Positions 1 through 36,014 of a stretch of DNA of 36,014 nucleotides are shown in pieces. The position numbers were made by a program, and so were the translations under genes. The notes beneath the pieces were generated by a model that saw only the letters and a list, made by a program, of their open reading frames with translations, did not search any database and had not been told where the DNA came from. The stretch covers positions 1 to 36,014 of the forward strand of contig CACWZA010000018.1 of NCBI GenBank assembly GCA_902765215.1, given 5' to 3'. This stretch comes from an uncultured bacterium (GTDB lineage: Bacteria > Cyanobacteriota > Vampirovibrionia > Gastranaerophilales > Gastranaerophilaceae). Within the stretch, counting starts at the first letter, position 1, and the number at the start of each line of letters is the position of its first letter.

Positions 1-1
1 T

Positions 2-154
2 TCACCTGATGAAGTATTCGAAGTAATGAACCATGCATCAGCCAATGCGATAAATTATTTCAAATTGTCGCAGCGTCTTGCAATCGCGTGTTATGCAGTA
101 AATGCAAAAGCAGCGAAATACAGGAGGATTCAGCCAATTAAGCAAGGAGCGTAA
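2..154 (+). CDS. 3' end of an unidentified protein (partial)
   Basis: The reading frame is open from base 2 to a TAA at 152-154 and gives the last 50 residues of a protein whose start lies outside the window. The tail is Ala- and Asn-rich in the middle (VMNHASANAINYF) and basic at the end (AAKYRRIQPIKQGA). I do not recognise a family. That it is coding is supported by the open frame and by the intrinsic terminator about 30 bases downstream on the same strand. No function is assigned. Confidence 0.5.
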   Translation, partial: SPDEVFEVMNHASANAINYFKLSQRLAIACYAVNAKAAKYRRIQPIKQGA

Positions 155-180
155 TTTATCGTATTAAATTAAAGATTAGA

Positions 181-243
181 AAAAAGACAGGGATTGTCAT
201 GCTAAAGCAAGACTCAAACATTTACCTCCCCTGTCTTTTTTTT
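181..243 (+). terminator. Rho-independent terminator of the upstream partial gene
   Basis: GACAGGG (186-192) pairs with CCCTGTC (229-235), followed by a run of eight or more T. The large loop contains a small nested hairpin (GTC-A-TGC...GCA-A-GAC). It lies just after the stop at 154. Confidence 0.7.
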
Positions 244-347
244 GCGTGTACATAAATCTTTTTTGTAACATTACCTTTACATAACGACAAAATTTCTCTG
301 TCGGATGCGTTATATAAAACACAGAGGTAATATATAGGAGGTTGGTT

Positions 348-671
348 ATGTCATCAGTAAAATGTGTAGGTTTAATGACTGCTGCAGGTGCATTGGCAAC
401 AGGTGGATTTAGTTTATACAAAGGTATGAAAACAAGAAAACAGGTAATAAATAATGCTCAGCGTATCGCTGATACACATGGCGGTAAGATTCCGACAGGC
501 GGAATGAAAAAAGACGGAACTTTATGGGACGGATTTACAACAGTAGATCAGGTTAAAAAAGATACAAGAAAAGCCTTGGCTATGGGTACAACCATGAGTG
601 CAGTTGCGGGTGCTGTGATGACCGGAGTAATTTCTGCGTTGACATTATTGGCAAAAGCAAAGATAAAATAA
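348..671 (+). CDS. Small putative membrane protein, 107 aa
   Basis: Start chosen at ATG 348 because AGGAG lies at 336-340, seven bases upstream; a TTG at 342 in the same frame is less likely. The protein has two hydrophobic, Ala/Gly-rich stretches, about residues 5-22 (VGLMTAAGALATGGFSLY) and 80-101 (MSAVAGAVMTGVISALTLL). They flank a basic, soluble middle containing GGKIPTGGMKKDGTLWDGF. This suggests a two-helix hairpin in the inner membrane with the middle loop on one face. I do not recognise the family. It is monocistronic and ends at a strong shared terminator. Confidence 0.7.
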   Translation: MSSVKCVGLMTAAGALATGGFSLYKGMKTRKQVINNAQRIADTHGGKIPTGGMKKDGTLWDGFTTVDQVKKDTRKALAMGTTMSAVAGAVMTGVISALTLLAKAKIK

Positions 672-686
672 AAAGAATGTATAATA

Positions 687-717
687 AAAATGGCTCGGAG
701 TTTCCGAGCCATTTTTT
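687..717. terminator. Bidirectional terminator between convergent genes
   Basis: TGGCTCGGA (691-699) and TCCGAGCCA (703-711) form a perfect 9-bp stem with a GTT loop. It is flanked by A-runs on the left and T-runs on the right, so it works on both strands. It serves the genes ending at 671 (+) and 716 (-). Confidence 0.85.
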
Positions 718-946
718 ATATGTTTAGAGAATCTAATATATTTTTAGCACCATCCAGTTCATATTCATACTGCTGAATATCTTTGCTGATTCTTTCTCGG
801 TCTTCCTTAGAGGTTTGCTTAATCTTATCCACCACTTTAGGATCAAGATAGGCGAAGAAATCGTCTAATTCGATAGATGGTTTTGTAATTCCGTTTTTGC
901 TTAGATTTGTGTTATCAGAGCCAATTGATTTTTTAATATCTGACAT
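716..946 (-). CDS. Small acidic hypothetical protein, 76 aa
   Basis: The protein is hydrophilic and highly charged, with no membrane segment or cysteine. The second half (about residues 33-74, for example KVVDKIKQTSKEDRERISK) looks alpha-helical, possibly a short coiled coil. AAGGAGA about 7 bases upstream of the ATG supports the start. It has its own candidate promoter at 1105-1132 and shares the terminator at 687-717 with the convergent gene. The family is not recognised. Coding is supported by the ribosome binding site, promoter and terminator. Confidence 0.7.
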   Translation of the reverse strand: MSDIKKSIGSDNTNLSKNGITKPSIELDDFFAYLDPKVVDKIKQTSKEDRERISKDIQQYEYELDGAKNILDSLNI

Positions 947-1104
947 TATTCTTTCTCCTTGTCACACACTTTACACTTTTTGTAAGATGAGTGAATATTC
1001 AGAATTGCCTAAAATTTTTAACTTGTTTACATTTGTTAACAATAATTGCCAAAATCGTTATACAGGTTAGATTTCAGGTATTATAAATTTCTCTCTTTAG
1101 TAAT

Positions 1105-1132
1105 ATTATAACAATAATTTTGCTATTTTCAA
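1105..1132 (-). promoter_or_regulatory. Candidate sigma-70 promoter for the 76-aa gene
   Basis: Read on the minus strand: TTGAAA (1127-1132), a 16-base spacer, then TATAAT (1105-1110). This predicts a leader of about 150 nt before the ATG at 946. It lies immediately downstream of comF, on the same strand. Confidence 0.45.
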
Positions 1133-1148
1133 GAACGGATAGGGTTAG

Positions 1149-1811
1149 TTAGTTTGGGGAAGATGTTGAAAGGCATGTAATATTTTGGATATTATTTTTC
1201 TTCAGTTCTTTAATCATGGAATCGAAGGTCGCGCCTGAAGTACAGATATCATCAATTATAAGTACGGGCATGTCTTGGAGTTTTGTAATATCTGCTTTAA
1301 ACGCATTTTCTAAGTTTCTGATTTTTTCTGTACGGGATAGTTTATACTGTGGTTTTGTATTTTTGATGCGTTTAATGAGTTCGTAGTTTGGGGTAAACCC
1401 GCTCAGGGCACAAAATTCTTCTGCAACCAGTTGCATGTGGTTATAACCGCGTTTTTTCTCGCGTTTTATATGAAGCGGAACAGGTACTACCTGAAACTGT
1501 TGCGGGAGATTATATTTTGTCTGTATTTCGGAAAAATATTCCCACATAAATTTTGCCATATAAAATGCAAGGTCTTTCTGGTAATGGTATTTAAGTCCTC
1601 TAATCATTTTCTGGATATATTTTTCGTAGGCACCTGCCGAGTATACGGTTATTCCGTCAAGTTCTCTGTCGGGGGTCAGGTCTGAGTGGATAAGTTCAGA
1701 GTAACATTTTGAGCACATTTTTACACATTCTTTGTTAGAACCGCAAAAATAGCACTTCTTTTTGTAGATAAAATCGAGTAATTTGTTCAAAAAATTTATG
1801 AGCTTGTCCAT
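1149..1811 (-). CDS. comF: ComF family protein (phosphoribosyltransferase-like)
   Basis: At 220 aa it matches the usual ComF length. The N-terminus carries a zinc-ribbon pattern (C20, C23, C33, C36). The C-terminal half is a type I phosphoribosyltransferase fold with the PRPP loop VLIIDDICTSGATF at about residues 182-196 and the family segment VPVPLHIKREKKRGYNHMQL before it. ComF proteins act in the cytoplasm during DNA uptake in competent bacteria; the exact chemical reaction is not established. No other competence gene is nearby. Upstream of the ATG at 1811 there is no good Shine-Dalgarno sequence. The gene is monocistronic. Confidence 0.9.
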   Translation of the reverse strand: MDKLINFLNKLLDFIYKKKCYFCGSNKECVKMCSKCYSELIHSDLTPDRELDGITVYSAGAYEKYIQKMIRGLKYHYQKDLAFYMAKFMWEYFSEIQTKYNLPQQFQVVPVPLHIKREKKRGYNHMQLVAEEFCALSGFTPNYELIKRIKNTKPQYKLSRTEKIRNLENAFKADITKLQDMPVLIIDDICTSGATFDSMIKELKKNNIQNITCLSTSSPN

Positions 1812-1932
1812 AAGAGTAATTTATATGAAAAATGTGTATAAATCAACAATAGCCGAAGTTTGTGGGGAATATTCCGTACAAATTGTTTCATCCGAATGGT
1901 TGAGATTCAAAAGAGTTTTGTTATTTTTTTTC

Positions 1933-2029
1933 AAATAGTGCCGTTAACTCTAATATGAAAAGCCAAAAGGTTTTTCATACCTCCTCCCCAAGTCTAGTAG
2001 CCGCTCTTACAAAAGACGGCTTTTTTTTT
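1933..2029 (+). ncRNA. Candidate small RNA with anti-Shine-Dalgarno segment and terminator
   Basis: Three elements follow in order. The first is a hairpin, TATGAAAA pairing with TTTTCATA (about 1954-1980). The second is a C-rich single strand, ACCTCCTCCCC (1980-1990). The third is an intrinsic terminator, AGCCG/CGGCT with an inner TCTT/AAGA stem and a run of nine T (1999-2029). A possible promoter, TTGAGA and a T-rich -10 about 16 bases later, lies near 1902-1930. The C-rich stretch would pair with ribosome binding sites. No convincing protein precedes the terminator, so a short RNA is a reasonable reading. The 5' end is a guess. Confidence 0.35.
1999..2029 (+). terminator. Rho-independent terminator
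   Basis: AGCCG (1999-2003) pairs with CGGCT, with an inner TCTT/AAGA stem around an ACAA loop and a long T run reaching 2029. There is no plus-strand protein gene upstream for it to serve, which points to a small RNA. Confidence 0.65.
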
Positions 2030-2033
2030 ACCC

Positions 2034-2134
2034 CGAGCAGAGGTATGAGCAACGTAGTTGCGAAAGTCGAAGCACGACTCAGCGGAAACGTTGAGTTTTC
2101 GATGGGAGTGCGAGCGGTACCGTTTAACGCGAGG
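2034..2134 (+). repeat. Structured repeat A, copy 1
   Basis: About 101 bp, beginning CGAGCAGAGG and ending CGTTTAACGCGAGG. It contains three successive hairpins: GCAAC-gta-GTTGC (2049-2061), AGTCG-aagca-CGACT, and CGGAAAC-gttga-GTTTTCG. These are followed by a nearly loopless AGCGGT/ACCGTT inverted repeat. Other copies lie at 2159-2196 (truncated), 14963-15062 (degenerate) and 23437-23530. Confidence 0.75.
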
Positions 2135-2158
2135 GGTAAGGCATTGTATTATTTACCC

Positions 2159-2196
2159 CGAGCAGAGGTATGAGCAACGAAGTTGCGAAAGTCGAA
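2159..2196 (+). repeat. Structured repeat A, copy 2 (truncated)
   Basis: The first 38 bases match copy 1 except for one base in the loop of the first hairpin (GCAAC-gaa-GTTGC). The match ends after GTCGAA. The two copies are separated by a GGGGTAA...TTTACCCC inverted repeat at about 2133-2159. Confidence 0.7.
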
Positions 2197-2266
2197 AAGA
2201 GATAATATTATTTACCCCCTCCCGAGCTGATTTGAAAAACGCTCATTCTTTTTGTATCATTATTTT

Positions 2267-4630
2267 ATGAGCGGTGCGTATCAAAAAACATTAAAATCAC
2301 TGGAATACAACAAAGTTTTGGAAGAAATGGCGAATTATACAAGATGTCATTACTCTAAGACACTTTGTCTTGACCTCCAGCCGTTGAAAGAAGTTTCTGA
2401 AATTCAGACAATGCTTAATTATACAAAAGAGGCTGTTGGGGTGTTGGATAATGCACTTGATATTCCGCTTGATTATGTAATCAACCTTGAAGAGATTGAC
2501 CTTCGTCCCGAATATTTTTCGGAAGATGAGCTTATTGATTTCGGGAAAACTTTAAGAAGCTTCAGACTTGTTAAGGGGTTTTTGAGGGATAACACAGATC
2601 AGGCTTCTTTACTTTTTAATCAGGGGTTAAAGATTTATACAAATAAAGAGTTAGAGGACAGAATTGCTGATACTTTTGATGAAAACTATAATGTCAGACA
2701 TGATGCGACACAGACTTTAAGCGGACTTTATTCGTCTTTAAGAGAAACGGAAACTGCTTTAAAAGAAACTACAACAAGACTGTTAAATTCACCTGAGTTT
2801 AACAAACATTTGCAGGAGCAAATCTATACTTTGCGTGATGACAGGGTAGTTTTTCAGGTCAAAGCCTCTGCAAAAACAAAGATTCATGGGATAGTGCACG
2901 ATGTTTCTGCTACAAGCAAAACACTATATATTGAGCCGACGCAGGTTGTTCCGCTGAACAACAAAATCAGAGAGGTCAAGGCAAAAATTCATGGCGAAAT
3001 TATCGCTATACTGACTTCTCTGAGTAAAGAGATAAAACTTAATCTTGATTATATAAAATCGAGTATTGTTCTTGTGGGTGAGATAGATTTTCATTTCACT
3101 AAGGCGCGTTATGCCGTAAAAACTAAGTCAACCGAGCCGATTTTAGAGGAAAAGAAAATAGTAAAAATAGATGCTATGCGTCATCCGCTTTTGATTGGTC
3201 GGGTTGAAAAGTTAATAGAGAACGATTTTATTATCGGAAAAGATTACGGTTCCGTATTGATTACGGGTTCAAATACGGGGGGTAAAACCGTTGCACTCAA
3301 AACAATAGGGTTATTTTTACTAATGACAAAATCAGGCATGTTCTTGCCGTGCGCTGAGGCACATATTTACCCGTTCAAGAATGTGTTTGCGGATATCGGT
3401 GATGATCAGAATATTCTGCAAAACCTGTCCACTTTTTCATCACACATGACTAATATCATTAATATTTTGAATCAGTCTAATTCCGATACATTTGTATTAT
3501 TAGATGAACTCTGTGCGGGGACTGATCCTGTTGAGGGTGCTGTGTTAGCGGAGGTTATACTAAAAAGGCTTAAAAAATTGTCTGCACTTTCTGTTGTAAC
3601 TACCCACTACGGACAGTTAAAATCTCTGGAATATACAGATTCTTATTTCAAGAATGCGTGTGTTGAGTTTGATACGGAAACACTTTCACCTACATATAAT
3701 CTTATTATCGGTATTCCGGGGATGAGTAATGCGATATCTGTCAGTGCGAATTTGGGGCTGGATAAGAAGCTTGTTGCTCAGGCGCAGGACCTTTTATATA
3801 ACCAAAAAGATACCTCGCTTGAGGTGGTTGAAAAATTGCAGGATACTCATCAGCAGCTGACAAAGAACCTTGAATCTGCGGAAGAATCAAACGCAAAGGC
3901 AGAGAGTATCAAAAAGAAATATGAAAAAGAGATGTCCGATTTTAAAAAGACAAAGAACAAAACTCTGAAACATATAAAAAACAGATTTGACGGGGAGTTA
4001 GACGAGGTTAAACGAGAAATTAAGGATATTCTGAACGAATTGAGAAAAGAAAAATCTGAAAAGATTGCAAGGCGTTCATATTTAAGACTGGCGAACCTCG
4101 AGCACAAGTTCCGCAGCGACCTGAATGAACTTGAAGAATCGGAAAAATACGATGAAATCGACTGGGCAACGGTTAAGGTAAATGATACCTTTATTGTAAA
4201 AGGTATTAATCAGGAAGTTATTCTGCTTTCGCTCCCTGATAAAAACAATAATGTTTATGTTCAGATGGGGAACATAAAAACAAAGATTAAACAGGACAAG
4301 CTTGCGGTTTATAATAAATCGCTTATAAAACCGACAATCAAAAAGCCGGTGAAACCGTCAACCAACTTTGAACTGAAACGATATACAATGTCGCCGAAGC
4401 TTGATTTGAGAGGGTTTACCGTTGAGGATGCTCTTGATGAGTTAGAGGCATATTTAGATAAAGCAAGTCTTGTGAATCTTACCCCTGTCCAGATTATCCA
4501 CGGGCATGGTACGGGCGCTTTGAAATCTGCTGTACGGGATTTCTTATCGACATCACCTTATGTTGCAAAATACAGACCGGGCGAAAACTCTGAAGGCGGC
4601 GACGGTGTCAGCGTGGTAGATATCAATTAG
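2267..4630 (+). CDS. mutS2: Endonuclease MutS2
   Basis: The start is ATG 2267; an in-frame TTG at 2252 has no better ribosome binding site, and the family usually begins with this TLxxLEYxKV segment. At 787 aa it is full length. Seen in order: MutS core; ATPase with Walker A GSNTGGKT (about residues 334-341) and Walker B FVLLDELCAGTDP (about 408-420); a charged coiled-coil linker (about 510-630); and a C-terminal Smr domain with LDLRGF and the nuclease signature IIHGHGTGALK. Family members act on recombination intermediates or collided ribosomes rather than in mismatch repair. The TAG stop runs directly into GGGTAAA, a motif seen after two other genes here. Confidence 0.95.
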   Translation: MSGAYQKTLKSLEYNKVLEEMANYTRCHYSKTLCLDLQPLKEVSEIQTMLNYTKEAVGVLDNALDIPLDYVINLEEIDLRPEYFSEDELIDFGKTLRSFRLVKGFLRDNTDQASLLFNQGLKIYTNKELEDRIADTFDENYNVRHDATQTLSGLYSSLRETETALKETTTRLLNSPEFNKHLQEQIYTLRDDRVVFQVKASAKTKIHGIVHDVSATSKTLYIEPTQVVPLNNKIREVKAKIHGEIIAILTSLSKEIKLNLDYIKSSIVLVGEIDFHFTKARYAVKTKSTEPILEEKKIVKIDAMRHPLLIGRVEKLIENDFIIGKDYGSVLITGSNTGGKTVALKTIGLFLLMTKSGMFLPCAEAHIYPFKNVFADIGDDQNILQNLSTFSSHMTNIINILNQSNSDTFVLLDELCAGTDPVEGAVLAEVILKRLKKLSALSVVTTHYGQLKSLEYTDSYFKNACVEFDTETLSPTYNLIIGIPGMSNAISVSANLGLDKKLVAQAQDLLYNQKDTSLEVVEKLQDTHQQLTKNLESAEESNAKAESIKKKYEKEMSDFKKTKNKTLKHIKNRFDGELDEVKREIKDILNELRKEKSEKIARRSYLRLANLEHKFRSDLNELEESEKYDEIDWATVKVNDTFIVKGINQEVILLSLPDKNNNVYVQMGNIKTKIKQDKLAVYNKSLIKPTIKKPVKPSTNFELKRYTMSPKLDLRGFTVEDALDELEAYLDKASLVNLTPVQIIHGHGTGALKSAVRDFLSTSPYVAKYRPGENSEGGDGVSVVDIN

Positions 4631-4762
4631 GGGTAAATATACAATAACCCTCCCTCAAAAAGTCTAAACTTTTCATAGGACGGGCATGCCTTTGGATGTA
4701 TGCGGATAAAATGGCTGAAATATAGTTGTATCAAGGTTTTTGGCTTAAATATAGACCGAATG

Positions 4763-4789
4763 GACTAGATAGGGTTATCTAGTCTTTTT
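4763..4789 (+). terminator. Rho-independent terminator after mutS2
   Basis: GACTAGATA (4763-4771) and TATCTAGTC (4776-4784) form a perfect 9-bp stem with a GGGT loop, followed by five T. Confidence 0.8.
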
Positions 4790-4819
4790 GGTAGAAAATA
4801 AACACTTCTATTTATTATC

Positions 4820-4831
4820 TTATACGTATAA
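4820..4831. promoter_or_regulatory. Perfect palindrome upstream of the response regulator gene
   Basis: TTATACGTATAA is a perfect 12-bp palindrome, 56 bases before the chosen ATG of the NarL-type regulator. It could be an operator, for example for autoregulation, but only the symmetry is seen. Confidence 0.35.
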
Positions 4832-4887
4832 AAGTAGTAGTATGTATGGTGGAGAGGGAAGTTAAGTTATTAATTAGGGAGATAAAA

Positions 4888-5589
4888 ATGCATAGAGATT
4901 TCAGAAAAAAAGCAAGAATCGTTTTAATCGACGATAACTACGAACACTTGATGGGGGTTAAGGAGTTATTAAACCTTGAAGGTTGCTATGATGTAGTTCA
5001 AACTTCTACAAGTGTAAACACAGGTGTAAACATGGTTAAGAAATATCAGCCTGATATCGTTTTGGTTGATATGAACATGCCTGACAAAAACGGGTTACAG
5101 GCAATTCACGAAATCCAAAGACTTGGAGTAAACACAAAAGTTTTGGCTCTCAGTGCTTATGATGATGCAGATTTAATCTTTAGAGCTATGAAGGTTGGTG
5201 CAAGAGGTTATGTTCTCAAAACTATGGCTTCTGCTCAGCTTATTTGTGCAATTGAAGAAGTTATTTCAGGCAAGATTTATTTACCATCTGCTTTATCATT
5301 AAGATTCTTTGAATACTTCCAAAAATCAGTTAAGGAAGAAGAAAACAGCACAGATGAAGAATTGCTCTCATCTCTTACCCAAAGAGAAGAAGAAGTTCTC
5401 GATTTATTAACTCAGGGCTTTGGTTACAACGAAGTTTCTTCTAAGTTGTATATCTCAAATACAACTGTTAAAACTCACGTTAACAATATTTTTCAAAAGC
5501 TTCAGGTTAAAGACAGAACACAGGCAGTTCTCTATGCAATAAGACATGGCTTTGACAAGAAAAGAAAAGCAAAATTTGTGTCAATCTAG
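4888..5589 (+). CDS. NarL/FixJ-type response regulator
   Basis: Start at ATG 4888 with AGGGAG about six bases upstream; an in-frame ATG at 4846 has no such site. The 233-aa protein has an N-terminal receiver domain with the acidic pair D15-D16, phosphoacceptor D61 in VLVDMNMPD, and VLKTM carrying the conserved lysine. The C-terminal LuxR-type helix-turn-helix spans about residues 165-228 (SLTQREEEVLDLLTQGF, then SNTTVKTHVNNIFQKL). It should bind DNA when phosphorylated. A short histidine kinase gene follows after a terminator and is the obvious candidate partner, although separate transcription is implied. A palindrome at 4820-4831 may be its own operator. Confidence 0.92.
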   Translation: MHRDFRKKARIVLIDDNYEHLMGVKELLNLEGCYDVVQTSTSVNTGVNMVKKYQPDIVLVDMNMPDKNGLQAIHEIQRLGVNTKVLALSAYDDADLIFRAMKVGARGYVLKTMASAQLICAIEEVISGKIYLPSALSLRFFEYFQKSVKEEENSTDEELLSSLTQREEEVLDLLTQGFGYNEVSSKLYISNTTVKTHVNNIFQKLQVKDRTQAVLYAIRHGFDKKRKAKFVSI

Positions 5590-5633
5590 TGGAAAATATA
5601 ATTAAGGTGAATGGGAAGTTATAAGTATTAATT

Positions 5634-5681
5634 AAGTGATTAGCGGATACAGAATATTCAGATTCGCTAATCACTTTTATT
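5634..5681 (+). terminator. Terminator between response regulator and kinase genes
   Basis: AAGTGATTAGCG (5634-5645) and CGCTAATCACTT (5665-5676) form a 12-bp perfect stem around a 19-base loop. The T-rich tail is short, and the kinase ribosome binding site follows at 5684. It may attenuate rather than fully stop transcription. Confidence 0.65.
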
Positions 5682-5691
5682 TCAGGCGGTT

Positions 5692-6342
5692 ATGGAGTAT
5701 CAAACAGAAAAAGTAAGACATATATCACATGAGGTCAAAAACCAGCTCTCTGTCTGCGATTTGTACACAGAAATACTGGAGAGATATTGTGCAAAGAACG
5801 GTATTGAAGACGAAACAATACTCCGTTCTGTTGGCTGTATAAAACGTGCACTTCAGATGGCGGGCAATACCCTATTAGAGCTCAAATCATCCGATATCCA
5901 GCAATTAGACGAATATAGTCTGGATGAAATTTTAAAAGATGCCTATGAATTATCAAAGGTTTACGGGATTGCAAAAGCGGTTCGGATTGAGTTATCTTCC
6001 GCCGTTGATGTGAGAGTGGTTGTTGATAAAAACAGGTTGCTATCGGTTATTCTCAACCTTGTTAAAAATGCGTGTGAGGCGTTTGAAGATACGGATGATA
6101 AATTTGTAAAAATATGTTCTCAGCGTGAGGACAGTGTTGTTAAGGTTATAGTATCTAATAATGCTGTTCCTGTAGGGAATACGGACATTTTCGCAGAAGG
6201 TGTGACGACAAAAGAAACCGGCTCAGGTTTAGGGTTGTATATTGCACGGCAAAATATGGAAGAAATGGGCGGTTCTCTCAGATTGTTAAAATCTGATTTT
6301 ACCTCTACTGATTTTGAAATCAGAATAAAAACGGCAGACTAA
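5692..6342 (+). CDS. Short sensorless histidine kinase
   Basis: At 216 aa it contains only a dimerisation/phosphoacceptor region and an ATPase domain, with no membrane segment or sensor domain. H13 in ISHEVKNQL is the likely phosphoacceptor. The N box is NLVKNACEAF and the G box is GSGLGLYIARQN. The DxGxG box normally found between them is not recognisable; VSNNAVPVGN stands in its place. The kinase may therefore bind ATP differently or act mainly as a phosphatase or scaffold. Shine-Dalgarno AGGCGG is very close to the ATG. The gene overlaps the convergent thioesterase gene by 4 bp. Confidence 0.85.
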   Translation: MEYQTEKVRHISHEVKNQLSVCDLYTEILERYCAKNGIEDETILRSVGCIKRALQMAGNTLLELKSSDIQQLDEYSLDEILKDAYELSKVYGIAKAVRIELSSAVDVRVVVDKNRLLSVILNLVKNACEAFEDTDDKFVKICSQREDSVVKVIVSNNAVPVGNTDIFAEGVTTKETGSGLGLYIARQNMEEMGGSLRLLKSDFTSTDFEIRIKTAD

Positions 6343-7130
6343 ACTTTATCCCATAAACATTCAATCAGGCAAAGGTCTTCGCCATCTTTGTTTTGAAGTC
6401 TGTGCAGGGTAGTATTTTCATCTTTAAACTGTATTTGTGATAATATTTGTTCCCCAAAACGGGCTTCTTTTTTAAAGACCATATCGAGAGTTTTGATTTT
6501 GTGTTCGTTTTTAAATTCATAACTCAGCGGTTCAAATGCCCAGACTATATAGTTACCGTTGTTTGCATGCCCGTTAACATCAAGGTCGTTGTATCTTACT
6601 TCAAATTCTTTTTCTATTTCGGCATCTGTAACAGGGGTAACTTTTTGGAAAGATAAATCGGTATCTCTTTTTTCATAAACCGTCATGTGACGGTTATCGG
6701 TTATGATGCTTGAAATCGGCACCATTGAGCGGTTATCAATGTCTACGAGTGACCACATACTGAACATTCTGCCCACGCGTTTTTCTTTGTTTCTTAGTTC
6801 AAATTCACGGTAAGCAAAGAGTTTGTTATACCCTCTAGGTTCTGTTGTCAGTTCTAAATCCTGAACATCAAAAGGATATTCGTCAAATTCCATTCTGTAT
6901 TTTAATAAAAACCATGCGTAATTTTTGGGATAAATATATGAATATCCGAACCCCCATTGTTCTGCATTTTCGCTTGCTATATCCTGCAAAAAGTTCAGCA
7001 AAGCATAGGGCTTCATCGCTAAATTCTGGTCTGTTTCAGAATACTTTATTGTTATGGTTTTAGTGTATGTGTTTTCGCTCATGGGATTATTATAACATGA
7101 ATAAATCGTTGCTTTTATATTTTCTCTCAT
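6339..7130 (-). CDS. Acyl-ACP thioesterase (FatA/FatB-like)
   Basis: At 263 aa it has the double hot-dog layout of acyl-ACP thioesterases. The N-terminal half is TITIKYSETDQNLAMKPYALL; the second begins with the signature VRYNDLDVNGHANNGNYI (about residues 178-195). The Asp, Asn and His of DVNGH are present, and the Glu of KKEARF aligns with the plant ECG segment, whose Cys is Ala here. It would release free fatty acids from acyl carrier protein in the cytoplasm. A second start at MSENTYT (7082) is possible and fits the family better. An acyl-activating enzyme is divergently encoded next door. The ATG at 7130 sits just after a GGACAAC hairpin. Confidence 0.85.
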   Translation of the reverse strand: MRENIKATIYSCYNNPMSENTYTKTITIKYSETDQNLAMKPYALLNFLQDIASENAEQWGFGYSYIYPKNYAWFLLKYRMEFDEYPFDVQDLELTTEPRGYNKLFAYREFELRNKEKRVGRMFSMWSLVDIDNRSMVPISSIITDNRHMTVYEKRDTDLSFQKVTPVTDAEIEKEFEVRYNDLDVNGHANNGNYIVWAFEPLSYEFKNEHKIKTLDMVFKKEARFGEQILSQIQFKDENTTLHRLQNKDGEDLCLIECLWDKV

Positions 7131-7135
7131 TTTAA

Positions 7136-7153
7136 GGACAACAAAGTTGTCCG
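7136..7153. repeat. GGACAAC hairpin, copy 1
   Basis: GGACAAC-aaa-GTTGTCC is a perfect 7-bp stem with a 3-base loop, in the intergenic region next to the thioesterase start. The same stem recurs at 20419-20436 upstream of purA with a different loop. Confidence 0.6.
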
Positions 7154-7193
7154 ATAAACTAATTTACAAATGTACACAAAACCCGCTTATAAA

Positions 7194-7222
7194 TTGCATT
7201 TTTGCATGTGTGATACTATAAT
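7194..7222 (+). promoter_or_regulatory. Sigma-70-type promoter of the acyl-activating enzyme
   Basis: TTGCAT (7194-7199), a 17-base spacer and a consensus TATAAT (7217-7222), about 60 bases before the ATG at 7285. Confidence 0.65.
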
Positions 7223-7284
7223 TATGTTACAGTTGGAAGGTTTTAGTGTTTTATAATTAGTAAAACTTAAATGGAGAAGGTTAT

Positions 7285-8973
7285 ATGACAGAACATGAAC
7301 ATGAATTAAGAAACAGTCGAATCTTATCACTCATGCAGGATAAAACGACTAATTATGGGGAGCGTATAGCTTTAGGTATTAAAGGTTTATACGGATGGAG
7401 AGAAATTACTTACAAAGGTTTAAGTTTGTTGGCAGAAAAAACTGCAAGATACCTTATTGAAGATTTAGAATTTAAAAAAGGTGACGGTATCGCTATCCTT
7501 TCAGAATCAAAACCTGAATACGGAGCATGCGTATTTGCATCCGTTCTCGCAGGCGGTACTACTATTCCTTTGGATATTAAACTTTCAAAATATGAATTAA
7601 ATTCTATTTTGTCTGACTGTTTGCCTACAGTAATGTTTGTTTCTCAACATTACCTTGATTTGGCATTGGAATTGCAAAAAGAAATCGATTCTATCAAGCA
7701 TGTTATCCTTATGGATGAACATATTAATAAAGACGGTTTGACAGATATTTATATGTTACCTGAAGTATTTACTGCAAAATGGAGACAAAGAAGTTCTAAA
7801 TCAACTGCTTTGATTATCTATACATCAGGTACAACAGGTTCTCCTAAAGGGGTTGAAGTTTCATTCAAAAACATCAATGCTCAATTGGAGGATTTGTCAT
7901 ATGCTATTAAAGAAATCTTACCAAGTGGTCAAAAGACTACTATGTTGTCAATTCTGCCGATGAATCACTTATTTGAAATGACAGTCGGTTTTGGTATGTT
8001 TCTTAACTTTGGACATACAATTTACTACACAACAAGTCTTAAACCAAAAGATATTTTAGGCGTTATGAGAGAAAAACAAGTTGAATTTATGCTTGTTGTT
8101 CCTGCGTTCTTAAAACTCTTAAAGGCAGGGGTAGAAAAACAAATCAATTCTCAGCCTTGGTTGACAAGAATGATATTCAAAGGTATGTATCACTTTGCAA
8201 AATTCACTCCTTGGTACGGATTTAAGAAAATTTTGTTCAAAAAAATACACGACAGTTTCGGCGGTAAATTCTTCGGTTGTATCGCAGGTGGTGCACCGTT
8301 GGATATTGAAGTCGGCAGATTCTTTGAAAGAATCGGTATCAAGGTATATCAAGGATACGGTTTATCAGAAACCTGTCCTGTTGTATCCGTAAATACTGAC
8401 AAGCGCCACGAACTGGCATCTGTAGGGCGTCCGCTTAAACACTTTGAAGCAAAAATTGCGGAAGGCGGCGAATTATGGCTGAGAGGCCCTTCTGTTATGA
8501 AAGGATATCATAATCAGCCGGAAATGACAGCCGAAGTTATTGACGAAGACGGTTGGTTACATACAGGCGATATCGCTAAAATAGATAAAGATGGTCACAT
8601 CTTCATTACAGGTCGTATAAAAAATATGATTGTATTGAACGGTGGTAAAAAGGTCTTTCCGGAAGAAGTTGAAGCAGTTATAGAAAAGAGTAATTATGTA
8701 GCAGAAGTTTGTGTTTTGGGTACTTCAAGACAGGGCGGTTCTAAAGACGGTACTGAAGAAGTTACGGCTGTTATTGTTCCTAAGAACGAACTCTATAACT
8801 CATACTCAGACGAAGATATTGAAAGAATGATTAAGGTTGATGTTAAATCGTTATCTGATCATTTGGCTCAGTATAAACGACCTACAAATATAGTTATTTC
8901 TAAAGACGAACTTCCAAAAACTACAACCAGAAAGGTTAAACGCAGAGAAGTTAAAGAATTGATTAAATTATAA
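7285..8973 (+). CDS. AMP-dependent acyl-CoA/acyl-ACP synthetase
   Basis: The 562-aa protein is a member of the ANL (adenylate-forming) family. Seen: the ATP-binding loop IIYTSGTTGSPKGVEVS (about residues 178-194), YGLSETCPV (about 357), the hinge segment GWLHTGDIAKIDKDG (about 424-438) followed by ITGRIKNMIVLNGGKKV, and the C-terminal KTTTRKVKRREV holding the catalytic lysine. It activates a carboxylic acid, probably a long-chain fatty acid, as acyl-AMP and passes it to CoA or ACP. Paired with the divergent thioesterase, it suggests recycling or uptake of free fatty acids. ATG 7285 has GGAGAAGG upstream. Exact chain-length specificity cannot be read from the sequence. Confidence 0.9.
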   Translation: MTEHEHELRNSRILSLMQDKTTNYGERIALGIKGLYGWREITYKGLSLLAEKTARYLIEDLEFKKGDGIAILSESKPEYGACVFASVLAGGTTIPLDIKLSKYELNSILSDCLPTVMFVSQHYLDLALELQKEIDSIKHVILMDEHINKDGLTDIYMLPEVFTAKWRQRSSKSTALIIYTSGTTGSPKGVEVSFKNINAQLEDLSYAIKEILPSGQKTTMLSILPMNHLFEMTVGFGMFLNFGHTIYYTTSLKPKDILGVMREKQVEFMLVVPAFLKLLKAGVEKQINSQPWLTRMIFKGMYHFAKFTPWYGFKKILFKKIHDSFGGKFFGCIAGGAPLDIEVGRFFERIGIKVYQGYGLSETCPVVSVNTDKRHELASVGRPLKHFEAKIAEGGELWLRGPSVMKGYHNQPEMTAEVIDEDGWLHTGDIAKIDKDGHIFITGRIKNMIVLNGGKKVFPEEVEAVIEKSNYVAEVCVLGTSRQGGSKDGTEEVTAVIVPKNELYNSYSDEDIERMIKVDVKSLSDHLAQYKRPTNIVISKDELPKTTTRKVKRREVKELIKL

Positions 8974-8977
8974 TCAT

Positions 8978-9010
8978 AAAAAAGGGGAGGTTTTAAACCT
9001 CCCTTTTTTA
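8978..9010 (+). terminator. Terminator after the acyl synthetase gene
   Basis: An A-rich arm with GGGGAGG pairs with CCTCCC and a T-run around a TTTTAAA loop. It lies five bases after the stop codon and directly before yidD. Confidence 0.75.
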
Positions 9011-9028
9011 GTGTGATAAAATGGTGTT

Positions 9029-9235
9029 ATGAAAAAAATATTTGTGTGGTTAATAAGTTTATATCAAAAGATATCGTCCCTGACACCGCCAAGGTGCAGA
9101 TTTACTCCAACCTGTTCTCAATATACTAAAGAGGCAATAATAAAATACGGTATCTTTAAAGGCGGCTGGCTCGGAATAAAACGGATTTGCAGATGCCACC
9201 CGTTGAATGAAGGCGGGTATGACCCTGTACCATAA
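9029..9235 (+). CDS. yidD: Membrane protein insertion efficiency factor YidD
   Basis: The 68-aa protein has the full family pattern: an amphipathic N-terminal helix ([14 protein letters not shown]), then [34 protein letters not shown] and a terminal GGYDPVP. YidD is a small protein attached to the inner face of the membrane that aids YidC-dependent insertion. It is usually encoded with rpmH, rnpA and yidC. Here it stands alone behind a terminator, so that cluster is split. No good Shine-Dalgarno sequence is visible. Confidence 0.93.
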
Positions 9236-9258
9236 AAAAAGAGCCTTAGTTCAGGCTC
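9233..9258 (-). terminator. Terminator on the minus strand downstream of the 49-aa ORF
   Basis: GAGCC (9241-9245) pairs with GGCTC (9254-9258). Read on the minus strand it is followed by seven T (9233-9240). It lies 16 bases past the stop of the small ORF at 9274-9423. Confidence 0.6.
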
Positions 9259-9273
9259 AATAGCAATTGCTTT

Positions 9274-9423
9274 TTACGGATCAAGAGGGAAATGGGGTTC
9301 TTTATCTTCTATCCACACAATTGTATAATTACGCAGAGGGGTTTCAAAAGGGTTTGTGTGTACCATTTTGTTGTATTTTTCTACCTTTTTGTTTATTAAC
9401 TTTAAAAACTTCACAAATTTCAT
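9274..9423 (-). CDS. Small hypothetical protein, 49 aa
   Basis: Reading 9423 to 9274 on the minus strand gives a basic N-terminal half (MKFVKFLKLINKKVEKYNK) and an acidic, Pro-rich end (WIEDKEPHFPLDP). Support comes from the minus-strand terminator just downstream and from a protein-like composition. Against it, there is no Shine-Dalgarno sequence and the ORF is short. The family is not recognised. The rest of the 9236-9583 gap holds only the two terminators and AT-rich DNA. Confidence 0.4.
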   Translation of the reverse strand: MKFVKFLKLINKKVEKYNKMVHTNPFETPLRNYTIVWIEDKEPHFPLDP

Positions 9424-9520
9424 AGTTTAATTATTTATTGAGTTATTGAAAGAATAATCGTCATATTTAGGTAAATTTTCAAAGAAGGGGTAGTAAGATT
9501 GTATTAGGGAAATATGGCTA

Positions 9521-9556
9521 TAAAAACTAAAAATGTGCGAAACCGCACATTTTTAG
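9521..9556 (-). terminator. Terminator of glyS
   Basis: CTAAAAATGTGCG (9527-9539) and CGCACATTTTTAG (9544-9556) form a 13-bp perfect stem with a 4-base loop. On the minus strand a T-run follows. Confidence 0.85.
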
Positions 9557-9583
9557 CAATTAATTATATGTATTTTTAATTTT

Positions 9584-11578
9584 CTATCCTTTGATTTTTG
9601 TGAAATCTGCAACAAGGTTATAGTGTCCTTTGAGAAGAGTCAAAAGACCAATTCTGTTATTTTTGATATTTTCATCTTTATCCATAACCAAAACCTTGTC
9701 AAAGAAAGCATCAACTTTTGAGTTGAGTCCTATTAACTGATTCAGATAATTAGAATAATCATCTGTTTCAGTGATTGATTTAACCGCTGCGTAAAGATTT
9801 CTTTCTTCATCAAATTGGAATAAGTCTTCATCAATAATATCAAAAGAAGAATCTTTAAGTATTCTGATTACACGGTTAGCATTTTCAATAGTCATAGGGC
9901 TGTCAAATGCTGTTACTGCCTGAACGCGTTTCATATAATCAGAAAGTTTTTCAAGCGGATTACCGATAAGACATGCTTCTAAAACATCTTTCTTATATGT
10001 GTCAGCCAGGAAGATAGTTAATCTTTGAATAATAAATTCTTCTACCTCTGCCTGACAATCAACATCAACAGGTAAATATTCAAGAGTTGATTTTATCAAT
10101 TCTGATAAGTTGATTTCAAGGTTGTTTTCAATAATTGTTTTAATAATACCGAGTGCGGCACGACGAACCCCGAGCGGGTCAGATGAGCCGGTAGGTTTTT
10201 TACCTGATGCAAATACTGCACAGATGTTATCCAGTTTGTCTGCTATACCTACGATTTGTCCTTCTATACCCTGAGCCAGTTCGCTATCAGCATTCAGAGG
10301 GAAGTAGTGTTCTTTTATACCCTGAACAACTGCTTCGTTTTCACCTGAAATGCGTGCATAATCTGCACCGATAAAGCCTTGAAGTTCGGTAAATTCAAAT
10401 ACCAGATTTGTTGCCAAATCAGCTTTACATAAATATGCTGTTCTGATTACATCGGTTTCATTTACTCCGAGTGTTTCAGCGATTTGTTTTGACAATTTAA
10501 TCAGTCGCTGAGTTTTGTCATAAACAGAACCCATACCCTTCTGGAAAGTCATACCTTTAAGGTTTTCAACATATTCTTCAAGTTTTTTCTTAGTATCGTT
10601 TTTAACAAAGAATACGGCATCATCGAGTCTTGCCTTGATAACTCTTAAGTTACCTGCTTTGATATTTTCAAACTCGTTTCCGATATAGTTTGCAATCGTG
10701 ATGAAGTTGTTTGTAAGTTTGCCGTCTTTGAACAATGCGAAATATCTTTGGTGAGATTCCATAACGGTGATTGTAACTTCGTCAGGAATATTCAGATATT
10801 CTTCATCAAAGTTGCAAATAACCGCAACAGGCCATTCACAAATGTTTGTAACTTCTTCTAATAAATCATCAGAAATTCTTGTTGTAGCGCCGATTTCAGA
10901 AGCTTTTGCATTTGCAACTTCTATAATCTTTTCGCGTCTTTCCTGCTGGTCAACGATTACAAAACCTTCTTTTAATTTAGCTTTGTATTCGTCAGGGTTA
11001 TTGATTTCAATTTCTTTTTCGTAAGAACGGTGTCCTCTTGAGAATTTAGAAGATTCAATATCTAAAATTTTCACCTTCAATTCTTCGTTATTATATATTG
11101 AAACCATCCAGCGGATAGGTCTTGAGAATTTTTCTTCGTGGTCAGCCCATCTCATAAAGTGTGAGCCCTGAAGTTTCAAAATGATATTAGGGATATTTTC
11201 AACCAAAACATCTTTTGTTGATTTCCCTTTTACTTCGGCTTTTGCCCAAACATAATCATCTTCTACATATAAAGCGTTCGGGTCAATTCCGTTTTTCTTT
11301 GCAAACCCTTCCCCTGCTTTTGAAAGGTTTCCGTTTTCATCATAGGCAATCTTTTTGATAGGGCCTTTGAAGGTCTTTACGGAATCAGGCTGAGCATCGG
11401 CTAAACCTTCGATTATAACAGCCAGTCTTCTTGGAGTTGTTAATACATTAACCTTTTCAAATTCGATTTTGTTTGCTTCCAGAAATTTTTTAAAACTTTC
11501 TCTTAATTGGTTTTCTGCAGACGTAATAAACTTGTACGGCAGTTCTTCCACACCTATTTCTAATAAATATTTACTCAT
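9584..11578 (-). CDS. glyS: Glycyl-tRNA synthetase beta subunit
   Basis: Start at ATG 11578, preceded by GAGGT five bases upstream; an in-frame ATG at 11590 overlaps that site. The 664-aa protein begins with the signature YLLEIGVEELPYKF and contains LTTPRRLAV, GPIKKIAYD, SHFMRWAD, FSRPIRWMV, HQRYFALF and SSDPLGVRRAALGI. The C-terminal part is the anticodon-binding region. With GlyQ it forms the alpha2beta2 enzyme that charges tRNA-Gly. No glyQ is next to it, unlike the glyQS operon of many bacteria but as in cyanobacteria. It is monocistronic and closed by a strong terminator. Confidence 0.95.
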   Translation of the reverse strand: MSKYLLEIGVEELPYKFITSAENQLRESFKKFLEANKIEFEKVNVLTTPRRLAVIIEGLADAQPDSVKTFKGPIKKIAYDENGNLSKAGEGFAKKNGIDPNALYVEDDYVWAKAEVKGKSTKDVLVENIPNIILKLQGSHFMRWADHEEKFSRPIRWMVSIYNNEELKVKILDIESSKFSRGHRSYEKEIEINNPDEYKAKLKEGFVIVDQQERREKIIEVANAKASEIGATTRISDDLLEEVTNICEWPVAVICNFDEEYLNIPDEVTITVMESHQRYFALFKDGKLTNNFITIANYIGNEFENIKAGNLRVIKARLDDAVFFVKNDTKKKLEEYVENLKGMTFQKGMGSVYDKTQRLIKLSKQIAETLGVNETDVIRTAYLCKADLATNLVFEFTELQGFIGADYARISGENEAVVQGIKEHYFPLNADSELAQGIEGQIVGIADKLDNICAVFASGKKPTGSSDPLGVRRAALGIIKTIIENNLEINLSELIKSTLEYLPVDVDCQAEVEEFIIQRLTIFLADTYKKDVLEACLIGNPLEKLSDYMKRVQAVTAFDSPMTIENANRVIRILKDSSFDIIDEDLFQFDEERNLYAAVKSITETDDYSNYLNQLIGLNSKVDAFFDKVLVMDKDENIKNNRIGLLTLLKGHYNLVADFTKIKG

Positions 11579-11725
11579 TTTTAACCTCATTTGCTATTTA
11601 ATAAAATAATTATATCACAAAGGGATAAATATTATTCATACCTCATTCGTTTTGGAAAAAATTAAGTGTTATACATTTACCCCTCCCCCCCTGATAATTT
11701 AACTCGTTACATTTTTAATAAAAAA

Positions 11726-11753
11726 TTACACTTTTTAAGATTTTTATTATAGA
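11726..11753 (+). promoter_or_regulatory. Possible promoter of the AdoMet decarboxylase gene
   Basis: TTACAC, a 16-base T-rich spacer and TATAGA lie about 30 bases before the start. The match to consensus is moderate. Confidence 0.3.
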
Positions 11754-11784
11754 ATATGAATTGTAATAATTAATAAAGTATGTA

Positions 11785-12228
11785 GTGGGGACTAATGAAT
11801 TGGAAATAAGACAAGATGGCGATACATATTTGGGCAGACATGTTTTAGCTGAATTTTTTGAATGTGACCCGAATGTGTTGAATAACAGAGATAAGATTGA
11901 AAACTACATGGTAGATGCAGCAATAGAATGTGGTGCAACAGTAGTCCAAAAATGTTTTCATATGTTTAACCCATACGGGGTAAGCGGAGTTGTTATAATC
12001 GCAGAAAGCCATCTTGCAGTCCATACCTGGCCGGAATTAGGATATGCCGCAGTAGATTTATTTACCTGCGGGCAAAAGTGTGATCCGAAAGTTGCTTATG
12101 AGTTTTTGAAAAAGAAATTTAATTCACAAAAAGCATTTTATACTCAGTTAAAACGCGGTATTATGGACGAGGATACTAAACAACTATCAGAAAAAGCATT
12201 CGAACTGTCTGAACAGTACGAATCGTAA
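11785..12228 (+). CDS. speD: S-adenosylmethionine decarboxylase proenzyme (short bacterial type)
   Basis: The 147-aa protein has the short-chain AdoMet decarboxylase layout. The self-cleavage site is E74-S75 within [15 protein letters not shown]75 would become the pyruvoyl group. H80 and C95 (LFTCG) are the processing and catalytic residues. The product, decarboxylated AdoMet, supplies aminopropyl groups for spermidine. No spermidine synthase is in the window. The start is uncertain: GTG 11785 has no ribosome binding site, whereas TTG 11800 has GGGGA eight bases upstream. The five N-terminal residues are therefore doubtful. Confidence 0.93.
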
Positions 12229-12319
12229 AAGATAATTTATTTCTTTGATTAAGTTATGCTACAAATATTTGCGGAAATTATTAAATCATGCTATCTTATT
12301 TATTAAAGAAGGAGTGTAT

Positions 12320-12508
12320 ATGGCAAGAGTTTTGATTTCGATGTCACCGGAATTTTTAGACAAGGTTGATAGCCTTGCTAATTCGGAACAGCGTACAAGA
12401 AGTGAATATATCCGTGAAGCACTTAGAAACTATATGAGAAGAAACCGTGGTGTTAACATGGTTAAAGCTCAACAAACTGCTGATACATTAGAAGAGCTTA
12501 TCGGCTAG
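12320..12508 (+). CDS. Ribbon-helix-helix DNA-binding protein, 62 aa
   Basis: ATG 12320 is preceded by AAGGAG at a spacing of 6, which decides against a longer frame from 12245. The sequence MARVLISMSPEFLDKVDSLA gives the beta strand and first helix, and SEQRTRSEYIREALRNYM the second helix of a CopG/Arc-type fold. A polar tail ends in TADTLEELIG. It probably binds DNA as a dimer. No toxin gene follows, so it is more likely a free regulator than an antitoxin. It lies about 90 bases after the AdoMet decarboxylase gene and may be cotranscribed. The TAG stop is followed directly by GGGTAAA. Confidence 0.85.
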   Translation: MARVLISMSPEFLDKVDSLANSEQRTRSEYIREALRNYMRRNRGVNMVKAQQTADTLEELIG

Positions 12509-12547
12509 GGGTAAAACTATATTTAAAAATTTCTTTTTTGTGCCCGT

Positions 12548-13822
12548 TTAATAGTTAGAGTCTTTCATAAAATATTCAACCCACTTTATAAGTGAAGATA
12601 TTTCGTATGGTTTTGGTAAGTATAAATCTGCTCCCGTATTAAGTATGGTTGATTTGTTGTGCTGATTTGAAGTTACAATAATCTTTGAGTTTACAAACAA
12701 CGAGTTTGCTTTTATTTTAGAGCAAAGGTCAAGTTTGTCCATGTTATCCCCTGTATCAATAATGAAGATAGCAGGGATGGTGTCATTTTCAACCTCTGTC
12801 ATGACATCATAGCCCTGAAGCTCCAGAGTTGTCCTCAACAATAATTCCATAGCCTCGTCTTTTTCAAGAATAACAATTTTATTGTTGTATACAAGTTTAT
12901 CCGTTTCACCTGATATTTTAGGTCTGTCAACGATATAGTTAGATTTTGACGGCAGTTTTGCAAGCGGTTTTATTCTGCGCATCTTGTTTATAAGATGTTC
13001 AGGGTTTGTGTAGGTATCAAATTCGCTTGATATTACACTGACTAAGACTGATACAAAATCAACTCTCTGACCTGCTTCATCATCGCTTCTGAGGAGCATG
13101 TAACCGCGTTTGGTATCTTCGTGTGAGTAAAACTTCGGTGCGACAGAATCAAATGCACTTACAATGAATGAAGCTAACCTTTCTGCAACCGGAGATTTTG
13201 TTATAACAAGGAATTCCGTATCTGTCAGCTGGCTTATAAAATCTGTTTCCGAAAGTGCTGATTTTATTATGGCGAGCATTGTCTGAACAACTTTATCGCC
13301 CGCAAATTCTGAATACACCTCAATATACTGTTTAAAGTTTTCGATACTTATTAATAATGTTGCCCAGTCGTTTTCTTCTGCCAGTGTGCGTTTCAGGGCA
13401 CGGATAGAATATTTTTCGTTAGGGAGCAGAGTTTTGTTATCTAAGTTTGTTTCAATTTCTCGTCTTAGGTGAGCTTTTATTCTTATCTGGAACTCTTTAA
13501 AATTAACGGGTTCGCTTATATAATCGTCTGCTCCCGCCTCAAGAACTTTTATTTTGTCGTCGATATTGTCCGATTTTGAGAGTGCAATTATTACAGGTCT
13601 GATGTTGTAGGTCAGCACCCTTATTCTTTCGCAAAAATCTGCAAGCGGTTCTTTTATGCTGTCTGATACAATGATTAAATCAGGTTCTAATGCCTGAATA
13701 TCAAGCAAAGCATCTTTAATACTCCTCGCGATTTTTGCCTGAATATCTTTATCGGTGAGTGATTTTTTATACTTTGTTGATAACTCTTTTCTTGTGTCGA
13801 TGATTAGTGCCCTACGGAGCAT
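12548..13822 (-). CDS. Response-regulator-like protein: REC, degenerate GGDEF, REC
   Basis: The 424-aa protein reads as three parts. Residues 1-120 are a receiver-like domain (EPDLIIVSDSIKEP, then VLEAGADDYISEPVN). Its phosphoacceptor position appears to be Ser or shifted by one. Residues about 150-285 resemble a diguanylate cyclase fold (ATLLISIENFKQYIEVYSEF), but QLTDTEFLVI replaces the GGDEF loop, so cyclase activity is unlikely. Residues about 305-424 are a second receiver with PAIFIIDTG and the lysine of YLPKPYE. It overlaps the end of the kinase gene by 19 bp and is its probable partner. There is no DNA-binding domain. Confidence 0.8.
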   Translation of the reverse strand: MLRRALIIDTRKELSTKYKKSLTDKDIQAKIARSIKDALLDIQALEPDLIIVSDSIKEPLADFCERIRVLTYNIRPVIIALSKSDNIDDKIKVLEAGADDYISEPVNFKEFQIRIKAHLRREIETNLDNKTLLPNEKYSIRALKRTLAEENDWATLLISIENFKQYIEVYSEFAGDKVVQTMLAIIKSALSETDFISQLTDTEFLVITKSPVAERLASFIVSAFDSVAPKFYSHEDTKRGYMLLRSDDEAGQRVDFVSVLVSVISSEFDTYTNPEHLINKMRRIKPLAKLPSKSNYIVDRPKISGETDKLVYNNKIVILEKDEAMELLLRTTLELQGYDVMTEVENDTIPAIFIIDTGDNMDKLDLCSKIKANSLFVNSKIIVTSNQHNKSTILNTGADLYLPKPYEISSLIKWVEYFMKDSNY

Positions 13823-14508
13823 TTTGCGTGTTCCTCTATGTTGTAAACAGGGAATTTCAGTTCAAATTCCGTACCTTTTTCAAGGCTTTTGAACGAAATT
13901 TCACCGTTCATTTTTTCCGTTAATGATTTTGTTATGAATAGTCCTAACCCGCTTCCTTGAGTTTTTCGGGTGAGCGGATTGTCTATCCTTGAAAATTTTT
14001 CAAAGATTTTTTGAGTGTATTCTTCATCAATACCAATACCTTCATCCTGTATTTTTATATATACAAATTTGTCGTCCGTTGAGGTTTTGATATTTACTTC
14101 CGTTCCGTTTTCAGAGTATTTGCAGGCATTTTCTATAATATTGATTAATATTTGCTGAAGTTTTTCCGTATCTGCAAATATTTCAAAATCTTTTTTAGTA
14201 TCTTTTATAATCTTGTGTTCTGGGTATTTCTGTTTTATTACGGTGATTGCCGTATTTATGGATTCATTTATTCCGATTTTTTTCAGAACAAGGTTTTCGC
14301 TTGAAATTTTTGTAACCGATAAGATATTTTCTACAAGATGAATAAGTCTGTTTGATTGTTGTTCGATAATTTCCAAAAACTTCTTTTTTGAGGTGTCGTC
14401 TAACTTGTCCCACGATGCGAGCATAGTCTGAGCAAACCCTCTGATACTTGTCAGCGGAGTGCGAAGCTCGTGTGATACTGTAGAAATAAAATCATCCTGA
14501 TTTGTCAT
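13804..14508 (-). CDS. Sensorless histidine kinase
   Basis: The 234-aa protein has a HisKA domain from the start, with H13 in VSHELRTPLTSIRGFAQ, and a complete ATPase domain: N box INIIENACKYSENG, D box QDEGIGIDEE, F box FEKFSR and G box GSGLGLFITKSL. No membrane or sensor segment precedes it, so it is cytoplasmic and probably receives its signal through a partner. It is the first gene of a two-gene operon with the REC/GGDEF-like/REC protein. There is no Shine-Dalgarno sequence. A TATAAT lies only five bases before the ATG on the minus strand, so a leaderless transcript is possible. Confidence 0.9.
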   Translation of the reverse strand: MTNQDDFISTVSHELRTPLTSIRGFAQTMLASWDKLDDTSKKKFLEIIEQQSNRLIHLVENILSVTKISSENLVLKKIGINESINTAITVIKQKYPEHKIIKDTKKDFEIFADTEKLQQILINIIENACKYSENGTEVNIKTSTDDKFVYIKIQDEGIGIDEEYTQKIFEKFSRIDNPLTRKTQGSGLGLFITKSLTEKMNGEISFKSLEKGTEFELKFPVYNIEEHAKCSVGH

Positions 14509-14827
14509 AGTTTTATTATAGCACTATTAACATAATTTAGTATATATAATGAGATTGAATATGATCAGGTATATAAGAATAAACATATATTTACCCCTGT
14601 CTTGAATTATTCGGGTAAGCATAGCCCTTCATTTCGTTTCAAAATTACTATTTTAATTTTGTCACTTCATCGGGCTATTTACTCTTACGGGTTTCGCTCC
14701 GCTTCGCCCTACCGAAAATTCGCTGTCAGATTTGGACATTATATTATTTTGGGATATTTTATCAGGAAGTGTCAGGGAAAACACAACAAAAAAGACACCC
14801 GAAAGGCTGTCTTATAAGTGTTTTTTT

Positions 14828-14896
14828 AACTCCTGCGTCTACCTCCCCTCTCGCAAACGATACTTAATCGTTTGCTCGGCAGAGTGCCACTGGAGC
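14828..14896 (-). repeat. Repeat B1: tRNA-Leu 5'-half copy with D-loop insertion
   Basis: Read on the minus strand it starts GCTCCAGTGGC like the real tRNA-Leu, then carries an inserted hairpin, GCAAACGAT/ATCGTTTGC with a 5-base loop (14853-14875). It rejoins the tRNA at GGTAGACGC and continues into an anticodon-arm-like stretch. A copy of the tRNA terminator follows (about 14793-14821). It is not a functional tRNA. Confidence 0.65.
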
Positions 14897-14911
14897 GTGG
14901 TATATAACGCA

Positions 14912-14948
14912 AAAAAGACACTCTTACGAGTGTCTTTAAAATGCTCCA
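14912..14948 (-). repeat. Duplicated tRNA-Leu 3' end plus terminator
   Basis: GACACTC-ttac-GAGTGTC flanked by A- and T-runs, followed by AAAATGCTCCA, repeats the terminator and 3' end of tRNA-Leu (15104-15141) about 190 bp to the left. The similarity stops after the acceptor stem. Confidence 0.7.
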
Positions 14949-14962
14949 ATGGGCAGATAAGC

Positions 14963-15062
14963 CGAGCAGAGGCACGAATAACTTTGTTGTGAGAGATGAA
15001 AAATCATAAACGGAAATGTTGAATTTTCGTTTTGATTTTGAATGGTGTCGTTTAACGCGAGG
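14963..15062 (+). repeat. Structured repeat A, degenerate copy
   Basis: It starts CGAGCAGAGG and ends CGTTTAACGCGAGG like the copy at 2034. The inside has diverged, but pairing is kept: ATAAC-ttt-GTTGT (14978-14990), ATGA-aaaa-TCAT, and CGGAAAT-gttga-ATTTTCG. Confidence 0.7.
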
Positions 15063-15103
15063 CGCATATAGTCTGGCGCAAGAGGGCTATGCCCGAGTGC
15101 AAC

Positions 15104-15130
15104 AAAAAAGACACCCTTACGAGTGTCTTT
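15104..15130 (-). terminator. Terminator of tRNA-Leu
   Basis: On the minus strand AAAGACACTC-gtaa-GGGTGTCTTT (one G-T pair) is followed by T. It begins four bases after the tRNA 3' end. Confidence 0.8.
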
Positions 15131-15134
15131 AAAA

Positions 15135-15221
15135 TGCTCCAGGCCAGACTTGAACTGGCACCGAGGGTGAACCCCGATTGGATTTTAAGTCCAACGCGTC
15201 TACCGATTCCGCCACTGGAGC
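15135..15221 (-). tRNA. tRNA-Leu (anticodon UAA)
   Basis: An 87-nt class II tRNA without encoded CCA. Acceptor arms GCTCCAG and CTGGAGC pair fully, with discriminator A at 15135. The anticodon loop CTTAAAA sits in a TTGGA/TCCAA stem and gives UAA, reading UUA and possibly UUG. A long variable arm (TCGGGGTTCACCCTCGG) and the T-arm (CCAGTTCAAGTCTGG) are intact. Three extra copies of its 5' end (14886-14896, 15291-15301, 15365-15375) and one of its 3' end lie around it. Confidence 0.93.
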
Positions 15222-15232
15222 GTGGTCTTTTT

Positions 15233-15301
15233 AACTCCTGCGTCTACCTCCCCTCTCACAAACGATATTTAATCGTTTGTTCGGCAGAGTGCCACTGGAG
15301 C
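15233..15301 (-). repeat. Repeat B2: tRNA-Leu 5'-half copy with D-loop insertion
   Basis: Same structure as repeat B1, located directly upstream of the true tRNA-Leu on its strand. The inserted hairpin is ACAAACGAT/ATCGTTTGT (15258-15280). Compared with B1, the terminal pair has changed from G-C to A-T on both sides. Confidence 0.65.
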
Positions 15302-15608
15302 ACGGTCTTTATTATTTTGTTTTCAATTGGCACCCAGTTACAAGTTAAATATATATTTACCCCTGCCACTGGAGCGTGGTTTCGTTTTTCAACAAATTCA
15401 TAATATTACAGACATATTTAAATGTCCAGCAGATATTTTTCTTAACAATATTTTTTCCCGTTTTTTCAGTATTCTTCAGCCAAAATATTAAGTAATATAA
15501 ACATTTATTGTAAATTTAGTCAAATATATGAATTTTTTTGATAATATTAATGTGTTGTAAAATACAACTCATTAAATCAATGTAGTATAAAAAGATTGGG
15601 ATTAAGGT

Positions 15609-18212
15609 ATGAGAAGATTTCTAAGTGGTTTATTAAGTGTATTGCTGCTATTTATGTATAGTGGTGGAACTATTGCTTTTGGTGCGCCTGCAAGAAGGGC
15701 TAAAACAACGAGTGCAAAACCCGTTCAGCAACAACAGGTGGTTAAACCTGTTCAGCAACAATCACCTAAGGCTATGCCTTTGCAGGCAGCAAAGACCGGT
15801 CCAATTCACTATTCACCAAATGCTAAAACTATCGAACTGGCATTTGTATTTGACGGGCCGTCAGATAAAAATGCTGAAGTTTTGCAACTTTTCCAAAAAA
15901 CAATTACTCGTTCATTGGCTCCTGATTTCAGAGCATCTTTCCCTAAAGATTTAATCTTTACGGGCGATTGGTCGGAAAAAGGTGCTAGAGCCGTTGCTGA
16001 CAGAGCGCTTTCTTCAAGGGCAAGAATGGTAATTTCACTCGGTTATTTATCAAGTGATTACTATAACGAAAAGAAAAATAAGAACAAATTTGTCATGACA
16101 ATCGATCAATACGGTATCAGAGATTTCGGGGCTAAAACATTTAACCCTATCGCTCAAAATGTTATTGACCTTATTACATTCAAAAAACTCGTTCCGAATA
16201 TGCACAAAACGGCAATTCTTATGAATGAAAACTATTACAGAATGAAATCTAACTGGCATGACAGTATTTCTAAAAAATTAAAAGAAAAACAATGCGATAT
16301 TGATTTTGTGGTTATTCCTGTTAACAACAATGTTCAGGCATCATTATCAAAGATACCTAACGATGTTGATTCTGTGTTTGTAACTCCGTTATTCAATATT
16401 ACAAAAGAACAAAGAAAAGCTGTATATAATTATGTTAATAATAAAAAGCTGCCTTCATTCTCTACAGTAGGTCAGGAAGATGTTGAAATCGGTGCTATGA
16501 TCGGTACATCAGCGGCCGATGTTGATAAAAAACTTGCTGAATCAACATCATTCAATATTTACGGCGTATTGAAGGGTAACGCAGTTAAGAATGAAAAGAT
16601 ACCGTTCTTTGATGATAAAGTTATCTTTTTTAACTCTGATACAGCGGAAGCTGTAGGGTATGTTGCACCTTTAAGATTATTGAATAACTGTATCATAATT
16701 ACACATAAAGAGCTTCCAAAATACAGCTTGGGTACATTGCTTGATACACTTGATGCAAGCAACCTTGATATGGTCAGAAAAAGATTTCTTGTTAGTGCTG
16801 CTAGGCGTTCCGTCGCAAGTGCTTACTTAAGATATTTACCGACTTTAAGACTTGATTTGGGTTATCAAACATACAATCGTTCTTATGCGGAATCTTATGC
16901 AGATGTTCCTACAAGAGCAGGTGCGTTCACTTTCGCTATTGACCAGATTTTGTATTCACCTGATTTGGTTACAAATATTATTGTTAAACACAAAAAACTT
17001 AAATTTGATAAAGCGGAATCAGTATTAACACAAGCAAATATGGAATACCAGACGGGTAACCTTTATATTGAAACTCTTATGCTTGAAAATATGATTAAGG
17101 TTCAAAGAGAGTCTGTCCAAGAATCAAGAGAGAATTTGGCAATCGCACGCGTAAGACAAAAAACAGGTAAATGCGGATATGAAGAAGTTCTTCGCTGGGC
17201 AGGTGAAGTTTCTGAACAGGAAAAGAAACTGTTGAGTATGGAAGCAGATTACAAAAATGCTAAAGTACATATCAATAAACTCTTGTTCAAAGATCAAAAG
17301 ACTGATTTTGCTTTCGTTCCGCTCACAGCAAAAGATCCTGCGTTTTTCACATGTGATTTGAATATTATTGACCATGTAAGAAACCCTAAGAGATTAGAGT
17401 TCTTTACCGATCAACTTGTTAAACAGGTTATTTATCTTTCACCTGAAACAACTAAGCTCAAAGCTGCTATCGGTATGAAGAAAGCAGAAATGAGTAATTA
17501 TGCTCAAAAGTTTATTATGCCAAATGCTAAGATGTCATTAGAATGGACAACGCAATTTGACAGACATTTGCCATATGAAAGTGCAGGACATAATCAGATG
17601 AAATATGTCGGTGGCGGATATGGCTATGCCGCAGGTGCAGCAGGCGCAACAGGGCAGGGTGCAGGTGCAGAAGCTGCCGCTCAATACGGTGCCGGCGGGT
17701 TTGCGCAAGGGTTTAATTCCCCTTATTTAGGACTTGACAAAAATTCATTCAGATTCTTTATCGGTGCTCAATGGAAACCTATCGAAGGTGGTCACAAAAT
17801 CGCTGAAATTGCAAGATGTAAGTCTGAATTGAATGAATTGAACGCATATTTGGAAGAAGTTAATACTGAAATCGAAATGCAGGTTCGTTCAGTTGTAAAC
17901 AGAGCAATCTCAAAATACTTTATGATTGAAAAATCATACAAGGCAATGTTTGCGGAAGCAGAAAACTATCAGATGGTTAAGGATAATTATCTTGTAGGCA
18001 AGGCATCAATAACTCAGTTATCAGATGCACAAAATCTGTACTTCAAGGCTAAATTAGATGCTTTAAATTCTCAATATGAGTTCTTTAAAGAACTTATATG
18101 GGTTCAAAGAGGTTTGATTGCGGTTAACTGGACTCACGCATCACCTGAAGTTAAGGCGTGGATAAAGAAAATCCCTGTGGTGTTACCTGCAGAACCTGAC
18201 TTCTCATTATAA
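15609..18212 (+). CDS. Fusion of ABC-type substrate-binding domain and TolC-like outer-membrane channel
   Basis: The 867-aa protein begins with a signal peptide (RFLSGLLSVLLLFMYSGG, cleavage near residue 26) and a Gln/Pro/Lys linker (about 27-65). Residues about 74-375 resemble the ABC_sub_bind family of periplasmic binding proteins (IELAFVFDGPSDKNAEVLQL, ARMVISLGYLSSDYYNEKK, VPNMHKTAILMN). Residues about 385-855 are TolC-like: long heptad helices (ESRENLAIARVRQKTGKCGY) and a second repeat ending YLVGKASITQLSDAQNLYFK. A Gly/Ala-rich insert lies at about 665-705. It probably forms a trimeric export channel with a fused periplasmic sensor or binding domain. It is monocistronic, and a possible HlyD-type partner is 14 kb away. 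Confidence 0.75.
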   Translation: MRRFLSGLLSVLLLFMYSGGTIAFGAPARRAKTTSAKPVQQQQVVKPVQQQSPKAMPLQAAKTGPIHYSPNAKTIELAFVFDGPSDKNAEVLQLFQKTITRSLAPDFRASFPKDLIFTGDWSEKGARAVADRALSSRARMVISLGYLSSDYYNEKKNKNKFVMTIDQYGIRDFGAKTFNPIAQNVIDLITFKKLVPNMHKTAILMNENYYRMKSNWHDSISKKLKEKQCDIDFVVIPVNNNVQASLSKIPNDVDSVFVTPLFNITKEQRKAVYNYVNNKKLPSFSTVGQEDVEIGAMIGTSAADVDKKLAESTSFNIYGVLKGNAVKNEKIPFFDDKVIFFNSDTAEAVGYVAPLRLLNNCIIITHKELPKYSLGTLLDTLDASNLDMVRKRFLVSAARRSVASAYLRYLPTLRLDLGYQTYNRSYAESYADVPTRAGAFTFAIDQILYSPDLVTNIIVKHKKLKFDKAESVLTQANMEYQTGNLYIETLMLENMIKVQRESVQESRENLAIARVRQKTGKCGYEEVLRWAGEVSEQEKKLLSMEADYKNAKVHINKLLFKDQKTDFAFVPLTAKDPAFFTCDLNIIDHVRNPKRLEFFTDQLVKQVIYLSPETTKLKAAIGMKKAEMSNYAQKFIMPNAKMSLEWTTQFDRHLPYESAGHNQMKYVGGGYGYAAGAAGATGQGAGAEAAAQYGAGGFAQGFNSPYLGLDKNSFRFFIGAQWKPIEGGHKIAEIARCKSELNELNAYLEEVNTEIEMQVRSVVNRAISKYFMIEKSYKAMFAEAENYQMVKDNYLVGKASITQLSDAQNLYFKAKLDALNSQYEFFKELIWVQRGLIAVNWTHASPEVKAWIKKIPVVLPAEPDFSL

Positions 18213-18217
18213 TATTG

Positions 18218-18250
18218 AAAAAAGAGGTGATGAAAATCACCTCTTTTTTA
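18218..18250 (+). terminator. Terminator after the TolC-like gene
   Basis: AAAAAAGAGGTGA (18218-18230) pairs with TCACCTCTTTTTT (18237-18249), a 13-bp perfect stem and T-run, six bases after the stop. Confidence 0.9.
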
Positions 18251-18337
18251 TTGTCCCGTTTAATGCCTTTGTATGTTTATGTTAGTATTATTAAACTAGG
18301 ATTATGTTTAATTCGGTTATTTGAAATTTGACGAAAT

Positions 18338-20293
18338 ATGAAAGATAAGATAATAGCAATAATAATAATATTTTTGATTTCGCTCGCAGGAGTGTGTTTC
18401 GTTCATTCCAAAATTGTCGAAAAAAATGATATTAAAGAGTATTCGACAGCCCTAGATTTATATCAGAAAGAAGATTATAAATTATCGTACAAACATTTTG
18501 GAAAAGTTTCTATCTTTTCTAATATCAAAACGCCTGCACTTTTCAGGCAGGCTCGTTGTGCAACTTTGTTAGGTGATACAAGAGGGGCAAAACGCAACTA
18601 TTCTTTGCTTCTGTTCCTGTATCCTCATTCACAGCTTTATGTTGTGAGTGAATATAATCTGGCTATGCTGCTTTATGATATGGGCGATTTTTCGGCAAGA
18701 AAACATTTTGTCCATATAATAAAATATTACCCTGATACGGACTATGCACTCGCATCAGAATATTATGTTGCAAGTATTGATATGAAATCTGCCCAAAAGA
18801 CAAGATTTTACTGGCGAAGAAAAGACCTTAAACATAAGTCTTTAAACCATTTTATAAGATATGTCAAACTCTCGCCTGATGGCAGGTTTGCCCAACAGTC
18901 GATAAATAAAATTCGTCAGCTTGGAATAGCAATCTCTCACAAAGACAGTCTTGCACTTGCAGATTCTTATTATATAAGAGGGTTATATCCTGAGGCATCT
19001 AAATATTATGCCGATTCCCCGATTAATCTTGCGTGGGCAAAGTATGCCAAAAACGAATATAAAAGGGGTAATTATCCTGTTGCAAAATCACTGACGGAAA
19101 ACGGGCTGAAATATTATTCAAGATCTGTTGAAAGACAGGATATGTACGATGCGATTGACGGTTATGTATCGCTCTATGATAACAAACTTCAAACTATAAA
19201 TAATTTATTGTATATTTATCCTAAATCAAAATGTGTTGATTATTTACTCTATCTGAAAGCAAAATATTCTGACGAAAGTCAGCGGTATCAAATATATAAG
19301 CAGTTGTACGATAAATATCCTGACAGTGATTTTTCAGCGGAAGCTCTTTATAAAACTTTTTATTCTTACATAACAAAAAGAGAGTATGACAAAGCGCTCT
19401 TGCTCGGGCATAAACATCTGAATCATTTCAAAAGATCAGATACCGCTCCTGCCGTTATGTTCTGGATGGGGAAAATTTACGAAGTTAAAAATAACCCTAC
19501 TATGTCAAAGAGTTATTATAAGAGTACTATCTCAAAATATCCTGACAGTTATTACAGTTACAGGGCGTATTCAAAACTGCACAAGGATAATGACTTGTTT
19601 ATAGATGCAAATATTACTAAAAAGCCGATAGTTTTTCCTTGTGAAAATAAGAATGAGCAGGATATGGCAACTAAACTTATCAATTTAGGCGACTATGATT
19701 TTGTATCAGAACTATATAAAAATGACAAATTTGTTCAAAGCTGGATAGCATATAAACAGGGAAAAATCATATATTCAACAATCCTTGCTGAAAAAGCAAT
19801 GAAAGAAATATACCCAAAACCTTCTTTTGAAGATTCTAGATGGCGTTTAGTTTATCCGCTGAATTATTTCGATTATGTGGATAAATATAAAGGGGATCAG
19901 GATCCTTTAATTATAATGTCAATTATGAGGGAAGAAAGTCATTTTAATTCAGAGATTACAAGTCCTGTCGGTGCTGTAGGTCTTATGCAGCTCATGCCTG
20001 CGACGGCAAATGAGATTGCTGCCGCTTACAAATTGGATAATAATCTTTTGAACCCTGAAACAAATATAAGACTGGGCAGTCTGTTTTATTCAAAAATGAA
20101 ATCAACCTTGTGGGGAAAAGATACTTATGCTGTCATGGCATATAACGGCGGAATGAGCAGTGTTATGAACTGGACAAAGAACCTCAGTTATGTCGATATA
20201 GATGATTTTGTTGAAAAAGTACCTTACCCTGAAACCCAGACTTATGTGAAGAAAGTACTTCGCAGTTATTGGTGTTATTCAAATATTTACTAG
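18338..20293 (+). CDS. Soluble-lytic-transglycosylase-type murein hydrolase with TPR-like repeats
   Basis: The 651-aa protein has an N-terminal hydrophobic anchor or uncleaved signal (IIAIIIIFLISLAGVCFV). Residues about 30-480 are helical TPR-like repeats rich in Tyr, Lys and Asp. The C-terminal SLT domain (about 515-645) has the catalytic Glu of MREESHFNSEI (about E533), VGAVGLMQLMPATA, and YAVMAYNGG. The layout matches Slt70-type enzymes, which cleave glycan strands to 1,6-anhydro ends in the periplasm. There is no good Shine-Dalgarno sequence. The TAG stop runs into GGGGTAAA. It is monocistronic, with the TolC-like gene separated by a terminator. Confidence 0.88.
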   Translation: MKDKIIAIIIIFLISLAGVCFVHSKIVEKNDIKEYSTALDLYQKEDYKLSYKHFGKVSIFSNIKTPALFRQARCATLLGDTRGAKRNYSLLLFLYPHSQLYVVSEYNLAMLLYDMGDFSARKHFVHIIKYYPDTDYALASEYYVASIDMKSAQKTRFYWRRKDLKHKSLNHFIRYVKLSPDGRFAQQSINKIRQLGIAISHKDSLALADSYYIRGLYPEASKYYADSPINLAWAKYAKNEYKRGNYPVAKSLTENGLKYYSRSVERQDMYDAIDGYVSLYDNKLQTINNLLYIYPKSKCVDYLLYLKAKYSDESQRYQIYKQLYDKYPDSDFSAEALYKTFYSYITKREYDKALLLGHKHLNHFKRSDTAPAVMFWMGKIYEVKNNPTMSKSYYKSTISKYPDSYYSYRAYSKLHKDNDLFIDANITKKPIVFPCENKNEQDMATKLINLGDYDFVSELYKNDKFVQSWIAYKQGKIIYSTILAEKAMKEIYPKPSFEDSRWRLVYPLNYFDYVDKYKGDQDPLIIMSIMREESHFNSEITSPVGAVGLMQLMPATANEIAAAYKLDNNLLNPETNIRLGSLFYSKMKSTLWGKDTYAVMAYNGGMSSVMNWTKNLSYVDIDDFVEKVPYPETQTYVKKVLRSYWCYSNIY

Positions 20294-20400
20294 GGGGTAA
20301 ATAGTAGTAAATATGCCCCCCTTCCGCTGTTGTATATTTCGTGGAACTCAATAACAACAGCTCCTTCCCCGAGTTGGGGAAGGTTGGGATGGGGAGTGAT
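20294..20400. repeat. Intergenic palindromic element, copy 1 (GGGGTAAA ... CTCC/GGAG type)
   Basis: It begins GGGTAAATA right after the slt-type stop codon. A hairpin follows, GCTGTTGT/ACAACAGC (about 20327-20362), then a GC-rich palindrome (CTTCCCC-gagtt-GGGGAAG) and a GGGATGGGGAGTGATT tail. A similar arrangement ends the window at 35836-35945. Confidence 0.5.
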
Positions 20401-20418
20401 TAAATTGGTATAATAAAA

Positions 20419-20436
20419 GGACAACTTCGTTGTCCG
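20419..20436. repeat. GGACAAC hairpin, copy 2
   Basis: GGACAAC-ttc-GTTGTCC followed by G, the same stem as at 7136-7152, here about 60 bases upstream of purA. Confidence 0.6.
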
Positions 20437-20498
20437 TTAAACAATAATTTTCATTTGTTATATAATAAATAAGTAAGAGGGCATAAAAGGAGAGAGGC

Positions 20499-21776
20499 AT
20501 GAAAAATACTGTTGTTGTCGGTGCTCAATGGGGTGACGAGGGTAAGGCAAAGATTACCGATTTGTTAGCACAAAAGGCAGATTTTATTATTCGTTATCAG
20601 GGCGGTTGTAACGCAGGTCATACGGTTGTTGCAAATAATCAGACTTATAAATTCCACCTTGTTCCGTCAGGGATATTGTATGAAGGTAAAACCTGTATGT
20701 TAGGTGCAGGAACGGTTATTCTGCCTGAAAACTTTAAACAGGAAATTGAGGAGCTGAAATCTCAGGGCGTTAATTTAGCAAATCTGAAAATATCCCCTCT
20801 GGCATCAATTACAATGCCTTATCATACTGAGGTTGACGGTTATACGGAATCACAGGGCGGTAAGGGTAAAATCGGCACAACCAAAAAAGGTATAGGCCCT
20901 ACTTATACGGATAAGTATGCAAGAATAGGACTGAAGGTTCAGGATTTGTACGATAAAGAAACCCTGAACGAAAAACTGGATATTATATTGCCTCTGAAAA
21001 ATAAACAACTGGAAAAAGTGTACGGATTAGAGCCGTTTACGAGGGAATGTCTTACAAATTTGTGTGAAGAATACGCGAAGATATTTGAGCCTTATGTTTG
21101 TTTTGAGTGGCAAAAACTTTTGAACGATAACAAGGATAGCGTTATCCTGTTTGAGGGTGCACAGGGCGTAATGCTTGATGTTGATTACGGTACATATCCG
21201 TTTGTTACAAGCTCTAACCCTATCGGGGGCGGTGCTGCAACAGGGAGCGGTTACGGGCCTTGTCAGATAGAAGAAGTTGTTGGGGTTGCAAAAGCTTATG
21301 TTACCCGTGTCGGGGAAGGGCCTTTTGTAACGGAATTAGATAATGAAGTCGGGGCAAAGATTAGAGAAATCGGGCATGAGTTTGGGGTAACAACAGGCAG
21401 ACCGAGAAGAACAGGCTGGTTTGATGCGGTTACGATGAAGTATGCCGTTCTTGTCGGCGGTTTGACTTCCGTTGCTATTACGAAGGCAGATGTTTTTGAT
21501 ACTTTTGATGAGATAAAAGTTTGCGTTGCGTATAAGGATAAAAGGAATGGTAAAATTTATGATTATTATCCGACAGATATCTTTATGCACAAGTATCTTG
21601 AACCTGTTTATGAAACTCATAAGGGTTGGAAAACAGATATAACAGGGATAAGAGAGTATGACAAACTCCCTGAAAATCTTAAAAAATACTTTGCAAGACT
21701 GGAAGAACTTCTTGAATGTCCTATATCTATAATCAGTGTAGGGCCGGACAGAGAACAAACAATCTTCAGGGGGTAG
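20499..21776 (+). CDS. purA: Adenylosuccinate synthetase
   Basis: The 425-aa protein has the family length. Seen: the N-terminal phosphate-binding segment VVGAQWGDEGKAKITDLL, YQGGCNAGHTVV with the general acid/base His, the IMP-binding IGTTKKGIGPTYTDKYAR, LFEGAQGVMLDVDYGTYPFVT, and TTGRPRRTGWFD. It joins IMP and aspartate using GTP in AMP synthesis. The usual GKGK after WGDE reads GKAK here. AGGAGAGAGG precedes ATG 20499, and a TATAAT lies at 20461. The phosphohexomutase gene follows 5 bases after the stop, so the two form an operon. Confidence 0.96.
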   Translation: MKNTVVVGAQWGDEGKAKITDLLAQKADFIIRYQGGCNAGHTVVANNQTYKFHLVPSGILYEGKTCMLGAGTVILPENFKQEIEELKSQGVNLANLKISPLASITMPYHTEVDGYTESQGGKGKIGTTKKGIGPTYTDKYARIGLKVQDLYDKETLNEKLDIILPLKNKQLEKVYGLEPFTRECLTNLCEEYAKIFEPYVCFEWQKLLNDNKDSVILFEGAQGVMLDVDYGTYPFVTSSNPIGGGAATGSGYGPCQIEEVVGVAKAYVTRVGEGPFVTELDNEVGAKIREIGHEFGVTTGRPRRTGWFDAVTMKYAVLVGGLTSVAITKADVFDTFDEIKVCVAYKDKRNGKIYDYYPTDIFMHKYLEPVYETHKGWKTDITGIREYDKLPENLKKYFARLEELLECPISIISVGPDREQTIFRG

Positions 21777-21781
21777 TGATT

Positions 21782-23224
21782 ATGGGTAAGATTAAGTTTG
21801 GTACAGACGGTTGGAGAGCGATAGTTGGCGAAGATTTCACAGGGGAAAATGTTGAACTCGTTGCCCGCTCAATTGCTAAATATGTTTATGAAACCTACGG
21901 AATTGAAAAAGAAATAATTATCGGTTATGATCCAAGAAATATGGCAGATGTTTTTTCAAAACAGACGGCTGAAATTATTTCAGGATACGGGTTTAAGGTT
22001 TCTTATTCTTCCCGTGTTGTGCCTACTCCTGTTCTTGCTTATTGTGCAAAACACAGAAATGCTTGTGCCGTGATGTTTACGGCATCACATAACCCGCCTG
22101 AATATTTGGGTATTAAGTTTATCCCTGATTATGCAGGGCCTGCAACAAAGGATATAACAGATGCTCTTGAGAAAAATATTGCTCTGATTGAAAGTGGAAA
22201 ATGGGATTGCGGGAATGAGCAAGTGGGATTTGCTCCCGCTCCCGCAGTGGAAAATTATTTAAAAAATAATTCATTTACCCCGACTGATTTTTCTGAAGAG
22301 TATTATGAACATATTGAGAAACTTATTGATTTTGGGGCAATAAAAAATGCGGGGATAAATATAATCTTTGACGGGTTATATTCTGCAAGTATCGGGTATT
22401 TTGATACTCTGTTAAAAAATCACGGTATAAAGTTTGACAGTATGAATATGGTGCATGATGTGAATTTCGGCGGGGGCATGCCTGAGCCGAAACCTAAATA
22501 TATGGCCGATTTAATCGAAAAGATAAAGGGGTTAAATAATACGGTTGGGTTTGCAAATGATGGTGATGCTGACAGGTTCGGGGTAATCAATGAAAAGGGT
22601 GAATATGTTACTCCAAATGAGGTTATTGCAATACTTCTGAAGCATTTAAAAGAGAATAAAAAGATGTCAGGTTGTCTAGTAAAGACAGTCGGGGCAAGCC
22701 TTATGCTTGATAAAGTTGCCGAAAAAACGGGTGTTGATGTTGTAGAAACTGCAGTCGGGTTTAAACATGTCGGGCAGGCAATGAGAGAGAATGACTGTCT
22801 GATAGGCGGTGAGGAATCAGGCGGTTTGAGTATTAAGGGACATATACCTGAAAAAGACGGCTTGCTTGCGAATTTGCTTGTATTAGAGGCAATGGCATAT
22901 TGGGGCAAACCTTTAACAGAGTTACAAAAAGAGTTGAAAGAGTTTGTCGGGTGCGAGTTTGTTAATGACAGAATAGATTTTAAACTCAGTGACCGTTCAG
23001 AGATAGATGTTGTTATTGATAAGATTTCGAAGATAACGACAGCGGGCGGGTTTGACCTTAAAAAGACAGACAGAAAAGACGGGATAAAAATATATTTGGG
23101 TGATAATAGCTGGGTGCTTGCAAGACCGAGCGGAACTGAGCCTTTGCTCAGGATATATTTTGAAAGCGACAGTCAAGAAAATCTGAAGAAACTGGAAGAT
23201 GATATTCTGTCGAAGATAAAATAA
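21782..23224 (+). CDS. Phosphoglucomutase/phosphomannomutase family protein
   Basis: ATG 21782 follows the purA stop by 5 bases, with GGGGG in the purA end serving as ribosome binding site. A longer in-frame extension into purA is rejected. The 480-aa protein has the four-domain alpha-D-phosphohexomutase pattern: FGTDGWRAI, the active serine S102 in FTASHNPPEYLGIKF, the Mg loop NDGDADRFGV, the sugar-binding loop GEESGGLSI and the phosphate-binding RPSGTEPLLRIY. It interconverts hexose-1- and hexose-6-phosphates for glycogen, envelope polysaccharide or nucleotide-sugar synthesis. Whether glucose, mannose or glucosamine phosphate is preferred cannot be decided, so no symbol is given. Confidence 0.92.
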   Translation: MGKIKFGTDGWRAIVGEDFTGENVELVARSIAKYVYETYGIEKEIIIGYDPRNMADVFSKQTAEIISGYGFKVSYSSRVVPTPVLAYCAKHRNACAVMFTASHNPPEYLGIKFIPDYAGPATKDITDALEKNIALIESGKWDCGNEQVGFAPAPAVENYLKNNSFTPTDFSEEYYEHIEKLIDFGAIKNAGINIIFDGLYSASIGYFDTLLKNHGIKFDSMNMVHDVNFGGGMPEPKPKYMADLIEKIKGLNNTVGFANDGDADRFGVINEKGEYVTPNEVIAILLKHLKENKKMSGCLVKTVGASLMLDKVAEKTGVDVVETAVGFKHVGQAMRENDCLIGGEESGGLSIKGHIPEKDGLLANLLVLEAMAYWGKPLTELQKELKEFVGCEFVNDRIDFKLSDRSEIDVVIDKISKITTAGGFDLKKTDRKDGIKIYLGDNSWVLARPSGTEPLLRIYFESDSQENLKKLEDDILSKIK

Positions 23225-23247
23225 TTTGTAATAGAATATAAGTAAGA

Positions 23248-23334
23248 GGAGAAGTGTCCGAGCGGTTTAAGGTGACGACCTCGAAAGTCGTTGTAGGGGT
23301 GACTCTACCGAGGGTTCGAATCCCTCCTTCTCCG
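23248..23334 (+). tRNA. tRNA-Ser (anticodon CGA)
   Basis: An 87-nt class II tRNA. Acceptor arms GGAGAAG and CTTCTCC pair fully, with discriminator G at 23334 and no encoded CCA. The anticodon loop CTCGAAA lies in an ACGAC/GTCGT stem and gives CGA, reading UCG. The long variable arm and T-arm (GAGGGTTCGAATCCCTC) are intact. It lies 24 bases after the phosphohexomutase gene. Copies of its 3' end recur at 23551-23569 and 23684-23699. Confidence 0.93.
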
Positions 23335-23337
23335 AAT

Positions 23338-23376
23338 AAAGACGGGTTGGCATTTTGCCAAACCCGTCTTTATTTG
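23338..23376 (+). terminator. Terminator of tRNA-Ser
   Basis: AAAGACGGGTTGGCA (23338-23352) pairs with TGCCAAACCCGTCTTT (23356-23371) with one bulged A, followed by a T-rich tail. Confidence 0.85.
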
Positions 23377-23401
23377 AAAAAATCTGAAAACGGATGAGAA
23401 C

Positions 23402-23418
23402 CACAAAACGAAGTTTTG
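23402..23418. repeat. Short hairpin ACAAAAC-gaa-GTTTTGT
   Basis: A perfect 7-bp stem with a 3-base loop, just before repeat A copy 3. Its design matches the GGACAAC hairpins but the stem sequence is unrelated. Confidence 0.5.
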
Positions 23419-23436
23419 TCTAGGTTCGAACAAACC

Positions 23437-23530
23437 CGAGCAGAGGAATGAGCGAAGCGAAAGTCGAAACACGACTCGGCGGAAGTGTCGGCTTCCGACG
23501 GGAGTGTGAGCGGTTCCGTTTAACGCGAGG
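23437..23530 (+). repeat. Structured repeat A, copy 3
   Basis: It has the same ends as the copy at 2034 (CGAGCAGAGG ... CGTTTAACGCGAGG). The first hairpin is shortened to GC-gaa-GC. The second (AGTCG-aaaca-CGACT) is kept, and the third is CGGAAG-tgtcgg-CTTCCG. Its GAGGG end merges into a tRNA-Ser T-arm-like segment in which the T-loop is replaced by about 15 other bases. Confidence 0.75.
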
Positions 23531-23550
23531 GTGCAGTTGCCTTAGCAATC

Positions 23551-23569
23551 CCTCCTTCTCCGAATTTAA
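23551..23569 (+). repeat. tRNA-Ser 3'-end copy 1
   Basis: CCCTCCTTCTCCGAAT repeats the 3' half of the T-arm and acceptor arm of tRNA-Ser plus the bases following it. It forms the right edge of the segment containing repeat A copy 3. Confidence 0.75.
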
Positions 23570-23600
23570 TGGGGCAAATATATACCCCTTTTTTAATGCG

Positions 23601-23669
23601 TAATTCGGGAGTGATTCGAACCCTCGAGGGTTACTCCCCTCCATTCCAAAAAGATACTTAATCTTTTTG
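23601..23669 (-). repeat. Inverted tRNA-Ser T-arm fragment and repeat-B-like hairpin
   Basis: GATTCGAACCCTCG (23613-23626) is the reverse complement of the tRNA-Ser T-arm. It abuts a direct GAGGGTT, giving the 14-bp palindrome AACCCTCGAGGGTT (23619-23632). CTCCCCTCC and a hairpin follow, CAAAAAGAT/ATCTTTTTG with loop ACTTA (23647-23669). Its GATACTTAATC core is identical to repeat B1. Confidence 0.6.
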
Positions 23670-23683
23670 AAACGGAGTCCTTC

Positions 23684-23699
23684 TCCTTCTCCGAATTTA
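23684..23699 (+). repeat. tRNA-Ser 3'-end copy 2
   Basis: TCCTTCTCCGAATTTA matches positions 23554-23569 exactly. It contains the stop codon of the restriction endonuclease gene on the other strand, so it marks the left edge of the restriction-modification block. Confidence 0.7.
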
Positions 23700-24506
23700 T
23701 TTTGTGATTTTTTCGCATAAAATTCTTTTATATAAATTATTAAATGCGTAGATTGTACTGTCATCTTCTGAAAGATTTGATAAATAATTATCTACATCTT
23801 GATATGTTACAGTTAAAAATTCGTCAAAAAATCTTTTACCCCGTCTTATATTTGTACTTTCTGGGATATATATGTTACCTTTCATTTTTTTGTTTGTAAA
23901 AAAGAATAATATAGGAGTAAGTTTTTGAATGGAATGTTCATCTATATTAAATTCTTTTACTAAATAGGCATAGGTTTTTATAAATTTTCTATTTATATCT
24001 ACGAATTTACCTGTATCATGATCATCATTATATTTACATTCTAAATAATAAATTTTGCCTGTTTCTATATTCTCAAATAATAAATCTATATCGTGTTTAA
24101 AGCTATTAGATTCCCCATTTTTATTTTTTATAATTTCTTTTAGTAAATTTGGGAATTCTTTTTCCAAGTTTACATCTTCCACCTGACATTTAGATATATA
24201 ATTATCTATTAGTGAATCATTATAAGTGGATAGTTTAAAAGTATTGTTTTTTTTGCCACTATATTGTTTTATAATTCTATATTTGCCGTCAGACTCAATA
24301 AGTAATTCCATTAATGTTTCAATAAAATTACCAAACTGAATGTTCATGCTTTGTAATAAGCCGCCGAAAACTCGATATCTTCTTGGAATAAAATGAATTT
24401 TTTTACAATGTTTATCAATTAAAGAATTTATTTTCTCTATACTGCTAGTATTTTCAATAATTCTAATAACGGCATTGTTTATAAGTTTTTTAACTCGCTC
24501 ATCCAT
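23697..24506 (-). CDS. Type II restriction endonuclease, probably HinfI-like
   Basis: The 269-aa protein overlaps the end of the methyltransferase gene by 8 bp (ATGGATGA), so the two are translationally coupled. A PD-(D/E)XK nuclease core is visible: D141 in HDIDLLF, then E156-C-K158 in IYYLECKYNDDHD. The length is close to R.HinfI (about 262 aa), and the partner methyltransferase resembles M.HinfI, so cleavage at GANTC is inferred; I cannot align it here. The gene is markedly AT-rich and lysine-rich compared with its neighbours, suggesting transfer. The stop codon lies in a duplicated tRNA-Ser end. Confidence 0.75.
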   Translation of the reverse strand: MDERVKKLINNAVIRIIENTSSIEKINSLIDKHCKKIHFIPRRYRVFGGLLQSMNIQFGNFIETLMELLIESDGKYRIIKQYSGKKNNTFKLSTYNDSLIDNYISKCQVEDVNLEKEFPNLLKEIIKNKNGESNSFKHDIDLLFENIETGKIYYLECKYNDDHDTGKFVDINRKFIKTYAYLVKEFNIDEHSIQKLTPILFFFTNKKMKGNIYIPESTNIRRGKRFFDEFLTVTYQDVDNYLSNLSEDDSTIYAFNNLYKRILCEKITK

Positions 24507-25596
24507 TTTGTTTTTCCTTTTCCTTATATTGATAACGCAAATCGTTTATTGGAATAAGTGAGTCCTTAATTTTTATGTAAAAATAGTCCCAACCATTATT
24601 ATTACTTTTATTTAGGTATTTGCCACTCATTTTGTGAATAGATAAAATATCTTTATCGTCGCTTACTTTTCCGTTCTCTGTAACATAACAAATATAATCA
24701 CCTTTTGAATTATATAGTTTTTGATTATATTGTAAGTAATTATTTTCGACTAATGTTTGCATTGAAACTTTTGGAGGTTTTACCTCCAAATTTAATAAAG
24801 TTATGTCATTTATATCAGTTTTAACCTTATTAATACGTTCTTGAGCATATTTTATGTATAAAGGTTCTCTCTCAATTCCAATAAAGTTACGACCTAATTC
24901 TTTTGCAACAGCGCCAGTTGTACCCGTTCCAAAAAACGGGTCAAGAACAATATCATTCGGTTTGGTAGAAGATAAGATGATATTATACAACAGTTTTTTG
25001 GGTTTTTGAGTTGAGTGTATTTTTTTGCCATCAGAATCTTTTAATCGTTCAGAACCAATGCATATACCTATATCCCATACGCTTTTTTCTTGTTTATCAT
25101 TATTCAGATGTTTCATTGTTTTATAGTTAAAGGTATATTTTGATTTTTTACTTTTTGTGCACCATAATAAAGTTTCATGACTATTTTGAAATCTTGTACC
25201 TCCAAAATTCGGAACTGCATTCGGTTTGCTCCAAATGACATCATTTAATATCCAAAACCCCAAATTTTGCATAATATATCCCATTCGGTATATATTTTGA
25301 AAACTACCAATTACCCAAATAGAACCATCTTTTTTCAAAACCCTTTTACATTCTTTCAACCACTCAAAAGTGAACTTGTCATACTCGTTATAACTGTTAA
25401 ATTTATCCCAAGAATCTTCAACACCGCTAAATTTTGTGCCATCTGTTCTTAATAATTCACCTTCTGTTTGCATAAAATAAGGTGGGTCGGCAAATATGGA
25501 ATCAATACTTTCGCTTGCTATAGTTTTTAAAATTTCTATACAATCGCCCTGAATTATTGTATTAATCATATTCTTGTTGCTTACAACATTATCCAC
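24499..25596 (-). CDS. GANTC-type adenine-N6 DNA methyltransferase (HinfI/CcrM-like)
   Basis: The 365-aa protein has a beta-class motif order: catalytic DPPY at residues 37-40 (SIFADPPYFMQTEGELLR) first, and the AdoMet-binding loop LDPFFGTGTTGAVAKELG at about 218-235 later. Segments SIWVIGSFQNIYRMGYIMQ, WILNDVIWSKPNAVPNFGGT and HSTQKPKKLLY are typical of M.HinfI and CcrM, which methylate adenine in GANTC. The C-terminal part (about 255-355) is the extra domain of that group, with LSIHKMSGKYLNKSNNNGW. The start is GTG 25596; ATG 25569 is an alternative. The first gene of the modification-restriction operon, it is divergent from an XRE regulator with operators between. Confidence 0.9.
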   Translation of the reverse strand: MDNVVSNKNMINTIIQGDCIEILKTIASESIDSIFADPPYFMQTEGELLRTDGTKFSGVEDSWDKFNSYNEYDKFTFEWLKECKRVLKKDGSIWVIGSFQNIYRMGYIMQNLGFWILNDVIWSKPNAVPNFGGTRFQNSHETLLWCTKSKKSKYTFNYKTMKHLNNDKQEKSVWDIGICIGSERLKDSDGKKIHSTQKPKKLLYNIILSSTKPNDIVLDPFFGTGTTGAVAKELGRNFIGIEREPLYIKYAQERINKVKTDINDITLLNLEVKPPKVSMQTLVENNYLQYNQKLYNSKGDYICYVTENGKVSDDKDILSIHKMSGKYLNKSNNNGWDYFYIKIKDSLIPINDLRYQYKEKEKQNG

Positions 25597-25629
25597 TTAA
25601 TTACTCTATATGATGATTTTTTATACGAA

Positions 25630-25668
25630 TTTCTATGTTATTCATAGAAAGTCTATATTAAACATAGA
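25630..25668. promoter_or_regulatory. Tandem inverted repeats, probable operators of the R-M controller
   Basis: TTCTATG-ttatt-CATAGAA (25631-25649) and TCTAT-attaaac-ATAGA (25652-25668) are two related inverted repeats with centres about 20 bp, or two helical turns, apart. They lie in the divergent region between the methyltransferase and XRE genes. The arrangement matches C-protein boxes of R-M systems. Confidence 0.65.
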
Positions 25669-25686
25669 AAAAATGCAATAAATATT

Positions 25687-25737
25687 ACATTTAAAAATGT
25701 TTAAATAATATGTAAGTGAGATTAACATTTAAAAATG
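25687..25737. repeat. Direct repeat ACATTTAAAAATG at the XRE gene start
   Basis: The 13-base sequence occurs at 25687-25699, where it extends to the inverted repeat ACATTT-aa-AAATGT, and again at 25725-25737, where its final ATG is the start codon of the XRE gene. It may be a second regulatory site. Confidence 0.4.
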
Positions 25738-26052
25738 GAACTAAAAAAAGCGGTAGGGAAACGTATTAAAGAGTTACGTTCAAAATTAAAATATACACAA
25801 GCAGAACTTGCCGAGAAAGTGGGAATTGCTTCTAAACATCAAAGTTGTATTGAAACAGGAAAAAACTTCCCATCGGCTGAATTATTAGAAAAGTATGCTT
25901 TGGTTTTAAATATAAATGTATTAGATTTACTAAATATTCAGTATAATAAATCTGTGTCTCAAATGAAATCAGAAATAAAGGATTTACTTGAAAAAGCAAA
26001 TGATAAGGATGTTATTATTATTTATAAATTTTGTTTGAGTTTGCTAAAATAG
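25735..26052 (+). CDS. XRE-family regulator, probable R-M controller protein
   Basis: The 105-aa protein has a helix-turn-helix at about residues 6-66: VGKRIKELRSKLKYTQAELA, then EKVGIASKHQSCIETGKNFP and AELLEKYALVLNINVLDLL. A C-terminal helical tail (SEIKDLLEKANDKDVIIIYK) may dimerise. It is divergent from the methyltransferase, with paired inverted repeats between them, like controller (C) proteins that time endonuclease expression. C proteins usually precede and activate the endonuclease. Here the endonuclease lies behind the methyltransferase, so the regulator may act mainly on the shared divergent promoter. It is somewhat longer than classical C proteins. Confidence 0.8.
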   Translation: MELKKAVGKRIKELRSKLKYTQAELAEKVGIASKHQSCIETGKNFPSAELLEKYALVLNINVLDLLNIQYNKSVSQMKSEIKDLLEKANDKDVIIIYKFCLSLLK

Positions 26053-26088
26053 AGATTTTACATATACCTCTTTTATATTTACCCCTAC

Positions 26089-26117
26089 TTGACATTTGGT
26101 TATATCTCAAATAGGAT
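26089..26117 (+). promoter_or_regulatory. Promoter of tRNA-Cys
   Basis: Consensus TTGACA (26089-26094), a 17-base spacer and TAGGAT (26112-26117), placing the transcript start just before the tRNA at 26133. Confidence 0.75.
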
Positions 26118-26132
26118 AGAGTAAAGAGGTGG

Positions 26133-26203
26133 GGCGACATGGCCAAGTGGTAAGGCAGGAGCCTGCAAAGCTTTTACCCCCAGTTCGAATCTGGGTGTCG
26201 CCT
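26133..26203 (+). tRNA. tRNA-Cys (anticodon GCA)
   Basis: A 71-nt tRNA. Acceptor arms GGCGACA and TGTCGCC pair, with discriminator U at 26203 and no encoded CCA. The anticodon loop CTGCAAA gives GCA, in a stem with two G-T pairs (GGAGC/GCTTT). The T-arm CCCAGTTCGAATCTGGG is normal. It marks the right side of the R-M block. Confidence 0.93.
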
Positions 26204-26232
26204 TTTTAGATAACACACTATTTTAATAAAAC

Positions 26233-26264
26233 GGCAGATTGTAAAATCTGCCATTTATTTTTTT
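26233..26264 (+). terminator. Terminator of tRNA-Cys
   Basis: GGCAGATT (26233-26240) pairs with AATCTGCC (26245-26252), loop GTAA, followed by a T-rich tail. Confidence 0.8.
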
Positions 26265-26348
26265 AAGGAAAGATACGGAAATCTTTATCGTGATATGAAA
26301 AATAATATTTTATTAAACATTTACTCCCGTTTGCGTTACAATATTGGT

Positions 26349-27176
26349 ATGAAAAGAGTTATTTTATCGTTAGCCCTGATATTTTTATGCACATACGCTG
26401 CCTATTCAAAAGATCTTGAGATAGAGCAGACAGCGCCGTTGCAGACGATTCAGCATGTCTATACGATTGATGATGAAGAGGTGACGATTGATAATCATAA
26501 CGGGGAACAGTCTGATGAAGATTATCTTAAAAACGAGGTTGAGTTAAAGGGTACTGTTATATATAACGAGGGAGCAAAACAGCTCGAAGCAATCGAGCTC
26601 GATTCAAATATCCAAAAACCGCATATAAACCTCAAAACATCTAATATGATTATTCCCGTTAAAGATGAAAAAATAAAGACAATCGGACTTGAACGGTACG
26701 CAAAAAGTGCTATCTCTATGGCAACAAGGGTTACGGGTGAAGAATATCTTATCAAACCGGTCTGGAGTTATATAGAAGAACAGACGGGCAATTTTTCATA
26801 CGGTACAATTTATTCATCGGGGCTTGATAGTGCACAGCTCCAGACAACAATGAACCTCTATACCCGATATGATTTTAAACATTTTGCAATAACGGGTGCC
26901 GTTGCAACGAATGAAAGTAATGTTGAGGGAACAAAGGATGAAAAAATTATCCAGTTTGCTCCTGAGATAAAACTCTCAAAATCTTTTGTAATCCGAGATA
27001 CCGTTCAGGCATATGTTAATGAGGACTGCAAAAAGAATAAAATATCTATAATTTACACCCCTCAATGGGCGAAACATCCTGATATTTTAAGGTTTGAACT
27101 GGGGTTTTCCCATACTTATTACGGGGGCGGACGCACCCGTTCTGCGTTAGAGTTTTCTACAAGGATAAGGTTTTAG
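26349..27176 (+). CDS. Exported protein, probably outer-membrane beta-barrel
   Basis: Start at ATG 26349 because it places a signal peptide at the N-terminus (MKRVILSLALIFLCTYAAYS, cleavage before KDLE); an in-frame ATG at 26295 would put 18 extra residues before it. The mature part is about 255 aa. An acidic N-terminal stretch is followed by alternating polar/hydrophobic strands in the second half (TTMNLYTRYDFKHFAITGAV, LRFELGFSHTYYGGGRT). The C-terminus is EFSTRIRF, a terminal Phe typical of barrel proteins handled by BamA. I do not recognise a specific family. No Shine-Dalgarno sequence is seen. Confidence 0.65.
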   Translation: MKRVILSLALIFLCTYAAYSKDLEIEQTAPLQTIQHVYTIDDEEVTIDNHNGEQSDEDYLKNEVELKGTVIYNEGAKQLEAIELDSNIQKPHINLKTSNMIIPVKDEKIKTIGLERYAKSAISMATRVTGEEYLIKPVWSYIEEQTGNFSYGTIYSSGLDSAQLQTTMNLYTRYDFKHFAITGAVATNESNVEGTKDEKIIQFAPEIKLSKSFVIRDTVQAYVNEDCKKNKISIIYTPQWAKHPDILRFELGFSHTYYGGGRTRSALEFSTRIRF

Positions 27177-27276
27177 ATACAATAATTCTTCAGCAGTTGA
27201 ACAAAAAACAATTATTTACCCCCCCTAGCCTATTTATGATTTTCTCAATATAATATATATGGGGAGAAAATAGAAA

Positions 27277-28962
27277 GTGGAAAAATTCGAGTTTTTTAAC
27301 GAGTATCCTAATCCTGTTTTTGTTGTCGATAACGAAACCTGCGAGGTTAAATATTGCAACAACGCTTTTAAGCGTGCTTTCCCCGATTTTGCAACCCTCA
27401 AAAAGTTTTCACATAAACTGAATTGTGATATTTGCCCTGTTGATACAAGCGACTGGGAGCTGCATTCCCCGATTATTCAGGCAATACGTTCAAAGGAAAC
27501 TTTTGTTACCCATGTCAGTTATCAGGATAAATCTGATTATAAATATTATGATATAACAGCCAGAAAACGCGGCAGAGGTCAGGGTAAAAACAATGATAAT
27601 GATGGTAAATATACCATGATATTTTTCATTGATAAAACAGCAGAGGTCAAATATCAGAAACTTCTTGAGGAAAAAAATAAAATAGAATTAAGATGCGAAA
27701 TGCTTGATGAGGATATTAAGAGCCTTGAATCAATCAAGAAAAAAGCCCAGTCTCAGGCTTTGAAGATGGCACTTATAAACAAAATTTCTAACATTATGAG
27801 GGAATCAATTGACCTTAATTTGATTATTCTTCCGACATTGAAAGAACTGTCAAGAATTTTCGGTGCGTTCAGGGCGTATTTTGCGGAATACAATGTAACA
27901 AATAATCTGTTCAAAATAACTCAAACTCTTGATGAGGAAGAAACAGGAATGCCGATTATGTTTGATTCTCTAACTATGCGTAAAATAGGGAAGAATGAAA
28001 TATATCCGACTCCCTGCATGAAAGAGTTTATTTCTGCAAAACCTTTTAAGGAATCTGTTCAGAGAATAACCGTTCCGATTTATCACATGAAAGACCTGCT
28101 TGGGGTTGTAGTGCTTGTATCCCGTCAAAAACGCGAACTCAATGAGGAAATGGATATCCTCGATAACATCTCATCACAGTTAGGAACGGCGATTGTCCAC
28201 GCAAAACTATATAAAAAGAACCTTGAAACGGTGGAAGAATTAAAGAAAACCCTGAAAGAACTTAATGACACCCAATTACAACTTATTAATTCAGAGAAAA
28301 TGGCGTCTTTAGGTCAGCTCGTTGCAGGGGTTGCACACGAAATAAATACTCCTGTCGCATCAATAAAATCAAATAACGAGATTTATACAAAACTTATCTC
28401 TAAAATTGATGATGATAAGTTGTCGGAACTTTTTACCAACATAAATACTACGGATAAAGTTGCGATAGAAAGAATAAACAGACTTGTCACCTCATTAAAG
28501 AAATTTGTGCGTCTTGATGAGGCAGAAGTTCAGGAAGCGGATATCAATAAGGAGCTTGATCTTAACCTTGATTTAATCAGGCATGAAACCAAATACGGTA
28601 TAGAGGTTGTCCGTAACTACGGCGATATCCCTATGATAAAATGTTACCCGAACATGTTAAATCAGGTGTTTATGAATATTCTTGTTAATGCGTGTCAGGC
28701 AATAGAGAAAGAAGGCACGATAACAATTACAACTTCTTATTCCGATAAAAAGTTAGTAATATCAATAAAAGATACGGGTAAGGGAATAGAAGATACCTCT
28801 AAAATTTTTGATGCCGGATACACCACAAAAGGTGTTGGGGTAGGAACAGGACTCGGGCTTGCGATTTCTTCCAAAATTATTGCAAAACACAACGGAAAAA
28901 TCGAGGTAAAAAGTGAGGTTGGAGTCGGCAGCGAGTTTATTATTACTATCCCTAGTGAGTAG
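27277..28962 (+). CDS. PAS-GAF sensor histidine kinase
   Basis: The start is GTG 27277 with GGGGAG about ten bases upstream. The 561-aa protein has no membrane segment. Seen in order: a PAS domain (1-115, EYPNPVFVVDNETCEVKYCN) with an internal CDIC pair; a coiled-coil (about 125-165); a GAF domain (about 170-315, MRESIDLNLIILPTLKELSR); a helix linker; an H box GQLVAGVAHEINTPVASIKS; an N box NILVNACQAIEKEG; and a G box VGTGLGLAISSKIIAKHNGK. It is a cytosolic sensor kinase. The signal is unknown; the cysteine pair might bind metal or sense redox state. No response regulator gene adjoins it. Confidence 0.9.
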   Translation: MEKFEFFNEYPNPVFVVDNETCEVKYCNNAFKRAFPDFATLKKFSHKLNCDICPVDTSDWELHSPIIQAIRSKETFVTHVSYQDKSDYKYYDITARKRGRGQGKNNDNDGKYTMIFFIDKTAEVKYQKLLEEKNKIELRCEMLDEDIKSLESIKKKAQSQALKMALINKISNIMRESIDLNLIILPTLKELSRIFGAFRAYFAEYNVTNNLFKITQTLDEEETGMPIMFDSLTMRKIGKNEIYPTPCMKEFISAKPFKESVQRITVPIYHMKDLLGVVVLVSRQKRELNEEMDILDNISSQLGTAIVHAKLYKKNLETVEELKKTLKELNDTQLQLINSEKMASLGQLVAGVAHEINTPVASIKSNNEIYTKLISKIDDDKLSELFTNINTTDKVAIERINRLVTSLKKFVRLDEAEVQEADINKELDLNLDLIRHETKYGIEVVRNYGDIPMIKCYPNMLNQVFMNILVNACQAIEKEGTITITTSYSDKKLVISIKDTGKGIEDTSKIFDAGYTTKGVGVGTGLGLAISSKIIAKHNGKIEVKSEVGVGSEFIITIPSE

Positions 28963-29271
28963 TAAAAACGGAAATGTTATCAAATGTAAAGTTGAGATAT
29001 AACAGGGTTTTCGGGCGGTTTTACTAAAAAAAGAAAGATTAAACAACTAAATATTAATATAGCTATGGTTATTTTCTGAAAAATATAGTATAGTACTATT
29101 ACTGAATAAGTGTAATTTTTACTCTTAATCAGTAACAAGTTGACAACTATATGAGAACAAAGCTTAACAAAAGTACATAATCAACAAAAAAAAGGCAATT
29201 ATAAAAAACAGATTGTTTTTGTATAGAAGTAAGTGTGAATTATTTTATATTGTATGTCGGAGGTTATCTAA
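28963..29271. other. Gene-free stretch before the HEAT-repeat gene
   Basis: AT-rich DNA without a credible gene. It holds an imperfect hairpin with outer arms TACTGA/TCAGTA (29100-29134) and a consensus TTGACA at 29140-29145, but no good -10 at the right distance. The last 15 bases contain the strong ribosome binding site GGAGGT of the next gene. Confidence 0.5.
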
Positions 29272-30126
29272 ATGACAATATCTGTGATTGGAAAGAAAAA
29301 ACAAGTAAAAAAATCTTTTGAAGAACTTTTAACAGACTTAAGAACAAGCAGTTCAGAAAAAGTTAGATATAACGCAGCTCGTGTTCTTGGTGAAATGGGC
29401 GATTCTGCGGCAGTTGAACCATTAATCGATGTATTAAGAAACGACAAGAATGGTTCTGTTCGTTTATATGCAGCAAGAGCTTTAGGTGAGTTAGGTGATT
29501 CAAAAGCAACAGAATATTTGATTGAATCATTAAGAGAAGACAGAAACGTAGACGTAAGAGTTCGTGCAGCACGTGCTTTAGGTCGTTTAGGCGGTAAGAT
29601 TGTTGTTGAACCGTTAGTTGAAGCTCTTAATGACGAAAACCCACAAGTTTGTATCACTGCAACAGATGCTTTAATCGAAATTGGTGATGTTGCAACAGAT
29701 GCTTTGATGGGTTCATTAGATCACGAAAAAGTTAACGTTCGTTGCGATGCTACAAGAGCATTAGGTGAAATCGGTAACAAAAAAGCAGTTGATAAGATTA
29801 TCAACATGTTATATGACGAATGGGTTAACGTTAGAATTTATGCAGTAACTTCATTAGGTAAATTAAATGATACAAAAGCAGTTCCTGCTTTGATTGAAGT
29901 TATGAAGAATGAAAAAGAAAACGAATTAGTTAGAGCAGGTGCAGCAGCAGCTTTAGGTGTACTTCGTGACCAAAGAGCATTGCTTCCTTTAAGAGAATTG
30001 ATTATGGAAGCTGAAGAATTGGGCGAATTAGAAGACACAGCTCTTAAATCTTTCAAAAAGATTATGGCTGCTAACTGGCAATCAATTCCAGGTGCTACAG
30101 CACAAAAGAAACCTGCTAACGTATAA
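29272..30126 (+). CDS. HEAT-repeat protein (PBS-lyase-like repeats)
   Basis: The 284-aa protein consists of about eight tandem HEAT units of roughly 31 residues, with the recurring pattern VRYNAARVLGEMGDSAAVEP and VRLYAARALGELGDSKATEY. They run from about residue 25 to 265 after a basic N-terminus. Such repeats form a curved solenoid for protein binding. The closest-looking families are cyanobacterial phycobilin lyase subunits (CpcE/NblB type), but nothing nearby points to phycobiliproteins, so a scaffold role is more likely. GGAGGT is well placed, and codons are restricted to TTA, GGT, GCA and GTT, suggesting strong expression. It is monocistronic, with a terminator after it. Confidence 0.85.
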   Translation: MTISVIGKKKQVKKSFEELLTDLRTSSSEKVRYNAARVLGEMGDSAAVEPLIDVLRNDKNGSVRLYAARALGELGDSKATEYLIESLREDRNVDVRVRAARALGRLGGKIVVEPLVEALNDENPQVCITATDALIEIGDVATDALMGSLDHEKVNVRCDATRALGEIGNKKAVDKIINMLYDEWVNVRIYAVTSLGKLNDTKAVPALIEVMKNEKENELVRAGAAAALGVLRDQRALLPLRELIMEAEELGELEDTALKSFKKIMAANWQSIPGATAQKKPANV

Positions 30127-30151
30127 TAAGTTTAAATAATTCAACTTACTA

Positions 30152-30181
30152 AAAATGCGGATATTTTATATCCGCTTTTTT
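30152..30181. terminator. Terminator between the HEAT gene and the convergent ligase gene
   Basis: GCGGATAT (30157-30164) and ATATCCGC (30168-30175) form a perfect 8-bp stem with a TTT loop. A-run and T-run flanks allow use on both strands. Confidence 0.85.
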
Positions 30182-30186
30182 TGTTT

Positions 30187-31440
30187 TTAAATTTCTGATA
30201 TATCCCCAGGGGTAAGGTTTTGACTGTTTAATTCAATAATTTTACTGAGATATTCAAGGTCATTATCGTTTGCTGATTTAAGCGAATTTTCGCTGATTTT
30301 TAAGATTTCTTTTGTAATATCTTTTATGGAAGTTCCCTTCACTTTTGTATCAAGTGCAAATCTCGGAACATTGTATCTGAATTCTGAAATATCGTTATAG
30401 CTTAGTTTTCCAAGCAATTCCGCGGTTTCTTTAAGAGCATCATCGTTATAGAAAATTCCCTTATACATAGCAAGCAGAGAATACATATATTCCTCGTTTA
30501 CACAATCGTGGTTTCTTATTTCAATAAAGTTCCTCAGTCTTATTTCAGGGAAGAACAGGTTTGCGTGGAGTTTGAAGTCGTCAATCTCTGCATCAAATCC
30601 TTCATAGCCGTTTTGGATAAATTGTTTAAAATTAATTTTACCGTCTATATAAATATATTTATCCCCGCGTACAATAAATATCATCGGAACTTCAAGCAGA
30701 GTTTTTACATAGTCTTCAAACGACATATCCTTTAATTTTGTTGCAAAACCGCATCGTTCGTTATCCGTATTGAGCCATGCAAGGGCGCGGAAACTTTTGT
30801 AACCCGTATCTACTCCTCCTCTTATGTTGGAGTTTGCATACATTGCGGTTACAAATGGTGACAGTTTGTTTGCAAGATTAAACTTTCTTATTGCATCTTC
30901 TTCACTCTTAAAATCAATCCCGACCTGTATTCCTGCGGTTTCTCTCATCATAACATCTGATAAAATTCCCCACAAATAGTTTGCCATATATTTATATCTT
31001 TTTTTGGGGATAAGTTTTATATTTTTGTAAGTTGTATTCGGATAAATCCCGTAATTGAGTAACTTAGTATCGAACTTGTCAAACACATCGTTCAGGGTTA
31101 AATTTATTTTATCGATTTTTGTTTTAAGTCCTGATACGGAAGCAGACGGCTCAATACTGAGTTCTACCTGTGAGCCCGGTTCTAAAGTTATAGTATCGTG
31201 TAATTTTTTAAGACCTATAATTTCATTATCGTCTAAAATATAATCCCAGTTATCAAGTTTTGCGTATTCTTTCAGTATTTGGCAAACCCCTGATTCTCCG
31301 TAGTATGACACCGCTGTATTTGTATATTTATTTACGGGCAGTCTTTCATATTCAAGCCCGAGAAGTTTTTCAGTTTTACAGCCTTTGTAAAATATTTGAG
31401 TTAAATCGCTAAGTGATAGTCTTTCTTTGCAATGAGTCAT
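30187..31440 (-). CDS. Glutamate-cysteine ligase-like protein (GCS2 family)
   Basis: The 417-aa protein shows the plant/actinobacterial-type glutamate-cysteine ligase pattern: GLEYERLPV near the start (about residues 27-35), SQVELSIEPSASV (about 94-106), MRETAGIQVGIDF (about 165-177), and RLRNFIEIRNHDC (about 305-317). These carry the Glu and Arg residues that bind Mg-ATP and glutamate. The reaction would form gamma-glutamylcysteine, or a related gamma-glutamyl amide. No glutathione synthetase gene adjoins. AAGGAGAA precedes the ATG at 31440. It ends convergently with the HEAT-repeat gene at a shared terminator. Confidence 0.8.
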   Translation of the reverse strand: MTHCKERLSLSDLTQIFYKGCKTEKLLGLEYERLPVNKYTNTAVSYYGESGVCQILKEYAKLDNWDYILDDNEIIGLKKLHDTITLEPGSQVELSIEPSASVSGLKTKIDKINLTLNDVFDKFDTKLLNYGIYPNTTYKNIKLIPKKRYKYMANYLWGILSDVMMRETAGIQVGIDFKSEEDAIRKFNLANKLSPFVTAMYANSNIRGGVDTGYKSFRALAWLNTDNERCGFATKLKDMSFEDYVKTLLEVPMIFIVRGDKYIYIDGKINFKQFIQNGYEGFDAEIDDFKLHANLFFPEIRLRNFIEIRNHDCVNEEYMYSLLAMYKGIFYNDDALKETAELLGKLSYNDISEFRYNVPRFALDTKVKGTSIKDITKEILKISENSLKSANDNDLEYLSKIIELNSQNLTPGDISEI

Positions 31441-31577
31441 ACATTCTCCTTTTATTATTATACTTCGGATATAGAGAAATCATACTCTCTGAATAAAAAT
31501 ATGGTTTTACCTTAGTGTATATTTTTTAGGGTAATAAAATATTGCAGTACATGAAGGAATTATGGTAAACTCAAATT

Positions 31578-32237
31578 ATGACAGGGAAAAAAGAATTTAT
31601 TTCACAGGATTTGTTCGATTTTGACAAATCTTTTAATAAAAAAATAATCGGAACAGATGAGGCAGGGAGAGGCCCGGGGGCAGGTGGAGTCTTTGCTTCG
31701 GCAGTTTATTTTGAAAAGGTTACGGATAAAATTATCACCGAACTTTCTATCTTAAATGATTCAAAAAAACTTACCCATAAGCAACGGGAATATTTATATG
31801 ATTTTGTTAAAAATGAATCAGTAAATGAAACGATTTGTATAGAAGTTGAGGAAATAGAAGAAACAAACATTTTAGCGTGCTCCCTGAAGGCAATGAAACT
31901 TGCCTGTGAAAGTGTTATTTCTAAGGTTGGGAAGAAAGATATTTTGGTTATTGTTGACGGAAACAAACTTATAAGAAATTTTGACTATCCTCAACAATTC
32001 ATTATAAAAGGTGACGGGAAGTCTGCATCAATTGCAGGTGCAAGTATACTTGCAAAAGTTACCCGTGACAGGTATATGGATAAACTTGATGAAGAATTTC
32101 CTCAGTACGGCTGGAAACAGAATAAAGGTTATATGACAAAATCTCATCTTGAAGCAGTCGATAAATACGGTTTGACAAAGTATCACAGAGAATCTTTTTT
32201 CAGAAAACATTTTGAAAAACAATTGACATTATTTTAA
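31578..32237 (+). CDS. rnhB: Ribonuclease HII
   Basis: At 219 aa it is typical in length. The four metal-binding acids are in place: D27 and E28 in IIGTDEAGRGPGAGG, D127 in VIVDGNKLI and D164 in KVTRDRYMDKL. LNDSKKLTHKQRE, KGDGKSASIAGASILAKV and QNKGYMTKSH are also typical. It removes RNA from RNA/DNA hybrids, including single misincorporated ribonucleotides. The usual GPLAGPV reads GPGAGGV, an unusual variant in the substrate-recognition loop. No good Shine-Dalgarno sequence precedes the ATG. It is divergent from the ligase-like gene, and an adaptor gene follows within 80 bases. Confidence 0.94.
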   Translation: MTGKKEFISQDLFDFDKSFNKKIIGTDEAGRGPGAGGVFASAVYFEKVTDKIITELSILNDSKKLTHKQREYLYDFVKNESVNETICIEVEEIEETNILACSLKAMKLACESVISKVGKKDILVIVDGNKLIRNFDYPQQFIIKGDGKSASIAGASILAKVTRDRYMDKLDEEFPQYGWKQNKGYMTKSHLEAVDKYGLTKYHRESFFRKHFEKQLTLF

Positions 32238-32314
32238 TGCCCGTAAGTCAAAATCTATGATAAAATGTATTGTACAAAGAGGGTAAAATATTGAAGAACA
32301 GAAAAAAGGATGAC

Positions 32315-33370
32315 ATGAGTTTTTATAAAAAGGCACTGCTTATATTGGGCGGACTTGTAATTCTCCTTGTCGGAATAAATATATATTCAGCGAATTATGA
32401 AACGACCTCAGATGCAGTCGTTGAGGGTAGACTGGTTACGGTTGCGCCAAAGGTTTCTGGGTTTGTTACTCATATATATGTTGAGGACGGACTGGAAGTA
32501 AAAAAAGGCGATTTGCTGATGGAGATAGATTATTCCGTATACATTGATAAACTCCGTAAAGCCGAATCGGAACTGAAGGTAGCAAGGACAAAACTTGCTA
32601 TGGCATATTATGATCCTGAAACAGGTGCACGCAGACCGAACAGGTTTTTAGATAAAATAAGATTTCCGCACAGCGGATTTGATAATTTCACAAGTAAATT
32701 CGGGGCAGGGATAGATACTGACCCTGATGAGGACAGGGGTTTTTCATTCAAATATGATAAAAGTGTTTTAACGGATCAGACTAAAAACTCTCCAAAGGAA
32801 AAACCGAAAGCTCTTCCGAAAGATGCACCCGCTAAGGTTGCAGAAGGAGTTCAAAACCCTAATAGCCAAAATCTGAATGGTGAAAATGAGGAGGAAGAAT
32901 TAGACCCTAAAGAGCTAGCCCGTGAGGTTAAGCGATTGGAAGCTATTGTTGAACAGTTGAAACTCGATCTTTCATATACAAAAGTTTATGCAACTCAGGA
33001 CGGTACAATATCTTCCTGCAGAGTTCATGTCGGGGAAATGGCTGATGTCGGTCAGGGAGTTATTTCAATAATTCCGAAACGGGTTTGGATAACAGCAAAA
33101 TATTCTTCGCTTCAGGCAGAAAAAATGGTCATAGGTCAGCCTGTAGTTATCCGTACAACAAAATATCCTGCCCGCAGTTTTAAGGGGGTTGTTGAGGATA
33201 TAAAACGCACTCCTGAGAGTGAATGGGTTATGCCTGCAGGCGGAATGACTTCAGAGTTAAGGCAGAATACCGACGGCAAAGTTACGGTCAAGATTAGTTT
33301 TATAGAAGATTATTCAGACTATAATTTTACGCCGGGCATGAAGGTTACCGCTCTGGTTAAGATTAAATAG
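32315..33370 (+). CDS. HlyD/EmrA-type membrane fusion (periplasmic adaptor) protein
   Basis: ATG 32315 has AAAGGA four bases upstream. TTG 32291 with GAGGG is a real alternative and would add eight residues. From the ATG, a 351-aa protein: an N-terminal transmembrane helix (ALLILGGLVILLVGINIY), a biotinyl-lipoyl half-motif (GRLVTVAPKVSGFVTHIYVE, DGLEVKKGDLLMEID), a hairpin region interrupted by a charged Lys/Pro/Glu-rich segment (about residues 145-205), then a beta-barrel domain (YATQDGTISSCRVHVGEMAD). It should link an inner-membrane exporter to a TolC-type channel. No exporter gene is adjacent; the TolC-like fusion at 15609 is a possible partner. It overlaps the convergent phosphoesterase gene by 8 bp. 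Confidence 0.88.
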   Translation: MSFYKKALLILGGLVILLVGINIYSANYETTSDAVVEGRLVTVAPKVSGFVTHIYVEDGLEVKKGDLLMEIDYSVYIDKLRKAESELKVARTKLAMAYYDPETGARRPNRFLDKIRFPHSGFDNFTSKFGAGIDTDPDEDRGFSFKYDKSVLTDQTKNSPKEKPKALPKDAPAKVAEGVQNPNSQNLNGENEEEELDPKELAREVKRLEAIVEQLKLDLSYTKVYATQDGTISSCRVHVGEMADVGQGVISIIPKRVWITAKYSSLQAEKMVIGQPVVIRTTKYPARSFKGVVEDIKRTPESEWVMPAGGMTSELRQNTDGKVTVKISFIEDYSDYNFTPGMKVTALVKIK

Positions 33371-34361
33371 AATTTCTGTCGCGTTTTTTCGGTAATTCAA
33401 AAGTATTTGTTCTGTCTTTTTCATTGCCGTAGAGCATATTTGCACCCATACATCTGTTTTTTGCTTTTGTCTGAAGTGCTTTAAGGTTGGTTTCTTTTAA
33501 ATATACATCAACAATTATTTTATTAAGATGCGGACATATATTAATTATCCTGAAAGCATTAGGGTATGATGCAAGTGCGGGGGTGCTTATATATAAAACA
33601 TTGTATTCCTGAAAAATTTTTGTTGCGTGGTAATGTCCCGAACAGACAATAATCGGATTATCATATTTTTTTAGTAACAGTTTTAATTCATAACTGTTTT
33701 TGAGTCTGTGGTTTTCGCTCGGGAAAGGCTCAATCAAAGGAACATGGGTAAAGATTATAACAATGTTGCCTTTTGATGAGTCCAGTTCTTTCTTTAACCA
33801 TTTTAACTGTTCTTCTGATACTTCACCCTGTGAAGTCATTTTATAATCTATAATTGTGTCTAAGCCTATGACTTTATAACCCTTTTTAGGAACAAAAGAG
33901 TAGTATGAATTTGTAAAATTAAAATTAGGATTGTGTCCGTTCAGGATATCAAAAAATAGTTTTTTATTCAGAGTTCCTTTATGTGATATATCGTGGTTTC
34001 CCAATACTGCGTACCACGGCGAATTTAAAAGGTTTGCATATTTTATAAAACACATTAACTGATCTTGTATCGGCTTATTGATTAAATCGCCTGTGAACAT
34101 TACAAAATCAATATTTGGTGAGTCATTAATCTGATTAATTGCATCGTTTAATAATTCACCTGTTTCGCTCAGAAGTTTATATGGGGTGTCCTTTTCAAAG
34201 TTTGAGTAGTGTACATCACTCACCTGTGCAAATTTGAGATTGCCTGTATATGCAGGACACATTTGTCCGCGAATAAACCCGAATAAAAACATTCCGGCAA
34301 AAATAATACAAACTAAACTAAAGAGTTTAGATAGGATATTTTTTTTACTGCTTATTTTCAT
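33363..34361 (-). CDS. Membrane-anchored calcineurin-like metallophosphoesterase
   Basis: The 332-aa protein has an N-terminal hydrophobic anchor (LFSLVCIIFAGMFLFGFI, about residues 13-30). Its catalytic domain has the complete di-metal signature: SDVHYSNF (about 48), FTGDLINK (about 90), LGNHDIS (about 120), FTHVPL (about 205) and SGHYHATK (about 242). The domain probably faces the periplasm and hydrolyses a phosphate ester. The substrate cannot be inferred; a phospholipid or nucleotide substrate is possible. Its ATG overlaps the stop of the upstream TPR gene (TAATG), so the two form a coupled operon. The C-terminus is basic. Confidence 0.88.
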   Translation of the reverse strand: MKISSKKNILSKLFSLVCIIFAGMFLFGFIRGQMCPAYTGNLKFAQVSDVHYSNFEKDTPYKLLSETGELLNDAINQINDSPNIDFVMFTGDLINKPIQDQLMCFIKYANLLNSPWYAVLGNHDISHKGTLNKKLFFDILNGHNPNFNFTNSYYSFVPKKGYKVIGLDTIIDYKMTSQGEVSEEQLKWLKKELDSSKGNIVIIFTHVPLIEPFPSENHRLKNSYELKLLLKKYDNPIIVCSGHYHATKIFQEYNVLYISTPALASYPNAFRIINICPHLNKIIVDVYLKETNLKALQTKAKNRCMGANMLYGNEKDRTNTFELPKKRDRNSI

Positions 34362-35773
34362 TATTTAAAAACATTCTCCATCTCTAGTTTTGTCTGACCT
34401 GCACCCTGAAGGTCGTCAGTCAAATCGTATATTTTTAATTTTTCAAGGTAAAGCTCTTTTACCTTAGGATATTTCTCTATTCCCTGATTAAGAACTAATA
34501 TTGCCGAGTTTTTGCTGTCAGAATCTAAGAAAATCCCGCTCAAATCAATATAGTCCTGCCATTTGTTAGGCTGGAAATCTTTAACAAGGTTCATATATCT
34601 CAGATAGTTTGAGTTATCTTTAAGAGTGTAATAAACCTGTGCTAAGTTATAATAATATAACACTCTTGAATCAGGCATGGAAATTGCCTTGTTGATATTA
34701 AAAATAGCCTTGTTGAAATCGTGCAGGTTGTAATAACACATACCAATATAGTTATAAATTTCTGCGCTTGTTTCCTGTGAAAGTGAACTGTTGAACGCAT
34801 CAAGAGCATCCTGAATGTCTTCATTCTGATAGTACACTCTGCCTAATTCTTCTCTGTATTCTCTGCAGTTACACATAGAAATTGCTTTATAAATGCTTTC
34901 TTTTGCTTTGTTATAATCGTTCAGATAAGTATAATTTTTAGACATTAAATAGTAGACATAATCGTCTTTAGGATTAAGTCCGTGGTAATAATTTAATGTT
35001 GCATTTGAACCCGCAAAATCAAGATTATCAGATTTTATTTTTGCAATCTTGTAATATGCGAGGTTATAATTAGGGTTGATTTTAATTACTTCTCGGTAAC
35101 ATTTGAGTGCATCTTCGTAGTTATCGTTATCTCTGTAAAAATCACCGAGCAGTAAACATGTGCAAAAATCGTTGCTGTTAGAGTTTTGTGCTTTTAAAAG
35201 TGTTGCGAAACATTTTTCTTTATCTCTTGTTTGTTTGTAGATTTGAGCAAGGTTATCAAGTGGAACTGTAAAAGATTTGTTTATTGAGTTTGATTTTATA
35301 AACGCATCTTTTGCTTCATCAAGTTTCCCTTCTGCCCAGTATACAAGCCCGAGGGTGTTGTATGCTCTGTAGTTATCAGGTCTTACTCTGACTGCGTTAA
35401 ACAAATTTTCTTCCGCTTTTACATAATCTTTTGTTTTATAACAGTTTAACCCCTGATGATAGTACGTATCAGATGCGGCATCACCGATTGCAACATAAGG
35501 TACATCAAAAATCAGCGGTTTATCTATTTCAGGCAGTTTTTTTGAAAAAGTCGGAGGGTTCAGTTTAATCTTAAACCCCAGTGCCGGAATGTTGTTTTTG
35601 TCTATCTCTAAAATTTGGTTGATATATTCGAGAGCCTTTTTGATATTGCCCTCTTTATAATAGTTTTGTGCAATATCATAATAGTCATCTGTCATGTCAT
35701 CAGCAAAACACGGAACAGCCATGACAGCTACAATTGCACATCCCAAAAATATTTTCTTTATAAAGCACTTCAT
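34361..35773 (-). CDS. Exported TPR-repeat protein
   Basis: The 470-aa protein has a signal peptide (FLGCAIVAVMAVPCFA, cleavage before DDMTDD), so it is periplasmic or surface-linked. At least ten TPR units follow, for example YYKEGNIKKALEYINQILEI, YRAYNTLGLVYWAEGKLDEA, YEDALKCYREVIKINPNYNL and MCYYNLHDFNKAIFNINKAI, spanning about residues 30-460. There is no catalytic domain. It is probably a scaffold for envelope proteins. It is translationally coupled to the metallophosphoesterase, suggesting they work together. No Shine-Dalgarno sequence is visible before the ATG at 35773. Confidence 0.88.
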   Translation of the reverse strand: MKCFIKKIFLGCAIVAVMAVPCFADDMTDDYYDIAQNYYKEGNIKKALEYINQILEIDKNNIPALGFKIKLNPPTFSKKLPEIDKPLIFDVPYVAIGDAASDTYYHQGLNCYKTKDYVKAEENLFNAVRVRPDNYRAYNTLGLVYWAEGKLDEAKDAFIKSNSINKSFTVPLDNLAQIYKQTRDKEKCFATLLKAQNSNSNDFCTCLLLGDFYRDNDNYEDALKCYREVIKINPNYNLAYYKIAKIKSDNLDFAGSNATLNYYHGLNPKDDYVYYLMSKNYTYLNDYNKAKESIYKAISMCNCREYREELGRVYYQNEDIQDALDAFNSSLSQETSAEIYNYIGMCYYNLHDFNKAIFNINKAISMPDSRVLYYYNLAQVYYTLKDNSNYLRYMNLVKDFQPNKWQDYIDLSGIFLDSDSKNSAILVLNQGIEKYPKVKELYLEKLKIYDLTDDLQGAGQTKLEMENVFK

Positions 35774-35835
35774 AAAAAAATTATACTACAACTCTGACTG
35801 TGTGCAAAGATGTTAAGAGGGGAAAATTATTGTTT

Positions 35836-35945
35836 TTGGGTAAATGTATAATTAACCCTCACCCGTATTTGTAAGAAATCAAAGATTTCTACAACTACTC
35901 CCTCCCCCTATGTAAAGGGGGAGGGTAGGGAGGGGGTAATCCGAC
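35836..35945. repeat. Intergenic palindromic element, copy 2
   Basis: GGGTAAATGTATAATTAACCC opens the element. A hairpin follows, AGAAATC-aaa-GATTTCT (35873-35889) within TTGT/ACAA arms. Then a GC-rich palindrome, CCTCCCCC...GGGGGAGG, and a GGGAGGGGG tail, followed by a GGATTACTCC-type inverted repeat. The order resembles the element at 20294-20400. Confidence 0.5.
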
Positions 35946-36014
35946 CTTTTCGGAGTAATCCGCAGATGTTGGATTTTACTCAATGAGTTCACTGTTTGAG
36001 CGATTTTACTAACA

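Follow-up and report, generated by a model that had tools for sequence, protein, structure and literature searches.

The repeat of 100-134 nt that recurs in the 36,014-nucleotide stretch of DNA analysed here (the window, which is contig C18 of the 2.15-Mb, 47-contig genome G000 of an uncultured Gastranaerophilaceae bacterium) is probably a non-autonomous small mobile element, MITE-like, that works like ERIC, RUP and the Rickettsia palindromic elements (RPE) and forms a family of the Gastranaerophilales. We found in it the features by which small mobile repeats are recognized, namely a length below 200 bp, many dispersed copies, no mobility ORF, and orthologous sites that are filled in some genomes and empty in others. 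It is best filed as a known kind of element, the small non-autonomous mobile repeat, and what is unusual about it is its elaborate fold together with its target sites. Our best reading is that the family is new, set apart from ERIC, Correia, BOX and RPE on the basis of their descriptions and of the element's own host range alone.

Copies in the Window and Their Neighbours

The original prediction had placed copies at 2034-2134, 23437-23530 and 14963-15062, with a truncated one at 2159-2196, and re-reading of the sequence bore out all these positions, as well as the arms given for the first stem (GCAAC/GTTGC, ATAAC/GTTGT and a shortened GC/GC) and for the third (CGGAAAC/GTTTTCG, CGGAAG/CTTCCG and CGGAAAT/ATTTTCG). 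Its claim that the copies share fixed ends did not hold, given that an outer stem lying beyond the quoted ends varies from copy to copy and still pairs, and therefore the true ends are not fixed in sequence. With the outer stem included, the copies span 2030-2138, 23433-23534 and 14959-15066, the first of them starting at the first base after a T9 tract. The features that matter for the argument are the following (E, covariance-model E value).

2021..2029, plus strand: T9 tract belonging to the terminator just before copy 1
2030..2138, plus strand: copy 1 in full, with its outer stem ACCCC/GGGGT (covariance model 123.2 bits, E 2e-32)
2155..2196, plus strand: 5'-end fragment of a second, tandem copy, limited to one arm of the outer stem, one arm of P2, and hairpin 1 (E 1.3e-6)
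14911..14948, no strand assigned: second version, 38 bp long and with 1 mismatch, of the tRNA-Leu 3' end and terminator, on the far side of the element
14959..15066, plus strand: full AT-rich copy adjoining tRNA-Leu (107.8 bits, E 4e-28)
15104..15141, no strand assigned: tRNA-Leu 3' end and terminator beside the gene itself
15135-15221, minus strand: tRNA-Leu gene
23319..23336, plus strand: tRNA-Ser 3' end AATCCCTCCTTCTCCGAA (gene 23248-23334)
23392..23432, plus strand: 5' flank of the "long form", GGATGA and a hairpin GAACC...GGTTC
23433..23534, plus strand: copy 3 in full; its hairpin 1 is the shortest, GC GAA GC (92.5 bits, E 8e-24)
23547..23564, plus strand: the tRNA-Ser 3' end repeated over 18 bp, to the right of the element

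The AT-rich copy has drifted in sequence (71% identity to copy 1) with its stems retained, and a flank resembling that of the long form is also present in four other genomes (G001, G006, G018 and G022).

Directly upstream of copy 1, positions 1954-2029 consist of a hairpin, 19 unpaired bases with CCTCCTCCCC, a terminator hairpin and T9 (fold z -4.9), which together look like a Yfr1-like small RNA gene; the arrangement matches the two-hairpin layout of cyanobacterial Yfr1 (PMC2190773), with the motif CCTCCTCCCC differing from the ACUCCUCACAC of Yfr1. A 6S RNA was considered at this place and dropped, there being no 6S match in Rfam and the fold being Yfr1-like.

Two other repeats were seen in the window. 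One is a second short family (14850-14880 and 23645-23672, and also L111, L164 and L213), frequently close to tRNA genes, that forms a hairpin around ATACTTAAT with co-varying arms (CAAACGATACTTAATCGTTTG, AAAAAGATACTTAATCTTTTT, CCAAAATAATACTTAATTATTTTGG). The other is longer (14604-14721, also in L010, L026 and L027), starts with GAATTATTCGGGTA and ends with CCCTACCGAAAATTC, and pieces like it elsewhere in the genome adjoin copies of the element studied here.

A Conserved Three-Way Junction

The structure was drawn by hand from an alignment of 15 copies of G000, and it is a three-way junction formed by an outer stem, P2, a variable hairpin (hairpin 1) and a long P3, with tandem G·A motifs. Going inward, the outer stem is followed by the outer tandem G·A (5'-GA...GA-3'), by GC/GC, by an internal loop AGA/GTTTAAC and by P2, which in copy 1 is GGTAT/GTACC; hairpin 1 sits on a short loop, and P3 has its own G·A pairs and a long tip. 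Of the internal hairpins first described, the paired arms stand, and their separateness does not, since the outer stem closes them into one junction.

In the 15 copies, 91.6% of the cells pair and 21 of the 31 pairs show two-sided changes, with a covariation of 0.381 against 0.146 +/- 0.015 in shuffled alignments (0 of 500 shuffles reach 0.381), and when the 3' partners are slid by 1-3 columns the pairing falls to only 30-51%. Because the structure had been drawn on these same copies, those of other genomes provide the better test. In 36 such copies, aligned with MAFFT without structure, 88.2% of the cells pair, two-sided changes occur in 23 of 31 pairs, and the covariation is 0.411, compared with 0.17 on average and 0.206 at most in shuffles, which do not give a strict probability because the 36 copies share kinship; slid controls that retain this kinship give 0.05-0.11, far below 0.411. 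A model-fitted set of 66 distinct rows agrees. The compensatory arm changes first proposed are thus real and strong, the statistical check with more copies finds covariation far above that of shuffles, and a simple duplication without covariation is rejected in both sets.

The variants themselves illustrate this, P2 appearing as GGTAT/GTACC, GGAAT/GTTCC, GGCAC/GTGCC or GCCAC/GTGGC, and hairpin 1 having stems of 2, 5, 6 or more pairs, nearly all complementary. The tandem G·A beside the outer stem is found in 59 of the 66 distinct copies, and several of the seven exceptions have Watson-Crick pairs there (GTGC/GCAC, GCAC/GTGC, GCGC/GCGC, GCGC...GTGC). As to the strand, copy 1 folds better than its own shuffles on the plus strand (z = -3.9) and not on the minus strand (z = -0.9), and outside two wobble-dominated columns G-U and A-C cells are equally frequent (23 and 21), that is, with no preference for either. 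Judged from these alignments, the fold is conserved, either as RNA or as single-stranded DNA. The original prediction of a structured RNA or a protein-recognized DNA hairpin was right about the conserved fold and missed the mobile nature of the element.

The absence of a named family also stood the test. Rfam gave no gathering-level match over the element in the window and only weak, chance-level scores at permissive thresholds for the elements tested, so that none of the known Rfam RNA families fits. An integron attC site was rejected too, its R box being GTTRRRY/RYYYAAC and the 3' end of the element being GTTTAAC.

Copy Number and Host Range

A search of G000 with copy 1 found many more, far above what chance would give; several of them form tandem arrays, and some copies are truncated. 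The covariance-model search suggested at the outset, made on this genome and its relatives, revealed many copies in both: in G000 there are 30 places at E < 0.002, 23 of them at E < 1e-8, which amount to about 23 full-length copies at 17 sites, and matches occur in 15 of the 38 genomes of the relatives set (G000 included), the other 23 having none at E <= 0.001. All but one of the eight genus genomes carry it, as do scattered members of the family, and a single weak match falls outside the family; G001 has 21 matches, and G016 has 21 copies, many of them nearly identical.

Most of the genomes compared are MAGs. A pattern scan of the genomes of 84,980 species returned 37 stretches, and where their titles name a lineage it is Gastranaerophilales, Melainabacteria, Gastranaerophilus or Cyanobacteria; the remaining titles are generic "bacterium" MAGs and one MAG labelled Bacilli, which we suspect to be mislabelled. 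As far as searched, the family appears to be restricted to Gastranaerophilales. Carriage by phages or plasmids was discarded after no element match was found in viral contigs (IMG/VR, exact pattern) or in phage and plasmid collections.

Filled and Empty Sites

The core of the small-RNA-like gene at 1954-2029 is exact in 10 of the 38 genomes, and only in G000 is this element found after its T-tract. The same site is empty in eight of them (G001, G004, G005, G006, G008, G013, G014 and G020), and in G002 a related variant (GCCGGCAGAGGC...GCCGTTTAATGCCGGC) stands after the T9 of the same small RNA; in another MAG of the lineage (L124) a different copy comes after the same small-RNA end. At a second site of this kind, G000:C6:11723, G000 and G006 have different subtypes of the element, and the site is empty in G001, G002, G003, G004 and G007. 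The gene that precedes this site (G000:C6, ~11660-11722, and orthologues L247-L253) is a strongly conserved small-RNA-like gene (AAAGACCATTAGGATGCAGAAAACAATCCACTC...) of seven genus genomes, with a promoter-like TATAAT and a terminator whose T-tract is the insertion site.

At the tRNA-Ser gene, G000 has an insert of ~230 bp made of a terminator, the long-form element and the 18-bp duplicate of the tRNA 3' end, and this insert is missing at the same place in G005. Just beyond this insertion site, at 23697-25596, a DNA methylase gene (N6_N4_Mtase, Pfam) overlaps a gene without a Pfam match, perhaps as a restriction-modification pair. At tRNA-Leu, the element lies between the 38-bp duplicates of tRNA end and terminator; an orthologous intergenic comparison through mutS2 and the tRNA-Leu neighbour met broken synteny.

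Because an orthologous site can be filled in one species and empty in another, the element is, by this genome comparison, mobile; its route of insertion is what we infer. Against mobility, it may be argued that a site filled in two species could have been inherited, with gene conversion acting on it.

A different account of the same sites is that the copies are structured RNAs serving the host, trans-acting or as 3' extensions, multi-copy by chance, the fold being kept because each copy is expressed and used. The strong covariation, the placement behind small-RNA-like and tRNA genes, and the stems retained in the most drifted copy of the window (14959) all agree with it, but most orthologous sites are empty, tandem arrays and truncated copies occur, the 23 genomes mentioned above have no match, and copies within pilin-like genes stand in either orientation, all of which makes this account unlikely.

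Insertion Sites and Flanks

The insertion sites are highly non-random. Eight of the 17 sites of G000 start 0-6 nt after a T7-9 tract, in the sense direction, and since the whole window has 30 runs of at least seven T, both strands together, a random intergenic position would be expected there in ~1% of cases by rough estimate. Starts behind T-tracts are also found in G003, G005, G006, G014, G016 and other MAGs. In addition, 11 of 62 sites have a tRNA gene no more than 110 nt away and are always on its 3' side, and eight tRNA species adjoin the element in this way (Thr, Gln, Gly, His, Ser, Lys, Val and Leu).

The terminal pairing is short, the outer stem usually having 2-7 bp. The same dinucleotide flanks this stem on both sides at 33 of 50 sites (20 CA/CA, 12 TA/TA and 1 GA/GA), compared with 14.7 expected and a maximum of 25 in 10,000 permutations, by a counting rule (skip one A on the left and one G on the right) that was set after viewing the data. 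We take this match as a lead and not as proof, because the rule is post hoc and some long-form sites share their flanks by descent, and the pattern can also be read as an end motif with U-U and A-G mismatches. At tRNA-Ser and tRNA-Leu the duplications are 18 and 38 bp long, respectively, unlike the products of a transposase that duplicates 2 bp.

Search for a Mobiliser

Among the ORFs around 65 copies, no gene family recurs except the pilin-like genes that carry copies, and a linked autonomous gene was accordingly rejected; possibly, the mobiliser is encoded elsewhere in each genome, or has been lost from some.

One enzyme that could act in this way is an IS630/mariner-type transposase mobilising a MITE, as proposed for RUP. 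The short paired ends and the TA on both sides at 12 of 50 sites (by the same post hoc rule) would suit it, but CA...CA flanks outnumber TA...TA, and no DDE_3 match is present in the eight genus genomes, G014 or G016, G018 being the only carrier that has one. With this transposase not found in most carriers, we consider such a mobiliser highly improbable and rejected the assignment to RUP.

The terminator T-tracts and the positions 3' of tRNA genes could also be the targets of a SINE-like retroelement, whose folded RNA a reverse transcriptase would copy into terminator hairpins, in the manner of group IIC introns; these introns target terminator-like hairpins followed by a T-tract. Some carriers have reverse transcriptases, but RVT_1 does not track the carriers (G001, with its 21 matches, has no RVT_1 match), Rfam gives no intron or ribozyme match, and no common 3' priming sequence was seen, so that a reverse transcriptase link was abandoned and retroposition seems quite improbable. 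A mobile intron and its structured DNA target are the subject of PMC10190682.

Co-occurrence suggested, finally, REP sequences mobilised by a RAYT (Y1 transposase), with Y1_Tnp genes in 10 of 15 carriers vs. 6 of 23 non-carriers and two Y1 genes near copies (G000:C30 and G004:C73). This is largely refuted, given that the majority of the Y1 genes inspected have classical REPs of their own on their flanks (GTAGGGTGC...GCACC and similar), which do not resemble the element; full copies of the element occur at only 2 of the 20 Y1 loci examined, with an edge fragment at one more. The element does not flank RAYT genes as their REP, nor is a REP hairpin common to both, and there is no Y1 match in G014 or in G016, despite the 21 copies of the latter; a RAYT is thus barely credible as its mobiliser. 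Classical REP/RAYT systems (GTAGGGTGC...GCACC, GTAGGTCGGC...GCCGAC and others) are present in many Gastranaerophilales genomes (L197-L216).

Copies Inside Pilin-Like Genes

G016 belongs to another genus of the family, and the majority of its 21 copies, a number in which insertion and duplication of a gene with its copy are counted together, lie in genes whose protein has an N-terminus of pilin type (FTMAEILLSLTIIGVVAAITLPSL). They separate a short start segment and its poly-G tract (11-13 G) from the mature part. These copies stand in either orientation, and the downstream frame is open through the element; the poly-G length puts the gene in frame in L089, L095 and the minus-strand gene of L090, and out of frame in others. 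The name "pilin-like" rests on the N-terminal motif, because a Pfam search gave no match to this protein. A similar gene context was found in Candidatus Gastranaerophilus phascolarctosicola (L123), and other poly-G genes of the bacterial family are without the element, some resembling element remnants.

Apart from the element, G016 (e.g., L088-L106, L108 and L217-L236) and G010 have very many poly-G tracts of 10-14 G, with 372 and 147 overlapping 10-mers of G, respectively, vs. 2-8 in the other genomes tested, and many of those read in these two genomes lie between a start codon and a pilin-type N-terminus. By sequence, the poly-G genes of G016 and G010 look like a large phase-variable family.

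Proposed Mechanism and Significance

For a small non-autonomous mobile element, these observations would be explained as follows. During copying of the element, a trans-acting enzyme would recognize its folded strand (RNA or single-stranded DNA), and compensated changes alone would persist, because source copies that lose their pairing would stop spreading. Insertion probably duplicates a short target, which would be 2 bp (TA or CA) at simple sites and, beside tRNA genes, a longer part of the tRNA 3' end. A bolder proposal, tentative and rather unlikely, is that of a new class of mobile element, in which mobility would need the three-way-junction fold (RNA or single-stranded DNA), the enzyme would recognize the 3' ends of small RNAs, tRNAs and terminators, and the element would have been recruited as an in-frame leader in phase-variable pilin-like genes.

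We suggest that the element is a clear case of a small bacterial repeat that retains a complex fold, beyond a hairpin. Its precise landing sites, at the T-tract ends of terminators and the 3' sides of tRNA genes, are testable, and since filled and empty sites lie behind the same conserved small-RNA-like genes, both the target rule and the enzyme can be sought, which is of interest given that many such repeats in other bacteria are still without a known mobiliser. In parallel, the pilin-leader copies suggest how a parasite may become coding sequence, here in a gut lineage that is related to cyanobacteria and has been little studied.

Comparison with Known Small Repeats

Group IIC introns share with the element their target, a terminator hairpin and then a T-tract, and differ from it in that the element has neither an intron core nor a linked reverse transcriptase and is only ~100 nt long. 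REP/RAYT systems are alike as folded repeats that need a trans-acting enzyme, with RAYTs present in many carriers, whereas the element has no REP-type GTAG hairpin and the RAYTs here have their own REPs. RPE, for their part, are one long palindrome, in Rickettsia.

The pneumococcal BOX and SPRITE repeats, according to the parts of PMC3049150 used here, are structured, small, likely parasitic and clustered, with BOX sometimes coding, and in all of this the element is the same; in those parts BOX is modular (A-B-C), SPRITE is itself terminator-like, and neither is described as inserted directly behind terminators. TA termini with A-G or U-U stem mispairs are tabulated for several bacterial small mobile repeats (PMC2229807, Table 1), and ERIC, RUP and Correia (NEMIS) resemble the element in these termini and mispairs and also in size, non-autonomy and short paired ends. 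They differ in being long stem-loops closed by end pairing, and RUP, moreover, is linked to IS630, a transposase family not found in most carriers here. The titles of the 84,980-species scan set the element apart from RPE by host range alone. Like the element, RPE are small and structured, and they occur between genes as well as in in-frame fusions with protein genes (PMC2229807); what distinguishes the element from them is its three-way junction with tandem G·A, its terminator-abutting sites and its occurrence in another phylum.
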